Assembly: GCF_030160015.1 (NCBI RefSeq)
Contig: NZ_BSNN01000002.1
Coordinates: forward strand, 62,001-126,000
Length of the DNA: 64,000 bases
Reading direction: 5' to 3'
DNA from: Amylibacter marinus
Lineage (GTDB): Bacteria > Pseudomonadota > Alphaproteobacteria > Rhodobacterales > Rhodobacteraceae
In this document: positions 1-64,000 of the stretch, in pieces
Layout of the letters: every line of letters starts with the position of its first letter
Numbering within the stretch: position 1 is the stretch's first letter
Program-made: the position numbers and the translations under genes
The notes under the pieces: generated by a model
The model's database searches: none
What the model saw: the letters and a program-made list of their open reading frames with translations, nothing else
Told to the model about the DNA's origin: nothing

Positions 1-711
1 ATCACCGCCGTGTTGATGGAGAGCTTTGCCGGTGCCAATACCGTGGTGCGCGGCAATTGTACCTTTGGGATGTTTTCGAATTATCCTGAAAACGTGGATG
101 ATGCGTTGCGCCAGCGTGCGGGCGCACGTTTCTTGGTGGATGGGCCGCAAACGCGAGAGGATTACATCGATATTCTGCATCTGCTGATGGGCAAGAACCA
201 TAATATCCCTGTGGGGGATCACGAGCTGTTCTCGGCCCAGCAGATTAAAAAGGCCGTTGCCGCATCCTATGACAGCCATTCAAAACCGCATGAGGCGGGT
301 CTGCTGAATGTCTTTGACCGTGTGCATTCCGAGGTCGGTGCATTGGATACCATTGCCAAAATGGGGGCCTATCTAAAGGCGATCCAGCAGGCCGACGCGC
401 GTTTTACAGGCCGTGCGATTAAAAACATCACTGATGCGGTCAAGGTGCGGGCGATGGATTTTGAACTGCCCGATGAATGGATGGAGAATACCGAGCTGTT
501 CCTAGCGCGCGATTACGACACCAAGCGCAATATGATCGCCGAATTGGCCCAGCCGATCACGGTGGAAATGGTGATCCAAGAGATCAACCGCTATGCCGAT
601 AGCGAGTTTAGATATGCGGACAAATCCGACGAGGTGGCGATTGAGAATATGGTGCGCGATTACGGAAGGCAGGAAGAGGCGAAGAAGCGGTATTTGGAGG
701 GGAAGGGGTGA
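1..711 (+). CDS. AAA-family ATPase, C-terminal part (cut by left edge)
   Basis: The reading frame is open from the first base, so this is the C-terminal ~236 residues of a longer protein. The visible part contains a sensor-1-like segment followed by an arginine-finger-like stretch (DDALRQRAGARF), then the helical lid and a charged C-terminal tail, as expected after the Walker motifs of an AAA ATPase; the Walker A and B motifs lie outside the window. The product probably remodels or moves protein partners using ATP, but no substrate can be read here. The stop overlaps the next gene's GTG start by four bases, so translation is probably coupled. It heads a run of four co-directional genes that includes DUF6638 and DUF1523 proteins. 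The AAA assignment is reasonably firm; a specific subfamily is not. Confidence 0.75.
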   Translation: MTAVLMESFAGANTVVRGNCTFGMFSNYPENVDDALRQRAGARFLVDGPQTREDYIDILHLLMGKNHNIPVGDHELFSAQQIKKAVAASYDSHSKPHEAGLLNVFDRVHSEVGALDTIAKMGAYLKAIQQADARFTGRAIKNITDAVKVRAMDFELPDEWMENTELFLARDYDTKRNMIAELAQPITVEMVIQEINRYADSEFRYADKSDEVAIENMVRDYGRQEEAKKRYLEGKG

Positions 712-1541
712 GTATAACGGCGGATCAATCCACGGAGCATAAATTTTGGGAACTTGGTAATCCGGTCATGTGGGGGGTGATCGCTACAATTCTAGTGGCG
801 ATTTTGGCAGGCGTTCTGGGCTTCCTACAGGTCTGTGATTCAGGCCATTCTTTTGTTGAACATTGCGAAACAAATGCTATGCGATTTTTGAACTCTCCAC
901 CCAATGAAGTGGGCGACACACTTGCAGGTTTTGCAGGGGCATTGGCGTTTATCTGGATAATTGTCACCGTTGGACTACAAAGCAAGGAACTAGCGGCGCA
1001 AAGAGAAGAGCTAAAACTGACCCGTGACGAATTTTCCAAGATGGCAGCGTCCCAGTCCCAGCAGGTAGATATTCTAAAGATACAAGGTGATATATTTTTG
1101 GATGAACAACGCCAGAGAAAAGAAGCTGAGCAAAAAGATTTTTTGGATGAGTTACTTTTACGCCTAAAAGGAAGAATGGAAATCCACATTTACATAGGCA
1201 AGGGAGGTCATAAAAAAATCCTATTTGAACAAACGTATCAAAAACTAGGACCAGTAGATATATATACCACTTTGCATTACAGTGACTTGTCAATTGATGA
1301 GTATTTCGCGCGACGAGTCAGGGAACTTTATCACTTTGTTAATTCGGATTTTTCTAAAAGTATTATAATCGAAGACGATAATATTCGTCGATGGTTGGTC
1401 GATCTAAGATCAATGCTGAAACAGGTGAATTCCATTGAAGGCCTTAGCCACACTCAAGAAAGCCGGATATCTCGGCTAACAAGTGGCGAAATTTTTGACC
1501 AAAGCTTAGAGGTTTTGCTGGAAAAGGTGCAAACACCATGA
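708..1541 (+). CDS. Two-TM membrane protein with coiled coil, PutAbiC-like layout
   Basis: A 277-residue protein of unknown function. It has two hydrophobic segments (about residues 20-44 and 68-88), then a charged, probably coiled-coil stretch (about 90-145) and a soluble C-terminal half. A transmembrane segment followed immediately by a QSKEL..QREEL-type coil resembles the layout of putative phage abortive-infection (PutAbiC-type) membrane proteins, but I see no diagnostic motif, so this is a resemblance only. The start is GTG at 708, preceded by a purine-rich GGAGGGGAAG ribosome-binding stretch, and overlaps the upstream stop; its own stop overlaps the next start (ATGA). The second half is clearly more AT-rich than the flanking genes, which suggests acquisition between an older AAA ATPase-DUF6638 pair. 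Confidence 0.6.
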   Translation: MSITADQSTEHKFWELGNPVMWGVIATILVAILAGVLGFLQVCDSGHSFVEHCETNAMRFLNSPPNEVGDTLAGFAGALAFIWIIVTVGLQSKELAAQREELKLTRDEFSKMAASQSQQVDILKIQGDIFLDEQRQRKEAEQKDFLDELLLRLKGRMEIHIYIGKGGHKKILFEQTYQKLGPVDIYTTLHYSDLSIDEYFARRVRELYHFVNSDFSKSIIIEDDNIRRWLVDLRSMLKQVNSIEGLSHTQESRISRLTSGEIFDQSLEVLLEKVQTP

Positions 1542-2854
1542 TGCGTCTCGTCAAACGCGGCCTTATGTTTGGCAACCTCGTCGAGGTGAAGTCCCCCGCG
1601 CTGGTCGCGCGCTATAACCGCGCGTTGAAACATCTGGTGGGCCGCGAGACCGCCTTGCAAGAATTTCATGTGGATATTAGCGGCTATTCCCCTGAAATTG
1701 GCGATGAGCTGGGCGATGATCTCTACCTGAACCCCAATGGCTGTAACCGCCAGTTCATTCTGCTGACAACGGATCAAAAAACCGCGCCTTTGTTGAATGC
1801 CAAGTTCTCGACATCGCGTGAAATTTTGCGCGATTACATCGAGGAGAACGAGGCCGAGCTGTTTGTTCTAACCGCTCGCGAGGCGGTAGCGGGCGAGTTG
1901 TTGAATTCGGTTTTTTCAATTGGCTCTCTGGAAGATTTGTTTGAAATCAATCGTATAGAGGTCGAAGCGGATACCGTGCAAGAGCATGTGGCCGAGGCAG
2001 ATGCCTTGCGCTTGCATCTGGATCGGTTCATGGGCGAGCAGGATGCGTGGTGGGATGATGTGCTAATTGCCAATATGATCGAGCTGGCCAAACGCACCGG
2101 AAATATCGAACGTCATCCCGTAAAATTGCAGGATAAAACCTATCAACAGGGCAATTATTACACCGAGCATTTTGGCGGTATTTATGTGCTGCGCAATATG
2201 GATCGGCCCGCGGTAATCTTGCGCCACGGCGAGGTGGGTAGCGATGATCTGCCCGTGGATCAGGTGCTACATTTCCAGACCCCCGAGAAGATCGCCAAAT
2301 ACCTATGGCGCCAAGAATTGGTCGAACCGATTGTCACCGCGCGCGATGCGGATGTGACTGCTGTAATTAAACAAAAGCTAGACTTTATTGCCCTATCCGT
2401 GGCCGCGGAACAGGGCGAAGAACTGGGCGATTTAACCCGCCAAGACATGCGCAGAATTTCGCGCCGATATGCAGATAAAATGCCCCCCGAATATCACGGT
2501 TTGATGAAGGTCTGGCGCTGGGCCAGCATGGGGGGGGAATGGCCCAAAATTTCCGCACAAGACCCTGCGTGGTTTTATACCGTGCGCGCAAGCCAAGGGC
2601 CGGATCGTGATTTGATCAACATGTTGTTGGCCGATTTATCCCCGAGGGATTTCAGGCAGCTGTTTATTTGCCACAAGGATGCATTTTATGCACAATACCG
2701 CAGGTGGTCAGACAGCAAGAAGGACTATGTTGCTCGCTTCTTGGCCGAGGAATATGCGCTGGACAAGGCCGGTACACGGGCTGAATTATTCGGGGCAGAG
2801 CCTGATATGAGCCCGCCACCGCCGCGCCGTCGCGGCCCATGGGATAGGGAGTAA
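1538..2854 (+). CDS. DUF6638 family protein
   Basis: A 438-residue soluble protein that I recognise as the DUF6638 type common in Rhodobacteraceae; its biochemical role is not known. It starts with MMRLVKRGLMFGNLVEV, contains no signal peptide or membrane segment, and ends in a proline/arginine-rich tail (SPPPPRRRGPWDRE). The start ATG overlaps the stop of the preceding gene (ATGA). An AAA ATPase just upstream suggests the two proteins act together, perhaps as an ATPase and its adaptor or target, which is inference from gene order. Base composition returns to that of the genome core, in contrast to the preceding gene. Confidence 0.7.
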   Translation: MMRLVKRGLMFGNLVEVKSPALVARYNRALKHLVGRETALQEFHVDISGYSPEIGDELGDDLYLNPNGCNRQFILLTTDQKTAPLLNAKFSTSREILRDYIEENEAELFVLTAREAVAGELLNSVFSIGSLEDLFEINRIEVEADTVQEHVAEADALRLHLDRFMGEQDAWWDDVLIANMIELAKRTGNIERHPVKLQDKTYQQGNYYTEHFGGIYVLRNMDRPAVILRHGEVGSDDLPVDQVLHFQTPEKIAKYLWRQELVEPIVTARDADVTAVIKQKLDFIALSVAAEQGEELGDLTRQDMRRISRRYADKMPPEYHGLMKVWRWASMGGEWPKISAQDPAWFYTVRASQGPDRDLINMLLADLSPRDFRQLFICHKDAFYAQYRRWSDSKKDYVARFLAEEYALDKAGTRAELFGAEPDMSPPPPRRRGPWDRE

Positions 2855-3523
2855 ATGATGCGCATTCTAAAGAGGGTTTTCACAGGGGTGGTTTTGATCA
2901 TTGCGGTGGGTATTTTGCATTACACCTTGCCCGCGCGCGATATAGTGAAAATTGTCGGAACCGATGTGAAACGCATGGACGTAGGACAATATGCGTGGTT
3001 CTGGGCCAGCCCGGATTCTGGTACCAATGCCAACCTTACCCGTGATGTACGATTTGTGAATGCCATATGGCCCGATGGGTCCGCGCGGGTATACCGCAAC
3101 GAGGATACCGAGTGGAATTGGCCGCCCTATTTCAAATTTGACAGTGGTAACCTAACCGCACAGGCGCAGGGCATTGCCAAGGAAGATGATATTTGGGTTG
3201 CGGTTACACATTATGGCTGGCGCATAAAGCTTTTGTCGATCTTCCCGAATGCGGTGGCGATGAAGCAGGTCTCTGGGCCGGATCAGCTGTTAATCCCATG
3301 GTTTAATATCGTGTTCTTTGGGCTTCTGGCGGGTGTTTTATTTGTGACATGGCGGATGTTGCGCCGGTTCAAGCGGCGCCGAATTGATCCGATTACCCAG
3401 CAAATCGAGGGTGCCAGTGACACCGTATCGGACTATGCAAATGCGGCGCGCGATGATTTAGAAAAACGCCAGAATGCTGTGATGCGGTCTTGGCGGCGTT
3501 GGTTTGGCACCGCCAAGAAATAA
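2855..3523 (+). CDS. DUF1523 family membrane protein
   Basis: A 222-residue protein with an N-terminal membrane anchor (about residues 7-25), an extracytoplasmic region (about 26-145, with the family-like segment IVGTDVKRMD), a second membrane segment (about 148-166) and a basic cytoplasmic tail rich in Arg and Lys. The length and the IVGT.VKRMD region match DUF1523 proteins of Rhodobacterales, whose function is not established. It starts directly after the stop of the DUF6638 gene, so it belongs to the same transcription unit and may be the membrane component of that module. It ends two bases before a convergent gene. Confidence 0.65.
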   Translation: MMRILKRVFTGVVLIIAVGILHYTLPARDIVKIVGTDVKRMDVGQYAWFWASPDSGTNANLTRDVRFVNAIWPDGSARVYRNEDTEWNWPPYFKFDSGNLTAQAQGIAKEDDIWVAVTHYGWRIKLLSIFPNAVAMKQVSGPDQLLIPWFNIVFFGLLAGVLFVTWRMLRRFKRRRIDPITQQIEGASDTVSDYANAARDDLEKRQNAVMRSWRRWFGTAKK

Positions 3524-3525
3524 GT

Positions 3526-4671
3526 CTAGGCCAGCGCATCTTTGATCTGAAGGTGTTGTGCGATATCACCCACCTCTTGCATCCACATGGCAATCAAGCT
3601 TGGATCTGAAGGGGCGGCGTGCACGCCGCTGTCAATCTCGCCGCGCAGAACCGCCTCGATTGCCAAAGACAATGGCACCGAGACCAGCTTTGCCATGGCT
3701 GTGCCATTCTGATCCCCCCATGCATCCATCACATAGGTTTTAGAATAAGCGGGAACTCCATCTTTGCGAGCAGTTAGTTCCACGCACATAACCACGCGGT
3801 CGGGTTCGTTTTCTCCGTAGGCGTTATCGGCCCAGAATTGATCCGACATTTCCTTTAGGCGGGCATCGCCCTCTGGGCCGCTTAGAGTCTCTATTTCACG
3901 AAACACATCGCCCCATGCATGGGCCCAGCCCTGTAGGCGAAGCGTACCCCGTACAAATGTTTGAACTGGCCAACGGGGGTCAAAATTATATTCGGCAATG
4001 AAGGGGAGGCTGTTTCGATTTGGATATACCTCAAACTCTTCGGACTGGGGTAGGGGGGCGTCATAGGTGCTGATGGCATCCCAAGGGCGGCTGGCGTGCC
4101 ATTCTTGGCCATCTTTGATAGATTTTGAGGGCGAACGCAGGGCCGTTAAAACGCCCAAGGGAGACCAGCTGAATTTATATCGGAAATCATTGGGTATTTT
4201 GGGGACACCGCCGCAATAGGATCGAAATGTGATCTCATTATCCACACCATAGCCCGCACTGGCCTTGTAATCCGCAACCAAATGGTGTGCCATCAAATGA
4301 TCAATGCCGGGGTCTAGGCCGACCTCGTTGATCAAGGTTACACCGGCCTCCGTAGCGCGGGAATTTAGCGCAGACATTTCTGGGGAGATATAGGACGAGG
4401 ATGCGAAATGCGCCCCTGCATCGATACAGGCGCTTGCTATTTTAACATGCCATGCGGCGGGCAGCATAGAAACGGCTATATCCCCCGAGTTTAGTGCGGC
4501 GACGAATCTATCAAAATCAAAGACACGGATATCATCGGTAATGTCCCCCACGGCGGCAATGGCCTTGTCTATGCTTCTGTTCCAAACGACCAGAGTGTGG
4601 CCATTTTCTATCAATCGGCGCAGTCCGGGGATTGCGGAAAGGCCGGTACCTATCCAATGAATGGTTGCCAT
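3526..4671 (-). CDS. Saccharopine dehydrogenase/reductase (LYS9-like)
   Basis: A 381-residue protein of the saccharopine dehydrogenase (glutamate-forming, LYS9-type) family. The N-terminal Rossmann segment (IGTGLSAIPGLRRL) binds NAD(P); the signature GLDPGIDHLMAHH around residues 117-129 is typical of the saccharopine reductase fold. In lysine breakdown this enzyme splits saccharopine to glutamate and aminoadipate semialdehyde. It lies directly downstream of, and abuts, a lysine-forming saccharopine dehydrogenase gene, so the pair encodes the bifunctional LKR/SDH activities of animals and plants as two separate proteins. The ATG at 4669-4671 directly follows the upstream stop. Direction in vivo (catabolic) is inferred: alphaproteobacteria make lysine through diaminopimelate. 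Confidence 0.8.
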   Translation of the reverse strand: MATIHWIGTGLSAIPGLRRLIENGHTLVVWNRSIDKAIAAVGDITDDIRVFDFDRFVAALNSGDIAVSMLPAAWHVKIASACIDAGAHFASSSYISPEMSALNSRATEAGVTLINEVGLDPGIDHLMAHHLVADYKASAGYGVDNEITFRSYCGGVPKIPNDFRYKFSWSPLGVLTALRSPSKSIKDGQEWHASRPWDAISTYDAPLPQSEEFEVYPNRNSLPFIAEYNFDPRWPVQTFVRGTLRLQGWAHAWGDVFREIETLSGPEGDARLKEMSDQFWADNAYGENEPDRVVMCVELTARKDGVPAYSKTYVMDAWGDQNGTAMAKLVSVPLSLAIEAVLRGEIDSGVHAAPSDPSLIAMWMQEVGDIAQHLQIKDALA

Positions 4672-5751
4672 TTAGATGTCCTGTACATGGGTGTTGAACG
4701 TTGTAGTTGCCCCCGCCCAGACACCGCTATCAAGCGCGCCTAGGGTTAAAAGGTGGGGTAGGAGTTGTTGTGCATAATCTTCGCTACTTTCAACCGGTAA
4801 CATTGAGGGTAGATTGTCAATCGCGGTTACATCAAGTGGCGGGTTTTCATGGCAACGCACCATTGGATCAGCAAAACTGTGTGATGCATCGTAGATTGGG
4901 ATCGGATTATAGGGGCTGTTTGGATCACAGGAAACATCGGCAATCACCGACAATTTACGCGGTGCGCTTAGGGCCGATTTTGGTACGAAAACCGGTACTG
5001 ATGCATCGGCCAAAATACAATTAACGAAGATGTCATGGGCCAATATTTCGGGGAATGGCCCGCCACTGACGGTTTCGGCCATATCCCATTTGGTCACCGG
5101 TAAATCCAAGGTTTGGGCCAAATCACAGGCGCCGCTGCCCACGCGCCCCAAGGCACCGATGGTGATCATATTGGGGCGCTGTTTGCCACCATTGATCACC
5201 AGATTCAAATCGTCCCTCAATTCATTTATCAACGCAGTTTTATCGGCGTAAATACCAACAGAGGCGGGCCCTTTGAAGGGTGGCATTTGCTGGGCTATCC
5301 ATGTTTTCAACCCCAATGCGGCGCCTGCGTACCCAGCCCAATAACCAAATGCTGCGACACGCCGTCCAGAGGGATCCAACAGATATTCAAGATCCAGCAA
5401 GGTACCGCCCCCCCGCTTGAAACGTTTTAATAGGGCTGGGCCTTCTGCTTGGCCCTTGTAGGCGTGACCAAACATAATATGGCGATGGATCAGGTCTGGG
5501 CCATCTTCATTCAGCTCTTTCAGGCCTAGAATAATCGTAGATGCAGGTGAATTGATCCACTCATCAGTATTGGCGATCTCGCAACCGGTGGCCGCATAAT
5601 CCGCCAGAGGGATCGCGCGGGCGGGCGAGTTTTCAATAGTTACGTGAAAACCTGCCTCCATCAAGGCGCGAACACCTGATGGGGTTACGGGTACGCGTTT
5701 TTCTTGGGCGCGTTGTTCTGCGCGGATCCAGATGTGGGGCTTGGGGGGCAT
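4672..5751 (-). CDS. Saccharopine dehydrogenase, L-lysine-forming (LYS1-like)
   Basis: A 359-residue protein of the alanine dehydrogenase/LYS1 superfamily, catalysing lysine + 2-oxoglutarate to saccharopine in the catabolic direction with a nicotinamide cofactor. Recognisable features are the N-terminal IWIRAEQRAQEKRVPVTP (the E..EKR..VTP region), HIMFGHAYKGQ near residue 90, and a second Rossmann domain with TIGALGRVGSGACDLA near 197. Length fits the ~370-residue family. The ATG at 5751 is preceded by AGGAG at good spacing. It is the first gene of a two-gene operon with the LYS9-like partner. Bacterial saccharopine pathways have been linked to lysine breakdown and osmotic stress; nothing here shows the regulator. 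Confidence 0.82.
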   Translation of the reverse strand: MPPKPHIWIRAEQRAQEKRVPVTPSGVRALMEAGFHVTIENSPARAIPLADYAATGCEIANTDEWINSPASTIILGLKELNEDGPDLIHRHIMFGHAYKGQAEGPALLKRFKRGGGTLLDLEYLLDPSGRRVAAFGYWAGYAGAALGLKTWIAQQMPPFKGPASVGIYADKTALINELRDDLNLVINGGKQRPNMITIGALGRVGSGACDLAQTLDLPVTKWDMAETVSGGPFPEILAHDIFVNCILADASVPVFVPKSALSAPRKLSVIADVSCDPNSPYNPIPIYDASHSFADPMVRCHENPPLDVTAIDNLPSMLPVESSEDYAQQLLPHLLTLGALDSGVWAGATTTFNTHVQDI

Positions 5752-5762
5752 TTTGGCTCCTG

Positions 5763-6284
5763 CTAGGGGATGGCTTGAAATTCCATTTCTAGGATGGTGT
5801 GTTTGGTGTCCGATTCAGTTGCAAACAGGGTTTGACTAAGGTGAAAGGATCCGTTCGACCTCCAGATTAATAGCAATTCCATGCGATAGGCAAGACCATC
5901 TAACTGGATATGATCTGGGCTGTAAAAAACTAGACGATCAGGGTGTTCTTCGCCGGACAATTCGTGGACGGTGTTGTTGACCCTAGTGGTTAGGGTGGCG
6001 CTTAGGCGCCCATTGCTGTGCTGCTTCGCCATTAGGGTTAGGCGGCTTGCTCCTGCCGGGGTGGAACAACGACCAATAATAGTAAAGCTGTTTTGCGGGT
6101 TTCCAGTAGCGGTCGGGGTCGACGTCAGGCGGCATTGCGCACGTTGCTTGGGAGCGGTTGGCTTCTGTTGAGCATACCCAACACCGCGCCATTTTTGGGA
6201 ATCGGTCATTGCTAAGAAATTCGCAGTTGCTGGTACTGTCGCGCAGAGGAACGCACCAATAGAAAGACGAAACAGCGAGATCAT
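5763..6284 (-). CDS. Small exported protein, unknown function
   Basis: About 173 residues beginning MISLFRLSIGAFLCATVPATA, a good Sec signal peptide. I prefer this start at 6284 because it overlaps the stop of the upstream RND gene as ATGA; the reading frame is open 15 codons further but that would intrude on the RND gene. The mature part has cysteine pairs (QCRLTS, GRCSTP) that could form a disulfide and is otherwise beta-rich with no motif I recognise. Coupling to the exporter gene suggests a periplasmic accessory to it. No function is claimed. Confidence 0.6.
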   Translation of the reverse strand: MISLFRLSIGAFLCATVPATANFLAMTDSQKWRGVGYAQQKPTAPKQRAQCRLTSTPTATGNPQNSFTIIGRCSTPAGASRLTLMAKQHSNGRLSATLTTRVNNTVHELSGEEHPDRLVFYSPDHIQLDGLAYRMELLLIWRSNGSFHLSQTLFATESDTKHTILEMEFQAIP

Positions 6285-8485
6285 TTTCCAATCCTTAGAA
6301 ATTTTGCAGGTAAAATCTGCGTAAGGCAAATCAACAGCGCCGGCAGAAACAACACATCCGACAACAGTGCCATAATAAATACCCCGATCGACAGCCCACC
6401 AAATATCGCCAAGGGCGGCATTTCGGACACGAAATTACCCAGCAATCCCATGACCAAAATCAAGGATGAGATCATCAGCGCAGGCGCGGTTTGGCGCACG
6501 GCATTTAGAATCATATGTGGGGCCATATGTGGGGTCTCTTTTGCCTGAATACGCAGGCGATTTAGCACGTGTACTGTGTCGTCAATTGCAATGCCAAAGG
6601 CGATGGTCAGCGCAACACCAGACGAGAAGCTAAGCCCATAATCCAAAAACACCATCACCGAACCCACCACTGTAATGGGCAACACATTGGGTATCATGAC
6701 ACATATACCAATTATTGCATTGCGCAACCACCAAGAGATTAGGACACCAGAAATCAAAACTGCAAACAGAAAGCAACGCGCAAAGGCCGACAGCATTTCG
6801 CGGCTGGTTAACGACGATAGAACCAAGGCACCCGTTGGCGGGCCAAGTGCCGCAAGCTGTGGCATACTGGCAATTCTTGGGGTGATCTCGCCAAGATATG
6901 CTGCAGTTGCGCCAGAGTTTTGATAGGGATGCACCAGCGTGATTACGGTGCTGGTAGCGTCATGCGAGATCAGCTGTTGCGATAGGGGCAGCGGTAGGGC
7001 GGCCAAAGTTTGGCGCCAATTCAGGGGATCATCTTCGATAACATCATAGAGGCCTAGGATGTTTTGTGCCCCAAATTCGCCGCGCAGGGCAATTGTTGCT
7101 TGTTTTAGCTGATCAATGGGTTCTATCGGGTGCTCGAATTTTATAGTGCCGATCGGCGACAGCTGTGTTTCTATCGTGCGCAGGGTGGCAACGGGTTCTG
7201 CGTTGGGTTTTAGACCCTCGTACAAAGAGTAAGAATAGGGCAGCTGGGCATAGATACAGAGGCTGGTCGCAAAGATCACCAACCCACTTGCGCAGGTTTT
7301 AACCGGGGCGACTTGGGCAATTTTAATTAGTCCTCCAAGGCCAAAACGGCGCTGCATGCGGAGGCCTGCATCTGTATTGACCCACGACAACCGATTAAAA
7401 TAACCCAACGTCAGAAAGACCAGCGGAACGATGGTAAAAATCGTAATCGTTGAAATCAGTGTGGCAAACAGCCCCGCAAAGCCAAGCTGGTAAATCAGTG
7501 CCGATGGCGATAGCATCAAGCTGCCCAGAGCAATGCCCGTGGTAATGGCCGCCAATCCCGCAGCAGGAAAGATGCGCCTAACCGCGCGGTGGATCGGATT
7601 GGCTCGCCCATCGGCAATCTGTTGGCGAATTTCCAATACCAGATGAATAGCTTCGGCAAACGACAGGATTAGGATCAGGGCTGGCAGTGCCACCGTAATT
7701 ACGTTTATCTGAAAGCCTAGGAAAACCATAGCCCCCGCTGCCCACAACAAGGCCAAGCCGCTGGACAGTGTTGTGATAATTCCAAGCCCCAGATTGCCCA
7801 ATGTCAGCACCGCCAATGTTAGCCCCATCACTGCGCCAAAAACATTAAGCCAGATGAATTCTTGAAACAGCAAGCGCACGGTTTCAGTACGCAAAACCGG
7901 ATAACCCGATAGGGCGGCATTGATTCCCAGATCGGCGGTGCTGGCCGTGGCCAGCTCATTTAATTGGGCCAGCAATACTTGCTGGTCTGGACCGGTTTCT
8001 GGATAGGAAGTTAGGGATATCACCACCAACAGATGCTGGCGATCGGGGGATATCAGCGTGCCAAGGCGCGGGTTTTGCGCCTGTGCATGAGAAAGGCGCT
8101 GTGCCATCTCAGACTGCGCTGGGCGTTGATAAGGGAAGAGAAAATCCTCAACCCCTTCTGGGCTGGTATACTGAAAGCTGAACGGCGAGAGCACAGCACT
8201 GACGTTTTCGATGAACTGGGCCTCGGTGATGAATGTTTCAACGGCGGTATTTTTCTGCGGATGTGCGAAATCATCTGTGTGAAACAGCACCAAAATTTCG
8301 GCGCCATCGGAATTAAACCGTTCGCTGAAATTCTGGAAGGCGCGAAAGGTTTCGGTATCGCTTTCAAAGGCAGTGCTAAGCCCGTCGTTGAAGGCCAGCC
8401 GCGTGACTGAAATAGCCATAATCGCGCTCAGGCAAATGGTTAAGGCCCAAGCGAAAACCAGAAAACGGCGTGAACCAATGGGCAT
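6281..8485 (-). CDS. RND-superfamily exporter (MMPL-type)
   Basis: A large inner-membrane protein (about 734 residues from the preferred ATG at 8485, which has AGGGA five bases upstream; the frame stays open for 20 further codons without a comparable site). The layout is that of the RND/MMPL permease fold: one N-terminal TM, a large periplasmic loop (FNDGLSTAFESDTETFRAF), a block of five TMs, a second TM, a second periplasmic loop and another five-TM block. The segment GIAIDDTVHVLNRLR near the C-terminus is the conserved TM4/TM10 charged motif that couples to the proton gradient. Such stand-alone bacterial members export lipids or hydrophobic compounds; the substrate is not readable here. A small exported protein is translationally coupled downstream. 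Confidence 0.8.
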   Translation of the reverse strand: MPIGSRRFLVFAWALTICLSAIMAISVTRLAFNDGLSTAFESDTETFRAFQNFSERFNSDGAEILVLFHTDDFAHPQKNTAVETFITEAQFIENVSAVLSPFSFQYTSPEGVEDFLFPYQRPAQSEMAQRLSHAQAQNPRLGTLISPDRQHLLVVISLTSYPETGPDQQVLLAQLNELATASTADLGINAALSGYPVLRTETVRLLFQEFIWLNVFGAVMGLTLAVLTLGNLGLGIITTLSSGLALLWAAGAMVFLGFQINVITVALPALILILSFAEAIHLVLEIRQQIADGRANPIHRAVRRIFPAAGLAAITTGIALGSLMLSPSALIYQLGFAGLFATLISTITIFTIVPLVFLTLGYFNRLSWVNTDAGLRMQRRFGLGGLIKIAQVAPVKTCASGLVIFATSLCIYAQLPYSYSLYEGLKPNAEPVATLRTIETQLSPIGTIKFEHPIEPIDQLKQATIALRGEFGAQNILGLYDVIEDDPLNWRQTLAALPLPLSQQLISHDATSTVITLVHPYQNSGATAAYLGEITPRIASMPQLAALGPPTGALVLSSLTSREMLSAFARCFLFAVLISGVLISWWLRNAIIGICVMIPNVLPITVVGSVMVFLDYGLSFSSGVALTIAFGIAIDDTVHVLNRLRIQAKETPHMAPHMILNAVRQTAPALMISSLILVMGLLGNFVSEMPPLAIFGGLSIGVFIMALLSDVLFLPALLICLTQILPAKFLRIGK

Positions 8486-8551
8486 CTTATTCCCTATTAC
8501 CAATCTATGCACCCCACAGGCTAACCTGCGGGGCGCGAAAGGCAAGGAGTT

Positions 8552-9856
8552 TTAGCGCTCTGGGAGCAAACCGCGGGGGCGGAAACGCAGGGCCAGCAGT
8601 AGGATCATGCCCATGGTAATTAGGCGCATATGTGCCGCTGAATCGATTAGATGCGCGCGCAGGTCGCTGTCTGTGTCCATACCCGATGTAATCAGGTTCA
8701 TCAGCCACAGTCCCATGGGTTCTGCCTCGATCCAGAAGAACCAGATAATAAAGCCCCCGAGAACCGCGCCCATATTATTCCCCGATCCGCCAACAATCAC
8801 CATCACCCAGATCAAAAAGGTAAAGCGCAGCGGTTGATACGAGCTGGGCGTAAGCTGGCCGTCTAGGGTGGTGAGCATGGCGCCAGCAACCCCGATCACC
8901 ACAGAACCCAGCACAAACACCTGAAGGTGGCGCGCGGTTACGTTCTTGCCCATGGCATTGGCCGATACCTCGTTATCGCGAATGGCGCGCATCATGCGTC
9001 CCCATGGGGATTTCAGGGCCTTTTCAGATAGGTACAAGAATAGGATCAGCACCACCGCGAACAGGCCTGCATAACAGAGTTTTACGAAGATGGAGGAAAA
9101 TCCGACCACATCTGCACCTAAACTTGCGGCCAAGGTTTGGAACCATTCGGAGGCTTGCAGGTTGGTCTCATAAGGCACAGGGCGGGGGAGGCCGACCACG
9201 TTTTTAACCCCGCGTGACATCCAGTCTTCGTGCTTTAGGACGGCTACGATAATTTCGGATATTCCCAAGGTGGCAATGGCCAGATAATCCGAGCGTAACC
9301 CCAGTGTGATTTTACCAATTACCCAAGCGACTGCCCCCGCCAGTGCCCCGCCCACGGGCCATGCCAGCAGAACAGGTAGGCCAAGCCCACCAAGATAGCC
9401 AGTTTTAGCTGGCTCGACCTTCTCAATTGCATGGGTAACCGGATCAAAATAAATGCGCAGCAGGATATAGCCTAGTATTGATACGAAGGTCACAAGGGCC
9501 ATTCGAAATAGGGATTTGGGTAATTTGCGGTACAGCACTGTAGCAACAATAACTGTTGCGATGAAAATCCCCAAGCCCAGCCACAGACCTGTACCCGCGG
9601 CTTGCCAAGCTGGCTGAACTGCAGGTTGGGCGATCAATACCGCTGCCAAGCCTCCAAGGGCTGCAAAGCCCATGATACCGACATTAAACAGGCCGGCATA
9701 GCCCCATTGCATATTCACACCCAGCGCCATGATCGCAGAGATCAGGCAGAGGTTTAGGATAGACAGAGAGACATTCCAGCTTTGGAAAACCCCGACAATA
9801 ATCAGCAACAGAGCCATAATGCCAAAGTAGCGGATATTTTTATTTTGCTTGATCAT
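8552..9856 (-). CDS. livM: Branched-chain amino acid ABC transporter permease LivM
   Basis: A 434-residue polytopic permease with about ten hydrophobic segments. The LivM/LivH-family signature is visible as GYAGLFNVGIMGFAALGG near the N-terminus and SDYLAIATLGISEII followed later by WGRMMRAIRDNEVSANAMG (the cytoplasmic coupling loop) and VMVIVGGSGNNMGAVLGG. The protein is longer than typical LivM because of an extended N-terminal and middle region. It overlaps the livH stop by four bases and ends the liv operon. It forms the membrane channel with LivH and is driven by LivF and LivG. Whether the substrate is leucine-type amino acids or another LivK-family ligand cannot be told from this subunit. 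Confidence 0.9.
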   Translation of the reverse strand: MIKQNKNIRYFGIMALLLIIVGVFQSWNVSLSILNLCLISAIMALGVNMQWGYAGLFNVGIMGFAALGGLAAVLIAQPAVQPAWQAAGTGLWLGLGIFIATVIVATVLYRKLPKSLFRMALVTFVSILGYILLRIYFDPVTHAIEKVEPAKTGYLGGLGLPVLLAWPVGGALAGAVAWVIGKITLGLRSDYLAIATLGISEIIVAVLKHEDWMSRGVKNVVGLPRPVPYETNLQASEWFQTLAASLGADVVGFSSIFVKLCYAGLFAVVLILFLYLSEKALKSPWGRMMRAIRDNEVSANAMGKNVTARHLQVFVLGSVVIGVAGAMLTTLDGQLTPSSYQPLRFTFLIWVMVIVGGSGNNMGAVLGGFIIWFFWIEAEPMGLWLMNLITSGMDTDSDLRAHLIDSAAHMRLITMGMILLLALRFRPRGLLPER

Positions 9857-10866
9857 ACGGATTTCCCCGCGAATAGGCCGGTGGGTTTAAACAATAGCAC
9901 CACCAGTAGGATAATAAAGCTAACGGCAAATTTGTAATCCGTGGCCAGCAATTGCATTAGCCCATTGGGCGTCCAGCCGTCCGGTCCAATATATGCTATG
10001 AATTTTTTATAGGGATAAGTGATCATTATCTCGGAAAATGCGATCACGAAACCACCGGCGATTGCGCCAACTGGGCTGCCTAGGCCGCCAACGATTGCGG
10101 CTGCAAACATTGGCAACAACAGCTGAAAATAGGTGAAGGGTTTGAACGATTTATCAAGCCCATAGAGCGTGCCTGCGATTGTTGCGAGAACAGCCGCCAG
10201 TATCCATGTGACGCGCACCACCTTGTCGGGATCGATCCCTGATAATAGCGCCAAATCCTCGTTATCGGAATAGGCGCGCATGGATTTACCAGTGCGGGTT
10301 TTGTTCAAAAACCAAAACAGCGCAATCACCACCAAAACGGCGGTTACAAGGGTAAGGCCTTGGCTGACCTTGATGGACATGCCCTCGCTTAGGCCTGTCA
10401 TCTGTTTGAATTCACGTGCTTTTATGATAAAACGTTCGCCATCAGCAAAGCGTTGATCATTTGGGCCAATCACAAAACGCACCAACCCGTTCATCACAAA
10501 CATCACCCCCACAGAGGCGATCACATAGATCACAGGGGCGGCTTTTTGTTTTCGGTAGAACTTATAAACTGTACGATCGGTGATCAGAACAAACCCAATG
10601 CAACAGGCAATGCCAAAGGGCAGGGCCAACAGGGCGGTGGGCAATGGCCCAAGGTTTATCCCCATGGATTGGAACCACCATGTAAATAGGATGACAAACA
10701 TGGTGCCAAAGGCCATGGTGTCGCCATGCGCAAAGTTAGAAAAGCGTAGGATACCATAGATCAGTGTGATCCCTAGCGCGCCAAGCGCCAGCTGACTGCC
10801 ATAGGCAATAGCTGGGATCAGCACAAAATTCGACAGCAAGATAAATGCGTTAAGAATATCAGTCAT
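9853..10866 (-). CDS. livH: Branched-chain amino acid ABC transporter permease LivH
   Basis: A 337-residue membrane permease, the LivM partner. Family motifs include GSQLALGALGITLIYGILRF near the N-terminus, the following NFAHGD segment, and the coupling loop TRTGKSMRAYSDNEDLALLSGI. The conserved segment IVGGLGSPVGAIAGG marks the C-terminal membrane block. It lies one base after livF and overlaps livM, so the four downstream liv genes are tightly coupled. Length and TM count (about eight) are ordinary. Confidence 0.9.
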   Translation of the reverse strand: MTDILNAFILLSNFVLIPAIAYGSQLALGALGITLIYGILRFSNFAHGDTMAFGTMFVILFTWWFQSMGINLGPLPTALLALPFGIACCIGFVLITDRTVYKFYRKQKAAPVIYVIASVGVMFVMNGLVRFVIGPNDQRFADGERFIIKAREFKQMTGLSEGMSIKVSQGLTLVTAVLVVIALFWFLNKTRTGKSMRAYSDNEDLALLSGIDPDKVVRVTWILAAVLATIAGTLYGLDKSFKPFTYFQLLLPMFAAAIVGGLGSPVGAIAGGFVIAFSEIMITYPYKKFIAYIGPDGWTPNGLMQLLATDYKFAVSFIILLVVLLFKPTGLFAGKSV

Positions 10867-10867
10867 A

Positions 10868-11572
10868 TCAGCCCCCCAAGAAGCTAGCGCGGACCTCTGG
10901 GTTGGCCATTAGTGCCGCCCCTGTGTCCGTAAATCGATTGCGCCCCTGAACCAAAACATATCCCTTGTCGGCGATGTTCAATGCTTGACGGGCATTTTGT
11001 TCAACCATCAGGATGGAAATACCTGTGCGGGCCACCTCGATGATGCGATCAAACAGTTCATCCATAACGATCGGCGAAACGCCAGCGGTTGGCTCGTCTA
11101 GCATCAGCAATTTCGGCTGGGTCATCAACGCGCGACCCACGGCCACCTGTTGGCGTTGCCCACCGGATAATTCGCCCGCGTTCTGGCGGCGTTTATCGCC
11201 CAAGATTGGGAAAAGTTCGAATACCTGTTCCATTGTCACCGAGATGTCATCGCGGCGCAAAAACGCCCCCATTTCTAGGTTTTCTTCAACGGACATAGTG
11301 GGGAACACATTGTTGGTCTGTGGCACAAAGGCCATGCCTTTGCCCACGCGCTCCTGGGGCGAAAGCTCTGTGATATCCTCGCCGTCCAAAACGACACGTC
11401 CCGTATGGATATTTAGCATGCCAAACACCGCTTTCATGGCGGTGGATTTCCCAGCACCATTGGGGCCAACGATCACGGCGATCTCGCCCTTTTCAGCGGC
11501 GATGGTACAGTCATGCAAAATATCAGCGCCGCCATAGCCCCCCGTCATGCCTTCACCAATGAGATAGCTCAT
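10868..11572 (-). CDS. livF: ABC transporter ATPase LivF
   Basis: A 234-residue ATPase with Walker A GPNGAGKST, signature LSGGQRQQVAVGRALM, Walker B LLMLDEPTAGVSP and an H-loop replaced by the LivF-typical VEQN motif (ILMVEQNARQAL), which is normal in this subfamily. It energises the LivHM channel together with LivG. The start overlaps the livG stop by four bases. All ATPase motifs are intact. Confidence 0.93.
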   Translation of the reverse strand: MSYLIGEGMTGGYGGADILHDCTIAAEKGEIAVIVGPNGAGKSTAMKAVFGMLNIHTGRVVLDGEDITELSPQERVGKGMAFVPQTNNVFPTMSVEENLEMGAFLRRDDISVTMEQVFELFPILGDKRRQNAGELSGGQRQQVAVGRALMTQPKLLMLDEPTAGVSPIVMDELFDRIIEVARTGISILMVEQNARQALNIADKGYVLVQGRNRFTDTGAALMANPEVRASFLGG

Positions 11573-12345
11573 GATGCTTCCTTATTCTTTAGGCCGGTGC
11601 CTAGATAGGCCTCGATAACCTGTTCATTTGCTTTGATTTCATCCAATGTGCCCTCGGCCAGAACGCCGCCTTCGGCCATTACGATCACGGGATCACACAG
11701 GCGCCCAATGAAATCCATATCATGTTCGATCACACAGAATGTATAGCCGCGTTCTTGGTTTAAACGGATGATGGCATCACCTATTGTGTTTAGCAGGGTA
11801 CGATTAACACCAGCCCCGACCTCGTCCAGGAAGACGATTTTGGCATCCACCATCATGGTGCGGCCCAGCTCTAGTAGCTTCTTCTGACCACCAGACAGGT
11901 TGCCCGCAAGTTCGTCTGCCACATGAGATATTTCCAGAAACTCGATCACATCGTCCGCTTTGGCCCGGGTTTGTTCCTCTTGGGCACGTACGGCGGATGG
12001 GTTTGTCCATGTTTTCCATAGGGTTTCGCCCATTTGATCGGCGGGCACCATCATCAGGTTTTCGCGTACTGTAAGGGATGAGAATTCGTGGGCGATTTGA
12101 AATGTGCGCAGTAGCCCGCGGTGGAACAATTCATGTGGCGCAAGGCCAGTTATATCTTGGCCATCAAGTAGCACTTGGCCATCAGTTGGTGCGTGAACGC
12201 CCGCAATCACGTTAAACAGCGTGGTCTTACCTGCGCCATTGGGGCCAACAAGGCCGGTGATCGAGCCAGTTTCGATTTTCAAGGAGGCATCATTTACAGC
12301 GAGAAACCCGCTGAAGCTTTTGCTAAGGTTTTTAACTTCTATCAT
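11569..12345 (-). CDS. livG: ABC transporter ATPase LivG
   Basis: A 258-residue ATPase with Walker A GPNGAGKTT, signature LSGGQKKLLELGR, Walker B IVFLDEVGAGVN and H-loop IEHDMDFI. The Walker B region reads DEVGAG rather than the usual DEPxAG; the catalytic Glu is kept. The LivG-type C-terminal extension (AEGTLDEIKANEQVIEAYLG) is present. It is the first gene after a strong terminator that follows livK, so its expression depends on read-through or a weak promoter inside the short gap. Start at 12345, with only a weak GGATC-type ribosome-binding site. Confidence 0.92.
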   Translation of the reverse strand: MIEVKNLSKSFSGFLAVNDASLKIETGSITGLVGPNGAGKTTLFNVIAGVHAPTDGQVLLDGQDITGLAPHELFHRGLLRTFQIAHEFSSLTVRENLMMVPADQMGETLWKTWTNPSAVRAQEEQTRAKADDVIEFLEISHVADELAGNLSGGQKKLLELGRTMMVDAKIVFLDEVGAGVNRTLLNTIGDAIIRLNQERGYTFCVIEHDMDFIGRLCDPVIVMAEGGVLAEGTLDEIKANEQVIEAYLGTGLKNKEAS

Positions 12346-12354
12346 GGGGGATCC

Positions 12355-12390
12355 AAAAAAAATCAGGCGAGCGCAATCTGGCTCGCCTGA
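12355..12390 (-). terminator. Intra-operon terminator after livK
   Basis: Reading the minus strand, a perfect 10-bp stem (TCAGGCGAGC / GCTCGCCTGA, loop of 8) is followed directly by a run of eight T. It lies between the livK stop and the livG start and should end most livK transcripts, giving more binding protein than membrane components. Confidence 0.88.
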
Positions 12391-12406
12391 AATTACAGTT
12401 CAAAGA

Positions 12407-13588
12407 TTAGCGGTAGCCAACGGTGCTAACGGCTTTGTCTTTGATTTCGATTTCGCGGTAGTTACCGGCACTTTCACCGGCGCCGATCAGCTCTACGTTG
12501 GATGCGCCAACATAATCGATCTCGCCACCTGATGCTAAGATATCAAGCGCCTTGCCCAATTCACCCGGCAGGATCTTTTCGCCCGGCGCATTGGCCACAT
12601 CAAACACCTTGCCCTTGTAATCGGCTGGGGCGCTGGAATTTGCCGCCTGCATGGCCAGTAGGATCAGGGCCGCCGCATCATAGGATTCAGCAGAGAAAGG
12701 AGAGGTAGCATCAAAGCCATCTGCCATTTCTGCCAATTTACCGGCACCTGGGCTGTCTGTACCCGGTGCTTGGCCAAAAGAGCCATCAAGATCAGAGCCA
12801 ATAGCGGCAGGCAATGCATCACCAACCATGCCATCGGGTAGAACAAAGGTGTCAAATGCGCCTGTGTCTAACGCGCCTTGGATGATGCCTTTGCCGCCTT
12901 GATCAAGGTAGCCCGCAACAACCAGTACTTCGCCACCGGCGGCGGCCAATGCGCCCACCTCGGCAGAGTAATCCGCCTTGCCATCTTCATGGCTGGTGTT
13001 GATGGTTATCGTGCCGCCTGCGGCCTCGTATGCGGTGGCGAATGCATCGGCCAAGCCCTTGCCGTAATCGTTATTGGTATAGGTCAGAGCCACTTCCTTA
13101 ATGCCTCGGTCCATGATGATTTCGGTCATCACAACACCTTGGCGTGCATCAGAGGGTGCTGTGCGGAAGAACAACCCATTATCCTCGATTGTAGATAGGG
13201 CAGGGGATGTAGCAGATGGGGAAATCATCACCATGCCATTAGGCATTGCCACATTTGTCAGGGTTGCAGTGGTCACGCCTGAGCAATCCCCACCCACAAT
13301 ACCAGAGACCTTGTCTGAGGTGATCAGGCGTTCTGCGGCGGCGGTCGCGGCGGCGGCGTCAACACATGTTGTATCTGCGCGCACGGCAGATACGGTATTT
13401 CCGCCCATGAATTTACCCGAGGCAGATACCTCTGCGATGGCGGCCTCTGCACCGGGGGCCATTTGTGCAACCAAGCTTTCGATTGGGCCGGTGAAGCCCA
13501 AGAATACGCCGATCTTTACATCATCGGCCATAGCAAGACTTGCAGTCGTACCCAATACAGCAACTGACGTTAAAAGTAATTTTCTCAT
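12407..13588 (-). CDS. livK: ABC transporter substrate-binding protein LivK-type
   Basis: A 393-residue periplasmic binding protein of the LivJ/K family. The start at 13588 gives the signal peptide MRKLLLTSVAVLGTTASLAMA and is preceded by GGGAGAAAA; the frame is open further upstream but that part is low-complexity and lacks a leader. The mature protein begins DDVKIGVFLGFTGPIES, the usual first strand and ligand loop, and contains the ISPSATSPAL segment of the hinge region. It is the first gene of the liv operon, with a terminator right behind it. Ligand class (branched-chain amino acids or a related compound) is inferred from the neighbours. Confidence 0.9.
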   Translation of the reverse strand: MRKLLLTSVAVLGTTASLAMADDVKIGVFLGFTGPIESLVAQMAPGAEAAIAEVSASGKFMGGNTVSAVRADTTCVDAAAATAAAERLITSDKVSGIVGGDCSGVTTATLTNVAMPNGMVMISPSATSPALSTIEDNGLFFRTAPSDARQGVVMTEIIMDRGIKEVALTYTNNDYGKGLADAFATAYEAAGGTITINTSHEDGKADYSAEVGALAAAGGEVLVVAGYLDQGGKGIIQGALDTGAFDTFVLPDGMVGDALPAAIGSDLDGSFGQAPGTDSPGAGKLAEMADGFDATSPFSAESYDAAALILLAMQAANSSAPADYKGKVFDVANAPGEKILPGELGKALDILASGGEIDYVGASNVELIGAGESAGNYREIEIKDKAVSTVGYR

Positions 13589-13877
13589 ATTTTTCTCCCA
13601 TAGATGTTTGTTCTTTTCCAACCAAGGGTTAGAATCGCAAACTAATTTGAGCTTAAACGGCAATTCACATTTATGACTACTTTTTTTTTGTAATGGGTCA
13701 TTTTCATTCTTACCGTGCAATGGGTTCTTGCACAGGTTGTGGGCCGTAATTTGAACTACTTTGTAAAAAATTAAAGAAAATAAAATTAACCGCGTGTTTA
13801 CGAAACATCCCTATTACCGAGACTCTTAAACTTTTCGACAAGTTTTACTCATCGATAAAGCAGAGCAGGGGACCATA
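13589..13877. promoter_or_regulatory. Divergent intergenic region between livK and the fusion gene
   Basis: About 290 AT-rich bases that must carry promoters for both directions. No confident -35/-10 pair was fixed. A perfect 6-bp dyad (AAACTT / AAGTTT, 6-base spacer) at 13828-13845, 33 bases before the ATG of the rightward gene, could be an operator. Confidence 0.4.
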
Positions 13878-16800
13878 ATGAATAGCAAGAAGATTAGAGG
13901 CGGTGTTGCATGCGGGCTGGTGGCGTTAATTGGGGGGCCAGCGGTTGCGATCCCATCACCAGAGTTGGTCATTGGGTCTGTTTCCTCGTTAACTCAGGTA
14001 TTTGCGGTGGGATTGGCAATGATCACCGGGGGTAGTGCCGCACTGGGCGCACGGGCCGGATTGCGCCGAAAATCTGGGCCTAAGAGTAGCAAAAAGGCAG
14101 TTATAACAGCAACTTGCTTTGGGCTTCTTAGTATGGCGTTGCTGGTAACTGTTATCCTACAGTATCAAAATTCTGCGGCCAAAGAACAAGCGCGCCTTCA
14201 GGCTACATTGCTGCGCCCCGCCCAGTTTGATGGCACCACGATCCAAGATGAAAACCTGAAAGAGACCTCCTTTGACAAGCAGGTACTCAATCAGTTTGCC
14301 GTGTCATCGGAACAGGCAGAGGCGCTTTTGGAGGGGGGGGATGTGGTGTTTGTGGATGTGCGCGAGGCGGCCGAACACCAAATGGGCAGCCTGCCAAACA
14401 GCCAACATATCCGTTTCCCTGATATCGCAAATAATTTACAATCTTACGCTGATAAGAAGTTGGTTCTATATTGTCATAACGGTAACAGAAGTTCCGAAAC
14501 CTGCGCAAATTTGGCGAAATTGGGGGTGGATTGCCGCTTTATTGCTGGCGGCGTAGAGAAATGGATCGTAGAGGGACGCGATTTTAGTGATAAAAACGTG
14601 CGCGGCCTTTCGGATTTACGCGCAATACCAAACTACAAGAACAAAGACCGTTTGTTGTCCACCGATGATTTCAGATCGGAGCTGGCCGAGCAGTCGGTGC
14701 AAATCGTCGATACTCGATATCCTGGGGATTTTGCCACAGGTCATCTGCCCGGTGCGATAAATATCCCACTGCGCGCGATGCCCACGGATCAACTAATCGC
14801 CAGCATCGATGCGCTAGAGAACAAGCCAACAGTTGCCGCATGTTATGATCGGCGCAGTTGCTTTATGGGACAGGTTCTCGGGTACGAATTGGCCGCGCGC
14901 GGTTTTGATTTCAGGGGGCGCTATACCACACCTTGGGAGTATTTCATCCCCCCAGCGCCAAAACCGCATGTACAACAATGGTTGGCAGGACAAAACCTAT
15001 CGATGTGGCAACAGATGATAGATGGATTGGCCCTTGGGCTGGGATGGGTTGCGGATCGCACACATATTCTTTTGGCTATTTTTGCGCTCTCGTTGATTTC
15101 TCGGGTTTTGGTTTTGCCAATTGCATTAAAATCAGAACGGGATCAATTGGTTAGCCGCGCAGCAAAGGATCAGTTTGATCGCATTAAGGCACGCTTGAAA
15201 CACGAGCCCGCGCGAAAAATTCGGGCATTACAGGCCTTGAATAGCAAACTGGGCTTGACGCCTATGCGTAATTTGACGGCGCTGTTGTTTTTACCGGTGA
15301 TGCTACTTGGGTTGAGCGCTGTAGAGAAAATGGCTGCCAGCAACATGGGGCCATTGCTATGGATGCAGCAGATGCATCTGCCAGATCCGTCCTTGGTGCT
15401 GCCGGTCTTATTCTGCCTGTTGGGCGGAATTTACCTGCATGTTGCCGTTGCTAAAAATACGCGGCAAAGGGTTGTTTCGTGGGCGGTTTCCTTCCCGTTA
15501 TTGATGGTCCTTGTCTGGGCGATTAGCGGCGCGGGCATGGTCTATTTGAATTCCAGCATGGTTTTGTTGCTCGCACAGCGCGCCTATGTGGTTGGTCTAT
15601 GGGAAAAAACCTATAATGGGGTTTTAATGTGGATTCAAAACCTGAAAGCGCGGTATTTTCTTAGTGGAATTCGCCCTCTTAGTCATGTGGCGGCCTTGGG
15701 GGAGAGTGGGAATAAATCATTGCGCTTGGCGGTGATGAAAGCCGCTGGGATTCCCGTGCCTGATGGCGTGGTGTTGGATACGCAAACATTGCAAACATAT
15801 GCCAATCTATCCCCAGTGCAAAAAGAGATCTTTTACCAAAAAATATGGAAACTTATTGGCCAGAAACCCTGCGCCGTTCGCAGTTCCGCTGCAGATGAAG
15901 ATGGCGAGGAGCAGAGTTTTGCTGGCGTGTTTGAAAGTGTCCTACACGTGGAGCAAAATGGCCTCGGCTGGGCGATCGACAGCGTGCTGGAATCCTTCAC
16001 CACATCTCGCGCGGCAAGCTATGCAGGCACGGGCAGCGATCGCGGAAATATTCTAATACAGCAGATGGTTGATGCACAGTATTCAGGGGTTCTGTTTACC
16101 CAAGATCCAACAGCACCTGGGGCAATGCTATTAGAGATTGTAGAGGGGACCGCTGATGATCTAGTATCTGGGCGCGTTACCCCGCAAACCCTGAGGTTTG
16201 GTCGGTTTACCAAGGAAAACCTATCGCCAGACTCCCCACCGATTGATGTGCGCGCGCTCTTGGCGCTTGGGGATGAAATCGCTGAAATTTTTGGAACACC
16301 ACAAGATATTGAATGGGCTTATGCGGATGGCGCGCTATATATTTTGCAAAGCCGTGATATAACCACGCTGAGCAAAGAAGCTAGGGGGGGGGATCCTGTA
16401 TCGCACCATTGGCAAGATCTGTTTGAGCGTTTTGCAAATATGGCACCGGATCAGGTGGTTCTTGAACAGGATGAAATGTCGGAGGTTCTTCCCTATCCAA
16501 CTCCGCTGTCCTTTTCAATGATGGGCGACATTTGGGGGGCTGGGGGCAGTGTCGAGCAAGCCTGCGCGGCACTTGGGATGCGATATCAAATCCCAGAAGA
16601 GGTGCCCGGGCATTTGGTGAATGTTTTTGGCAAGATTTATTCTGATCGCCAACTTAAGGAACAATCCGCGTTGCAAATGGGGCGTGGCACGATCAAGCAT
16701 CTGAACAGGCAAGTTGGTTTATTCCATGCAGAATTTGAAGAGGATTTTCTACCAAACTATCATCGTCGCTTGGCGTTGATCCAAGCGCTGGATGTTACGC

Positions 16801-17876
16801 GCCTTGACACTGCGGCCCTGATAGAATGCCTGCTGGAGAACCACCGGTTTTTTGTTGATGAGGTTTATGTATGCGCGGAAATGGTGAATATTCTAGCCAG
16901 TTTCACACTGGCACGGGCACAGGAGGCTGCGCAGAAACAGGATGTGGAAATCTCGACCGCCTTGCAGGGGATGGTGCCGTTTTCGCCTACGGCATTGATG
17001 GCCGCGTCTGCTGGAATGGAGGCAGACAAGCGGCTCGAAAAACTGATCTCCGATATGGGGCACCGCGCAATTTATGATTATGAGTTGAGCATCCCACGAT
17101 ATTCTGAAGCGCCAGAAATGTTGGTGAATTTGGCACAGGCTGGTGATGCGATGGCGTTCTCGCGCACGGATGACAAACCACGCGACGTAAGATTTGAACG
17201 CGCGATGGAATTTCAGGGCTTGAAAGAGCGTGCGAAACACGAGGCGCTAAAATTACTTGCAGAACAGAGACGCTTTTGTCTTGAAATTGGAATGCGGTTG
17301 GGAATTGACGAGAAGGTGTTTCATATGACCTTTGATGAGATCGGCACCTGTACAGCTGGTATCACTAAAACACTGCTTGAGCGGTTAGAGAAACGCGTCC
17401 AAATTCGCGAGGCACTAAAGGAACATACACCAGAGCAACCAGAGTTGACCCTAGGAGATATGGAACGTGCATGCATTCCAGGCGAGCAAATCAGAAATGT
17501 TAAAGATGGGCAAATTGGGGGTAATCGGGTTTCGGGTAGTGGATCTGTATCGGGGCGCATTTATCACCCCACCGCCGAGCAGACTGAGAAAGGGGAGGAA
17601 TTAGTGGATTTTCAAGAGGGTGACATCCTTGTTTGTACAATGCTGCACCCTGCTTGGTTGCCCTATGTGTTGCGAGCGGGGGGGGTGGTTTCGCAAGTGG
17701 GAGGCTGGCTTAGCCATATGGCTATTGTCGCGCGCGAACGCGATATAGCTATGTTCGTTGGATGTAATGGTATCGCACAACTGATCCACGGAAAAGAACT
17801 TGAAATCGATGCACATGGGGGGATGTCTTTGGTGCTCTGTGACGAACTGCAAGTGTTTGAGAAAGCCGCATCGTAG
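13878..17876 (+). CDS. Rhodanese-rhodanese-YidC-like-PEP synthase-like fusion protein
   Basis: A single uninterrupted 1332-residue frame. From the N-terminus: hydrophobic segments (about 8-58 and 72-96); rhodanese domain 1 (about 136-225) with catalytic-loop Cys199 in YCHNGNRSS; rhodanese domain 2 (about 255-345) with Cys322 in ACYDRRSC; a YidC/Oxa1-like membrane region (about 375-590) with LISRVLVLPIALKSERDQ, a charged cytoplasmic helix pair and further TMs; an ATP-grasp domain of PEP synthase type (about 610-835) with CAVRSSAADEDGE (Arg668) and DIEWAYADGALYILQSRDI; a helical middle region (DEMSEVLPYPTPLS), as in rifampin phosphotransferase; and a swivelling phosphohistidine domain with GGWLSHMAIVARE (His1280). 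All catalytic residues needed for sulfur transfer and for ATP-to-His phosphotransfer appear present. The substrate is unknown. It is transcribed alone, convergent with a histidine kinase gene. Confidence 0.85.
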   Translation: MNSKKIRGGVACGLVALIGGPAVAIPSPELVIGSVSSLTQVFAVGLAMITGGSAALGARAGLRRKSGPKSSKKAVITATCFGLLSMALLVTVILQYQNSAAKEQARLQATLLRPAQFDGTTIQDENLKETSFDKQVLNQFAVSSEQAEALLEGGDVVFVDVREAAEHQMGSLPNSQHIRFPDIANNLQSYADKKLVLYCHNGNRSSETCANLAKLGVDCRFIAGGVEKWIVEGRDFSDKNVRGLSDLRAIPNYKNKDRLLSTDDFRSELAEQSVQIVDTRYPGDFATGHLPGAINIPLRAMPTDQLIASIDALENKPTVAACYDRRSCFMGQVLGYELAARGFDFRGRYTTPWEYFIPPAPKPHVQQWLAGQNLSMWQQMIDGLALGLGWVADRTHILLAIFALSLISRVLVLPIALKSERDQLVSRAAKDQFDRIKARLKHEPARKIRALQALNSKLGLTPMRNLTALLFLPVMLLGLSAVEKMAASNMGPLLWMQQMHLPDPSLVLPVLFCLLGGIYLHVAVAKNTRQRVVSWAVSFPLLMVLVWAISGAGMVYLNSSMVLLLAQRAYVVGLWEKTYNGVLMWIQNLKARYFLSGIRPLSHVAALGESGNKSLRLAVMKAAGIPVPDGVVLDTQTLQTYANLSPVQKEIFYQKIWKLIGQKPCAVRSSAADEDGEEQSFAGVFESVLHVEQNGLGWAIDSVLESFTTSRAASYAGTGSDRGNILIQQMVDAQYSGVLFTQDPTAPGAMLLEIVEGTADDLVSGRVTPQTLRFGRFTKENLSPDSPPIDVRALLALGDEIAEIFGTPQDIEWAYADGALYILQSRDITTLSKEARGGDPVSHHWQDLFERFANMAPDQVVLEQDEMSEVLPYPTPLSFSMMGDIWGAGGSVEQACAALGMRYQIPEEVPGHLVNVFGKIYSDRQLKEQSALQMGRGTIKHLNRQVGLFHAEFEEDFLPNYHRRLALIQALDVTRLDTAALIECLLENHRFFVDEVYVCAEMVNILASFTLARAQEAAQKQDVEISTALQGMVPFSPTALMAASAGMEADKRLEKLISDMGHRAIYDYELSIPRYSEAPEMLVNLAQAGDAMAFSRTDDKPRDVRFERAMEFQGLKERAKHEALKLLAEQRRFCLEIGMRLGIDEKVFHMTFDEIGTCTAGITKTLLERLEKRVQIREALKEHTPEQPELTLGDMERACIPGEQIRNVKDGQIGGNRVSGSGSVSGRIYHPTAEQTEKGEELVDFQEGDILVCTMLHPAWLPYVLRAGGVVSQVGGWLSHMAIVARERDIAMFVGCNGIAQLIHGKELEIDAHGGMSLVLCDELQVFEKAAS

Positions 17877-17902
17877 CGTAGTTACCTGAGGAGACCTAAC
17901 TG

Positions 17903-20200
17903 TTACGCGGTATTTTCAAGCTTTAGAACTGGTACCGCAGGGCCTAGATATTCAGACAGCGCTTTCATTAGGCGTGCTTTGTTGATCGGCTTGCTCAGAT
18001 AGCTATCCATCCCCGCCTCAAGGCAACGTTCTCTATCACCCTTCATAGCGTTGGCCGTCAGCGCAATAATAGGGGTGGGAAGCAGGTCATTCTCTTTTTC
18101 AATGCGACGAATTTCGCGCGTGGCCTCTAGCCCATCCATTTTAGGCATCGACATATCCATGAAAATAATATCGGGAGCGACCTCAAGGAAATTGTCTCGG
18201 CCCTCTAGCCCATTATTTGCGATGGCAATTGAGCATTTGGTGACCTTTAGCATGGTTTTCAGGACCAACTGATTGGTTTTATTGTCCTCTACGATCATGA
18301 CCGTAGTATTTGAAAGATCTTTAGTCTCAATTTTCTTAGGTGTCGCCGTTGCATTTTGGCCTTGTGTGGTTGTCGTGGCGCTCATTGCACTGGCAAGAAC
18401 TTGTTTTAGTGCGGTTGAGGAGACGGGTTTCAACAAGATATCTGCGAAATTTATGCCGGTGTGCTTCTTGAGATTAACAGCATCATCGACAGAGGATAGA
18501 ATAACCAGAGGTAGGGCTGAAAAATGATTTTCTTCTCTAATCCGTCGGGCAAGTTCCAATCCATCCATGTTTGGCATTTGATAGTCTTGGATCACCATAT
18601 CAAAGGGTTTTCCTGAAAGCTGGGCTTCTTTTAACATCGCCAGTGCTTCGGCTCCGCTGGCCGCAACTTGCTGGTCAATGTCCCAGCTACGCAGGCGTTC
18701 GGTAAGGATTGTGCGATTGACCTCAAGATCATCCACAATCAACACGCGCTTGTTTATGATATGATCCATATTTTCGCTGGGGGCTTCTACAATCTCGTTG
18801 TTCGCAGGTAAGGTAAGGCTTATCGTAAAGGTCGAGCCTTGATCCAATACGGATGTGACGTCGATCTTACCACCCATCATGCGGATCAAACGCGAAGAGA
18901 TGGCAAGCCCAAGGCCTGTCCCCTCAAATTTGCGATTGGTTGCCCCGTCCGCCTGTTCGAACTCATTAAAAATACCTGCGATTTTTTCGGCAGGAATCCC
19001 AACGCCAGAATCTTTGACCGATATTTCAAGAGCGGTCCCATCCGCACCGTTTTGTCCCGTAACGTCAACTTCGATATTCCCTTGAAGTGTGAATTTCACC
19101 GCATTACCGACTATATTTGTGATGATCTGACGCAAGCGATCTTGATCCCCAAGGAAGCCAATAGGCAACTTTGGATCGTAGCGTAGGGAAATTTCAACAT
19201 TGTTTTTTGCGCTATTGCTTGAGGCGAGTGTTAAAATTTCTTCGAGGCATCTCTGTAGATTGAAGGGCTTGGTATCCAATTCTAGTTTGCCTGCTTCAAT
19301 TTTGGAAAAATCCAAAATGTCGTTGATGATCGTTAGCAAGTTTTGGCCCGAGTTAGCGATGGTTTTGGCATAGAGGTGCTGAGATGAGGATAGATCTGTT
19401 TCTAAGATCAGCTCGGCCATGCCAATGACCCCATTCATAGGGGTGCGAATTTCGTGGCTCATATTTGCAAGAAACTCGGACTTTGCACGACTTGCACCTT
19501 TGGCCTCTTCTATGGCGCGGTTAAGCGCGACCTCTCGCTCATCCCGCTCGCCTAAAACCATTTCCAGCATATTTACCGACCCATCTAGGGCGTTGAACTC
19601 CTCGGCTGCGATTTTTGGTAAGGATTGCGAAGGAGACGCGTCCCTAAGAATTGTCGCCTGCATATTTTTATGAATGATCGACAGAGGGTTTGTTGCCAGT
19701 CGATTGATTAAAAACAGAAAAAGAACCGCCATCGCGCCGACGGTTGTGATGGTCACAAGCATGCCTTGCCTAACGGCATCTTGCACCTGTTGAATACCTT
19801 CTCTGGTTGACCACAGAACCTCCATAGATCCAAAAACCTCGCCATCATACAAGATATCTGGGTTAAAAGTTTTAACCAATTCATCATGTGACGTATCGTT
19901 TGCCGGAAACCGTGTGATCTCTTGGCGATCCTCGTCATAGACCACTATTTGCAACAGCTTGGGAGCACGGGTAACCGCCTCTTCTAGGGCTGTATCAATA
20001 AGAGGGATATCTTCGACAATTATTGCCTCTAGCATCAATCCTGAAAGCAAGGAAACCGTTAAATCGGCCTGTTCTTGCAATGTGCTTTGCAGGCGCGTTG
20101 TTTCAAATTTGCGTACCAAGTTTTCAGAAATATAGGCCACAACTACCGCGACGGCGATCATGGACAGAGTGATTTGTTTCCAGAGGCTGATTTTTTTCAC
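17903..20200 (-). CDS. Hybrid sensor histidine kinase with two receiver domains
   Basis: A 765-residue membrane kinase. TM1 is about residues 8-24, followed by a ~120-residue periplasmic sensor region, TM2 at about 146-166, and a linker. The HisKA domain carries the phospho-accepting His in [15 protein letters not shown] (near 245), the ATPase domain has GVGIPAEKI and GTGLGLAIS boxes, then receiver 1 ([10 protein letters not shown], phospho-Asp in [13 protein letters not shown]) and receiver 2 ([10 protein letters not shown], phospho-Asp in [13 protein letters not shown]). There is no Hpt domain, so output must pass to a separate protein. The gene begins 11 bases after a PhnD-type binding-protein gene, which probably supplies the ligand-sensing partner in the periplasm. 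No output regulator is adjacent. Confidence 0.9.
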
Positions 20201-20211
20201 GGGGCTGAATC

Positions 20212-21102
20212 CTAGTTAAATGTTGCACTCTTTGCGATGGCGCTTCGAATGTCGTCATAATCCGCATCAGAACCTTCGATGAAGCCAGATTTGGAAACGG
20301 TTTTCAGAACGTCCTTGTCTGTGGCCGAAAGCATGACAACACGCATAGCTTCGACGATACGTGGGTCCATATCAGAGCGCACGATCCAAGGTTTGGTTAC
20401 ATTATCAAAATCAACCAACTTGCGAATGGGAACGTTTTTATCCTGTAGTTTTTTGAAGGTACTGGATTTTAGCGCACCTGCGTCGTAATCTTTCTTGCCG
20501 ACAGCTGTACCGACGCGATCATGGCGACCTAAAAAGGCGTGATCGGATAGGTCAGCCTCAAAAATACCGGCCTCGATTAGCTCGCTTTGGGCGAGGTAGC
20601 GACCAATAGTGGACAACGGATCTCCAAATGCGAAAGAGCGATCCGCCAGATCCGCAAGGGTTTGGATGTCACTATCCTCATGAACTGCGATAATCCCTTT
20701 GAAGGTTTTTTTACCATTCTGGGATTCCATTGCGATGATTTCGATATCTGTATTTCTGTCCTTTGCGGAAACATAAGAGGCGGGACCAAATCGCGAGAAA
20801 TCAACCGTGCCATTTACCAATTCATCGATACCTTGTTCGTATTTACCCGAGATTTGCATCTTGATCTTAACCGGCTCTTGCAACTGATCGCTGAGCTTTT
20901 CGCTTAGATAATCTAGGAATGGCTTGAATTTCTGAACCGTCTGCGTTGGTTTGTCAGCGGTATAGGTGCCAAACGTCAATTGAATCTCGGCCGCGGCCAT
21001 TTGGCCCATGCATAGAGATGCAACAATGCCAGTACCGGCAATGCGTAAAATATCTCGTGGTGATGGCAGGCTGAAAGTGGGGTGTTTTGTATATTTAAGC
21101 AT
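20212..21102 (-). CDS. PhnD-type periplasmic binding protein, probable kinase partner
   Basis: About 296 residues, family of phosphate/phosphite/phosphonate ABC binding proteins (PhnD). The start at 21102 is chosen because GAGGAAACC precedes it; it gives a long N-region and a hydrophobic core ending MGQMAAAE. The mature start [20 protein letters not shown] and the segments [14 protein letters not shown] and [14 protein letters not shown] are typical of the family (the last is the ligand-binding phosphate-loop region). No permease or ATPase gene is near. Instead a hybrid kinase follows 11 bases downstream, so this protein most likely feeds a sensor rather than a transporter. The ligand is not known. 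Confidence 0.83.
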
Positions 21103-21239
21103 TTTGGTTTCCTCTGGTAGGGTAACAGCGTGCGCTGAAAGACCTGATCGAGGTAGCACTGAAATGCTTAATAACTGGATTAGAGGGGCAGAATCTGCCC
21201 GTCTAAATAATGATAATTTTATCTAAACAATCGATGCGA

Positions 21240-22550
<1,311 letters not shown>

Positions 22551-22733
22551 CTAACGTGATCTGGTGCAAAGGTGAAGGGCGCCAGAGGGTGATTTCGTGC
22601 CGTTACGTCAAAAAAGTATAGTTTTTGGGCGGTTTTGTTGTTAGCGCTAACGGATTGCGTGAAAATCCCGAGAATCGCATCGAAGAAACACGGGTGATTC
22701 TTGCGCCGGCTAAGAGCAGGGCGCCTAACGAAA

Positions 22734-23231
22734 CTACCTGAGTTTCGAAAACTCGATTCTGGTGCCAGAGCTGATTTTGCGAAAGGCAACCCCCAGCTTT
22801 GACTGCTCTTTGAAAAACACCAAATGCGCAGTGCCTGCACCGCTAAAGGGCTTGTAGCCTCGCGCATAGAGTGTTTCGTTCAGGTTGCGAAGCAAAACAG
22901 TGGTGTCAAACTCATGCGGGGAAATCTCGATGCGGCACCCAGAGCGCGGGTTCTTAAAGTTGACATCGATCTTGGCGGGGGTACTACCGGCTGCCCCTAC
23001 GGGGAATACATCTCGCACATAGGTGCGCTTGCGTTTTGAATACCCATAGGAGATCAGTTGAGTGGTGTTCAACTGGCGTGTTTCAATGGCGCTGATACAT
23101 TCTTGGGCGATGCTGGTTACGTAATGGGCGAAGAATACATCCTGAGTTTCAACGCTTTCTTGGGCTGTGATTGGCGATGCACCAGCCGCAAACAACGCAA
23201 CGATCAATGTCTGTTTGAGATAGCCAAGCAT
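22734..23231 (-). CDS. Small exported protein, unknown function
   Basis: A 165-residue protein with a clear signal peptide (MLGYLKQTLIVALFAAGASPITAQE). The mature part has two Cys (AQECISAIE and SGCRIEIS) that may form a disulfide and a basic segment KRKRTYVRD. No family was recognised. It begins five bases after the stop of the Fur-family gene and so appears to be the last gene of an nhaP-fur operon. About 220 bases separate it from enolase. Confidence 0.6.
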   Translation of the reverse strand: MLGYLKQTLIVALFAAGASPITAQESVETQDVFFAHYVTSIAQECISAIETRQLNTTQLISYGYSKRKRTYVRDVFPVGAAGSTPAKIDVNFKNPRSGCRIEISPHEFDTTVLLRNLNETLYARGYKPFSGAGTAHLVFFKEQSKLGVAFRKISSGTRIEFSKLR

Positions 23232-23236
23232 CAGAG

Positions 23237-23650
23237 TTAATCCTTTTTCAAGGGAACACCATAGAGTTCCAATTTATGTCCCCGCAATTCAAACCCGAGT
23301 TTTTGCGCGATGCGTTCCTGTAGCTCTTCGATTTCGCGGCTGACAAATTCGATCACGTCGCCGGATTGCATGTCAATCAGATGATCGTGATGTTCGCGAT
23401 GGGCGTCTTCGTAACGGGAGCGGCCATCGCCAAATTCGTGGCGCTCTAGGATGCCGGTTTCTTCAAATAATTTAACCGTTCGATAAACCGTGGCGATACT
23501 GATGCCCTTGTCTATCGCATTGGCACGGCTGTGCAATTCATCAACATCAGGGTGATCAGTAGCACTTTGCAAAACCTGTGCGATGACGCGGCGCTGTTCC
23601 GTTAGGCGCAGGCCGGATGCTTCGCAGCGCTCGATGATAGTAGTGCTCAT
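23237..23650 (-). CDS. Fur-family metalloregulator (Fur/Mur)
   Basis: A 137-residue winged-helix repressor. The DNA-binding half contains GLRLTEQRRVIAQVL and ISIATVYRTVKLFEETGIL; the metal-binding half contains the HREHHDHLIDMQSGDVIEF motif of Fur proteins. It lacks the CxxC zinc pairs of Zur and E. coli Fur, as is common for the alphaproteobacterial Fur/Mur group, which mainly answers manganese in rhodobacteria and rhizobia. It overlaps the stop of the antiporter gene (ATGA). A ferric-iron binding-protein gene lies nearby, so iron or manganese control of the neighbourhood is plausible, but no operator was identified. Confidence 0.85.
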   Translation of the reverse strand: MSTTIIERCEASGLRLTEQRRVIAQVLQSATDHPDVDELHSRANAIDKGISIATVYRTVKLFEETGILERHEFGDGRSRYEDAHREHHDHLIDMQSGDVIEFVSREIEELQERIAQKLGFELRGHKLELYGVPLKKD

Positions 23651-24894
23651 AGCAAATCCGGCTCACGGCCAAGTTTGCGCGCCAATGGGGCGATAGTCAG
23701 GCCTTGAATGATGATGGAGAATAAGACCACCACATATGTCGCTGTCAGAATTAGCGGTTTCCATTCGTTGTCAGGCAAGGACAAAGCTAGTGCGACCGAG
23801 ATGCCGCCCTTGATCCCGCCCCAAGTCATGATCGGGATTACATCCGATGGGAAACTGCGGAATGGTTTTAACAAGAAAATCGGCACGGCAACGGCCGCAA
23901 AACGAGCAATCAACGCCAGCACAATCGACAATAGACCTGCAAGTACGGCATTGGCATCAAAGGCGATGGCAAAGACTTCGATCCCGATCAGCAAGAACAG
24001 GATTGCGTTCAAGATTTCATCGATCAATTCCCAGAATTTATCCAAATAGTGCCGGGTTTCTTCGGTCATGCCGTATTTCATTCCAACATCGCCAATGAAC
24101 AACCCCGCGACTACCGCCATAATCGGGCCGGACATATGTAGATAAACCGCCAACTGATACCCGCCAAAGGCGAGGCCAAGTGATAACAGAACCTCTAGTG
24201 CATAGTCATCGATACGTTTCATAATTTGAAAGACCAGATAGCCCAGAATTGCACCCAATACCGCACCACCAACGGCCTCTTGGAAGAACAATGTTGCCGC
24301 CCCCGCTAATCCGCTACCATGGTGATCGCCGCTGGGGAAGGCAATGCCTACCAAGACCAAAAAAACCACATAGCCAACACCATCGTTGAACAGGCTCTCG
24401 CCAGCGATTTTCGTCTCTAGGGATTTGCGCAGGTTTGCCTCGCGCAAAACACCAAGTACCGCCACCGGATCTGTCGGAGAAATCAATGATCCAAACACCA
24501 ATGCGATCAAAATAGGGACACCCAAGATGAAATGGAAACCAATCCCCACAAAGACTGTGGAAATTGCAACGCCCAGCGTCGCCATCAGCAAAACAACCCA
24601 TGCCTGTTCGCGCAGGTCGCCCAATTTAACATGCAATGCCCCCGCAAAGAGCAACAGCCCCAACATACCTTCGAGTAGCGCATCAGAAAACTCTATTTCT
24701 TTAACAACTGCACTGATCTGCGCCTCCATACCAAGGGCCGGTAGAAACCAATCCATCGCCATAACAGCAACAGAAGCCAGCAAGGCCACGACCAATATGC
24801 CGATCGAGGAGGGCAGTTTGAAAAACAGGTAATTTACGGTGCCAAAGGCCCCCGCAAGAACAATAAGAAGAGAGGCAATCTGAAGAATTGTCAT
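23647..24894 (-). CDS. Na+/H+ antiporter, CPA1 (NhaP) family
   Basis: A 415-residue membrane protein with about twelve hydrophobic segments. The CPA1 signature SPTDPVAVLGVL and the pair GESLFNDGVGYVVF are intact, giving the ion-binding ND pair. It exchanges Na+ (or K+) for H+ and would serve pH and salt homeostasis in a marine cell. It overlaps the fur start, an unusual partner. It lacks the long cytoplasmic C-terminal tail of some family members. Confidence 0.88.
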   Translation of the reverse strand: MTILQIASLLIVLAGAFGTVNYLFFKLPSSIGILVVALLASVAVMAMDWFLPALGMEAQISAVVKEIEFSDALLEGMLGLLLFAGALHVKLGDLREQAWVVLLMATLGVAISTVFVGIGFHFILGVPILIALVFGSLISPTDPVAVLGVLREANLRKSLETKIAGESLFNDGVGYVVFLVLVGIAFPSGDHHGSGLAGAATLFFQEAVGGAVLGAILGYLVFQIMKRIDDYALEVLLSLGLAFGGYQLAVYLHMSGPIMAVVAGLFIGDVGMKYGMTEETRHYLDKFWELIDEILNAILFLLIGIEVFAIAFDANAVLAGLLSIVLALIARFAAVAVPIFLLKPFRSFPSDVIPIMTWGGIKGGISVALALSLPDNEWKPLILTATYVVVLFSIIIQGLTIAPLARKLGREPDLL

Positions 24895-24981
24895 GGTCTT
24901 GGCCTTTTAAGTTGGCCTCTTTTAGCAGGAGCACCCCAAGCGGGTAAAGAAAGATATGTGCGCGCAGTGGTCGATGGTCAC

Positions 24982-25014
24982 AAAAAAACGCCCGACCATT
25001 GCTGATCGGGCGTT
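24982..25014 (-). terminator. Rho-independent terminator of the iron-binding protein gene
   Basis: On the minus strand a 9-bp perfect stem AACGCCCGA / TCGGGCGTT is followed by seven T. It sits 20 bases after the stop of the gene ending at 25034 and separates it from the antiporter gene. Confidence 0.88.
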
Positions 25015-25033
25015 CAAAGAGCAAATGAATGAC

Positions 25034-26035
25034 CTATTCGTCAAAGCCTGCTTTTTCGACCAATTTCAGCGAGGTCGGGCGCAATTTTGCAATATCACTT
25101 AGGGCAAGTGTATCTGGCGTTAGCGTGCCCCAGCTGGCGACCAATTCAGAGGCGGTTGAGCCTGGGATTAGCGGGTACTCACCATTTTGCTCTGCATAGA
25201 TTTCTTGGGCGGTTTCAGAAGACAACCACTCCATCAACTTGATCGCGGCTTCCTTGTTTGGTGCGGCCTTGGTTAGCGCCATACCAGATAGGTTCACATG
25301 GGTTCCGCCGTTTTCAAATTTTGGGAAGATAATGCGCACAGAATCGGCCCATTCTTTTTGTTCCTCATCTGAAAGCATCTTCTTCATGTAATAGGTGTTG
25401 CCGATCGAAATATCGCATTCACCAGCCCAAATCGCCTTAACCTGCGCGCGGTCATTGCCCTGCGGTTTGCGTGCTAGATTTTCCTTAACGCCGCCAACCC
25501 ATTCTTGGGCGTAATCTTCGCTGTGATGTGCGATAACGGCCGAGATCAGCGCCAGGTTATAGGCATTGGTGCCAGAGCGGGTGCAAATGCGGCCCTTCCA
25601 TTTGGCATCTGCCAAATCTTCATAGGTGGTAACCTCGCCATCGGCTACTCGATCCTTAGAGGCATAGATAACGCGCGCACGAGATGTTAGCCCAAACCAA
25701 TTTTTCCCCACATCGCGAAATTCTGCCGGGATATTTTCGCTTAGTACATCAGAGTTCACCGTCTGTGTAACACCTGCTTCAACCACAGAGTTTAAGCGCG
25801 AAATATCAACAGTCATGACCAAATCCGCGGGAGAGCGATCACCCTCAGCAACCAATTTCTCGACCAAGCCTTTCTTTAAAAACTTGACGTTGATTTGAAC
25901 GCCCGTTTCGGCGGTATAGGCATCGAACAATGGGGCGATCAATTCAGGTTGGCGATACGAATATACATTCACTTCGTCTGCGGTAACAGGCAGGGCAATG
26001 GCAAGTGCCAGTGTGGTTAAGGTGGATTTTAGCAT
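25034..26035 (-). CDS. Fe(3+) ABC transporter substrate-binding protein (FutA/FbpA type)
   Basis: About 333 residues with a signal peptide (MLKSTLTTLALAIALPVTA) and the mature start DEVNVYSYRQPELIAPLF typical of ferric-binding proteins. The iron-coordinating tyrosine pair is visible in IGNTYYMKKML. The start at 26035 is preferred because AGGA lies just upstream; an in-frame ATG four codons earlier would overlap that site. No permease or ATPase follows: a terminator comes 20 bases downstream, so the membrane part must be elsewhere. An A/T-rich imperfect dyad at 26111-26130 lies 76 bases before the start and might be a metal-regulator site. Confidence 0.87.
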   Translation of the reverse strand: MLKSTLTTLALAIALPVTADEVNVYSYRQPELIAPLFDAYTAETGVQINVKFLKKGLVEKLVAEGDRSPADLVMTVDISRLNSVVEAGVTQTVNSDVLSENIPAEFRDVGKNWFGLTSRARVIYASKDRVADGEVTTYEDLADAKWKGRICTRSGTNAYNLALISAVIAHHSEDYAQEWVGGVKENLARKPQGNDRAQVKAIWAGECDISIGNTYYMKKMLSDEEQKEWADSVRIIFPKFENGGTHVNLSGMALTKAAPNKEAAIKLMEWLSSETAQEIYAEQNGEYPLIPGSTASELVASWGTLTPDTLALSDIAKLRPTSLKLVEKAGFDE

Positions 26036-26206
26036 GGTAGTCCTCATTTATGTTTCACGTCTTTGTAGCGCATAGAATAGGTGCGTCAATACCTGAGTGT
26101 TTTTATCGGAGATTATTTTTCAAAAAATCATAGCGCCCTTTGCGGGGTAACCCAAACGGTTAAGCCCTCTCCAAGTTTTACGGAAAATGCGATGGGTATA
26201 TCGTGC

Positions 26207-27052
26207 TTAATCTGGGGTTGGCTTTAGAGCGTCCTTGGCCTTATCCCACAGAGCATCCAATTCAGTTAGTGACGCAGACGAGGGGTCGCGGTGTTGTTTG
26301 TGCAGTTCATCCTCGATATATTCAAAGCGCGCAGTAAATTTGGTGTTGGCGGCGCGCAACGCTTCTTCTGGATCTATGTCTAGGTGACGGGCCAGATTGG
26401 CCATCACAAACATCAAATCCCCAAACTCTTCTTTTTGGGCTGCCGGGGACAGCGAATCGCGCGCCTCTATCAGCTCGATAGATTCCTCTTGGATTTTATC
26501 CAAAACCTCTAGCGTGCTGGGCCAATCAAATCCCACGCGTGCCGCCCGTTTTTGTAATTTGGTCGCGCGTGTTAGCGCTGGCAGATTGATTGCAACGCCA
26601 TCAAGGGTGCGTGATTGTTGTTTGCCCTTGCTTTTGCGCTCTGCGGCCTTGATTTTCTCCCAGTCGATGGTTTGCTGTGCGGCGGATTTATCACGGCTGT
26701 CATCGCCAAAAACATGTGGGTGACGATGCACCATCTTGTCGGCGATTTTCTGAGCAATAGAGTGAAAATCAAACAGACCTTGTTCGCGCCCCATTTGGGC
26801 ATAATAAATTACCTGTAATAACAGATCGCCCAGCTCGCCCTCTAATTCGGCCATATCGCCCTGCGCAATTGCATCGGCCACCTCATAGGCCTCTTCGATG
26901 GTATAGGGCGCGATTGAGTGGAAATCCTGTTCGATATCCCATGGGCATCCCGTTTGTGGATCGCGCAGGCGCGCCATGATTTCAAGTAGACGATTCAGCC
27001 CGCCGCTGGGATTGAGACAGATTTCTTGGCTGATGGAATAATCTTTTGTCAT
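26207..27052 (-). CDS. mazG: Nucleoside triphosphate pyrophosphohydrolase MazG
   Basis: About 281 residues, two MazG domains. The first holds the metal-binding helices around CPWDIEQDFHS and EEAYEVADAIAQGDMAELEGELGD (EExxE..ExxD pattern); the second has QEESIELIEA and EEFGDLMFVMANLARHL. The enzyme hydrolyses (d)NTPs and ppGpp-type nucleotides to monophosphates plus pyrophosphate. I set the start at 27052 (MTKDYSISQEI) since longer forms would run into the divergent gene starting at 27114. No strong ribosome-binding site is seen. Confidence 0.9.
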   Translation of the reverse strand: MTKDYSISQEICLNPSGGLNRLLEIMARLRDPQTGCPWDIEQDFHSIAPYTIEEAYEVADAIAQGDMAELEGELGDLLLQVIYYAQMGREQGLFDFHSIAQKIADKMVHRHPHVFGDDSRDKSAAQQTIDWEKIKAAERKSKGKQQSRTLDGVAINLPALTRATKLQKRAARVGFDWPSTLEVLDKIQEESIELIEARDSLSPAAQKEEFGDLMFVMANLARHLDIDPEEALRAANTKFTARFEYIEDELHKQHRDPSSASLTELDALWDKAKDALKPTPD

Positions 27053-27113
27053 TTCGCTACTTTTCTGGATATGGTTTTTCTTACTATGACCTATGCCCCA
27101 AGGAGGATGCAAC

Positions 27114-28280
27114 ATGCCCGTCAACAATCGCATTGCTGATTATTTCGCGGAAATGAAATCATGGCGCCAGCATTTGCATGCAAACCCAGAGGTGGGGTTT
27201 GACTGTGATGATACCGCGGGGTTTGTGGTCGAGCGTCTGGGCGAATTTGGTGTGGATCAAATAGAAACGGGCTGGGCAAAGACAGGCGTGGTTGCGGTGA
27301 TCAATGGCCAAGGCGCCGGGCAAACGATCGGGTTGCGTGCAGATATGGATGCCCTGCCGATGATCGAGGAAACGGGGCTGGCGTATGCCTCTGGGCGCGC
27401 GGGGGCCATGCATGCCTGTGGCCATGATGGGCATACAACGATGCTGTTGGGGGCGGCCAAATATCTGGCCGAGACCCGAAAATTTTCGGGGCGTGTGGTA
27501 TTGATATTTCAGCCCGCCGAGGAAGCGGGCGGCGGCGCCGGCGTGATGATGCAGGAAGGCTTGCTTGAAAAATTTGACATTTCTCAGGTCTATGCCATGC
27601 ACAATCTGCCGGGTCTAGAGGTCGGGCGCTTCGAGACCGTGCGCGGGCCGATACTGGCTTCGGTGGATGATTTTGAAATCGATATCACTGGTCAAGGCGG
27701 ACATGCGGCGCATCCAGATCAAACCATCGATCCGGTGGTGGTTGCTGTCAATATTGTCCAAGCGCTGCAAAGCATCGTTAGCCGCAATGTAGACCCGATG
27801 AAAGCAGGGGTGCTATCCGTAACCCAAATTAATGTGGGCAGTGCGAACAATGTGATCGCCCAAACAGGCAAGATTGTCGGCACCATTCGGGCGTTTGAAC
27901 CAGAGGTGCGGGAAATGATGTGCGCGCGCCTGCAAGAGATTGTCGCGCATACCGCCCATGCCTATCAGGCACAGGCAAGGGTGCAGTTCTTGGATGGCTA
28001 CCCGCCAACCATCAATGACCACAGCGCAGTTGATTTTGCGGCAGAGGTCGCCGGTCAGGTAGTGGGGCAGGGCAATGTGTTTGAAGACACCATTCCCAGC
28101 ATGGGGGCCGAGGATTTTGCGTTTATGTTGGAACGCTGCAAGGGCGCTTATCTCTATATCGGCAATGGTGATAGCGCAGATCTACACAACCCAAAATTTG
28201 ATTTTAACGATGATATATCTCCAATCGGCGCCAGCTATTTTGCGCAATTGGTCGAAACTGCCCAGCCGATTAAGCGTTGA
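27114..28280 (+). CDS. M20-family amidohydrolase (hippurate hydrolase-like)
   Basis: About 388 residues of the M20D metallopeptidase family, which removes acyl groups from amino acids. Metal-binding residues are visible in ADMDALPM, HACGHDGHTTMLLG and FQPAEEAGGGAGVM; the dimerisation lid domain starts near DDFEIDITGQGGHAAHP. The ATG at 27114 has a strong AGGAGG seven bases upstream, so it is preferred to the in-frame codon seven residues earlier. It is divergent from mazG and its 3' end overlaps the convergent PLP enzyme gene by 11 bases. Substrate is not predictable beyond N-acyl or N-carbamoyl amino acid. Confidence 0.87.
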   Translation: MPVNNRIADYFAEMKSWRQHLHANPEVGFDCDDTAGFVVERLGEFGVDQIETGWAKTGVVAVINGQGAGQTIGLRADMDALPMIEETGLAYASGRAGAMHACGHDGHTTMLLGAAKYLAETRKFSGRVVLIFQPAEEAGGGAGVMMQEGLLEKFDISQVYAMHNLPGLEVGRFETVRGPILASVDDFEIDITGQGGHAAHPDQTIDPVVVAVNIVQALQSIVSRNVDPMKAGVLSVTQINVGSANNVIAQTGKIVGTIRAFEPEVREMMCARLQEIVAHTAHAYQAQARVQFLDGYPPTINDHSAVDFAAEVAGQVVGQGNVFEDTIPSMGAEDFAFMLERCKGAYLYIGNGDSADLHNPKFDFNDDISPIGASYFAQLVETAQPIKR

Positions 28281-29427
28281 ACACGCGCTCTAGGGCCTGC
28301 TCTAGGTCATGGATCAGATCATCGGCGTCCTCGATGCCGATCGATAGGCGTAGCAGGTTTGGATCAACAGGAAAGCCATCGCCAGATACGGTGGCGCGGT
28401 GCTCAATCAAACTCTCTACTCCACCCAGCGAGGTGGCCGGATAAAACACCGTGCAATAGCGCGCTACATCAATGGCGTCTTGTGCGGTGCCTTGGGTGAT
28501 CACCGACAACATTCCCCCATACATCCCCCCCGTTTGGCGGGTTTGCAGGGTGTGATCCGGATGGCTTGGCAACCCGGGGAAAAGCACCTGTTTTAAATGG
28601 CGGTGGTTCTCAAAATGATGGGCGATCCGCAGTGCGTTTTCTGTCGCCTTCTCGACACGCAAATATAGGGTTCGCATGCCGCGGATCAGCAGAAATGCAT
28701 CAAAGGAGGTGAGAACAGTGCCCTGAAGTTTACGATAAAGGGCAATTTCTTCCCAACCTACATCGGGGGTGCGCACCGATAGAACCCCTGCGGTGATATC
28801 CGAATGCCCGTTTAGATATTTTGTTGCGGAATGCATTGATATATCGGCCCCCAAATCCAGCGCCTTGGTGGCGCAGGGGGGGGTGCCCGTGCAATCGGCT
28901 ACCAATTTTGCACCCCAAGCATGAGCGATTTCACTGGCGGCGGCGATATCTGTTACCGCCCAATCGGGGTTATTTGGTGTTTCGGCCCAGACCAGCACCG
29001 TATCAGCGCGCATGGCGGCGCGCATCTGATCCAAATCACCCGCCTCGTAATAAGAAACGACAAGACGCCCGCGGCTCTGCGCGGACTGAAACAGCGCTAG
29101 AACCCCGTGATACATTGCCCGTGGCACAACCACATGGGCACCTGTGGGCAAGGGGTCGATTACTGCGGCGGCGGCAGAGAGGCCAGAGGCGAACAACAGC
29201 GACTGTTCGGCATTTTCCAGCTCGGCAATAAGGGCCTCTGCGTGGGCCGTGGTTTCATTGCCATCGCGGCGATACCAATAGGGTTTGCGCACATCGTAGT
29301 TTTCATCCCGCGCATAGGTTGACGAGGTTTGGATAGGGGGGACAAGGGCACCCGTTTCAGGATCCATAAAGCGCAGGGCCTGTGCAATGCGGGTTTGTGG
29401 GCTAAGCTTGCGATTGGTTTTTCTCAT
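28270..29427 (-). CDS. Cys/Met-metabolism PLP enzyme (cystathionine beta-lyase-like)
   Basis: A 385-residue trans-sulfuration family enzyme. Motifs: the N-terminal PPIQTSSTYARDENY, SGLSAAAAVIDPLPTGAHVVV, the PLP phosphate and ring region VADCTGTPP, and the Schiff-base lysine in SATKYLNGHSDITAG. The C-terminal domain has SLGGVESLIEHRA. The family covers cystathionine beta-lyase, gamma-synthase and methionine gamma-lyase; roseobacter annotation usually favours cystathionine beta-lyase, but the specificity cannot be read with confidence. It is transcribed alone and convergent with the M20 gene. Confidence 0.85.
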   Translation of the reverse strand: MRKTNRKLSPQTRIAQALRFMDPETGALVPPIQTSSTYARDENYDVRKPYWYRRDGNETTAHAEALIAELENAEQSLLFASGLSAAAAVIDPLPTGAHVVVPRAMYHGVLALFQSAQSRGRLVVSYYEAGDLDQMRAAMRADTVLVWAETPNNPDWAVTDIAAASEIAHAWGAKLVADCTGTPPCATKALDLGADISMHSATKYLNGHSDITAGVLSVRTPDVGWEEIALYRKLQGTVLTSFDAFLLIRGMRTLYLRVEKATENALRIAHHFENHRHLKQVLFPGLPSHPDHTLQTRQTGGMYGGMLSVITQGTAQDAIDVARYCTVFYPATSLGGVESLIEHRATVSGDGFPVDPNLLRLSIGIEDADDLIHDLEQALERVFNA

Positions 29428-29512
29428 GACGCGCCTCGGAATTCAGGTGGCATCACTGTTCAAAAAATCCAGGGCGCCGTCCAGTATAATCGAAGGAGAG
29501 CGCCATGAAATA

Positions 29513-30013
29513 CTATTTGCCGCGGTAGGGTTCCACGTATTGTAGCGCCATATCCCACGGGAAGAAAATCCAAGTATCTTGGCTGACTTCGGTTATGAAG
29601 GTGTCGACCATCGGGTGGCCTACTGGTTTTGCATAGACGGTAGCGAAGTGGGCCTTGGGGTACATGCTGCGCACGATCTCTAGGGTTTTGCCGCTGTCTA
29701 CCAGATCATCAATGATCAAAACGCCCTCGCCATCGCCCATCAATTCGCGATCCGGGTGTTTTAAAACCTGAGCTTCTGATTGGGACTGATGGTCGTAGGA
29801 TTTTACTGCGACCGTATCAACAACACGAATATCTAGCTCGCGCGCCACAATCATAGCTGGCGCCATACCACCACGTGTGATGCCAACCACGGCCCTCCAT
29901 TCACCATTATTCGGGCCCTTACCATCCAAACGCCACGCAAGCGCGCGCGAATCGCGGTGCAACTGATCCCAACTAACATGAAAGCCTTTCTCATGGGGAA
30001 GACGTTCGCTCAT
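29513..30013 (-). CDS. gpt: Xanthine/guanine phosphoribosyltransferase
   Basis: A 166-residue type I phosphoribosyltransferase that converts xanthine and guanine with PRPP to nucleotides. The PRPP loop [17 protein letters not shown] and the N-terminal [18 protein letters not shown] identify it as Gpt. The start at 30013 ([10 protein letters not shown]) follows AAGGAATAAGG and sits five bases after the fabI stop, so the two are probably co-transcribed. Length is normal for Gpt. Confidence 0.92.
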
Positions 30014-30017
30014 GACC

Positions 30018-30833
30018 TTATTCCTTACGTCCGGTGACCACGTCGATATCTGGCGCATCTTCGGCCTTCATGCCAACAACATGATAACCCGCGTCGACAT
30101 GTAGGTTTTCGCCAGTAACACCCGACGATAGATCAGATAGCAAATACATGGCTGATTTGCCCACATCTGTGGTGTCAACATTGCGGCGTAGGGGGGAATT
30201 CAACTCGTTCCATTTTAGGATATAGCGGAAATCACCAATACCAGAGGCCGCCAATGTTTTGATCGGCCCAGCAGACAGAGCGTTTACGCGAATGTTCTTG
30301 GGGCCCAAATCCATGGCCATATATTTCACAGATGCTTCAAGTCCGGCCTTGGCCACACCCATCACATTGTAGTGCGGCATCACCATCTCTGCGCCATAGT
30401 AAGTAAGGGTTAGCATCGATCCGCCGTCAGTCATTAGCTTTTCGGCGCGCTGGGCAATGGCGGTAAAGGAATAAACCGAGATATCCATAGTCATACGGAA
30501 GTTTTCGGCAGAGGTGTCTACATAGCGGCCACGCAATTCATTTTTGTCAGAAAACCCGATCGCATGGACCACGAAATCCAATTTGCCCCATTTGGCCTCT
30601 AGGTCGGCAAAGAGTTTATCCATAGAGGCTGTATCGGTTACATCGCATTCTAGTACAGTGTCACAGCCGATAGACTCCGCCAGCGGCGCCACGCGTTTCT
30701 TTAGCGCATCCCCTTGATAGGAAAATGCCAGCTCGGCCCCTTGCTCGTGACAGGCCTGTGCAATTCCCCAAGCAATAGATTGCTTGTTGGCGACGCCCAT
30801 GATCAAGCCGCGTTTTCCGTTCATTATACCCAT
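30018..30833 (-). CDS. fabI: Enoyl-[acyl-carrier-protein] reductase FabI
   Basis: A 271-residue short-chain-dehydrogenase-type enzyme that reduces enoyl-ACP in the last step of each fatty-acid elongation cycle. The FabI nucleotide motif is [16 protein letters not shown], and the catalytic Tyr/Lys pair appears in [17 protein letters not shown], followed by [13 protein letters not shown], the substrate-binding loop. It is the target of triclosan-type inhibitors in other bacteria. Divergent from pdxH; gpt follows after four bases. Confidence 0.95.
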
Positions 30834-30930
30834 AAGTGTATTCCCTGCGTTAACTTTCCGTTATGAATAGAGTATGCACTGGGTAGCTTCAAGAAAAAGG
30901 CACGCTATCGGTAGAAGTTTCCTCCGCGCT

Positions 30931-30939
30931 TGCTATAAT
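30931..30939 (+). promoter_or_regulatory. Extended -10 promoter element for pdxH
   Basis: TGCTATAAT, a perfect extended -10 element (TGnTATAAT), lies about 30 bases before the pdxH ATG, which would place the transcript start near 30946. No good -35 hexamer is seen, as is usual for this promoter type. Confidence 0.5.
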
Positions 30940-30969
30940 TTGGATGGAATAGAGTGAAAAAGGCTTCCT

Positions 30970-31575
30970 ATGACAGATAGATCAGGTATTTTTGCCGGGG
31001 ATGATCCGATCAAATCGGTTCAGCTATGGCTATCAGATGCAGAAAAAACCGAAATAAATGATCCAAACGCTATGGCATTGGCAACGGTTGACGCCCATGG
31101 GCTGCCCAATACACGTATGGTTCTGTTGAAAGAGATCACGCAGGACGCCTTTGTGTTCTATACCAATTATAAATCGATTAAGGGCGAAGAGCTGGACCAC
31201 AACAGCAAGGCGGCCTTTGTCCTGCATTGGAAATCTCTGCGCCGTCAGGTGCGGGTGCGCGGAGTTGTATCTAAGGCCGAGGGGCTACGGGCCGATGCCT
31301 ATTTCGATTCTCGCTCCCCCCAAAGCCGCGTTGGTGCAATTGCATCGCGCCAATCACAGGTGATCGAAAACCGCGCAGTGCTAGAGGGCTGGGTCGCTGC
31401 TGCGCGTGCAGAGCAGGGTGAAACCCCAAAACGCCCTGCCTATTGGGGGGGGTATCGCATTAAACCACTGGAGATAGAATTTTGGGCCGACGGAGAATCG
31501 CGCCTGCACGATCGTTTTCGCTGGCGGCGCGAAACCTTAGATGCGGGGTGGGTTGTGAATAGGATCAGCCCATGA
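30970..31575 (+). CDS. pdxH: Pyridoxamine 5'-phosphate oxidase
   Basis: A 201-residue FMN-dependent oxidase making pyridoxal phosphate from the pyridoxine or pyridoxamine phosphate. Motifs include [57 protein letters not shown] and the C-terminal family signature [20 protein letters not shown]. Length is slightly short of the E. coli protein because of a shorter N-terminus. Its stop overlaps the next gene's ATG. Confidence 0.95.
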
Positions 31576-32069
31576 AACAGGTGATACTGTCCCGCGCCAA
31601 AGCCCTTGTGGTGCTGGCCTGTGTTCTGCCCGCTCAGGCGCTGGCTGAGAGCTGTGATAGCAAGCGCGTCGATCTGCGCTGGCCTGGCGGGCAATCTCGC
31701 TTTGCAGTCGAGATTGCAGATACGGATCGCCTGCGCATGATTGGGTTACAACACCGAGAGCGCCTTGGGCGGTTCGAGGGGATGCTGTTTGTTTACCCCT
31801 CCGAGCGGCCAGTGGCATTTTGGATGAAAAATACGCTGATTCCGTTAGATCTGCTGTTTTTCGATGGGCAGGGAATTTTGCAGAAAATCCACCGCAATGC
31901 GATTCCATTAGATTTGACCAGCCTACCAGGTGGGCGCAATATTCAATATGTTTTGGAAATAAATGCCGGAATGAGCGATAAGGTTGGCGTTAAACTGGGT
32001 GCAGAAATCCGCCACCCTGCGGTTTCAAACGATTTGGCGGCCTGGCCTTGTGGAAAAGTGGAAAATTAA
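31572..32069 (+). CDS. DUF192 family exported protein
   Basis: A 165-residue protein with a signal peptide (to about residue 25, QALAES). The DUF192 core is visible: [41 protein letters not shown] and the C-terminal [20 protein letters not shown]. Members are small periplasmic or surface proteins of unsettled function. It is translationally coupled to pdxH (ATGA overlap), a common arrangement I cannot explain functionally. Confidence 0.88.
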
Positions 32070-32130
32070 TTCGAGAAAGAGAAATTAGGTCTTTTCATTG
32101 GTGAAGGTTCTTTGTAAACCGCGCATCAGT

Positions 32131-32207
32131 CGGGGCGTGGCGCAGTCTGGTAGCGCACCTGTTTTGGGTACAGGGGGTCGTTGGTTCGAATCCAGCCGTC
32201 CCGACCA
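32131..32207 (+). tRNA. tRNA-Pro (anticodon TGG)
   Basis: A 77-base cloverleaf with CCA encoded. Acceptor CGGGGCG pairs with CGTCCCG (one G-T pair), the anticodon stem CCTGT/ACAGG encloses TTTGGGT, and the T-arm has GGTTCGAATCC. A terminator follows after about 20 bases. Confidence 0.97.
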
Positions 32208-32229
32208 TTTCGAAATTTTCGAAAATTAG

Positions 32230-32253
32230 ATCGCCTTCGGGCGATTTTTTTTT
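32230..32253 (+). terminator. Terminator after tRNA-Pro
   Basis: ATCGCC-TTCG-GGCGAT hairpin with a UUCG tetraloop followed by nine T, ending the tRNA-Pro transcript. Confidence 0.92.
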
Positions 32254-32305
32254 GCCATTATTCTTACACTGGCCCAGAGTTTGTACTGGAACGAAAAAAG
32301 CCTCC

Positions 32306-32440
32306 TGTGGATAAAAAAATCGCTTCGTCTTGTATCTGTGCCGATTTACTTAACTTTTTCGTGACTGAGCCGATTCTCCGTTTTCCACATGTTGTGGGTA
32401 ACTGCTCGTCAAACACAAAATGCGGCAAAAATGTGAAAAA
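32306..32440. promoter_or_regulatory. Cluster of DnaA-box-like sites ahead of nrdJ
   Basis: One exact DnaA box (TGTGGATAA, 32306-32314, reverse of TTATCCACA) is followed by two facing near-matches, TTTTCCACA (32381-32389) and TGTGGGTAA (32393-32401), and a weaker TGTGAAAAA (32432-32440). All lie in the 358-base gap before nrdJ. DnaA is known to bind upstream of nrdAB in E. coli; here the analogous position before a class II reductase is inferred to be a cell-cycle control site. Confidence 0.5.
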
Positions 32441-32493
32441 TTTCGTTGACCGATTCTTCGTTTTGGTACACCTTGTGGCATGTATCGGTGATC

Positions 32494-32509
32494 CAACTAT
32501 ATGTAGTGT
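32494..32509. promoter_or_regulatory. NrdR box upstream of nrdJ
   Basis: CAACTATATGTAGTGT matches the NrdR consensus ACACTATATATAGTGT at 13 of 16 positions and lies about 100 bases before the nrdJ ATG. NrdR represses ribonucleotide reductase genes when dATP is high. A convincing second box at the usual spacing was not found. Confidence 0.65.
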
Positions 32510-32611
32510 TTGGCGCTGATTGAGGTAGAAATAACTAGGCTGCAGCCAACCACCAAGAATCAGGAAACTGATCAGTTGGATGCGGAAAAATTTGATTAAA
32601 CAGGGGCTATT

Positions 32612-35600
32612 ATGAAGATTGAACGTCGATTTACTTCCGTTGATTCCGGTGCTTATGCCGGATTAGAATTTCACAAGACCACATCAGAAATTCGCAATCC
32701 TGATGGATCGGTTGTGTTCTCTTTGGAAAACGTCGAGGTTCCGACCGGATGGAGCCAAGTGGCCGCCGATGTGATTGCCCAGAAGTATTTTCGTAAGGCT
32801 GGTGTTTCCGACGATCTGGTGAAAATCGAGGAAGAAGGCGTGCCAGAGTTTTTGTGGCGCTCAGCCCCTGCCGATGGTCAGCAAGTAAAAGGTGGCGACA
32901 CCTATACGGGTGAAAAATCTGCGAAGCAGGTGTTCAATCGCCTTGCTGGTGCTTGGGCTTATTGGGGTTGGAAGGGCGGCATGTTTGATGGCGAGGCCGA
33001 TGCCCGCGCCTATTTCGACGAGATGCGCTATATGCTGGCCGCACAAATGACTGCCCCCAACAGCCCACAGTGGTTTAACACAGGTTTACATTGGGCCTAT
33101 GGCATTGATGGTCCTTCGCAGGGGCATCACTATGTAGATTACAAAACCGGCGAATTGGTTCAATCAAACAGCTCATACGAACATCCCCAGCCCCACGCCT
33201 GTTTCATTCAATCGGTTAAGGACGATTTGGTGAATGATGGCGGGATCATGGATTTGTGGGTGCGCGAGGCGCGCCTATTCAAATACGGTTCTGGAACGGG
33301 CACCAACTTTAGCTCGGTTCGCGGGTCCACGGAATCGCTAGGTGGCGGTGGTATTTCATCGGGTTTGATGTCTTTTTTGAAAATCGGAGACCGCGCAGCG
33401 GGTGCCATTAAATCTGGCGGCACCACACGGCGCGCGGCCAAGATGGTGATTTGTGATATGGATCACCCAGATGTAGAAGAGTTTATCAGCTGGAAAGTGA
33501 AAGAAGAGCAAAAGGTAGCCTCCTTGGTTGCTGGATCCAAAATACATGAATTGAAGCTGAACGAGATATTTGAAGCGATCCGCGCATGGGACGGCGCCGA
33601 AGAGGGCGCATTTGATCCCAAAGCCAACGCAGGTCTAAAGGCCGCTATTAAGTCTGCCAAAAAGGCGCTGATCCCTGAGACCTATGTAAACCGTGTGTTG
33701 CAATATGCGCGTCAAGGCTATGCAAGTATTGAATTCCCCACATATGACACCGATTGGGATTCAGAGGCCTATAATACCGTGGCGGGGCAGAATTCTAACA
33801 ATTCAGTTCGGGTGACAGATTCATTTCTAAAAGCCGTCCAAAATGATGCAGATTGGGAGTTGATCCGCCGTACCGATGGCAAGGTTGCCAAGACAGTTAA
33901 GGCCAAGGATCTATGGGAAGAGGTTGGCCACGCCGCGTGGGCCTGTGCTGATCCAGGTGTGCAGTATCATGATACCATCAATGCGTGGCATACATGCCCC
34001 GAAGATGGCGAAATTCGCGGTTCAAACCCTTGTTCTGAATATATGTTCTTGGATGATACTGCCTGTAATTTGGCCTCAATGAACTTGCTGAAGTTCTATC
34101 AGGATGGCCAATTTAACGCCGAAGAATATGTGCATGCCACGCGTCTGTGGACCATGACATTGGAAATTTCGGTTCTAATGGCGCAATTCCCATCCAAAGA
34201 AATTGCACAGCGTTCCTATGAATTCCGCACGCTTGGATTGGGCTATGCAAATATTGGCGGCTTGTTGATGAATATGGGCCTATCCTACGATAGTGATGCT
34301 GGGCGCTCTATGGGGGCCGCATTGACCGCGATCCTTACAGGTGTTTCATATGCGACATCTGCGGAAATGGCCAAAGAGTTGGGGCCATTCCCGGGGTATA
34401 AGAAAAACGCTCAGCACATGTTGCGGGTTATGCGTAACCACCGTCGCGCGGCGCTGGGTAAGAAGGCAGGCTATGAGGGCCTAGAGGTAAAGCCAGTTGC
34501 GCTTGATCACAAGAACTGCCCAGATAAAGCTTTGATAAAATTAGCAGAATCCGCTTGGGAAGAGGCGGTGTCGCTGGGCGAAAAACACGGCTATCGTAAC
34601 GCGCAGGTCTCTGTGATCGCGCCAACAGGTACCATCGGTTTGGTGATGGATTGCGATACCACTGGGATCGAACCTGACTTTGCATTGGTTAAGTTCAAAA
34701 AATTGGCCGGTGGTGGATATTTCAAAATTATCAACCAATCCGTACCAGCCGCGCTGGAGGTACTTGGTTATGGTTCTGCGCAATCGGAGGAGATTATTTC
34801 CTATGCTGTTGGTCACGGCACCATGGGCAATGCTCCGGGCATCAACCATACCAGCCTAACTGGTCATGGGTTTGGTGCGGCAGAGATCGAAAAGATCGAG
34901 GCGGCGCTGCCAACGGCATTTGATATCCGTTTTGTATTCAACCAATGGACGCTAGGGGTTGAATTCTGCAAAGGGACGCTGGGTATTCCAGAGGCGGAAA
35001 TGAACGACCCATCTTTTGATTTGCTAACGCATCTAGGATTTAGCAAGCGTCAGATAGAAGAAGCCAACAACCATGTCTGTGGTACCATGACACTTGAAGG
35101 TGCACCGCACCTTAGCAAAGAGCATTACGGCGTGTTTGATTGTGCAAATCCATGCGGTAAAATCGGCACCCGTTATTTGTCCGTGGAAAGCCACATTACC
35201 ATGATGGCCGCAGCGCAATCATTTATCTCGGGGGCGATTTCTAAAACCATCAACATGCCAAATGATGCTACAATCGAAGATTGCCAAAAGGCCTATGAGC
35301 TGTCCTGGTCATTGGGTGTGAAGGCAAATGCGCTGTATCGCGATGGCTCTAAATTGTCTCAGCCGCTCTCTGCGGCGTTGATCGAGGATGATGACGAGGA
35401 TCTGGAAGAGGTGTTGTTAGAAGCGCCGGCAGGCGAACGCGCACAGGTTTTGGCCGAAAAAATCGTCGAGAAAATCGTGATCAAAGAGGTGAACAAGCGC
35501 GTGCGTGAGAAATTGCCTGAGCGCCGCAAAGGCTATACCCAAAAGGCCATGGTCGGCGGTCACAAGGTTTATTTACGTACGGGTGAATATTCCGACGGTC

Positions 35601-36265
35601 AGATCGGCGAGATATTCATTGATATGCACAAAGAGGGTGCAGGTTTCCGCGCGATGATGAACAACTTTGCGATCGCGGTTTCTGTGGGGCTGCAATACGG
35701 CGTGCCGCTAGAGGAATTCGTTGATGCCTTTACCTTCACCCGTTTTGATCCTGCGGGCATGGTTCAGGGCAACGACAGCATTAAATCCGCCACCTCGATC
35801 TTGGATTATATCTTCCGTGAATTGGCGATTTCTTATCTGGATCGCACGGATCTCGCCCATGTTCAGCCAGAGGGCGAAAGCTTTGATACATTGGGGCGCG
35901 GTGCAGAAGAAGGGGTTTCGAATGTTGCCCAAGCATCCGAAGAAAATCTGGCAATGATTAAACAAGTTTCCTCTACCGGTTATCTGCGCAAGCGTCTGCC
36001 CCAAGAGCTGATGCTATTGCAGGGCGGTCAGGGGAGCCTGTTCCAAAGCGAGGGTCAGTTACAACCCGCCACTGGAACAGAGGGTGCGGTGGCAGTTGCC
36101 GCGCCAACAAGTAGCGCTGTTGCGCCGGCACTCGATGATCGTGCCAAGGCAAAAATGCAGGGCTATGAAGGGGATGCATGTGGTGATTGCGGCAACTACA
36201 CATTGGTGCGCAATGGTACATGCATGAAGTGTAACACCTGCGGGGCAACCAGCGGGTGTAGTTAG
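32612..36265 (+). CDS. nrdJ: Vitamin B12-dependent ribonucleotide reductase, class II
   Basis: A 1217-residue adenosylcobalamin-dependent ribonucleoside-diphosphate reductase, which makes deoxynucleotides without oxygen dependence. Seen: substrate-site Cys in [11 protein letters not shown], the allosteric and barrel segments, the catalytic [21 protein letters not shown] (N-x-C-x-E pattern), [22 protein letters not shown], a TSCPD-type domain near ADKMV-like [24 protein letters not shown], and a C-terminal cysteine-rich zinc-ribbon tail ([15 protein letters not shown], ending SGCS) that carries the redox-active cysteines. No class I genes are in the window, so this is likely the main reductase and ties DNA synthesis to cobalamin supply. 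The leader holds DnaA-like boxes and an NrdR box; a terminator follows. Confidence 0.96.
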
Positions 36266-36363
36266 AGGGTTCGAGCGCTGGGCCATTTTGGCTCGGCTGC
36301 TCACATGTTCAGGCCACAGGCAACTAAATCTGAGCAGTTAAAAACAGAGCCTGAATATAAACT

Positions 36364-36390
36364 CGGGGGGATTTTCCCCCCGTTTTTTTT
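36364..36390 (+). terminator. Terminator after nrdJ
   Basis: CGGGGGG-ATTTT-CCCCCCG hairpin followed by eight T, about 100 bases after the nrdJ stop. Confidence 0.93.
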
Positions 36391-36455
36391 GTAGTAATGA
36401 ACGCGTATCCAGATCCAGTAATCTCAAACTGCGCTCGATCTTAAAGCTTGCGGAA

Positions 36456-37187
36456 TTATTTTGTGCTCTTGCGAATTGAAACAGCGTAACGCCCAGGTTT
36501 TTGACTTGCCTTGGTTTCGTTGTCTCTAACGGTGTTCAGATATTTCTGCCAAGGAAAGATATCCTCATTATCCCTGTCCATCTCGATAATTTCCCCCTCA
36601 GATAAGACACTGCCATAAGACTCTTTTAAAACCGGCTGAATTTGAAAGAGAGGCTTGTTCATGGGGATATAAATTTCTCGATTTGTGGCGTTCAGTTTTA
36701 TATTTATAAACAAGGGAAGCGGATTAAATCGATCTGTTTCCACCAACCCTTCGAAACACGAAAATGAGCTTCGCACATCAAAGTTGGAAACAGGTCTGAT
36801 TAATGTGCTCCAACCAGGATTGGTTTCTAAGAAATAACCAGACCATATCTGAACCATCCCGGGTACAAACAGCTCTGTAAGAAAGGGTGGATCTTTTTCT
36901 TCGAGATTCTCAGGCGCAAGACTGGCCCAGTGTTCGCGGAACTCTGCTTCAAAATTGGTGGATTTCATCGGAAACCATTGCCCATCTTGGAAGAAGAAGA
37001 CCTCTTTTCCATCAAAATTTAGGTGTATGTCCTTGGGCGGAAAGACATGCCAACCATAGGAAGATGCAACTCTCATAGCCTCGCAGTATTGAAAGGCCGC
37101 TGCGGGCATGGTTCCTAGGCCCGACTTATCAGCGCGAATGATGTTTGGTGCATTTTTATAACATTTGAAAAATCTAAAAACGGACAA
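36456..37187 (-). CDS. DUF6065 family protein
   Basis: A 243-residue protein that I recognise as DUF6065 from its conserved N-terminal block: IIRADKSGLGTMPAAAFQYC, then ASSYGWHVFPP, and the later PPFLTELFVPGMVQIWSGYF and TNPGWSTLIRP. It has no signal peptide or membrane segment. The start is a TTG at 37187 with AAGGAT upstream; the next ATG would remove the conserved RADKS block, so TTG is preferred. The biochemical role of the family is not known to me. It lies 49 bases after a tiny gene for a duplicated peptide, in the same direction, with a hairpin between. That arrangement resembles a precursor peptide followed by its processing or modifying protein, which is inference. Confidence 0.75.
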   Translation of the reverse strand: MSVFRFFKCYKNAPNIIRADKSGLGTMPAAAFQYCEAMRVASSYGWHVFPPKDIHLNFDGKEVFFFQDGQWFPMKSTNFEAEFREHWASLAPENLEEKDPPFLTELFVPGMVQIWSGYFLETNPGWSTLIRPVSNFDVRSSFSCFEGLVETDRFNPLPLFINIKLNATNREIYIPMNKPLFQIQPVLKESYGSVLSEGEIIEMDRDNEDIFPWQKYLNTVRDNETKASQKPGRYAVSIRKSTK

Positions 37188-37210
37188 CAGGCAATCCTTG
37201 TTAAATGGCC

Positions 37211-37228
37211 CCTCTGGTTCCCCAGAGG
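37211..37228 (-). promoter_or_regulatory. Hairpin between peptide gene and DUF6065 gene
   Basis: A 7-bp perfect stem (CCTCTGG / CCAGAGG, 4-base loop) lies in the 49-base gap. It is not followed by a T-run on the minus strand, so it is more likely a partial attenuator or mRNA 3'-end stabiliser than a true terminator; it could make the peptide transcript more abundant than the downstream one. Confidence 0.5.
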
Positions 37229-37236
37229 AGACATAT

Positions 37237-37374
37237 TTATTTATTCAATACGATTGGCGCGATGCCGCCACCGGTGGAAACTTTGGCTGTGTTCAAGACA
37301 ATCGGTGCAATTCCACCGCCAACTGACACTTTTGATTGCGCAAGTACGGTTACAGTTTTGTTAGGCTTCGTCAT
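37237..37374 (-). CDS. 45-residue duplicated peptide, candidate precursor peptide
   Basis: A small gene. The ATG at 37374 is preceded by a near-perfect AAGGAG seven bases upstream. The peptide has a short head (MTKPNKTVTVLAQS) and then two 14-residue copies of KVS[V/T]GGGIAPIVLN (residues 15-28 and 31-44) joined by Thr-Ala and ending in Lys. Comparing the two copies codon by codon, 11 of 14 differ only synonymously, two are identical and one changes Val to Thr. Such a pattern means the amino-acid sequence has been kept while the DNA diverged, which strongly supports coding. It is the first gene before DUF6065 and follows a LuxR-type regulator. I suggest a RiPP-like or signal peptide; no known family was recognised. 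Confidence 0.8.
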   Translation of the reverse strand: MTKPNKTVTVLAQSKVSVGGGIAPIVLNTAKVSTGGGIAPIVLNK

Positions 37375-37445
37375 AAGATAACTCCTTCATTGTTACGACA
37401 TCTTCACTTTCTATGAACATGTCTGGCGAGATAAAATACAATGAG

Positions 37446-37466
37446 TTAACGCTTGGGTAGTGTTAA
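37446..37466. promoter_or_regulatory. Candidate LuxR-type operator upstream of the peptide gene
   Basis: A 21-base imperfect dyad with arms TTAACnCT and AGnGTTAA sits 72 bases before the peptide ATG, in the gap between the LuxR-type gene and the peptide gene. Length and position fit a lux-box-like target of the neighbouring regulator; a TATTTT element downstream may be the -10. Inference only. Confidence 0.4.
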
Positions 37467-37545
37467 ATTTCACATTAAAACTGGAATTCTATTGTTCCAA
37501 CGCGTTTTAAATGCGCAACATCAATTAGTTCCGCCCTTTTTGTGT

Positions 37546-38286
37546 TTAGAACTGCCCTTGTTCTTTAGCCAATAAAACAGCGTGTAAGGTGTTATTAGCC
37601 CCTAGTATATCTCTTGCGTTTGCCATGCGTTGATCGATTGTCCGATGGTGGCAACCCTCTATTTCCGAAATCTCTGAAACCGTCCGCCCCTCTGCAATCA
37701 GTTTCATGAAGTGGATCGTTCTCGTATCTAGTTTTTGACCCGAGGGAATGTTCTCGAACTGAGCGATTGTTAGGTCAAATATACAAAGTAAGGCAGTAAG
37801 GTCGGATTCATTGTTCTTCCATGTTTCGTCGGCGTCTTCCTGGGTGCCATCGGCACGAAATGCCATCCCGAAAGCGGAACGGTAGCGGCGGGTATGGGTA
37901 GGTACAGAATAGGTGACCCCAGCATTCAGTCCACATTGGCGGCCCTTCTCATAGGCATCCATTTGCTCAGGGGTCAATTTGCCCGCATCGGCGCGGCGCT
38001 TAGTTTCTCCCCAGCTGATGCATCCATAATTATACATGGCCCATTGTAGTGTTGGGCTGTGTAAATAAAGCCGTGAGAGTAAAAACTCTTGATCAAGTTT
38101 TTCGCCATAAGACGAGAGAAGAACCGATCCAGAATGGTTGTGAAGGGTTTCGGGGCTAAAATTTAACTTTTTCCCATATAGAACCCGATCAAAACCAAAT
38201 GAGGCAAGTGCATCTAGCAGAATTGCCCAATTTGTTGCGACATCATTCGATTGCGTGAGCTTTTGAATAAATCTGTTGATTAACAT
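37546..38286 (-). CDS. LuxR-family solo regulator with autoinducer-binding domain
   Basis: About 246 residues from the ATG at 38286; an upstream in-frame TTG at 38379 would add 31 residues but has no ribosome-binding site, and 246 fits the family. The N-terminal half is an autoinducer-binding domain (ALASFGFDRVLYG, then a Trp/Tyr-rich pocket segment LYLHSPTLQWAMYNYG). Where TraR-type proteins carry the Asp-Pro that contacts the acyl-homoserine lactone, this one has Ser-Pro, so the ligand may differ. The C-terminal helix-turn-helix is TVSEISEIEGCHHRTIDQRM. No luxI-type synthase is in the window, hence 'solo'. It precedes the duplicated-peptide gene in the same direction and is its likely regulator. 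Confidence 0.8.
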   Translation of the reverse strand: MLINRFIQKLTQSNDVATNWAILLDALASFGFDRVLYGKKLNFSPETLHNHSGSVLLSSYGEKLDQEFLLSRLYLHSPTLQWAMYNYGCISWGETKRRADAGKLTPEQMDAYEKGRQCGLNAGVTYSVPTHTRRYRSAFGMAFRADGTQEDADETWKNNESDLTALLCIFDLTIAQFENIPSGQKLDTRTIHFMKLIAEGRTVSEISEIEGCHHRTIDQRMANARDILGANNTLHAVLLAKEQGQF

Positions 38287-38599
38287 ATATCCAATGTCCT
38301 GATCCTGGGTATCAGTTACAATCTGGGGTCGTAGCTGCAAGTTGGCTCTCTGATATCTTAGGCGCTCTGTATTGGTCAACGCTACTTGTGCAAGGCCAGA
38401 TCGAGCGGCCTCTTAGGATCATTTGAGAGCGGTGTTTTTTTCCACTAACGGATATGAATGTGCCGTCGGTTAAACGATGTATATGCTGTAAAATGCACAT
38501 GTCCGCGTAAATATGCCCGCTGAGATAAGGTGGATGTATTGATTACTTGGCAGAGCGTTGCAATTTGGATAAACCACGCGAAAATCGAAAGGCAATCAA

Positions 38600-39307
38600 A
38601 TGAGTTTTCCAAATACATTCGCCAGTAAAGAAGAAATGGCCAAACTGGCCGCCCAGATGTTTCTGGAAATCGAAGCAGTGAAGTTTCGCCCAGAAGAACC
38701 CTATACATTTGCCTCAGGATTGGCCTCTCCCGTTTATATCGATTGCCGCAAGCTGATCAGCCATCCGCGCATTCGCTCAGCGCTAATGGATTTTGCGGTG
38801 GCCACATTATACCGCGATGCAGGATTTGAAAAATTTGACAGCGCCGCTGGTGGCGAGACGGCGGGTATTCCCTTTGCCGCTTGGATCGCGGACAAAATGG
38901 CCCTGCCTATGCAATATGTTCGCAAAAAACCCAAAGGTTATGGCCGCGATGCCCAGATCGAGGGTGATATTCACCCCGGTCAACGCGTTCTACTGGTCGA
39001 GGATCTGACCACGGATGGCGGTTCTAAGCTGATGTTTGCGGAGGCTATCCGCCGCGCAGAGGCGATCTGTGAAGATATCTTGGTCATTTTCTATTACGAC
39101 ATTTTCAAAAATACCCATGAGATGCTGGCGCAGAACGGGCTTAGGTTGCACTACTTACTGACATGGTGGGATATTTTGGCCGCCGCGCGCGCAGGGGGTA
39201 ATTTCGATGCCGCACAGCTGGATCAGGTCGAGGCCTTTTTGAATAATCCCCTGGAATGGTCTGCGGCTAATGGCGGGATCAGCGAGTTACCGGTTTCCAA
39301 GGCATAG
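38600..39307 (+). CDS. pyrE: Orotate phosphoribosyltransferase
   Basis: A 235-residue type I phosphoribosyltransferase of pyrimidine synthesis (orotate + PRPP to OMP). The PRPP loop is [38 protein letters not shown] and [17 protein letters not shown] are family motifs. Length matches the alphaproteobacterial form. About 310 bases upstream are shared with the LuxR gene promoter side; a terminator follows the stop closely. Confidence 0.94.
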
Positions 39308-39327
39308 GCCCTTCATATGTTCAATCG

Positions 39328-39355
39328 AAAGGCCCTCTGAACGGAGGGCTTTTCG
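39328..39355 (+). terminator. Terminator after pyrE
   Basis: AAAG-GCCCTC / GAGGGC-TTTT hairpin with a short loop and a T-run, 20 bases after the pyrE stop. Confidence 0.85.
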
Positions 39356-39976
39356 AATGATAACACCGATTGCGTAAATGAATTCAGGTAATCTTGACTG
39401 ACTTCGATCGGTTGGCCAAGTATGCAGCAAAAATTGTAACACGCGGACAAGGTGGATTCCGTTTCAAACTGTCGCTATCGGCGCCATGGGGTCATAGGGC
39501 AACGGTCGTTATACTAGGATCAACATATGCAGGGCGCAGCCTGTGAACATTTGGTGTTTTGATCAGAATATTTTACCACAATGTTCTTGGGTGATGGCTA
39601 TTCAGCCGCGACAGGGGCCTCCATCATGACCAATCACCTGCGCGCCCCGCTGCATTGGCGGGTGATGGGATTTTTTGTGTTGGCTGTCATCGCAGCGATT
39701 TAACCTTAAGAGAATGCGATAAGTCGGCGAACGAGTCGCAAAACGTCGGTGTTTTGGCACGGCAAAATTAGATGTGTGAGCATGGTAGTGACTTATCAAG
39801 GCCTAGAAAATGTTCACAGGTAGCTTTCTGGTCAGCGGCCTAGGTGCGCAGTAGGCGTCATTTCAAACCTTCGCAAAACTTAGGAAACGCCAGTCGAGGA
39901 TTGGAAATTCACAATGACTTCACATGAGATGGGACTTCACATGAGATGGTGGGGGGGGAATTGCCTCAAAAAGCAC
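39356..39976. other. Gene-free stretch between pyrE and tRNA-Gly
   Basis: About 620 bases in which I see no supported gene, RNA or mobile element. Small frames exist (for example one of 25 codons ending at 39703) but lack ribosome-binding sites and family resemblance. It contains a short perfect tandem repeat near its right end. It may be a decayed locus. Confidence 0.6.
39916..39949. repeat. 17-bp perfect tandem duplication
   Basis: GACTTCACATGAGATGG occurs twice head to tail (39916-39932 and 39933-39949) without a mismatch, in gene-free DNA beside tRNA-Gly. A recent slippage duplication or a paired binding site. Confidence 0.9.
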
Positions 39977-40004
39977 AAAACCCACGGCGCGAACCGTGGG
40001 TTTT
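39977..40004 (-). terminator. Terminator of tRNA-Gly
   Basis: An 11-bp stem AAAACCCACGG / CCGTGGGTTTT with a 6-base loop lies just after the 3' end of the minus-strand tRNA-Gly; the run of T follows on that strand. Symmetrical enough to act in both directions. Confidence 0.85.
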
Positions 40005-40009
40005 TGTTT

Positions 40010-40084
40010 TGGAGCGGGCGAAGCGATTCGAACGCTCGACCCTAACCTTGGCAAGGTTATGCTCTACCCCTGAGCTACGCCCGC
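40010..40084 (-). tRNA. tRNA-Gly (anticodon GCC)
   Basis: A 75-base cloverleaf with encoded CCA. Acceptor GCGGGCG/CGCCCGC, D-arm AGCTCAGGGGTAGAGC, anticodon loop TTGCCAA on stem TAACC/GGTTA, and T-arm GTTCGAATC. Confidence 0.97.
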
Positions 40085-40233
40085 TTCCTATGTAGGGGGT
40101 GTACTCGTCATCCCCTTGGGTAGGGGCGTTATACTGGTCTGGAAAACTGCCGCAAGGGGGAAATGAAGAATTTCACGAAATTTTGCATTTAGCCCGCCAT
40201 TTATTCAGCCCAGCTTGAGGGGGTGTGCGTTCA

Positions 40234-40248
40234 GAACAATAGAAGAAC
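40234..40248 (+). promoter_or_regulatory. SOS (LexA) box of alphaproteobacterial type upstream of uvrD
   Basis: GAAC-N7-GAAC, the exact alphaproteobacterial LexA target (reverse of GTTC-N7-GTTC), 40 bases before the uvrD start. LexA bound there should block transcription until DNA damage. Confidence 0.75.
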
Positions 40249-40287
40249 ACGCTTCCACTATTGTTCAGAACAGGGTATGGAGACATT

Positions 40288-42627
40288 ATGAATGATTGGG
40301 AAGAATATAGCGCCATCGAGGCCGCCGCGGCCATACCTTTGTCTCAGCAGGCAATGGGTGTAGGGAATACCTCTTATCTAGACGGATTGAACCCCGCTCA
40401 GTTGGCGGCCGTTGAAACACTGGATGGGCCTGTATTGATGCTGGCGGGGGCTGGTACGGGCAAGACCAAGGCGCTGACGACACGTATTGTGCATCTGTTA
40501 CGCACAGGACGGGTACGTCCAAACGAGATCTTAGCCGTGACCTTTACCAACAAAGCCGCACGCGAGATGAAAGAGCGTGTTGCCACGCATTTGGGGGATG
40601 CGGCCAGCGGCATGCGATGGATGGGCACATTTCACTCGCTTTGCGTAAAAATTCTGCGCCGGCATGCGGAATTGGTTGGGCTGAAATCCAATTTCACCAT
40701 TCTGGACACAGATGATCAAATTCGCCTGCTAAAGCAATTGATCCGCGCGGATAACATCGACGAAAAGCGCTGGCCTGCGCGGATGTTGGCGGGGTTGATC
40801 GACCATTGGAAAAATCGTGCTTGGACACCAGATCAAGTCAGCGCCGGCGAGGATGGGTTTGACGGGCGTGGGGCAAAATATTACGCCCAGTATCAAGCGC
40901 GGCTAAAAACATTGAATGCCGCGGATTTCGGGGATCTATTATTGCATGTGGTGACGATTTTTCAAAACCACCCAGATGTCCTTGAAAAGTACCAACATTG
41001 GTTCCGCTATATCATGGTAGACGAATACCAAGATACCAATGTCGCGCAATATCTAGGGCTGCGTCTGTTGGCGCAGGGGCATCGTAATATTTGCTGTGTT
41101 GGGGATGATGATCAATCGATCTATGGCTGGCGCGGGGCAGAGGTGGGCAATATCCTGCGTTTCGAAAAGGATTTCGATAACGCCACGGTGATCCGACTAG
41201 AGCAGAATTACCGCTCGACACCGCATATTTTGGGCGCGGCATCGGGGGTCATTGCTGGTAATGCAGACCGATTGGGCAAGACCCTATGGACCGCCCGAGA
41301 AGACGGCGAGAAGGTGCGACTGATCAATCACCGAGACGGCGAAGAAGAAGCCCGCTGGATGGGCGATGAGATAGAAAGCTATCAGCGCGGCACCCGTGGA
41401 CTGGATCCCTATGGTCTGGATTCCATCGCGATTTTGGTACGTGCCAGTCATCAGATGCGCGCCTTCGAGGATCGTTTTTTGACCATTGGGTTGCCCTATC
41501 GGGTGATCGGCGGGCCACGGTTTTATGAGCGCATGGAAATTCGCGATGCCTTGGCCTATTTCCGCGTGGCGGTGAGCGCTGATGATGCATTGGCTTTTGA
41601 GCGGATCGTTAATACGCCCAAGCGCGGCATTGGTGAAAAAGCGCAGCAGATTATCAATCAAGTTGCGCGAAACAACGACGTATCCTTGTTTGAAGGTGCG
41701 CGTATTGTGGCCCGCGATGGCGGAATTTCAGCACGGGCAAGAAATGCATTGGGTGCACTAATAGAAGGGTTCGATCGCTGGCGTGTCGCATTGCAGGATC
41801 AGGATCAAAGCCATGTTGAGGTGGCTCAGATTATCCTAGAGGAGTCCGGCTACACTGATATGTGGCAGAAGGATAAATCCCCTGATGCTGCTGGACGCTT
41901 GGAAAACTTGAAAGAGTTGATCAAAGCACTGGAAGAATTTGAAAACCTAGAGGGTTTCTTAGAGCATATCAGCCTAATTATGGAAAATGATTCCCAAGAT
42001 GACGCCCAGAAGGTAACCATCATGACCCTACACGGGGCCAAAGGGTTGGAATTCCCTGTAGTTTTTCTGCCAGGGTGGGAAGATGGGTTATTTCCCTCTC
42101 AGCGCAGCATGGACGAAAGTGGCCAACGCGGATTGGAAGAAGAGCGCAGACTGGCCTATGTGGGGATCACCCGCGCTGAAGAAATCTGTACCATCAGCTT
42201 TACCAGCAGTCGGCGTATTTTTGGTCAATGGCAATCTGCAATTCCGTCTCGATTTGTAGATGAAATACCGCCCAAACACGTAGAGATCCTAAGCGCACCT
42301 GGGGTTTATGGCGGCTCGATAGCACAAGAACCTTCAGCGATTGAAGAAAGGGTGGCGCGGGCGGATGCCTATAACTCGCCAGGTTGGAAGCGCATGCGCG
42401 CCCGCCAAGAAGCGCGCACGGCCAAGACCCGTAGTGCGATGAAAGATGTGATCGACGCCAAGGTTGTGGCCTCTTTCGGCTTGGGGGATCGTGTGCATCA
42501 CGCCAAGTATGGGTTTGGCGCGGTCGTTGGTGTCGAGGGTGATAAGCTGTCGATTGTTTTTGAGGGGGGCGGTGCAAAAAAGGTGATGGCCAGCTTTATC
42601 ACCATGGCCGATGATGTATCCTCTTGA
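40288..42627 (+). CDS. uvrD: ATP-dependent DNA helicase UvrD/PcrA
   Basis: About 779 residues, superfamily 1A 3'-5' helicase. Motifs in order: I AGAGTGKTKAL, Ia TFTNKAAREMKERV, II DEYQDTN, III GDDDQSIYGWRGAE, IV LEQNYRSTPHIL, V TLHGAKGLEFPVVF and VI RLAYVGITRAEE. The C-terminus carries the RNA-polymerase-interacting Tudor-like segment (LGDRVHHAKYGFGAVVG...). The ATG at 40288 (MNDWEEYS) is preceded by GGAG; an in-frame TTG nine codons earlier is less likely. It acts in nucleotide excision and mismatch repair. A LexA box upstream implies damage induction. Confidence 0.95.
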   Translation: MNDWEEYSAIEAAAAIPLSQQAMGVGNTSYLDGLNPAQLAAVETLDGPVLMLAGAGTGKTKALTTRIVHLLRTGRVRPNEILAVTFTNKAAREMKERVATHLGDAASGMRWMGTFHSLCVKILRRHAELVGLKSNFTILDTDDQIRLLKQLIRADNIDEKRWPARMLAGLIDHWKNRAWTPDQVSAGEDGFDGRGAKYYAQYQARLKTLNAADFGDLLLHVVTIFQNHPDVLEKYQHWFRYIMVDEYQDTNVAQYLGLRLLAQGHRNICCVGDDDQSIYGWRGAEVGNILRFEKDFDNATVIRLEQNYRSTPHILGAASGVIAGNADRLGKTLWTAREDGEKVRLINHRDGEEEARWMGDEIESYQRGTRGLDPYGLDSIAILVRASHQMRAFEDRFLTIGLPYRVIGGPRFYERMEIRDALAYFRVAVSADDALAFERIVNTPKRGIGEKAQQIINQVARNNDVSLFEGARIVARDGGISARARNALGALIEGFDRWRVALQDQDQSHVEVAQIILEESGYTDMWQKDKSPDAAGRLENLKELIKALEEFENLEGFLEHISLIMENDSQDDAQKVTIMTLHGAKGLEFPVVFLPGWEDGLFPSQRSMDESGQRGLEEERRLAYVGITRAEEICTISFTSSRRIFGQWQSAIPSRFVDEIPPKHVEILSAPGVYGGSIAQEPSAIEERVARADAYNSPGWKRMRARQEARTAKTRSAMKDVIDAKVVASFGLGDRVHHAKYGFGAVVGVEGDKLSIVFEGGGAKKVMASFITMADDVSS

Positions 42628-42717
42628 GCGTAACCTAAGGGTTTCTAAGCCGTTAGGGTTATAATTTGGCCAATAATAACATAGTCTAGCAGAAATAATA
42701 TCCATATGAGGCGCTAA

Positions 42718-43656
42718 ATGTCTATTGATGCTCGAGAGTTTCGCGATGCGCTTTCTTGTTTTGGTACGGGGGTTACAATTGTAACAGCCGTCGATAGTAC
42801 CGGCGCGCCCGTGGGCATGACCGCCAGCAGTTTTAATTCGGTCTCGGTAGAGCCGCCATTGATCTTATGGAGCGTGACAAAAGCTGCTCTATCTGCTGAT
42901 GCCTTTAGAATGGCTTCCCATTTTGCGGTGCATGTTCTCGGGGCGCATCAGGTGCAACTGTCCAATCAATTTGCGCGCTCTGGGGGGGATAAATTTGACG
43001 GGGTGAATTATCGCGTCAATGCGCATGGGGTGCCTTTGCTGGATGATTTTTCAGTACTGTTCCAATGCGAAACTTGGGCGGTCTACGAGGGGGGGGATCA
43101 CTGGATTATTGTCGGCGAGGTTAAGGAATTTCATCGCGAGAAAATCCCCAGCCTTTTGTTTTCAGAGGGGGCATATGCCAGTGCGACACCATTGGGATCC
43201 ACGCAAGAAGAGGCGGCGGAGCTAGCGGAAGTTGGTCGCGATCCAATCGAAAATACCCTGATTTATCATTTGTCGCGGGCCAATACCTTGCTGGTATCGG
43301 AATTCCATCGGGCGATTTCTGCCCAAGACTTAACCCTGCCGGAATGGCGCGTACTAACGGCACTAAACGCGGTAGATGGTGCACAGGATATTGAAGCGCT
43401 ACATCTGCGTACCTCGCTACACCCCAATGCTCTGCGAGATCTTGTATATACAATGCAGGATCAGGGGCTGTGCCACCGTGCGCTTAGGGGGCAAAAGATT
43501 TTTGCGCGTAGAACCGAAAAAGGGGCCGAGATTGTGCGCAAGCTAATGCGTGTAGCGGCCAGATATGAGGCAGAGGCTTTAAGGGGGGTGTCACAAAGTG
43601 AGGCAGAGAGTTTGCGAAACTTGCTGCGCCAAGTGATCGAAAACACCAGTCAGTAG
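42718..43656 (+). CDS. Flavin reductase fused to a MarR-type regulatory domain
   Basis: A 312-residue two-domain protein. Residues 1-165 are an FMN-binding flavin reductase of the HpaC type (FGTGVTIVTAVDSTG..VGMTASSFNSVSVEPPLILW, then HFAVHVL). Residues ~175-312 are a MarR-type winged helix (FHRAISAQDLTLPEWRVLTAL, then LVYTMQDQGLCHRAL). This matches in length and order the C1 reductase of Acinetobacter p-hydroxyphenylacetate hydroxylase, whose MarR domain is an allosteric inhibitor that is released by substrate. No oxygenase component is adjacent, so the partner is elsewhere or the protein acts with a different enzyme. Confidence 0.87.
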   Translation: MSIDAREFRDALSCFGTGVTIVTAVDSTGAPVGMTASSFNSVSVEPPLILWSVTKAALSADAFRMASHFAVHVLGAHQVQLSNQFARSGGDKFDGVNYRVNAHGVPLLDDFSVLFQCETWAVYEGGDHWIIVGEVKEFHREKIPSLLFSEGAYASATPLGSTQEEAAELAEVGRDPIENTLIYHLSRANTLLVSEFHRAISAQDLTLPEWRVLTALNAVDGAQDIEALHLRTSLHPNALRDLVYTMQDQGLCHRALRGQKIFARRTEKGAEIVRKLMRVAARYEAEALRGVSQSEAESLRNLLRQVIENTSQ

Positions 43657-44040
43657 TGTAAAGCCCAAATTTAGGATACTTTGCCCTAACAAGTACGTTT
43701 AGTTTTTAGATGGAACTGATCCGGCTTCGATTAAGAGCTCTGCTCTGCACTATTTGATAGCCGTCTCGCATTGGGATTTAGGCAAAATCTACACACCACT
43801 TGGTTTAGCGGGGCGGTTATGGTTTCCTTGGCAGATAGGGCCAGATTTAGGCTCGTGGGTATTTCTTGCTGGGGGGCTCAGATGGTAAATAACAGCATCA
43901 TGCGGTGTGCTTGATGGCGCCAACATGTTGATCATATTGTTTGATATATAGTGTCATTTGGCAAGCGCATCGAAACGATGTGTTAGGGAAATCGATTTGT
44001 TGCGCTGCCGTTCTGAGCGGCTTCGTGGTATAAGCATGGG
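43657..44040. other. Gene-free stretch
   Basis: About 380 bases between convergent genes (flavin reductase fusion and AEC transporter). No supported gene, RNA, repeat or clear terminator is seen in it. Confidence 0.6.
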
Positions 44041-44973
44041 CTAGGTTAACAGCGCTAGCCATGCGGATATGGTGAAAATGCTTAGGAACGTTGCAATCAC
44101 GACAGAGGATGCCGCCGTTGCCTTGCCGCGATTATAGATGTTCGCAAAGATATAGGTGTTGATGCCCGGTGGCATTGCGGCGGTGATTACCACGGAATTC
44201 CGCACCATATCCGGCAGATTAAACACATGGGTTGCCATCACATATGCAAGGGCGGGAAACAGCAATAATTTTAGCACGCTGACCATGGCAACCTCTGGCA
44301 GGTTGTTGGTCAGCTTATAGCGAAACAGCACCGCACCCAGCGAGAACAACGCCACCGGCAATGCCGCGCGCACCATCATATCGAGCGCGCGTTCAACCAC
44401 TTCGGGTAGGACGAGCCCCGAAAAATTAAATGCAAACCCCGCGATCAATGCCATAGCCAGCGTATTTTTGAAAATTGCCCGCCCGATTGCCTTGATAATA
44501 ACCCAAAATCCTGCTCCATCGGCGCGCAGTATTTCCATACATGTAATACCGATAGTGTAGCAAAATGGAACATGTACGGAAATCAATGCATAGTTTGACG
44601 TCATTGAAGCAGGGCCAAACGCCAATTCCATTATAGGTAGGCCTAATAGAACCGTATTGGAAAAAAGGCCGGTAAAGCCGATCGACACCGATTGCCCCGC
44701 AGTTCTCTTAAAGAAAGCGCGCGCCAAGATCATGCCGAGTAAAAACACTACCAACGCAGGCAGATAATAAGATACAAACAGCGGCGCGTTAAATACTTCG
44801 CGCAGGTTTAGATGCGCTACGGCATTGAACAACAACGCAGGAATAGCGAAATTTTGGGCGAAGTAAGCAAGGGTATCGGATTGCTGATCATCCACTGACC
44901 CGCGCCATCGAGCACCATATCCAAGTGCAATAATAAAGAACACCGGCAGAATTATTTGTGATATCTCAAACAT
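44041..44973 (-). CDS. AEC-family transporter (auxin efflux carrier type)
   Basis: About 310 residues with ten predicted membrane segments arranged as two groups of five, as in the auxin-efflux-carrier family. Features include LPVFFIIALGYGARW at the start and AAMPPGINTYIFA near the second half, the conserved broken-helix region. Bacterial members export small organic anions such as malate; substrate unknown. The start at 44973 overlaps the upstream MBL gene by eight bases and has AGGA ten bases upstream. Confidence 0.85.
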   Translation of the reverse strand: MFEISQIILPVFFIIALGYGARWRGSVDDQQSDTLAYFAQNFAIPALLFNAVAHLNLREVFNAPLFVSYYLPALVVFLLGMILARAFFKRTAGQSVSIGFTGLFSNTVLLGLPIMELAFGPASMTSNYALISVHVPFCYTIGITCMEILRADGAGFWVIIKAIGRAIFKNTLAMALIAGFAFNFSGLVLPEVVERALDMMVRAALPVALFSLGAVLFRYKLTNNLPEVAMVSVLKLLLFPALAYVMATHVFNLPDMVRNSVVITAAMPPGINTYIFANIYNRGKATAASSVVIATFLSIFTISAWLALLT

Positions 44974-45769
44974 CAATATGCATCCTGATTTGCATACCAT
45001 CATAGGCTGGTTCTACATGGTCCGGGGTTTCGCAGTTTAGGGTCTGGTAATCCAGATCAATGTGTAGATTGGTTAAAACTGCCTGTTTAGGGCGATATTC
45101 GTTGATCCATTTCAATGCGGTTTCTACATTGATATGACTAGGGTGGGGGGTATACCGCAGCGCATCCAGCACCCAATAGTGTAGACCTGAAAGATGGGGT
45201 TCTACATCCGCAGAAAATCCCGAAATATCTGGGGTATATAATAGATCATTGATCCGCAGAGCACGCACCGAGATTGCCCCATGCTCTACATCAAAGCTTT
45301 GAATGTTAATCTTACCGCCTGCACCATCAACCCAGAGGTTCTCTGGCAGGTCATACATTTCTAGGATTGGTGGGTAACTGCTGCCCTCGGGGGTTTCAAA
45401 GGCATAGTTAAACCGCGATAGAATATCACCGCGCGCCTCTGTTGAGGCATAAACCGGAATGCGCTTGCGCATCCGTAGAGCAATCATCCGCAGATCATCC
45501 AGTCCGTGAACATGATCTGCATGTTGATGCGTATAGACCACAGCGTCCAGCGCCCCGACCTCCGCGGCCAATAGCTGGCTACGCATGTCTGGCGAGGTGT
45601 CGATCAAAACGCTCGTAACCCCATCTGCACCGTGGCGTTGGATAAGCATCGAACAGCGTAGGCGGGCATTCTTGGGGTTGGTTTTGTCACAGGCCCCCCA
45701 ATCGCCCCCAATGCGGGGAACCCCGCCCGATGATCCGCAACCCAATATCGTAAAGGTCAGCGTTTTCAT
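44966..45769 (-). CDS. Metallo-beta-lactamase-fold hydrolase (PhnP-like)
   Basis: About 267 residues. Starts MKTLTFTILGCGSSGGVPR and carries the metal motif THQHADHVHGLDDLR (HxHxDH), downstream ligands in DVEHG and the TNLHIDLDY region. This is the PhnP/cyclic-phosphodiesterase-like branch of the fold that roseobacters place behind tatD. The start at 45769 overlaps the tatD stop (ATGA). Exact substrate unknown. Confidence 0.85.
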   Translation of the reverse strand: MKTLTFTILGCGSSGGVPRIGGDWGACDKTNPKNARLRCSMLIQRHGADGVTSVLIDTSPDMRSQLLAAEVGALDAVVYTHQHADHVHGLDDLRMIALRMRKRIPVYASTEARGDILSRFNYAFETPEGSSYPPILEMYDLPENLWVDGAGGKINIQSFDVEHGAISVRALRINDLLYTPDISGFSADVEPHLSGLHYWVLDALRYTPHPSHINVETALKWINEYRPKQAVLTNLHIDLDYQTLNCETPDHVEPAYDGMQIRMHIDV

Positions 45770-46566
45770 GGCTGTTTCCAAGCGGCGGCTTTGGGGAATA
45801 GCCGGTCAAAATTCTCCACCGTTTGGGCCGCGAACTCATCCACGGTTATCCCAAATATGTCAGCGCCTACTGCGGCTGTATGGGCGGTATAGGCCGGTTC
45901 GTTACGCTTGCCGCGAAATGGCACGGGCGCAAGGTAGGGGCTGTCTGTTTCGACTAAAATGCGATTGAGGGGCGCGCTGGCAAATATATCCCGCAGGTCT
46001 TGGGATTTTTTAAAGGTCGCGATACCAGACATTGACAGGTAAAAACCCAAATCAAGTGCGGCCCGCGCCAAATCGGCCGAGGAAGAGAAACAGTGCATAA
46101 CACAGGTGTAGGGCGCATTCTTATATGCGCTTGTCAGAATATCGGCCATATCGTCATCGGCAGCACGCGCATGAATGATCAACGGTAGACCGGTTTCTTG
46201 GGCTGCGCGAATGTGAAGGCGCAGCGAGGTTTTCTGCGCATCGGCGCTGTCGGCGGTATAGTGGTAATCCAACCCCGTTTCCCCGATACCAACCATTTTG
46301 GGGTGCTGTGTGATGGTGATCAGCTGTTCCAGCGTCACAGGCTCGGTCTTGGCCACATGCATTGGGTGCACTCCGGCGGCATAAAACACCGGCGCATGGG
46401 CCTCAGCGATTGCGCGTACATTTGGCTCTTGATGCATTTCTGTACAAATTGTGACCATGCGGGTCACACCAGCGGCGGCGGCGCGGGCCACTAGATCGGG
46501 TATTTCGCCCTCGAAATCAGGGAAATCAAGGTGGCAGTGGCTGTCGACAAGGGTTGGGTTGGTCAT
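45766..46566 (-). CDS. tatD: TatD-family metal-dependent DNase
   Basis: A 266-residue TIM-barrel hydrolase. Metal ligands are visible in DSHCHLDF, GETGLDYHY, IIHARAADDD, VMHCFSSS and the final Asp in LVETDSPYLAP. It is a 3'-5' exonuclease-like DNase of the TatD/YcfH family. Part of the holB-tatD-MBL block, common in Rhodobacterales. Confidence 0.93.
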   Translation of the reverse strand: MTNPTLVDSHCHLDFPDFEGEIPDLVARAAAAGVTRMVTICTEMHQEPNVRAIAEAHAPVFYAAGVHPMHVAKTEPVTLEQLITITQHPKMVGIGETGLDYHYTADSADAQKTSLRLHIRAAQETGLPLIIHARAADDDMADILTSAYKNAPYTCVMHCFSSSADLARAALDLGFYLSMSGIATFKKSQDLRDIFASAPLNRILVETDSPYLAPVPFRGKRNEPAYTAHTAAVGADIFGITVDEFAAQTVENFDRLFPKAAAWKQP

Positions 46567-46595
46567 TTTGGGGCCTTTGGGGCATGGCCCCTTGT

Positions 46596-47708
46596 TTATT
46601 TACGCGCGGTTTCTTCGAATTTAAACAACATATCTAGGATCACCGAAGAAGGGTCAAGGTTCACCGCATTTGCATGTTGAACACGACCTTGCAGGGACTG
46701 GCTTAGGCGCGCCCATTTTCGTGCTGCGGCCAGATCGGGTGCAAGTTTCGCCAGAACATTGGCCTCGCCTGTGGCGGCCTCGGCAAGGTTTTGAGGTTGG
46801 AGAGCACCAAATTTTGCAAGGCGTGCGATAAACAGATCGAACATGCGCAGAGTTAGTTGAAAGGTTGCGCTCTTATCCTTGCCAACACAGGCATTTGCCA
46901 ACCGCATAGCGGCGTCCCGATCCATACGCGGCGCATCCTGTACCAAAGTGACGATGGATTGATAGAGGGCGATGCCATCCCCTGCCATTAACTCGATAGA
47001 GCGCCCGATAGAGCCATCTGCCAAAACGGCCAAAGCATCGGATACCGCGCTCTGTTCAAAATCAGCCTGCGTTAGCGCGGCGGCGATATCTTTCGGGGCA
47101 AGAGGGGCGCATTTTAAAATCCGACACCGCGAGCGAATGGTCGGCAAGAGGCGAGCAGGTTGATGACATATCAACAGTATTAAGGTTTTCTCCGGTGGCT
47201 CTTCCAGCAATTTTAACAACGCATTTGCCGCGGCCGTATTCATTTCCTCGGCCGCATCCACAATGGCCACACGCCAGCCTCCATCGGCGGCAGAAAGGGT
47301 GAAAAAGCTCTTGAGCTTGCGGATTTCTTCAACCGTAATATGGGCCTTTAGACGTTTCGCTTTCTCATCCCACGGGCGGCGGGTTAAATACAGGCTAGGC
47401 TCGCCCAAGGCATCTATACGCTTGGCAATGGGGTGGTCGTCTGGGGTATCTAGGCTGCTTACTGGTTGAGCCGGGAACATGGGGTTTGGTTCTGGCTGCG
47501 ACAGCACAAAACGTGCGATGCGCCATGCCAATGTGGCCTTGCCCACGCCATTTGGGCCGGTGATCATCCATGCATGGTGTAGGCGATCAGAATTATAGGC
47601 CGATAGAAAATCGCTCTGCGCCGCATCTTGGCCAAACAGCGTTTTTGTATGGCGCGGGTGGGGCGCCCCATCTAGCTGATCAGATTGCGGGATTTCATCG
47701 GCGCTCAT
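46596..47708 (-). CDS. holB: DNA polymerase III subunit delta'
   Basis: A 370-residue clamp-loader subunit of the AAA+ fold. A P-loop-like GPNGVGKATLAWRIA is present, then VDAAEEMNTAAANALLKLLEEPPEKTLILLICHQPARLLPTIRSRC, the classical delta' signature including the SRC motif. It overlaps the upstream tmk stop by 14 bases. In complex with delta, gamma/tau it loads the beta clamp. Confidence 0.93.
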   Translation of the reverse strand: MSADEIPQSDQLDGAPHPRHTKTLFGQDAAQSDFLSAYNSDRLHHAWMITGPNGVGKATLAWRIARFVLSQPEPNPMFPAQPVSSLDTPDDHPIAKRIDALGEPSLYLTRRPWDEKAKRLKAHITVEEIRKLKSFFTLSAADGGWRVAIVDAAEEMNTAAANALLKLLEEPPEKTLILLICHQPARLLPTIRSRCRILKCAPLAPKDIAAALTQADFEQSAVSDALAVLADGSIGRSIELMAGDGIALYQSIVTLVQDAPRMDRDAAMRLANACVGKDKSATFQLTLRMFDLFIARLAKFGALQPQNLAEAATGEANVLAKLAPDLAAARKWARLSQSLQGRVQHANAVNLDPSSVILDMLFKFEETARK

Positions 47709-48327
47709 TTAGGACCTCTTGGGTAATGCGCAAGATCTCGGCGGCGATCAGGTCTATTTCACGCATGCCATCAATGACATGGCACCGCTTATGGTATTCA
47801 CCCGCAAGTTCCAGAAACCCAGCGCGTAGGGATTTTTGGAACTCTAGGCCGAAATCCTCGAATCGATCCTCGCCGCAGTTGCGGGCCAATCCGCGTGATA
47901 AGGCACGCTCTGGGTCCATATCGATGACAAATGTCAAATCGGCCTCGGTCTGTATCGCCAAATCATGCAGGGCATCAACCATTGAGCGCAAGCTGGCCCG
48001 TGCGACCCCCTGATAGACCCGCGTTGAATCCACAAAACGATCCGAGATCACATGGTGACCCTGTTCCAGCGATGGGATGATGGTTTTTTCCAAATGATCG
48101 CGCCGCGCGGCCGTAAACAGCAAGATTTCAGTCTGTGCAGACCAACGCTCAGTATCACCCTCGACCAATAGCTTTCGGATCAATTCAGCCCCAGTGCTGC
48201 CCCCGGGTTCGCGGGTCTTGACGCAAGTCTGGCCAAGCGCAGTTAGTGCCTCGGCGAGCCGAGTAGATTGGGTTGTTTTTCCCGAACCATCGATGCCCTC
48301 GAACGTGATGAGAAATCCGCGCGACAT
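47695..48327 (-). CDS. tmk: Thymidylate kinase
   Basis: A 210-residue dTMP kinase. P-loop FEGIDGSGKTTQSTRLAE, the DRY-like DRFVDSTRVYQGVAR and the LID region are present. It makes dTDP for DNA synthesis. Three bases separate it from dacC and it overlaps holB. Confidence 0.95.
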   Translation of the reverse strand: MSRGFLITFEGIDGSGKTTQSTRLAEALTALGQTCVKTREPGGSTGAELIRKLLVEGDTERWSAQTEILLFTAARRDHLEKTIIPSLEQGHHVISDRFVDSTRVYQGVARASLRSMVDALHDLAIQTEADLTFVIDMDPERALSRGLARNCGEDRFEDFGLEFQKSLRAGFLELAGEYHKRCHVIDGMREIDLIAAEILRITQEVLNERR

Positions 48328-48330
48328 GGG

Positions 48331-49485
48331 TTAATTTGCTGCCCCAAGTTTATTGCCAATCAAATCCTTAGACAACAAGTGAGCTGCAGCAATCATCCGT
48401 GTAAGAACTCCCCCTTTTTCCACATCGCTAGCGGCAACCAGTGGAAACTCAACGGGGTTCATTTTTGCTACATTCACTTTTAAAGTAGCGATTTGATCGC
48501 CCTTGGCTATGGGGGCTTCGATCGGGCCTTGGTAGCTGATGGACAATTGGATATCAGATTGTACACCCAGCGGGATCAAGCTGGCGATATCATGTTCAGT
48601 GGTCAACGGGACATGTTTTTCTGCACCCAGCCATACCTCCGCGGTCGAGATCGTTGCGCCCTGCTTAAACAGCTCTTTGCTAACAAACTGACGAAAGGCC
48701 CAATTGGTTAGCTTCTCAGCCTCGCTAGCGCGTTCGGCTGCAGATTGTAGGCCCGTGATCATGAATATTACCCGGCGTTTCCCTTGTTTAGCAGAGCCAA
48801 CCAACCCGTATCCGGCCTCGCTGGTATGCCCAGTTTTCAGCCCGTCAGCGCCAATACCAAGGTTAAGCAAAGGATTTCGATTATCTTGCTTTACCCCATC
48901 CCATTCAAAGGACTGCTGGGAAAAATACGGATAAAACTGTGGGAAATCGGTGATTAAACGATTGGCCATAAAAACCAGATCGCGCGCGCTCATACGCTGT
49001 AGCGGATGCGGCCAGCCGGTGGCATTACCAAAGGACGAGGCATTCATGCCCAGCTCGCCAGCGCGATCGGTCATTTGCTGTGCAAAGGCCTCTTCGGTAC
49101 CGGCAAGGTTTTCTGCCACGGTGACACAGGCATCATTGCCCGATTGCACGATAATCCCTTGGATCAGGTTTTCTACGCTGACCCGCTCACCAGAGCGCAG
49201 GAACATGGTCGAGCCCCCGATTTGCTGTGCGCGGTCGGATACCAAAAACTTGGTCTCCATTGTGACGCGCCCATCACGTAGGGCCTCGAACAACATGTTC
49301 AGCGTCATCAATTTAGACATCGAAGCAGGGGGAATCGGGCGGTCCGCATCTTTGGCCAACAGCACTGTGCCAGTGGTTTGATCAACAATCATGGCCGAAG
49401 TAGCGGCGGTATCAAAGGCAATGGCTGGGGTGACCAGCATCAAGGTGGCACTGAGCGTACAGAATATCCGAGACAGAAACTTCAT
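48331..49485 (-). CDS. dacC: D-alanyl-D-alanine carboxypeptidase (PBP5/6 type)
   Basis: A 384-residue penicillin-binding protein with signal peptide (to about residue 23). Active-site motifs: SxxK in PPASMSKLMT, SxN in QSGNDACV and KTG in GLKTGHTSEAGYG. The C-terminal PBP5-type domain and a terminal amphipathic membrane anchor follow. It trims peptidoglycan pentapeptides. It is three bases from both neighbours. Confidence 0.94.
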   Translation of the reverse strand: MKFLSRIFCTLSATLMLVTPAIAFDTAATSAMIVDQTTGTVLLAKDADRPIPPASMSKLMTLNMLFEALRDGRVTMETKFLVSDRAQQIGGSTMFLRSGERVSVENLIQGIIVQSGNDACVTVAENLAGTEEAFAQQMTDRAGELGMNASSFGNATGWPHPLQRMSARDLVFMANRLITDFPQFYPYFSQQSFEWDGVKQDNRNPLLNLGIGADGLKTGHTSEAGYGLVGSAKQGKRRVIFMITGLQSAAERASEAEKLTNWAFRQFVSKELFKQGATISTAEVWLGAEKHVPLTTEHDIASLIPLGVQSDIQLSISYQGPIEAPIAKGDQIATLKVNVAKMNPVEFPLVAASDVEKGGVLTRMIAAAHLLSKDLIGNKLGAAN

Positions 49486-49488
49486 GTT

Positions 49489-50388
49489 TTAGCCCTTTAC
49501 AAGGTAGGCATCATTAAAGCCCATGGCCTTCACCTCTTTCAGTACGCGTGCCTGTTCTGCCTTGCCTGCGGCTGGCCCCGCCAACACACGATAAAAGGTC
49601 TTGCCCTTAGCAGACGAGGTGACGATCTTCCCGCTTAAGCCTTTGGCTTTTAGGGCCTTTAGGGTGCCATCGGCATTGCCTTTTACGCTGAACAGACCCA
49701 GCTGTACATAGCGGGTGTTTGCATCTGCCTTTGGTGCCGCGGGCGCGGCAGGTGCCTTGGCTGATGCGCTTGGCTTAACCGCAGGCTTGGATGGCGGGGT
49801 CGGTTTTTTGGTTGCGCCTTTCCGTGTGGTGGGTTTTTTTGCGGTGGGTTTCGTGTCATCCGCGGTTTCCAGCGCCTCTAAGGCGGTGGTCGCAATGTCC
49901 GTACTATCTGCTGGTTTCACGTCTGTTTTCTTAGCGATTTCGCGTTTTTCAAGACGCATCGCAGTTACAGATAGTGAAACAGGTGTACCGGCGGGGGTAC
50001 CCAGAGCCGAAGCAGCATCTGATGACATTTGAAATGCCGGGCCGGGGGTGCCGCTGCTTTTGCGGAACAACGCACCTATCACGAATTTACCATTTGCTTG
50101 ATTGCGAATGATAACGCGCTCGGGTTGTTTTACATCATTGTGCGCCACCCAAACGCCGCCTAAAGAAGGACGCCCATCCCACAGTGACTTGTCTGTTTTA
50201 TGGAAGACCTCTGGGGCCTCGACATCGACCTCTTTATAAGACTTGGTACCATCGGGGGCGGCATCTATTGCATTGGGCTTGGACTTAAATGGATTGTCGC
50301 CGCTGGTTTCGCAGGCGGCGAGCCCGAGTGCGACTGTTGCAAGCAAAGAAAATTTAAGAAGCTTCGTTTTTTGTAAATGCCTGATCAC
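49489..50388 (-). CDS. SPOR-domain lipoprotein
   Basis: A 299-residue protein with a lipoprotein signal (LLATVALGLAAC, lipobox LAAC). A low-complexity Lys/Pro/Ala/Thr linker (about 160-220) leads to a C-terminal SPOR domain (TRYVQLGLFSVKGNADGTLK..KTFYRVLAGPAAGKAEQ), which binds denuded peptidoglycan glycan strands at septa. An RlpA-like middle region is suggested by WVAHNDVKQPERVIIRNQANG. It heads the dacC-tmk-holB-tatD operon, consistent with cell-envelope work. Confidence 0.85.
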   Translation of the reverse strand: MIRHLQKTKLLKFSLLATVALGLAACETSGDNPFKSKPNAIDAAPDGTKSYKEVDVEAPEVFHKTDKSLWDGRPSLGGVWVAHNDVKQPERVIIRNQANGKFVIGALFRKSSGTPGPAFQMSSDAASALGTPAGTPVSLSVTAMRLEKREIAKKTDVKPADSTDIATTALEALETADDTKPTAKKPTTRKGATKKPTPPSKPAVKPSASAKAPAAPAAPKADANTRYVQLGLFSVKGNADGTLKALKAKGLSGKIVTSSAKGKTFYRVLAGPAAGKAEQARVLKEVKAMGFNDAYLVKG

Positions 50389-50632
50389 GTTACTGACTTT
50401 CCTGTTTTTCCACCCATAGCCCTTGGTGCCATTGGCATGATTTTGCCGCTTATTTTGCGGCTTGGGGCAATGTTATACAATTAACTTCTGTCTTGGAAGT
50501 GGCAAGTCGCGCAAAGAAGCGGCAAGAGTGGCAAAAAAATGAAACTTCTGTATTTTTCGGCGTTTTTTGGCTTGCAACATCGGACGTGGCAATTTAGGGA
50601 AGGCGCACGGATCGACCCCGTATATATGGCAC

Positions 50633-50720
50633 GGAGAGGTGGCAGAGTGGTCGAATGCGGCGGTCTTGAAAACCGTTGAACTGCGAGGTTCCCAGGGTTC
50701 GAATCCCTGTCTCTCCGCCA
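50633..50720 (+). tRNA. tRNA-Ser (anticodon TGA)
   Basis: An 88-base class II tRNA with a long variable arm. Acceptor GGAGAG/CTCTCC with encoded GCCA, anticodon loop CTTGAAA, T-arm GGGTTCGAATCCC. Confidence 0.97.
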
Positions 50721-51148
50721 CTACCTTTTTTGGCAAACTCATGTTTCTCCTTTATGGCCATGGCTACAATTATCGGATTGTGATCCCGATGGATTGGAAA
50801 CATGTATTTTAGACGTGAGGCTTGCCGAGCAGTGATCCGCAGTCATACAGCAGGCGGGTGTAATCGACCTATAATTGGAACTGTGTGTGATCCAATTTTC
50901 GTAGATATGTTTTTAGGTTAACTTGCGCCCATAACGCGAACCAAAATGTTGTGGATTAACAGTGCCAGATGATCAGATAGCTTGCGAATCGCAAAAACCG
51001 ATCGGCACTGTAGAATATGCAGTCCAAGACCAGCATTGTTGCGGCCAAGGCCCCAGCCGATGAGATAGATCGCGTGGCCGTTAAATCCTCTTGGGGTAGT
51101 CACGGCCATAGGCTTCAGAAACTCTATGCCCCGATCGCCATTAGCATA
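50721..51148. other. Stretch with no firm gene, possible gene remnant
   Basis: About 430 bases between tRNA-Ser and purU. A minus-strand frame at 50918-51109 has plausible codon use and ends RVMGAS, but lacks a start signal and a recognised family. It may be the decayed 3' end of a gene; its upstream continuation runs into stops before purU. Confidence 0.4.
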
Positions 51149-52033
51149 TTATCCCAAGCGCTCGGAGCTGTGGCTACCTGGGCTGGCAGGGAAAACCACT
51201 GTTTTGTTGCCATTTAAGAATACGCGGTGGTGGGCATGCGCATGTATCGCGCGTGCCAGGACTTGGCTTTCAACATCACGCCCCAATGATACGTAATCCG
51301 AGGCCGATTGGGCGTGGGTGACGCGCACAATATCTTGTTCGATAATTGGGCCTTCGTCCAGGTCAGCTGTCACATAATGAGACGTGGCCCCGATCAATTT
51401 CACACCCCGCTCATAGGCTTGTTTATAGGGGTTTGCACCCTTGAAGGATGGCAGGAATGAGTGGTGTATGTTAATGATCTTACCTGACATTTTTTGACAC
51501 ATCTCATCTGACAAAATTTGCATATAGCGCGCCAAAACAATCAAATCAGCCTGTTGATCGGTGACGATCTTCATGATCGCCGCTTCGGCCTCGGGCTTGT
51601 TCTCTTTGGTCACCTTTATACAGTGAAACGGGATATCAGCATTAACCACAGGTTTTTGGTAATCCATATGATTAGAAATCACCGCTACGATCTCCACCGG
51701 TAATGCGCCAATACGTATCCGGTAGAGCAAATCATTCAAGCAATGCCCAAAACGGCTGACCATAATCACGACCTTCATTTTCTGGGTTTCGTCGTGAAAC
51801 GCAAACTGCATGTCATGGGGTGAGGCGATGGACAGAAAGGACTGGTCTAGATCTGTGAGGGTGCGATCGGATTCTGATACAAAACTGATCCGCATGAAAA
51901 ATTGCCCAGTACCCAGATCGTCATATTGCGAGCTGTCGGTGATATTGCAGCCATTCTCGGCCAAAAACCCCGCGATTGCCGCGACAATACCGCGGGTAGA
52001 GGGGCAGGTGACTGTGAGGCAATATTTTGTCAT
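51149..52033 (-). CDS. purU: Formyltetrahydrofolate deformylase
   Basis: A 294-residue enzyme that hydrolyses 10-formyl-THF to formate and THF. The start at 52033 (MTKYCLTVTCPSTRG) begins the ACT domain; the frame is open 36 codons further but with no family similarity. The formyltransferase domain carries ISNHMDYQKPV, HHSFLPSFKGANPYKQAYERG and TADLDEGPIIEQD with catalytic Asn/His/Asp. It balances one-carbon folate pools. Transcribed alone. Confidence 0.93.
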   Translation of the reverse strand: MTKYCLTVTCPSTRGIVAAIAGFLAENGCNITDSSQYDDLGTGQFFMRISFVSESDRTLTDLDQSFLSIASPHDMQFAFHDETQKMKVVIMVSRFGHCLNDLLYRIRIGALPVEIVAVISNHMDYQKPVVNADIPFHCIKVTKENKPEAEAAIMKIVTDQQADLIVLARYMQILSDEMCQKMSGKIINIHHSFLPSFKGANPYKQAYERGVKLIGATSHYVTADLDEGPIIEQDIVRVTHAQSASDYVSLGRDVESQVLARAIHAHAHHRVFLNGNKTVVFPASPGSHSSERLG

Positions 52034-52256
52034 AGCATTTTCCGTATGATGCGAAGGTTTGATATCCGTTTCGTATGTTATAAATTTTATGGATGCAATG
52101 TTTGACCGACCCAAGGCGAAAACTGTGAGCAATTTTATCAACCCAGTCTATTTTGCATATTTTTTAAGCAGTTCCTTGATCGGTGGAGACTTATTCACCC
52201 GAGATCCTTTCGTGGGGTCGATCGGCAGGCTACGACCTCTATAAGGGGTGCCAGAA

Positions 52257-52841
52257 ATGACCGAGCCACTGCACATTGTTGTAATCGATCCGAACAAAGA
52301 ACGCGCATTTTTAATTGTAGATGCGCTGCGCGAAAGCGATGATTACCGAATTTCGGTGATCGGAGAAACAACTGGGCTGGCGCGCCGTTTGGGCGAAATG
52401 ACGCCAGATATAATCTTGGTGGATTTCGAAGACCCAGCGCGGGATAGTTTCGAGCAGGTTATCTCTGCCCTTGGGCCCGCCCAAAGGCCTGTTGCGATGT
52501 TTGTTGACCAAACTGATAATCAAATGATGCGCGCCGCCATCGAGGCCGGGGTCAGCGCATATGTGGTGGACGGGTTGCGCAAGGATCGTATCAAGCCGGT
52601 GCTTGAAACTGCTGTTGCTCGGTTTCATGCTTTTGCGCGGATAAAGGCCGAATTAGAGGCTACAAAAACCGCCCTAGCCGAGCGCAAAACTATCGATCGT
52701 GCCAAGGGGTTGCTGATGAAATCCAGAGATTTGTCCGAAGATGACGCCTATGCCCTATTGCGTAAAACCGCCATGGATCAGGGGCGCCGCGTGTCCGAGG
52801 TGGCAGAAGCCTTGGTTACTGCTGCGGGATTACTGTTATGA
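52257..52841 (+). CDS. nasT: NasT-type ANTAR antiterminator
   Basis: About 194 residues. An N-terminal pseudo-receiver (HIVVIDPNKERAFLIVDALRE, phospho-Asp-like D in IILVDFEDP) is followed by a coiled region and a C-terminal ANTAR RNA-binding domain (RAKGLLMKSRDLSEDDAYALLR, then VAEALVTAAGLLL). It binds two-hexaloop RNA hairpins and prevents termination. The ATG at 52257 has AAGGGG at good distance; the in-frame GTG three codons earlier is less likely. Its stop overlaps the nasS ATG, so the pair is made together. It should act on the leader at 54012-54135. Confidence 0.92.
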   Translation: MTEPLHIVVIDPNKERAFLIVDALRESDDYRISVIGETTGLARRLGEMTPDIILVDFEDPARDSFEQVISALGPAQRPVAMFVDQTDNQMMRAAIEAGVSAYVVDGLRKDRIKPVLETAVARFHAFARIKAELEATKTALAERKTIDRAKGLLMKSRDLSEDDAYALLRKTAMDQGRRVSEVAEALVTAAGLLL

Positions 52842-53947
52842 TTGCGGTGCTGAATTGTAGCTATGTGCCCTTGGTCGATGCGGCCCCTCTGATTGTGGCC
52901 AAAGAGCTGGGATATGCCGAGGAAGAGGGCATCCATCTAAACCTCAGCAAGGAAACCAGCTGGTCATCTCTGCGCGATAAATTGATGTATGGGGTGATTG
53001 ACGCAGCGCATATGTTGGCTCCACTGGCGGTTTCATTGGCAAAACAGGGTGTAATCGTACCGCAGGTTCTTAGCCTAAATGGGAATTGTTTTGTCGCGGG
53101 TGATGAATTGGCGGCTTATCTACATGAGCGTGCGATGCGCTTTAATGATGCGGCGTGTTTGGGGCAGTGTCTAGTGAGTAGGGGGCGTGTTCGAATTGGT
53201 GTGCCGTTTTTGGCATCAATGCAAGCCTTGCTTCTACGGTATCTTGTGCGCAAATCTGGCGCCGACCCTGATCTAGTCTTGGATTTCGTGGTCTCGCCCC
53301 CCTCACTGATGGGCGCAAAGCTTCAAAATGGCGAGATCGAGTGTTTCATGGTTGGTGAACCCTGGGGGTCGCTAGCTGTGGCGCAGGGGCTGGGGCAGAT
53401 TTTTCTAACCAGCAGTGCTGTATGGCAAGGGGCGCCAGAAAAGGTTTTGGCGATTTCGCCCAATGTGCTGAATATGAAATCATCCCAGATATTTGCCTTG
53501 ATGCGGGCCTGTGCGCGGGCAGGGCGCTGGTTGTCAGAAAATCGTGATCCGGGTGCGGTGGCCGAGTTATTGGCCAAACCCGATCATTTAGATTGTGCAG
53601 CGGAGCTATTGGAGCATTCTCTAAGTGGTCGTTTCATCTTAAATGAACAAGGGCACTATGGCATCGACAAGCGCGCGCTTGTTTTTGGCGGCCCAGAGGT
53701 TAGTTTTCCGTGGGTTTCACAATCAGCGTGGATCGCTCAAGAGATGCAGATAGATTTGGCGCAATCGCATGTAGGGTTTCGCCCCGACCTCTATCGGGCA
53801 GCCTTGGAATCACTTGGCGGGGCTATGCCTGCTGCCAGTTCAAAATTAGAAGGCGCGCTGTGTCACCCGCGCGCGGTTAGCGCGAACAAAGATTTGGTTT
53901 TGGGGCCGGATGCCTTTTTTGATGGCCAAATTTTCGACCCTGATTAA
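52838..53947 (+). CDS. nasS: Nitrate sensor NasS (cytoplasmic NrtA-like)
   Basis: A 369-residue NrtA/CmpA-family nitrate-binding protein without a signal peptide (MIAVLNCSYVPLVDAAPLIV), hence cytoplasmic. It contains the family segments KLMYGVIDAAHMLAPLAVSL and CFMVGEPWGSLAVAQGLGQ. In Paracoccus and Azotobacter NasS holds NasT inactive until nitrate or nitrite binds. The overlap with nasT and position before the nrt operon support this role. Confidence 0.92.
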   Translation: MIAVLNCSYVPLVDAAPLIVAKELGYAEEEGIHLNLSKETSWSSLRDKLMYGVIDAAHMLAPLAVSLAKQGVIVPQVLSLNGNCFVAGDELAAYLHERAMRFNDAACLGQCLVSRGRVRIGVPFLASMQALLLRYLVRKSGADPDLVLDFVVSPPSLMGAKLQNGEIECFMVGEPWGSLAVAQGLGQIFLTSSAVWQGAPEKVLAISPNVLNMKSSQIFALMRACARAGRWLSENRDPGAVAELLAKPDHLDCAAELLEHSLSGRFILNEQGHYGIDKRALVFGGPEVSFPWVSQSAWIAQEMQIDLAQSHVGFRPDLYRAALESLGGAMPAASSKLEGALCHPRAVSANKDLVLGPDAFFDGQIFDPD

Positions 53948-54011
53948 AATTTAGGCACAAGTTTTGCGACAGCTTTGTTGACCTTTGTGCTGTTACAGAT
54001 ATCATTCAGAC

Positions 54012-54135
54012 AACAGCACACAACGACGTGTTCTGCTTTCACCCAAATGTTGGGTTCCTTCCACCAAGCAACGCCGCTTGATCACAGTATGGTTCTGTTT
54101 TTGCAGAGCTGTGTTTTGGTCAGGCGGCTTTTTTT
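54012..54135 (+). promoter_or_regulatory. NasT-responsive antitermination leader (two hexaloops plus terminator)
   Basis: Hairpin 1 (54014-54035) has stem ACAC/GTGT, extended by CAG/CTG across one mismatch, and the hexaloop AACGAC. Hairpin 2 (54065-54080) has stem CAAGC/GCTTG and hexaloop AACGCC. Both loops have A at position 1 and G at position 4, the ANTAR target rule. The terminator (stem 54073-54083 with 54118-54128, 11 bp with two G-U pairs, then seven T) uses GCCGCTTG from hairpin 2, so hairpin 2 and the terminator exclude each other. NasT holding hairpin 2 would let transcription reach nrtA. Confidence 0.78.
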
Positions 54136-54151
54136 ATTTGGAGACAAAAAA

Positions 54152-55492
54152 ATGAAGAAACAGTTACTGACGCTTTCTGCGGTTATTGCTGGATTTCTGG
54201 CAATGCCTGTACAGGCCGAGATGTTAGATGTTGAAAAAGATGAACTGAAAATTGGTTTCATCAAGCTGACCGATATGGCGCCTTTGGCGATTGCCTATGA
54301 AAAAGGTTTTTTCGAGGACGAGGGGCTGTATGTAACACTTGAGGCACAAGCCAATTGGAAGGTTCTGTTGGATGGTGTAATTGATGGCACACTGGACGGG
54401 GCGCATATGCTGGCGGGTCAGCCATTGGCCGCGACCATAGGTTTTGGCACCAAGGCCGATATTGTGACACCCTTTTCTATGGATCTAAACGGGAACGGAA
54501 TTACAGTTTCCAATGAAATCTGGGACGAGATGAAGCAATACGTTCCCAAAGATGCCGAAGGAAAGCCAATCCACCCGATTTCTGCCGCAGCGCTAAAGCC
54601 AGTGGTTGATCGTTACAAGGATGAGGGCAAGCCCTTTAATATGGGCATGGTGTTCCCTGTATCCACTCATAACTACGAGTTGCGCTACTGGCTTGCTGCC
54701 GGTGGCATTCACCCTGGATTTTATACCGCAGACAACATCAGCGGCCAAGTTGATGCAGACGTATTGCTATCCGTAACCCCCCCACCACAGATGCCAGCCA
54801 CGCTAGAGGCTGGAACCATCCTTGGGTATTGTGTGGGCGAGCCATGGAACCAAGCGGCCGTGGCCAAGGGTATTGGTGTGCCGGTAATTACCGATTACGA
54901 AATCTGGAAGAACAACCCAGAGAAAGTCTTCGGCATGAGCAAGTCCTTTACCGAAGAGAACCCTCAGACCACCTTGGCGCTGACCAAGGCCTTGATCCGT
55001 GCCGCAAAATGGTTGGATCAAAGCAATGAGAACCGCAACGAAGCCGTGAAGATTCTAAGCCAGCCAGAATATGTAGGTGCTAATCCAGAAGTTATTGCCG
55101 CATCTATGACCGGTACATTTGAATATGAAAAAGGTGATGTTCGTTCGGTGCCTGATTTCAACGTGTTTTTCCGCTACTTTGCCAACTATCCGTACTATTC
55201 TGATGCGACATGGTATCTAACACAAATGCGCCGTTGGGGCCAAATTACCGATGCGAAACCTGCTGAATGGTACGAGCAAGTTTCCAAGGATGTGTACAAG
55301 CCAGCAATCTATCTAGAGGCTGCGAAACTGCTGATCGACGAGGGCCATCTATTAGAATCCGAGGTCCCCTTTGGGACAGATGGTTACAAGCCCGCAACAT
55401 CTGATTTTCTGGACGGCGTTACCTATGACGGCAAGGCACCTCTCGCCTATCTGGATGCGCTGAATATTGGTCTGAAAGACCAATCCAACTAA
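54152..55492 (+). CDS. nrtA: Nitrate ABC transporter substrate-binding protein
   Basis: About 446 residues with a Sec signal peptide ([22 protein letters not shown]). Mature segments [52 protein letters not shown] and [18 protein letters not shown] mark the NrtA/CmpA nitrate-bicarbonate binding family. The start at 54152 follows GGAG and lies right behind the leader's terminator. First structural gene of the nitrate operon. Nitrate rather than bicarbonate is inferred from nasA downstream. Confidence 0.93.
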
Positions 55493-55547
55493 CCACCCCA
55501 AAGTTTTTCGCATCCCCGTGCGAAATAGGAAGTGAAAGGCAAGAGCA

Positions 55548-56621
55548 ATGACATCAATCACAGATCCACAAGTGGACAAAGAAGCCCGTAGAGAGCGCAT
55601 CTTTGGTCGCATTAATAAGGCCGATAGATACCTTGGTATACTTGGATTAGCATGGCTAACCCCAGTGTTGAAGGTCTGCGCCGGGGATGACTTTGGCCGC
55701 AATCTAAAAGACATCTGGCGGTTGTTGGGTGTTCCGGTTCTGGCGATTGTATTGTTCTTGCTTGCTTGGGGGGCGTTGGCCCCCAAGGTTACCACATCTC
55801 TTGGCGCTGTTCCGGGGCCTGTTCAGGTCTGGGAACAGTTCAAGACGTTGAATGCAGATCATGACCGCCAAAGGGACAAGGCCGCGGCCTTTTACGAGCG
55901 CCAAGATGCGCGTAATGCCAAGCTGATCGCGGCTGGGCGCGAAGATAGAGTGAAAGAACGTGCCTTCACCGGTGCGCCAACATTTTACGACCAAATCTGG
56001 ACGTCTCTTGGTACCGTGTTCTTTGGGTTCCTGATTGCGACAGTTATCGCCATTCCCTTGGGGATTGCAGGCGGCCTGTCGCCGTTGGTCGGGGCTGGGA
56101 TGAACCCAATTATTCAAATTTTTAAGCCAGTATCGCCCCTGGCATGGTTGCCAATTGTCACAATGGTTGTATCGGCCACTGTTTCCTCTGCAGACCCTCT
56201 GTTTGCTAAATCGTTTCTGGTTTCTGCAATCACTGTAACGTTGTGCTCGATCTGGCCAACATTGATCAATACCACCCTTGGTGTGGCGTCAATTGATCGG
56301 GATTTGATCAATGTAAGTAAGGTCTTGAAGTTGGGCACATGGACAAAAATCACCAAGCTGGTTCTACCCTCGGCACTTCCGCTTATCTTTACGGGTCTGC
56401 GCCTATCGCTTGGCGTGGGATGGATGGTTTTGATCGCCGCGGAAATGCTGGCTCAGAACCCGGGTCTTGGAAAATTCGTTTGGGATGAATTCCAAAATGG
56501 ATCTAGCCAATCCTTGGCCAAGATTATGGTCGCAGTACTGACCATTGGATTGATTGGGTATATGCTGGATCGCCTGATGTATGCGTTGCAGTCCATGATG
56601 ACATTCTCGATCGACAGGTAA
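55548..56621 (+). CDS. nrtB: Nitrate ABC transporter permease
   Basis: A 357-residue permease with an N-terminal cytoplasmic extension, a TM near 65-82, and a BPD-type permease core. The coupling loop is visible as TKLVLPSALPLIFTGLRLSLG and GVASIDRDLINVSKVLKLG. It forms the membrane channel energised by the double ATPase encoded five bases downstream. Length is longer than cyanobacterial NrtB because of the N-terminal part and an insertion near residues 90-130. Confidence 0.92.
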   Translation: MTSITDPQVDKEARRERIFGRINKADRYLGILGLAWLTPVLKVCAGDDFGRNLKDIWRLLGVPVLAIVLFLLAWGALAPKVTTSLGAVPGPVQVWEQFKTLNADHDRQRDKAAAFYERQDARNAKLIAAGREDRVKERAFTGAPTFYDQIWTSLGTVFFGFLIATVIAIPLGIAGGLSPLVGAGMNPIIQIFKPVSPLAWLPIVTMVVSATVSSADPLFAKSFLVSAITVTLCSIWPTLINTTLGVASIDRDLINVSKVLKLGTWTKITKLVLPSALPLIFTGLRLSLGVGWMVLIAAEMLAQNPGLGKFVWDEFQNGSSQSLAKIMVAVLTIGLIGYMLDRLMYALQSMMTFSIDR

Positions 56622-56626
56622 TCAAC

Positions 56627-58345
56627 ATGAGCATTTTATCCTTTAAAAACGTATCAAAATCCTTTGGCGATGCCAAAATCCTTAAAGACATTACCCTAGA
56701 CGTCGCGGAGGGAGAGTTTATTGCTATTCTTGGGTTCTCTGGTTCCGGCAAAAGTACCCTGATGAATTTGATGACCGGGTTAATTACGCCTGATACCGGA
56801 ACTGCCACGTTCCGAGGGGCGCCAATTGTCGAGCCCGGCCCAGAACGCGGGCTGGTTTTCCAAAGCTATTCTTTGATGCCTTGGTTGACGGTGAATGGCA
56901 ATGTGGCCCTTGCGGTGGATGCGGTGCATGCGCATATGCCAAAGGCGGATCGCGCCGCTCTGGTAAAGAAGTATGTGGATATGGTTGGCCTGTCACATGC
57001 CACCGATCGTCGCCCGTCCGAGCTCTCTGGCGGGATGCGGCAACGGGTTTCTGTGGCGCGCGCGCTGGCGATGCAACCCGAAGTTCTGCTGTTGGATGAG
57101 CCTCTGTCTGCTTTGGATGCCTTGACGCGCGCCAATCTGCAAGACGAGATCGAAACCATCAGCCAGAAGGAAAAGAAAACCATCGTCTTGATCACCAATG
57201 ATGTAGACGAGGCGATCCTGCTGGCGGATCGCATTGTGACCCTGAAACCGGGCCCAGAGGCAACGCTGGGGCCTGATTTCCAGGTCAACATCCCACGCCC
57301 ACGTGATCGCACGAAGATGAATGATGATCCGGCGTTTATTAAGCTGCGTGCTGATGTGACAAAATATTTGATGGATATCGGGTTTTCTGCGGCGGCCGAA
57401 CAAACGCGCAGCATGCCAGATGTTCAGGCCGTTCACCAAATGGCGCCATCTGCGCTGCGCGAAGCAGGGAAATCAGAGGGTTTTAACGACGAGCGTTATC
57501 TACAATTTTCCATGGTTCACAAAGTTTATCCCACGCCCAAGGGGCCGCTAACGGTGGTCGAGGACTTCGACATGACCCTGCAAAAAGGCGAATTCGTATC
57601 GGTGATCGGGCACTCGGGTTGTGGGAAATCCACCGCCCTAACAATGGCCGCAGGGCTGAACCCGATTTCTAAGGGTGGTATTATCCTAGACGGTAAACAC
57701 GTCGAGGGCGCTGACCCAGAACGCGCGGTGGTGTTTCAATCACCCAGCCTGTTCCCTTGGTTAACCGCCAAACAAAACGTCGCCATCGGTGTAGACAAGG
57801 TCTATCCCAACGCCAGCCAGATAGAGCGCCAAGAGGTGGTGGAATATTACCTAGAACGCGTCGGGCTGGCCGATAGCATGGATCGAAATGCGGTTGATTT
57901 GTCCAATGGAATGCAACAGCGCGTTGGGATCGCAAGAGCCTTTGCATTATCTCCTAAGTTGTTGTTACTAGATGAACCTTTCGGAATGTTAGACAGCTTG
58001 ACTCGTTGGGAGTTACAAGAGGTTCTGATGGATGTTTGGTCTAAAACCAAGGTAACAACAATTTGTGTTACCCATGATGTGGACGAGGCGGTTTTGTTAT
58101 CTGACAGGATTTGCATGATGACCAATGGGCCGCGCGCAACCATTGGCAAAATGCTATCGGTAGATCTGCCGCGCCCACGCACCCGCAAGGCGCTGATGGA
58201 GCACTCCGACTATTATCGCTACCGCGCCGAAGTTTTGCAATTTTTAGAAGACTACGAGCATGGAGACCCAGATACCGTTGTTGAAGAGAGCGCAGCGCAG
58301 GATTCCCACGAAACCGCGGCCGCTACAACAGGCGAGGCTGCGTAA
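56627..58345 (+). CDS. nrtC: Nitrate ABC transporter double ATPase (NrtC-NrtD fusion)
   Basis: A 572-residue protein with two complete-looking ABC ATPase domains. Domain 1: Walker A GFSGSGKST, signature LSGGMRQRVSVARALA, Walker B LLLDEPLSALDAL, but the H-loop reads ITNDVDEA (Asn for the switch His). Domain 2: Walker A GHSGCGKST, signature LSNGMQQRVGIARAFA, Walker B LLLDEPFGMLDSL, H-loop VTHDVDEA. In cyanobacteria these are two proteins, NrtC and NrtD, with NrtC carrying an extra binding domain; here that extra domain is absent. The stop overlaps the next ATG by one base. Confidence 0.92.
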   Translation: MSILSFKNVSKSFGDAKILKDITLDVAEGEFIAILGFSGSGKSTLMNLMTGLITPDTGTATFRGAPIVEPGPERGLVFQSYSLMPWLTVNGNVALAVDAVHAHMPKADRAALVKKYVDMVGLSHATDRRPSELSGGMRQRVSVARALAMQPEVLLLDEPLSALDALTRANLQDEIETISQKEKKTIVLITNDVDEAILLADRIVTLKPGPEATLGPDFQVNIPRPRDRTKMNDDPAFIKLRADVTKYLMDIGFSAAAEQTRSMPDVQAVHQMAPSALREAGKSEGFNDERYLQFSMVHKVYPTPKGPLTVVEDFDMTLQKGEFVSVIGHSGCGKSTALTMAAGLNPISKGGIILDGKHVEGADPERAVVFQSPSLFPWLTAKQNVAIGVDKVYPNASQIERQEVVEYYLERVGLADSMDRNAVDLSNGMQQRVGIARAFALSPKLLLLDEPFGMLDSLTRWELQEVLMDVWSKTKVTTICVTHDVDEAVLLSDRICMMTNGPRATIGKMLSVDLPRPRTRKALMEHSDYYRYRAEVLQFLEDYEHGDPDTVVEESAAQDSHETAAATTGEAA

Positions 58346-59736
58346 TGGCGCAGAACCTTGTGATTATCGGGGCGGGTATGGCCTCTGGGCGGTTGATAGA
58401 AAATCTGCTGGAGCAAGATCCACAAGCCTATAAAATTACGTTGTTCAATGCCGAACCGCGTGGCAATTACAATCGATTGATGTTGTCACCGGTGCTCAGC
58501 GGTGAAAAAAACTACGAAGAAATCATCACCCATAGTGATGCATGGTATGAAGATCGGGGGATTACCACCTATTTTGGTGAACCGGTTCTAGAGATTGATC
58601 AGGCCGCCAAATTCATTCGCAGTGCATCCAACTGTGCACCCTATGACAAGCTGGTGATTGCTACTGGATCTGCACCTGTTATGATTCCATTTCCAGGCAT
58701 AAACCTAGAAGGTGTGTTGCCTTATCGCGATTTGGACAATGTCAATCTGATGCTGGATGTCGCGCAAAAGCCCCAGAGCAAGGCTGTGGTCATTGGTGGC
58801 GGAGTGTTGGGGCTAGAAGCTGCAGCAGGGTTAAATGCACGAGGTATGGATGTTACGGTTATTCATATTTCGGATCACCTGATGGAACGCCAGCTGGATT
58901 CAACGGCCGCAGGGCTGTTGCAAAAGTCACTAGAGGCGCGGGGCATCACTGTGCACACTCAGGGGGCCACCAAGGAGATCGTTGGGGCAGAGCGTGTTGA
59001 GGCGGTGAAGCTAGAGGATGGCACGATTTACCCCGCGGACATCGTGGTGATGGCCGTGGGTATTCGCCCAGAAACGCGCCTTGCAAAAGAGGCTGGTATT
59101 GCTACCGCGCGGGGCATTATTGTTGACGATGCGCTGCGCACAGAGGCCTCAGATATCTATGCGCTAGGTGAATGTGTAGAACACAGCGGCCAGCTGTTTG
59201 GCCTTGTGGCACCGCTTTATGAGCAGGCGAAGGTTTTGGCGAATGATTTGCTGGGGCATAGGGCCGTGTTTACCCCCATTGAGCTGTCAACCAAGCTGAA
59301 GGTCACGGGGTGCGATTTATTCTCGGCGGGGGATTTTGCGCGCGGTGCCGATCGCGATGAAATAGTCTATTTCGATCCCATCTCTGGGATCTATAAGCGC
59401 CTGAACGTACAGGATAATAAATTAATCGGGGTCGTTATGTATGGCGATACCGTTGATGGGGCGTGGTTCCTGCAAAAGATTAAATCAGGTGAGGATATCT
59501 CCCCTATACGCGAGACCCTGATTTTTGGCCCTAACTTCACTTTGGATGCGCCGCCGGACCCGCTGGTAGCCGTTGTAGCCTTGCCGCTTGATTGCACAAT
59601 CAACAGCTACGACGGCCCATACTTCGGCAAATATGTAAGTAACCAGCTAGGCGGAGATCAGATCGCCTACGGCAAATACGTGAACCCAAAGTTTGGCAAA
59701 TGCTCAGACATGGCAGGAGCAGTTATCAATGAGTGA
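58345..59736 (+). CDS. FAD/NAD(P)H oxidoreductase of assimilatory nitrate reductase
   Basis: A 463-residue flavoprotein with two dinucleotide folds: FAD at LVIIGAGMASGRLIE and NAD(P)H at AVVIGGGVLGLEAAAGLNARG, plus the second FAD motif DIYALGECVEH. It corresponds to the N-terminal part of NirB but lacks the siroheme/4Fe-4S sulfite-reductase domain and the BFD domain, so it cannot itself reduce nitrite. It most likely passes electrons from NAD(P)H to NasA, as NasC/NasB-type diaphorases do. Its stop overlaps the nasA ATG. Confidence 0.85.
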   Translation: MAQNLVIIGAGMASGRLIENLLEQDPQAYKITLFNAEPRGNYNRLMLSPVLSGEKNYEEIITHSDAWYEDRGITTYFGEPVLEIDQAAKFIRSASNCAPYDKLVIATGSAPVMIPFPGINLEGVLPYRDLDNVNLMLDVAQKPQSKAVVIGGGVLGLEAAAGLNARGMDVTVIHISDHLMERQLDSTAAGLLQKSLEARGITVHTQGATKEIVGAERVEAVKLEDGTIYPADIVVMAVGIRPETRLAKEAGIATARGIIVDDALRTEASDIYALGECVEHSGQLFGLVAPLYEQAKVLANDLLGHRAVFTPIELSTKLKVTGCDLFSAGDFARGADRDEIVYFDPISGIYKRLNVQDNKLIGVVMYGDTVDGAWFLQKIKSGEDISPIRETLIFGPNFTLDAPPDPLVAVVALPLDCTINSYDGPYFGKYVSNQLGGDQIAYGKYVNPKFGKCSDMAGAVINE

Positions 59737-62362
59737 TGTGCGAACAACATGCGCCTATTGTGGTGTCGGATGCGGGATTATTGCGACACCAGATGGCAGC
59801 GGCGGTGCAGTGATCGTGGGTGATGCAAAGCACCCGGCAAATTTCGGGCGCCTGTGTACCAAGGGCACGACGCTGGGCCACACACTCTCGCTTGAGGATC
59901 GATTGTTGAACCCGATGATTGGCGGGGTACAGGCCACGTGGAATGAGGCCACGGATCTGGTGGCCAAGAAATTCAAGGAGACCATTGAAGAACACGGGCC
60001 TGACAGTGTTGCGTTTTATGTATCCGGGCAATTGCTGACCGAGGATTACTATGTGGCCAACAAGTTGATGAAGGGCTTTATCGGTTCCGCCAATATCGAC
60101 ACGAACTCTCGCCTTTGCATGGCCTCGTCGGTTGCAGGGCATAAACGCGCCTTTGGCACAGATACTGTTCCGGGCACATATGCTGATCTAGACGAGGCCG
60201 ACCTGATTGTCTTGGTAGGTTCAAATCTGGCATGGTGCCATCCAGTTCTGCATCAGCGTATCATCGCAGCCCAAGAGCAGCGTGGCCTGAAAATTGTAAA
60301 CATTGACCCGCGGCGCACCGCCACATCGGATATGGCTGATATGCATCTGGGTATTGCACCCGGTGGCGATGTGGCGTTGTTCAATGGCTTGCTGAAATAT
60401 CTTGGGGATGCTGGGAAAATTGATGCTGAGTATATCGCCAAGCATGTGAACGGGTTCGCAGATGCGATGGCGGCCGTTACGCCATATTCCCTTGGCCATG
60501 TTTCAAGCCTGACTGGTTTAACGCCACAAGAGCTAGAAGAGTTCTATTGCACCTACGCCAAGACCGAGCGTGTTGTTACGATCTATAGTCAGGGTGTGAA
60601 CCAAGCCAGCGATGGCACCGACAAGGTCAACGCCATCATCAATTGCCATTTGGCTACGGGGCGCATTGGGGGAGCAGGGCAGGGGCCATTTTCCGTGACA
60701 GGCCAGCCCAATGCCATGGGCGGGCGCGAGGTCGGTGGGCTGGCGAATATGCTGGCGGCTCATTTAGATATCGAAAACCCTGACCACCGAGACATGGTAC
60801 AGGATTTCTGGAACTCGCCAACCCTGCCCACCCAAGCAGGGCTAAAGGCTGTGGATATGTTCAAAGCATGCGCCAGCGGCAAAATAAAAGCCTTGTGGGT
60901 GATGTGCACGAACCCTGCCGTCAGCATGCCACGCGCCGATGATGTGGCGGCGGCGATTGAGGTGGTAGATTTTGTTGTGGTCTCTGACATCGTAGAAGAA
61001 ACAGATACCACTGTTTTGGCCGATGTTCTGTTGCCAGCGGCGGGATGGGGCGAAAAGGATGGCACTGTTACCAATTCGGAGCGCCGGATTTCACGGCAGC
61101 GGGCGTTTTTGCCACTGCCCGAGCAGGCCCGACCTGATTGGAAAATCATCTGTGATGTGGCTAAGAAAATGGGCTGGGGCGCCGATTTCAGTTATCAAGG
61201 CCCACATGAAATATTTAAAGAATGGGCTTCGCAGACTTATCTGTCAGTTCTGGCAGGAAAGGATCTGGATTTAACGGCCCTATCAGAAATATCTGTTGAT
61301 AGATATGAGGGGCTAGAGCCAGTGCAATGGCCGGTTAGGCCCGATGGTGGCGATACGAGGTTTTTTGAAAACGGTGGATTTTTCACCTCAGATGCCAAGG
61401 CCAGAATGCTGGCCGTCCATGCACAAGCAAACTCCGCTATTTGCGATTTGAAGTACCCATATATATTGAATACAGGGCGGGTACGTGATCATTGGCACAC
61501 ACTGACACGCACGGCGAAATCTGCGGTATTAAGCCAACATATATCAGAACCTTTCTTGCAGATAAATGCGGCCGACGCCGCGGATATTGGGGTAGAGACG
61601 GCCGATCTGGTGCAGGTAAATAGCCCTTATGGTACGGCGGTTTTGCGCGCACAGGTCTCTGACAGGCAACAGGTGGGGCAGGTTTTCGCACCCCTGCATT
61701 GGACAGGCCAATTTAGCGCCAAAGGGCGTATCGATGTGGTCGTGCCGGATCTGGTTGATCCTGTTTCTGGGCAACCAGAACTAAAGCGCACCGCGGTCGG
61801 GATCTCTAAATTTCACGCCCGCTGGTTTGGGTTTGGAATTTGTCTCAATCGCCCCTCTATAGACAGCTACTACTGGGCCAGCTCGCGGGTGAAAAATGGC
61901 TGGCGGATAGAGATCGCCGACAGCAATGCACCCGAGAGTTTTGAAGGCTATGTGCGAGAGACACTAAACTGTCCGCAGGGACAGGCCGTATCCTACCAAG
62001 ACCCCGCCTCAGGACAACAGCGCCTTGTGATTGTGGATCGGGGGGTGGTTATTGGTGCGTTTTTTGCGGGGCCCAGCCCGGTTTACGCGGCGCGCGGCTT
62101 TGTATCTGATGCATTGGGTCAAAAAGATTATAAAAACCTGTTGGCAGGTGCTAGCGGTGCAGATGCCCCAGATATCGGTCCGGTGATCTGCAATTGTTTT
62201 AATGTTGGTGTAAATCAGATAACAAATGCAGTGCTATCCGGCCAAGCCAGGGATCTTGGCGATATTGGCCGATTGCTACAGGCGGGTACCAATTGTGGAT
62301 CGTGCCGCCCGGAAATCAGCAATTTGATTGCCAACTATAGACCCAAGATCGCCGCTGAATGA
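59729..62362 (+). CDS. nasA: Assimilatory nitrate reductase catalytic subunit
   Basis: About 877 residues. An N-terminal 4Fe-4S segment (CAYCGVGCGI ... GRLCTKG) is followed by the molybdopterin-guanine-dinucleotide oxidoreductase core (SRLCMASSVAGHKRAFGTD, GRIGGAGQGPFSVTGQPNAM) with a Cys ligand region, the MGD-binding C-terminal barrel (YILNTGRVRDHWHTLTRT) and a BFD-type [2Fe-2S] domain (CNCFNVGVNQIT ... TNCGSCRPEI). It reduces nitrate to nitrite in the cytoplasm. The BFD domain is where electrons from the FAD protein just upstream probably enter. Start at 59729 chosen because it overlaps the preceding stop; no nitrite reductase follows. Confidence 0.95.
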   Translation: MSDVRTTCAYCGVGCGIIATPDGSGGAVIVGDAKHPANFGRLCTKGTTLGHTLSLEDRLLNPMIGGVQATWNEATDLVAKKFKETIEEHGPDSVAFYVSGQLLTEDYYVANKLMKGFIGSANIDTNSRLCMASSVAGHKRAFGTDTVPGTYADLDEADLIVLVGSNLAWCHPVLHQRIIAAQEQRGLKIVNIDPRRTATSDMADMHLGIAPGGDVALFNGLLKYLGDAGKIDAEYIAKHVNGFADAMAAVTPYSLGHVSSLTGLTPQELEEFYCTYAKTERVVTIYSQGVNQASDGTDKVNAIINCHLATGRIGGAGQGPFSVTGQPNAMGGREVGGLANMLAAHLDIENPDHRDMVQDFWNSPTLPTQAGLKAVDMFKACASGKIKALWVMCTNPAVSMPRADDVAAAIEVVDFVVVSDIVEETDTTVLADVLLPAAGWGEKDGTVTNSERRISRQRAFLPLPEQARPDWKIICDVAKKMGWGADFSYQGPHEIFKEWASQTYLSVLAGKDLDLTALSEISVDRYEGLEPVQWPVRPDGGDTRFFENGGFFTSDAKARMLAVHAQANSAICDLKYPYILNTGRVRDHWHTLTRTAKSAVLSQHISEPFLQINAADAADIGVETADLVQVNSPYGTAVLRAQVSDRQQVGQVFAPLHWTGQFSAKGRIDVVVPDLVDPVSGQPELKRTAVGISKFHARWFGFGICLNRPSIDSYYWASSRVKNGWRIEIADSNAPESFEGYVRETLNCPQGQAVSYQDPASGQQRLVIVDRGVVIGAFFAGPSPVYAARGFVSDALGQKDYKNLLAGASGADAPDIGPVICNCFNVGVNQITNAVLSGQARDLGDIGRLLQAGTNCGSCRPEISNLIANYRPKIAAE

Positions 62363-62381
62363 GCCGCGGCGGTCGTGACGG

Positions 62382-63551
62382 TTAATGTGACAATGCCTTT
62401 ATGACGCCGCGCAGCTCTGCCAAGCCGCGCAAACGTCCAATCATCGGATAACCCGGAAAGGTGCCTTGATCCACATCACCAAGCAACTCGTGCCCGTGAT
62501 CAGGGCGAAACGGGATTAGCGCATCTGCGCGGCCCTGTTCTTGGCGGCGGGTTTGTTCGGTCAGCAAGACCTGAATAAGCGCAACCATATCCGTATCACC
62601 CGATAGATGTGCGGCCTCTTCAAATGATCCATCAGGATCTTTTGACACATTCCGTAGATGCGCAAAATGAATGCGATCGGCAAATTGGCTGGCGATTGTG
62701 GTTACATCATTGGCGGGGTTTGCGCCCAATGATCCCGAACATAGGGTTAATCCATTTTCTAGCGTGGGCTCTGCATTCAGAACCCACTCGATGTCCTCCC
62801 GGGTCGAAACAATTCGCGGAAGGCCTAATATATCACGTGGGGGATCGTCGGGGTGTACGCATAGCTTTATGCCAAGATCAACCGCTGTGGGGATGATTTC
62901 CTGTAAAAACCGTGCGTAATTGGCCCGAAGCGTGGCTCGATCAATACCGCGGTATCTTTGCAAGGCCATGCGAAGCCCAGCGATATCATAACGATCGAAG
63001 GCGCCGGGCAGGCCGGACATAATAGAATGCAATAGGGCATCTTGGTCTGCCTTGGAGGAGCGATTGTACCACGCTTGTGCCTGATCAAGCACGCCGCCGG
63101 GGTAGGTCTCTTGGGCTTCCGTACGCCCAAGCATGTGAATCTCGAATGCGGCCATTCGGTGCGCCTCGAAACGCAGGCAGGTGCCGCCGCGCGCAACAGG
63201 GGCCGCCAGATCGGTGCGTGTCCAATCTAACAGCGGCATGAAATTATAACAGATGGTGCTGATGCCTTGATCGGCCAAGTTCGCCATCGATTGGCGGTAA
63301 TTTGCAAAAAGGCTCTCTAGGTTTCCCTCGCCGCGCTTGATATCTTCGTGAATTGGTAGGCTTTCGACCACGGCCCATGAAAATCCGGCATCAACTATCT
63401 GCTTGGCGCGCTGTTCAATAGCACCGCTTTGCCAGACCTCACCGTAGGGCACCTCGTGCAGAGCATTGACGATGGCCTTTGCCCCTGTTTGGGCGATTTC
63501 TGGTAGAGTGATTTTATCAAGCGGCCCGTACCAACGCCAAGCTTCAAGCAT
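62382..63551 (-). CDS. uxuA: Mannonate dehydratase
   Basis: About 389 residues, D-mannonate to 2-keto-3-deoxygluconate, in the hexuronate pathway. It starts MLEAWRWYGPLDKITLPEI and shows GLTLCSGSLGANPANDV and HFAHLRNVSKDPDGSFEEA, with the metal-binding His/Cys/His/Asp set. The start at 63551 has AAAGAGAA upstream. It overlaps the stop of the upstream uxuB-like gene by eight bases, so both form a uronate operon that continues beyond the right edge. Confidence 0.93.
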   Translation of the reverse strand: MLEAWRWYGPLDKITLPEIAQTGAKAIVNALHEVPYGEVWQSGAIEQRAKQIVDAGFSWAVVESLPIHEDIKRGEGNLESLFANYRQSMANLADQGISTICYNFMPLLDWTRTDLAAPVARGGTCLRFEAHRMAAFEIHMLGRTEAQETYPGGVLDQAQAWYNRSSKADQDALLHSIMSGLPGAFDRYDIAGLRMALQRYRGIDRATLRANYARFLQEIIPTAVDLGIKLCVHPDDPPRDILGLPRIVSTREDIEWVLNAEPTLENGLTLCSGSLGANPANDVTTIASQFADRIHFAHLRNVSKDPDGSFEEAAHLSGDTDMVALIQVLLTEQTRRQEQGRADALIPFRPDHGHELLGDVDQGTFPGYPMIGRLRGLAELRGVIKALSH

Positions 63552-64000
63552 ATAATTCTCTTTCAATTGTTTTTAATGTGCCGTGTTCCAAAAGCGAAAT
63601 ATAAGCGGTAGTAACCGATGCCTCGAATTTAGGATTTTGTGCTAACTCAGGATCGAATATCGCCTCGATTCCCAAGAGCGCTTGAACGGCCTCTTCTGGT
63701 CGCGTGCTTTTGATCACGGCGTTGCGCAATTGTTGCGCCATGGGATCTTGGACATCAATTTCTTGCCCCAATTCGTCAGTGCCGCCAACGTAACGCATCC
63801 ATCCAGCTACGGCTAAACAGAGCAGGGGGGCAGAGTTTCCCATTTTCAGATTGTCAGAGATCGCACCCAGCAAGCGCTGAGGCAGTTTCTGCGAGCCATC
63901 CATGGCGATTTGAGATGTTTTGTGGTGGATGGATGGATTTTTATAGCGCTCTTGCAATGCGTGGCAATAGGCGTGAAGATCCTCGCCCTCTGGGGTGGGG
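63544..64000 (-). CDS. uxuB: Fructuronate reductase / mannitol dehydrogenase, C-terminal part (cut by right edge)
   Basis: The minus-strand frame is open to the end of the window, so the gene is partial; the visible ~151 residues are its C-terminus. The segment SQIAMDGSQKLPQRLL is a hallmark of the mannitol 2-dehydrogenase/fructuronate reductase family, and the helical C-terminal domain follows. Next to uxuA, fructuronate reductase (UxuB) is the likely activity: fructuronate to mannonate with NADH. No start codon is visible. Confidence 0.85.
   Translation of the reverse strand, partial: PTPEGEDLHAYCHALQERYKNPSIHHKTSQIAMDGSQKLPQRLLGAISDNLKMGNSAPLLCLAVAGWMRYVGGTDELGQEIDVQDPMAQQLRNAVIKSTRPEEAVQALLGIEAIFDPELAQNPKFEASVTTAYISLLEHGTLKTIERELYA

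What the first reader, a model, noticed from the sequence alone, without database searches (positions are those of the whole stretch)
37237..37374. Tiny gene for a tandemly duplicated peptide, candidate precursor of an undescribed RiPP or signal
Seen directly: a 45-residue peptide with two 14-residue copies of KVS[V/T]GGGIAPIVLN behind a strong AAGGAG site. The two copies differ at 11 of 14 codons by silent changes only, one change alters an amino acid, two codons are identical. That is selection on the peptide itself after an old duplication. It sits beside DUF6065 and a LuxR solo, in an AT-rich cassette. Repeated cores next to a conserved protein of unknown role are a hallmark of modified-peptide systems. 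Inference: DUF6065 acts on, exports or senses the peptide.
Basis: partly seen in the sequence, partly recalled or inferred. Interest (0 to 1): 0.92.

Follow-up and report, generated by a model that had tools for sequence, protein, structure and literature searches.

The report
Repeated-peptide gene paired with DUF6065
A tiny bacterial gene makes a peptide with the same short motif in tandem, and related repeated peptides sit directly before the same uncharacterised protein (DUF6065) in many alphaproteobacteria, which points to an undescribed kind of peptide system.

Summary
Observation confirmed, on the minus strand. The 45-residue ORF holds two 14-residue copies; 11 of 14 codons differ silently, 1 changes the residue, 2 are identical. 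In 80 loci fetched by DUF6065 sequence alone, a sense frame with two or more V-x-L-G-G-like units lies within 1 kb upstream in 54, one false hit removed; by eye 15 more have a one-unit, missed or masked peptide, 7 show none, 4 lack upstream DNA. So do 9 of 9 further loci and the window, against 0 of 36 DUF6065 loci outside this clade. Core type follows the DUF6065 tree: 11 changes, shuffled mean 38. No paper in the library names DUF6065 or seven core strings. A BTAD-TPR regulator lies near 44 of 80 loci; the window has a LuxR instead, found at no other locus held. Best reading: a tandem-core precursor whose units DUF6065 binds and processes or modifies, giving a regulatory or signalling peptide. 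The coupling is shown; the chemistry is inferred.

The parts
37237..37374 (-). Tandem-unit peptide gene, 45 aa plus stop (TAA 37239-37237)
   Evidence: codon test
37291..37332 (-). Unit 1, KVSVGGGIAPIVLN (residues 15-28)
37243..37284 (-). Unit 2, KVSTGGGIAPIVLN (residues 31-44)
37382..37387 (-). AAGGAG ribosome-binding site, 7 nt before the ATG
   Evidence: read directly
36456..37187 (-). DUF6065 gene (243 aa), TTG start, AAGGA at 37199-37195; most divergent member of the peptide-linked clade
   Evidence: PF19541 39 bits; 30-38% identity to clade members; very long branch
37205..37234 (-). Hairpin between peptide and DUF6065 genes (CCTCTGG GGAA CCAGAGG core), no T-run; role unknown
   Evidence: fold z -1.31, not significant
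37546..38379 (-). LuxR-type regulator with autoinducer-binding domain, upstream on the same strand; local companion, not seen at other loci

Best explanation
The window holds a small, divergent example of an undescribed two-gene peptide system. Gene 1 encodes a precursor without an obvious secretion signal: a short variable N-terminus followed by 1 to about 18 near-identical units, general form D-x-G-[KR]-[VI]-[RKHST]-[LIVMT]-[GA]-[GAN]-x-[SAR]-[PL]-x-[FLVI]; the last unit nearly ends the protein. Gene 2, a clade-specific DUF6065 protein, binds each unit and processes or modifies it, so that one precursor yields several copies of a short peptide with a regulatory, signalling or secreted role. 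Shown: the units, selection on their amino-acid sequence, constant placement just upstream of DUF6065, and the match between core type and DUF6065 lineage. Inferred: that DUF6065 acts on the unit (Cys35, Asn135 and Asp152 as candidate active-site residues), that units are released, and what the product does.
For: (a) 54 of 80 loci found by DUF6065 sequence alone have strict tandem units within 1 kb upstream in sense, 15 more by eye (not blind); 9 of 9 further loci and the window; 0 of 36 non-clade DUF6065 loci; downstream in sense 0 of 78; 6 of 426 distant 1-kb strand pieces. (b) Adjacent units in the other loci differ by 368 silent and 66 replacement codons of 1676 (D-anchored units, no identity filter; 404 and 78 of 1740 with a filter of 7 of 10 identical residues). 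(c) In 62 of 64 loci with strict units at most 8 residues follow the ninth residue of the last unit. (d) Core type needs 11 changes on the DUF6065 tree; shuffled mean 38.2, minimum 32 of 200. (e) In 47 DUF6065 proteins found by profile, without any residue pattern, Cys35 is Cys in 45 of 45 aligned there (2 gaps), Asn135 in 47 of 47, Asp152 in 43 of 47. (f) Non-clade DUF6065 is fused to a Cupin_8/JmjC-like domain in one protein and to SapC in two, and on a Sinorhizobium medicae plasmid lies about 2.8 kb from a protein resembling the Os1348 NHLP-clan peptide precursors (36.9 bits, cut-off 40). (g) An MFS transporter follows DUF6065 in L005, L006, L007 and L127 (Pfam on two of them). (h) A named case: Rhizobium sp. 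WSM4643 plasmid, 'hypothetical protein' with three VHIANKSP units before 'DUF6065 family protein'.
Against: No fold for DUF6065: structure prediction was off, the PDB profile search gave nothing under E 0.4, and a dUTPase-like idea failed its control. No Ser/Thr/Cys is conserved in the variable part, so common RiPP chemistries are not indicated. Seven clade loci with upstream DNA show no peptide (L054, L055, L056, L060, L102, L124, L126). Some precursors have one unit only. Most loci have no dedicated exporter in the part seen. The detector is not free of noise: it also scores 1 of 36 non-clade loci downstream in sense and 3 of 36 downstream in antisense. The Cys could be structural. The window unit has lost the D-x-G part. 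The Os1348 match is below its cut-off and a single case.
Confidence: 0.55

Rival explanations
1. Unmodified peptide pheromone: units are cut out by a housekeeping protease, exported and re-imported, and read by the BTAD-TPR regulator (or, in the window, by the LuxR); DUF6065 is a carrier, chaperone or immunity-like binding protein.
For: BTAD-TPR regulator near 44 of 80 loci with the BTAD part covered, 47 by any hit; by any hit 23 of 33 loci with at least 4 kb on both sides, in three geometries: 29 upstream opposite strand, 16 downstream opposite strand, 2 downstream same strand. TPR proteins of the Gram-positive Rap/NprR/PlcR/PrgX group are peptide receptors (start of the abstract of PMC3601965, listing). 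LuxR directly upstream in the window.
Against: No regulator hit in 10 of 33 loci with full flanks nor beside the window peptide; 14 of 15 precursors checked have N-termini less hydrophobic than both signal-peptide controls, L099 being the exception (crude); no dedicated peptidase; peptide receptors of this type in Gram-negatives are not established (recall).
Confidence: 0.2
2. Multivalent scaffold: the unit is a docking motif for DUF6065 that is never released; copy number sets how many DUF6065 molecules gather on one chain.
For: The most constant part is a short beta-like segment [KR][VI]x[LIVM]G; copy number varies widely (1 to 18); spacers vary within one genus.
Against: The precursor nearly always ends at a unit (62 of 64), and the part after the glycine is also conserved within lineages (LGNMSPAF in one genus), as expected of a product; single-unit precursors do not gather anything.
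Confidence: 0.2
3. Chance ORF with an accidental internal repeat.
For: Peptide is short and has no match above a cut-off in Pfam or NCBIfam.
Against: Silent-only divergence (0 of 200,000 simulations), and related tandem peptides at the same place in dozens of genomes.
Confidence: 0.01

Closest known systems
Multi-core RiPP precursors (cyanobactins, graspetides such as plesiocin; recalled)
   Same: One short precursor with several similar cores and short constant flanks, next to a conserved partner gene.
   Different: No YcaO, ATP-grasp, LanB/C/M, radical SAM or MNIO family among the 25 commonest neighbour families displayed; no conserved Ser/Thr/Cys core residue; modification untested.
RRNPP-type peptide signalling of Gram-positives (Rap, NprR, PlcR, PrgX)
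   Same: Small peptide gene near a TPR-containing regulator in about half of the loci.
   Different: The regulator has a BTAD/SARP-like part, most precursors checked lack a secretion-signal-like start, DUF6065 has no counterpart (recall), hosts are alphaproteobacteria.
Os1348/NHLP-clan RiPP precursors (NF038399)
   Same: A DUF6065 gene lies near such a protein on one S. medicae plasmid.
   Different: The window peptide and four other precursors tested do not match the model.
RiPP clusters reported in Acetobacteraceae (PMC8776678; 11 passages found by search seen)
   Same: Same host family as many of the loci here.
   Different: The passages list DUF692, linocin M18, lasso, azol(in)e and cyanobactin-like clusters; they mention no DUF6065, and the word 'repeat' does not occur in the main text.

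Membership tests
RiPP | Short ribosomal precursor encoded beside a conserved partner | tested here: met
RiPP | Recognised modifying enzyme in the locus | tested here: inconclusive
   None found: window neighbours tested are DUF6065 and LuxR; none among the top 25 of 61 families in 97 of 164 candidate neighbour proteins of other loci; the other families and proteins were not seen
RiPP | Post-translationally modified mature product | not testable with these tools
   needs mass spectrometry
Multi-core precursor | Two or more near-identical cores | tested here: met
   window 2 units; others up to 18; some loci have one
RRNPP-type signalling | TPR-containing regulator adjacent to the peptide gene | tested here: inconclusive
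   44 of 80 loci have the BTAD-TPR protein; the window does not
RRNPP-type signalling | Secretion signal on the pro-peptide | tested here: not met
   hydrophobicity of N-termini, 14 of 15 below both controls, crude test
LuxR/LuxI quorum sensing | Cognate luxI at the locus | tested here: not met
   two LuxI homologues in the genome, at C2:650435 and C3:23210, far from this locus
DUF6065 (PF19541) | Match above the curated cut-off | tested here: met
   window 39 bits against 26.6; 55 of 55 members of A3 match the family at E 1 or better
dUTPase-like beta-clip fold | Profile similarity beyond shuffled controls | tested here: not met
   clade score reached by 37 of 60 column shuffles, classic group by 5 of 60
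Anti-phage defence | PADLOC match | tested here: not met
   0 families for 5 proteins

The most novel reading that the evidence does not exclude
DUF6065 founds a new class of peptide-tailoring or peptide-binding proteins that act on tandem V-x-L-G-G units, and with the BTAD-TPR regulator forms a peptide-signalling circuit in Gram-negative alphaproteobacteria, where LuxR took over the regulator's place in the window's lineage.
Probability: 0.2. Interest if true: 0.95.

Novelty: new variant of a known kind. Interest (0 to 1): 0.8.

Why it matters
It gives a protein family of unknown function (DUF6065) a concrete candidate substrate and a testable assignment. It opens a genome-minable family of tandem peptides in Acetobacteraceae, Roseobacter-type bacteria and Rhizobium; in the one annotated record examined the peptide is called 'hypothetical protein'. 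If the products are signals, it would put a peptide circuit in bacteria thought of as users of small-molecule signals.

Tried and rejected
1. dUTPase-like fold for DUF6065 (from recall of motifs): 37 of 60 column shuffles reached the clade's hhalign score and 5 of 60 that of the classic group; dropped.

2. LuxR as a conserved partner: not found at any other locus then held. LuxR is also absent within the fetched 1.5 kb of pyrE in 11 of 11 relatives examined; an empty-site comparison failed because nrdJ does not lie within those flanks.

3. Homologue of the locus in the genus: DNA found in 1 of 41 genomes, DUF6065 clade in 1 of 33, each time the window's own. Phage records: no match for the window DUF6065.

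4. Terminator or attenuator between peptide and DUF6065: a hairpin is there, but fold z is -1.31 and there is no T-run. Promoter scan: 1 site where shuffles average 4.1; no evidence.

5. Pfam Aconitase_2_N match of the peptide, E 0.03, below its cut-off, and weak NCBIfam matches of two other precursors, far below their cut-offs: treated as chance.

6. TldD/PmbA near some loci (8 of 80 plus L008): suggestive of peptide proteolysis, but TldD neighbourhoods may be conserved for other reasons (recall); not used.

7. Strict detector: its hit in L125 is a membrane-protein frame and was removed; a one-unit peptide was then seen there. L009 and L051 are the same contig; L009 was dropped from counts. 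L034 was left out of the non-clade count.

8. Residue conservation in the joint alignment is partly circular: rows were picked with patterns that touch Cys35, Ala41, Gly147 and Asp152. I therefore repeated it on 47 profile-found proteins and cite that. The silent/replacement count was limited to unit pairs with 7 of 10 identical residues; one search repeats it without that filter. The regulator count of 47 includes 3 loci (L079, L084, L097) without a hit on the BTAD part; 44 remain.

9. Paper searches; two papers were opened for passages (PMC13252029, not relevant; PMC8776678), all others were seen as listings. The library lacks most subscription journals.

Full report
Observation. The ORF is real and lies on the minus strand, 37374 to 37237. 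It has an AAGGAG site 7 nt before its ATG. The two 14-residue copies differ at 12 codons, 11 silently, with 12 of 14 nucleotide differences at third positions; 0 of 200,000 random placements of the same number of substitutions kept the amino acids as well. The next gene on the same strand is DUF6065 (PF19541, 39 bits), read from a TTG with AAGGA upstream. The gene before it, same strand, is a LuxR-type regulator. The three genes form the lowest-GC stretch of the window, 44.2% against 51.1%.

I searched PF19541 in 394 genomes of the family: 19 match at E 0.001, 17 over the cut-off. A DUF6065-based pattern scan of named genomes gave 195 relatives, of which the best 80 were kept; many titles name Acetobacteraceae or Rhodospirillales (Elioraea, Roseomonas, Rhodopila, Acidisphaera), one Sulfitobacter algicola. 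A class-wide search added four strong loci. The rule was fixed: two or more V-x-L-G-G-like hits in an open sense frame, 6 of 10 identical residues, within 1 kb upstream of the match. With it 55 of these 80 score. One of them (L125) is a false hit, so 54. By eye, and not blind, another 15 have one unit, two units that the rule missed, or an array partly masked by N: L052, L057, L073, L082, L085, L086, L087, L090, L092, L096, L097, L104, L107, L122, L125. Seven show none and four have under 200 nt upstream. The same rule gives 9 of 9 further genome loci (L005-L008, L010, L022-L025), the window itself, 0 of 36 DUF6065 loci outside the clade, 0 of 78 downstream in sense, and 6 of 426 distant strand pieces. 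Against this: downstream of the non-clade genes it scores 1 of 36 in sense and 3 of 36 in antisense, and the antisense strand of the upstream kilobase scores in 13 of the 90 clade loci. I take the latter as reverse reading of the same repeats but did not check each.

The unit. Across loci the unit mostly reads D-x-G-[KR]-[VI]-R-[LIM]-G-[GAN], then a variable part: GVAPALKP (Elioraea), GMAPSLKP, GFAPTLAT, GGIRLPVK, NMSPAFKV, NKSPAF (Roseobacter-type and Rhizobium), NSGMKTAKVPADLR (L010), GLQRAI (Roseomonas), and in the window GGIAPIVLN. Copy number runs from 1 to 18. In one genus the part LGNMSPAF is kept while spacers and copy number differ. Adjacent units in other loci differ by 368 silent and 66 replacement codons. 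In 62 of 64 loci with strict units the protein ends within 8 residues of the ninth residue of the last unit.

DUF6065. The peptide-linked proteins form one group with the window protein as its most divergent member. In a FastTree run all 60 clade rows, including four and one Rhizobium, group together with support 0.80, and the window row has a very long branch; its exact place inside is unsure. Clade and classic DUF6065 are homologous (hhalign probability 98.6). Among 47 proteins found by profile, without residue patterns, Cys35 is kept in 45 of 45 that align there, Asn135 in 47 of 47, Pro179 in 46 of 47, Asp152 in 43 of 47. Outside the clade DUF6065 is fused to Cupin_8 (L044) and to SapC (L026, L035). 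On a Sinorhizobium medicae plasmid it lies near a protein resembling Os1348 NHLP-clan precursors, just below the model's cut-off. Near-copies inflate such clustering.

Neighbours. A regulator with a BTAD domain and TPRs is near 47 of 80 loci by tblastn, 44 with the BTAD part covered. By the wider count it lies upstream on the other strand in 29, downstream on the other strand in 16, downstream on the same strand in 2, and in 23 of 33 loci with at least 4 kb on both sides. It is commonest with the RLP-type cores, 24 of 28 by the wider count. A YeiH-like membrane protein is near 14 loci, a GDSL-like lipase near 8, TldD near 8, and MFS near L005, L006, L007 and L127, all with VHIANKSPAF units. 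Of 164 candidate neighbour proteins 97 were scanned; the 25 commonest Pfam families of 61 contain no known RiPP enzyme; the other 36 were not displayed. The LuxR is at the window only. The clade is patchy: 1 of 33 genomes in the window's genus, 9 of 25 in the order of G559, 2 of 398 in a phylum-wide sample at E 1e-10, of which one is the window and the other a weak partial match.

Mechanism. What is shown is a coupled pair: a precursor with conserved units and its own DUF6065. The simplest account is that DUF6065 recognises the unit and processes or modifies it. The conserved Cys is a candidate but may be structural. Rivals are an unmodified pheromone read by the BTAD-TPR protein, and a scaffold on which DUF6065 gathers. 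I could not model the fold; PDB sequences gave nothing under E 0.4; the dUTPase idea failed.

Novelty. DUF6065, PF19541 and seven core strings (ANKSPAF; six more) occur in no paper of the library; the library lacks most subscription journals, so this is not proof of absence. A survey of Acetobacteraceae gene clusters lists other RiPP types in the passages I saw (PMC8776678). Public annotation names the Rhizobium example 'hypothetical protein'. NCBIfam has no match over a cut-off for the window peptide or for four other precursors. I file it as a new variant of tandem-core peptide systems; membership in RiPPs is open because modification is untested.

Noticed in passing
L044, L026, L035: DUF6065 outside the clade is fused to a Cupin_8/JmjC-like domain or to SapC, so DUF6065 may more generally be a substrate-binding part of peptide- or protein-tailoring proteins.
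   Followed up: partly
L169:773-1087 and 3890-4597 (S. medicae plasmid pMl1): A DUF6065 gene about 2.8 kb from an Os1348 NHLP-clan-like protein, with amidohydrolase, S8 peptidase and methyltransferase genes nearby: a possible second peptide cluster type.
   Followed up: partly
L193-L210: 18 contigs labelled viral carry relatives of the clade DUF6065, 15 of them within 2 kb of a contig end; a unit-like peptide is visible upstream in 9 of 18. Probably host DNA beside integrated elements, not checked.
   Followed up: partly
window 37205-37234: Hairpin with GGAA loop between the peptide stop and the DUF6065 start; could set different levels of the two proteins, but the fold is not significant.
   Followed up: partly
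window 36456-38379: Lowest-GC stretch of the window, between nrdJ and pyrE, and DUF6065 clade present in 1 of 33 genomes of the genus: likely acquired.
   Followed up: partly
L052, L068, L098, L107: Runs of N inside or beside the repeat arrays: masked or broken stretches, so copy numbers there are uncertain.
   Followed up: no
G000 contigs C2:650435 and C3:23210: Two LuxI homologues elsewhere in the window's genome; whether either signals to the LuxR here is unknown.
   Followed up: no
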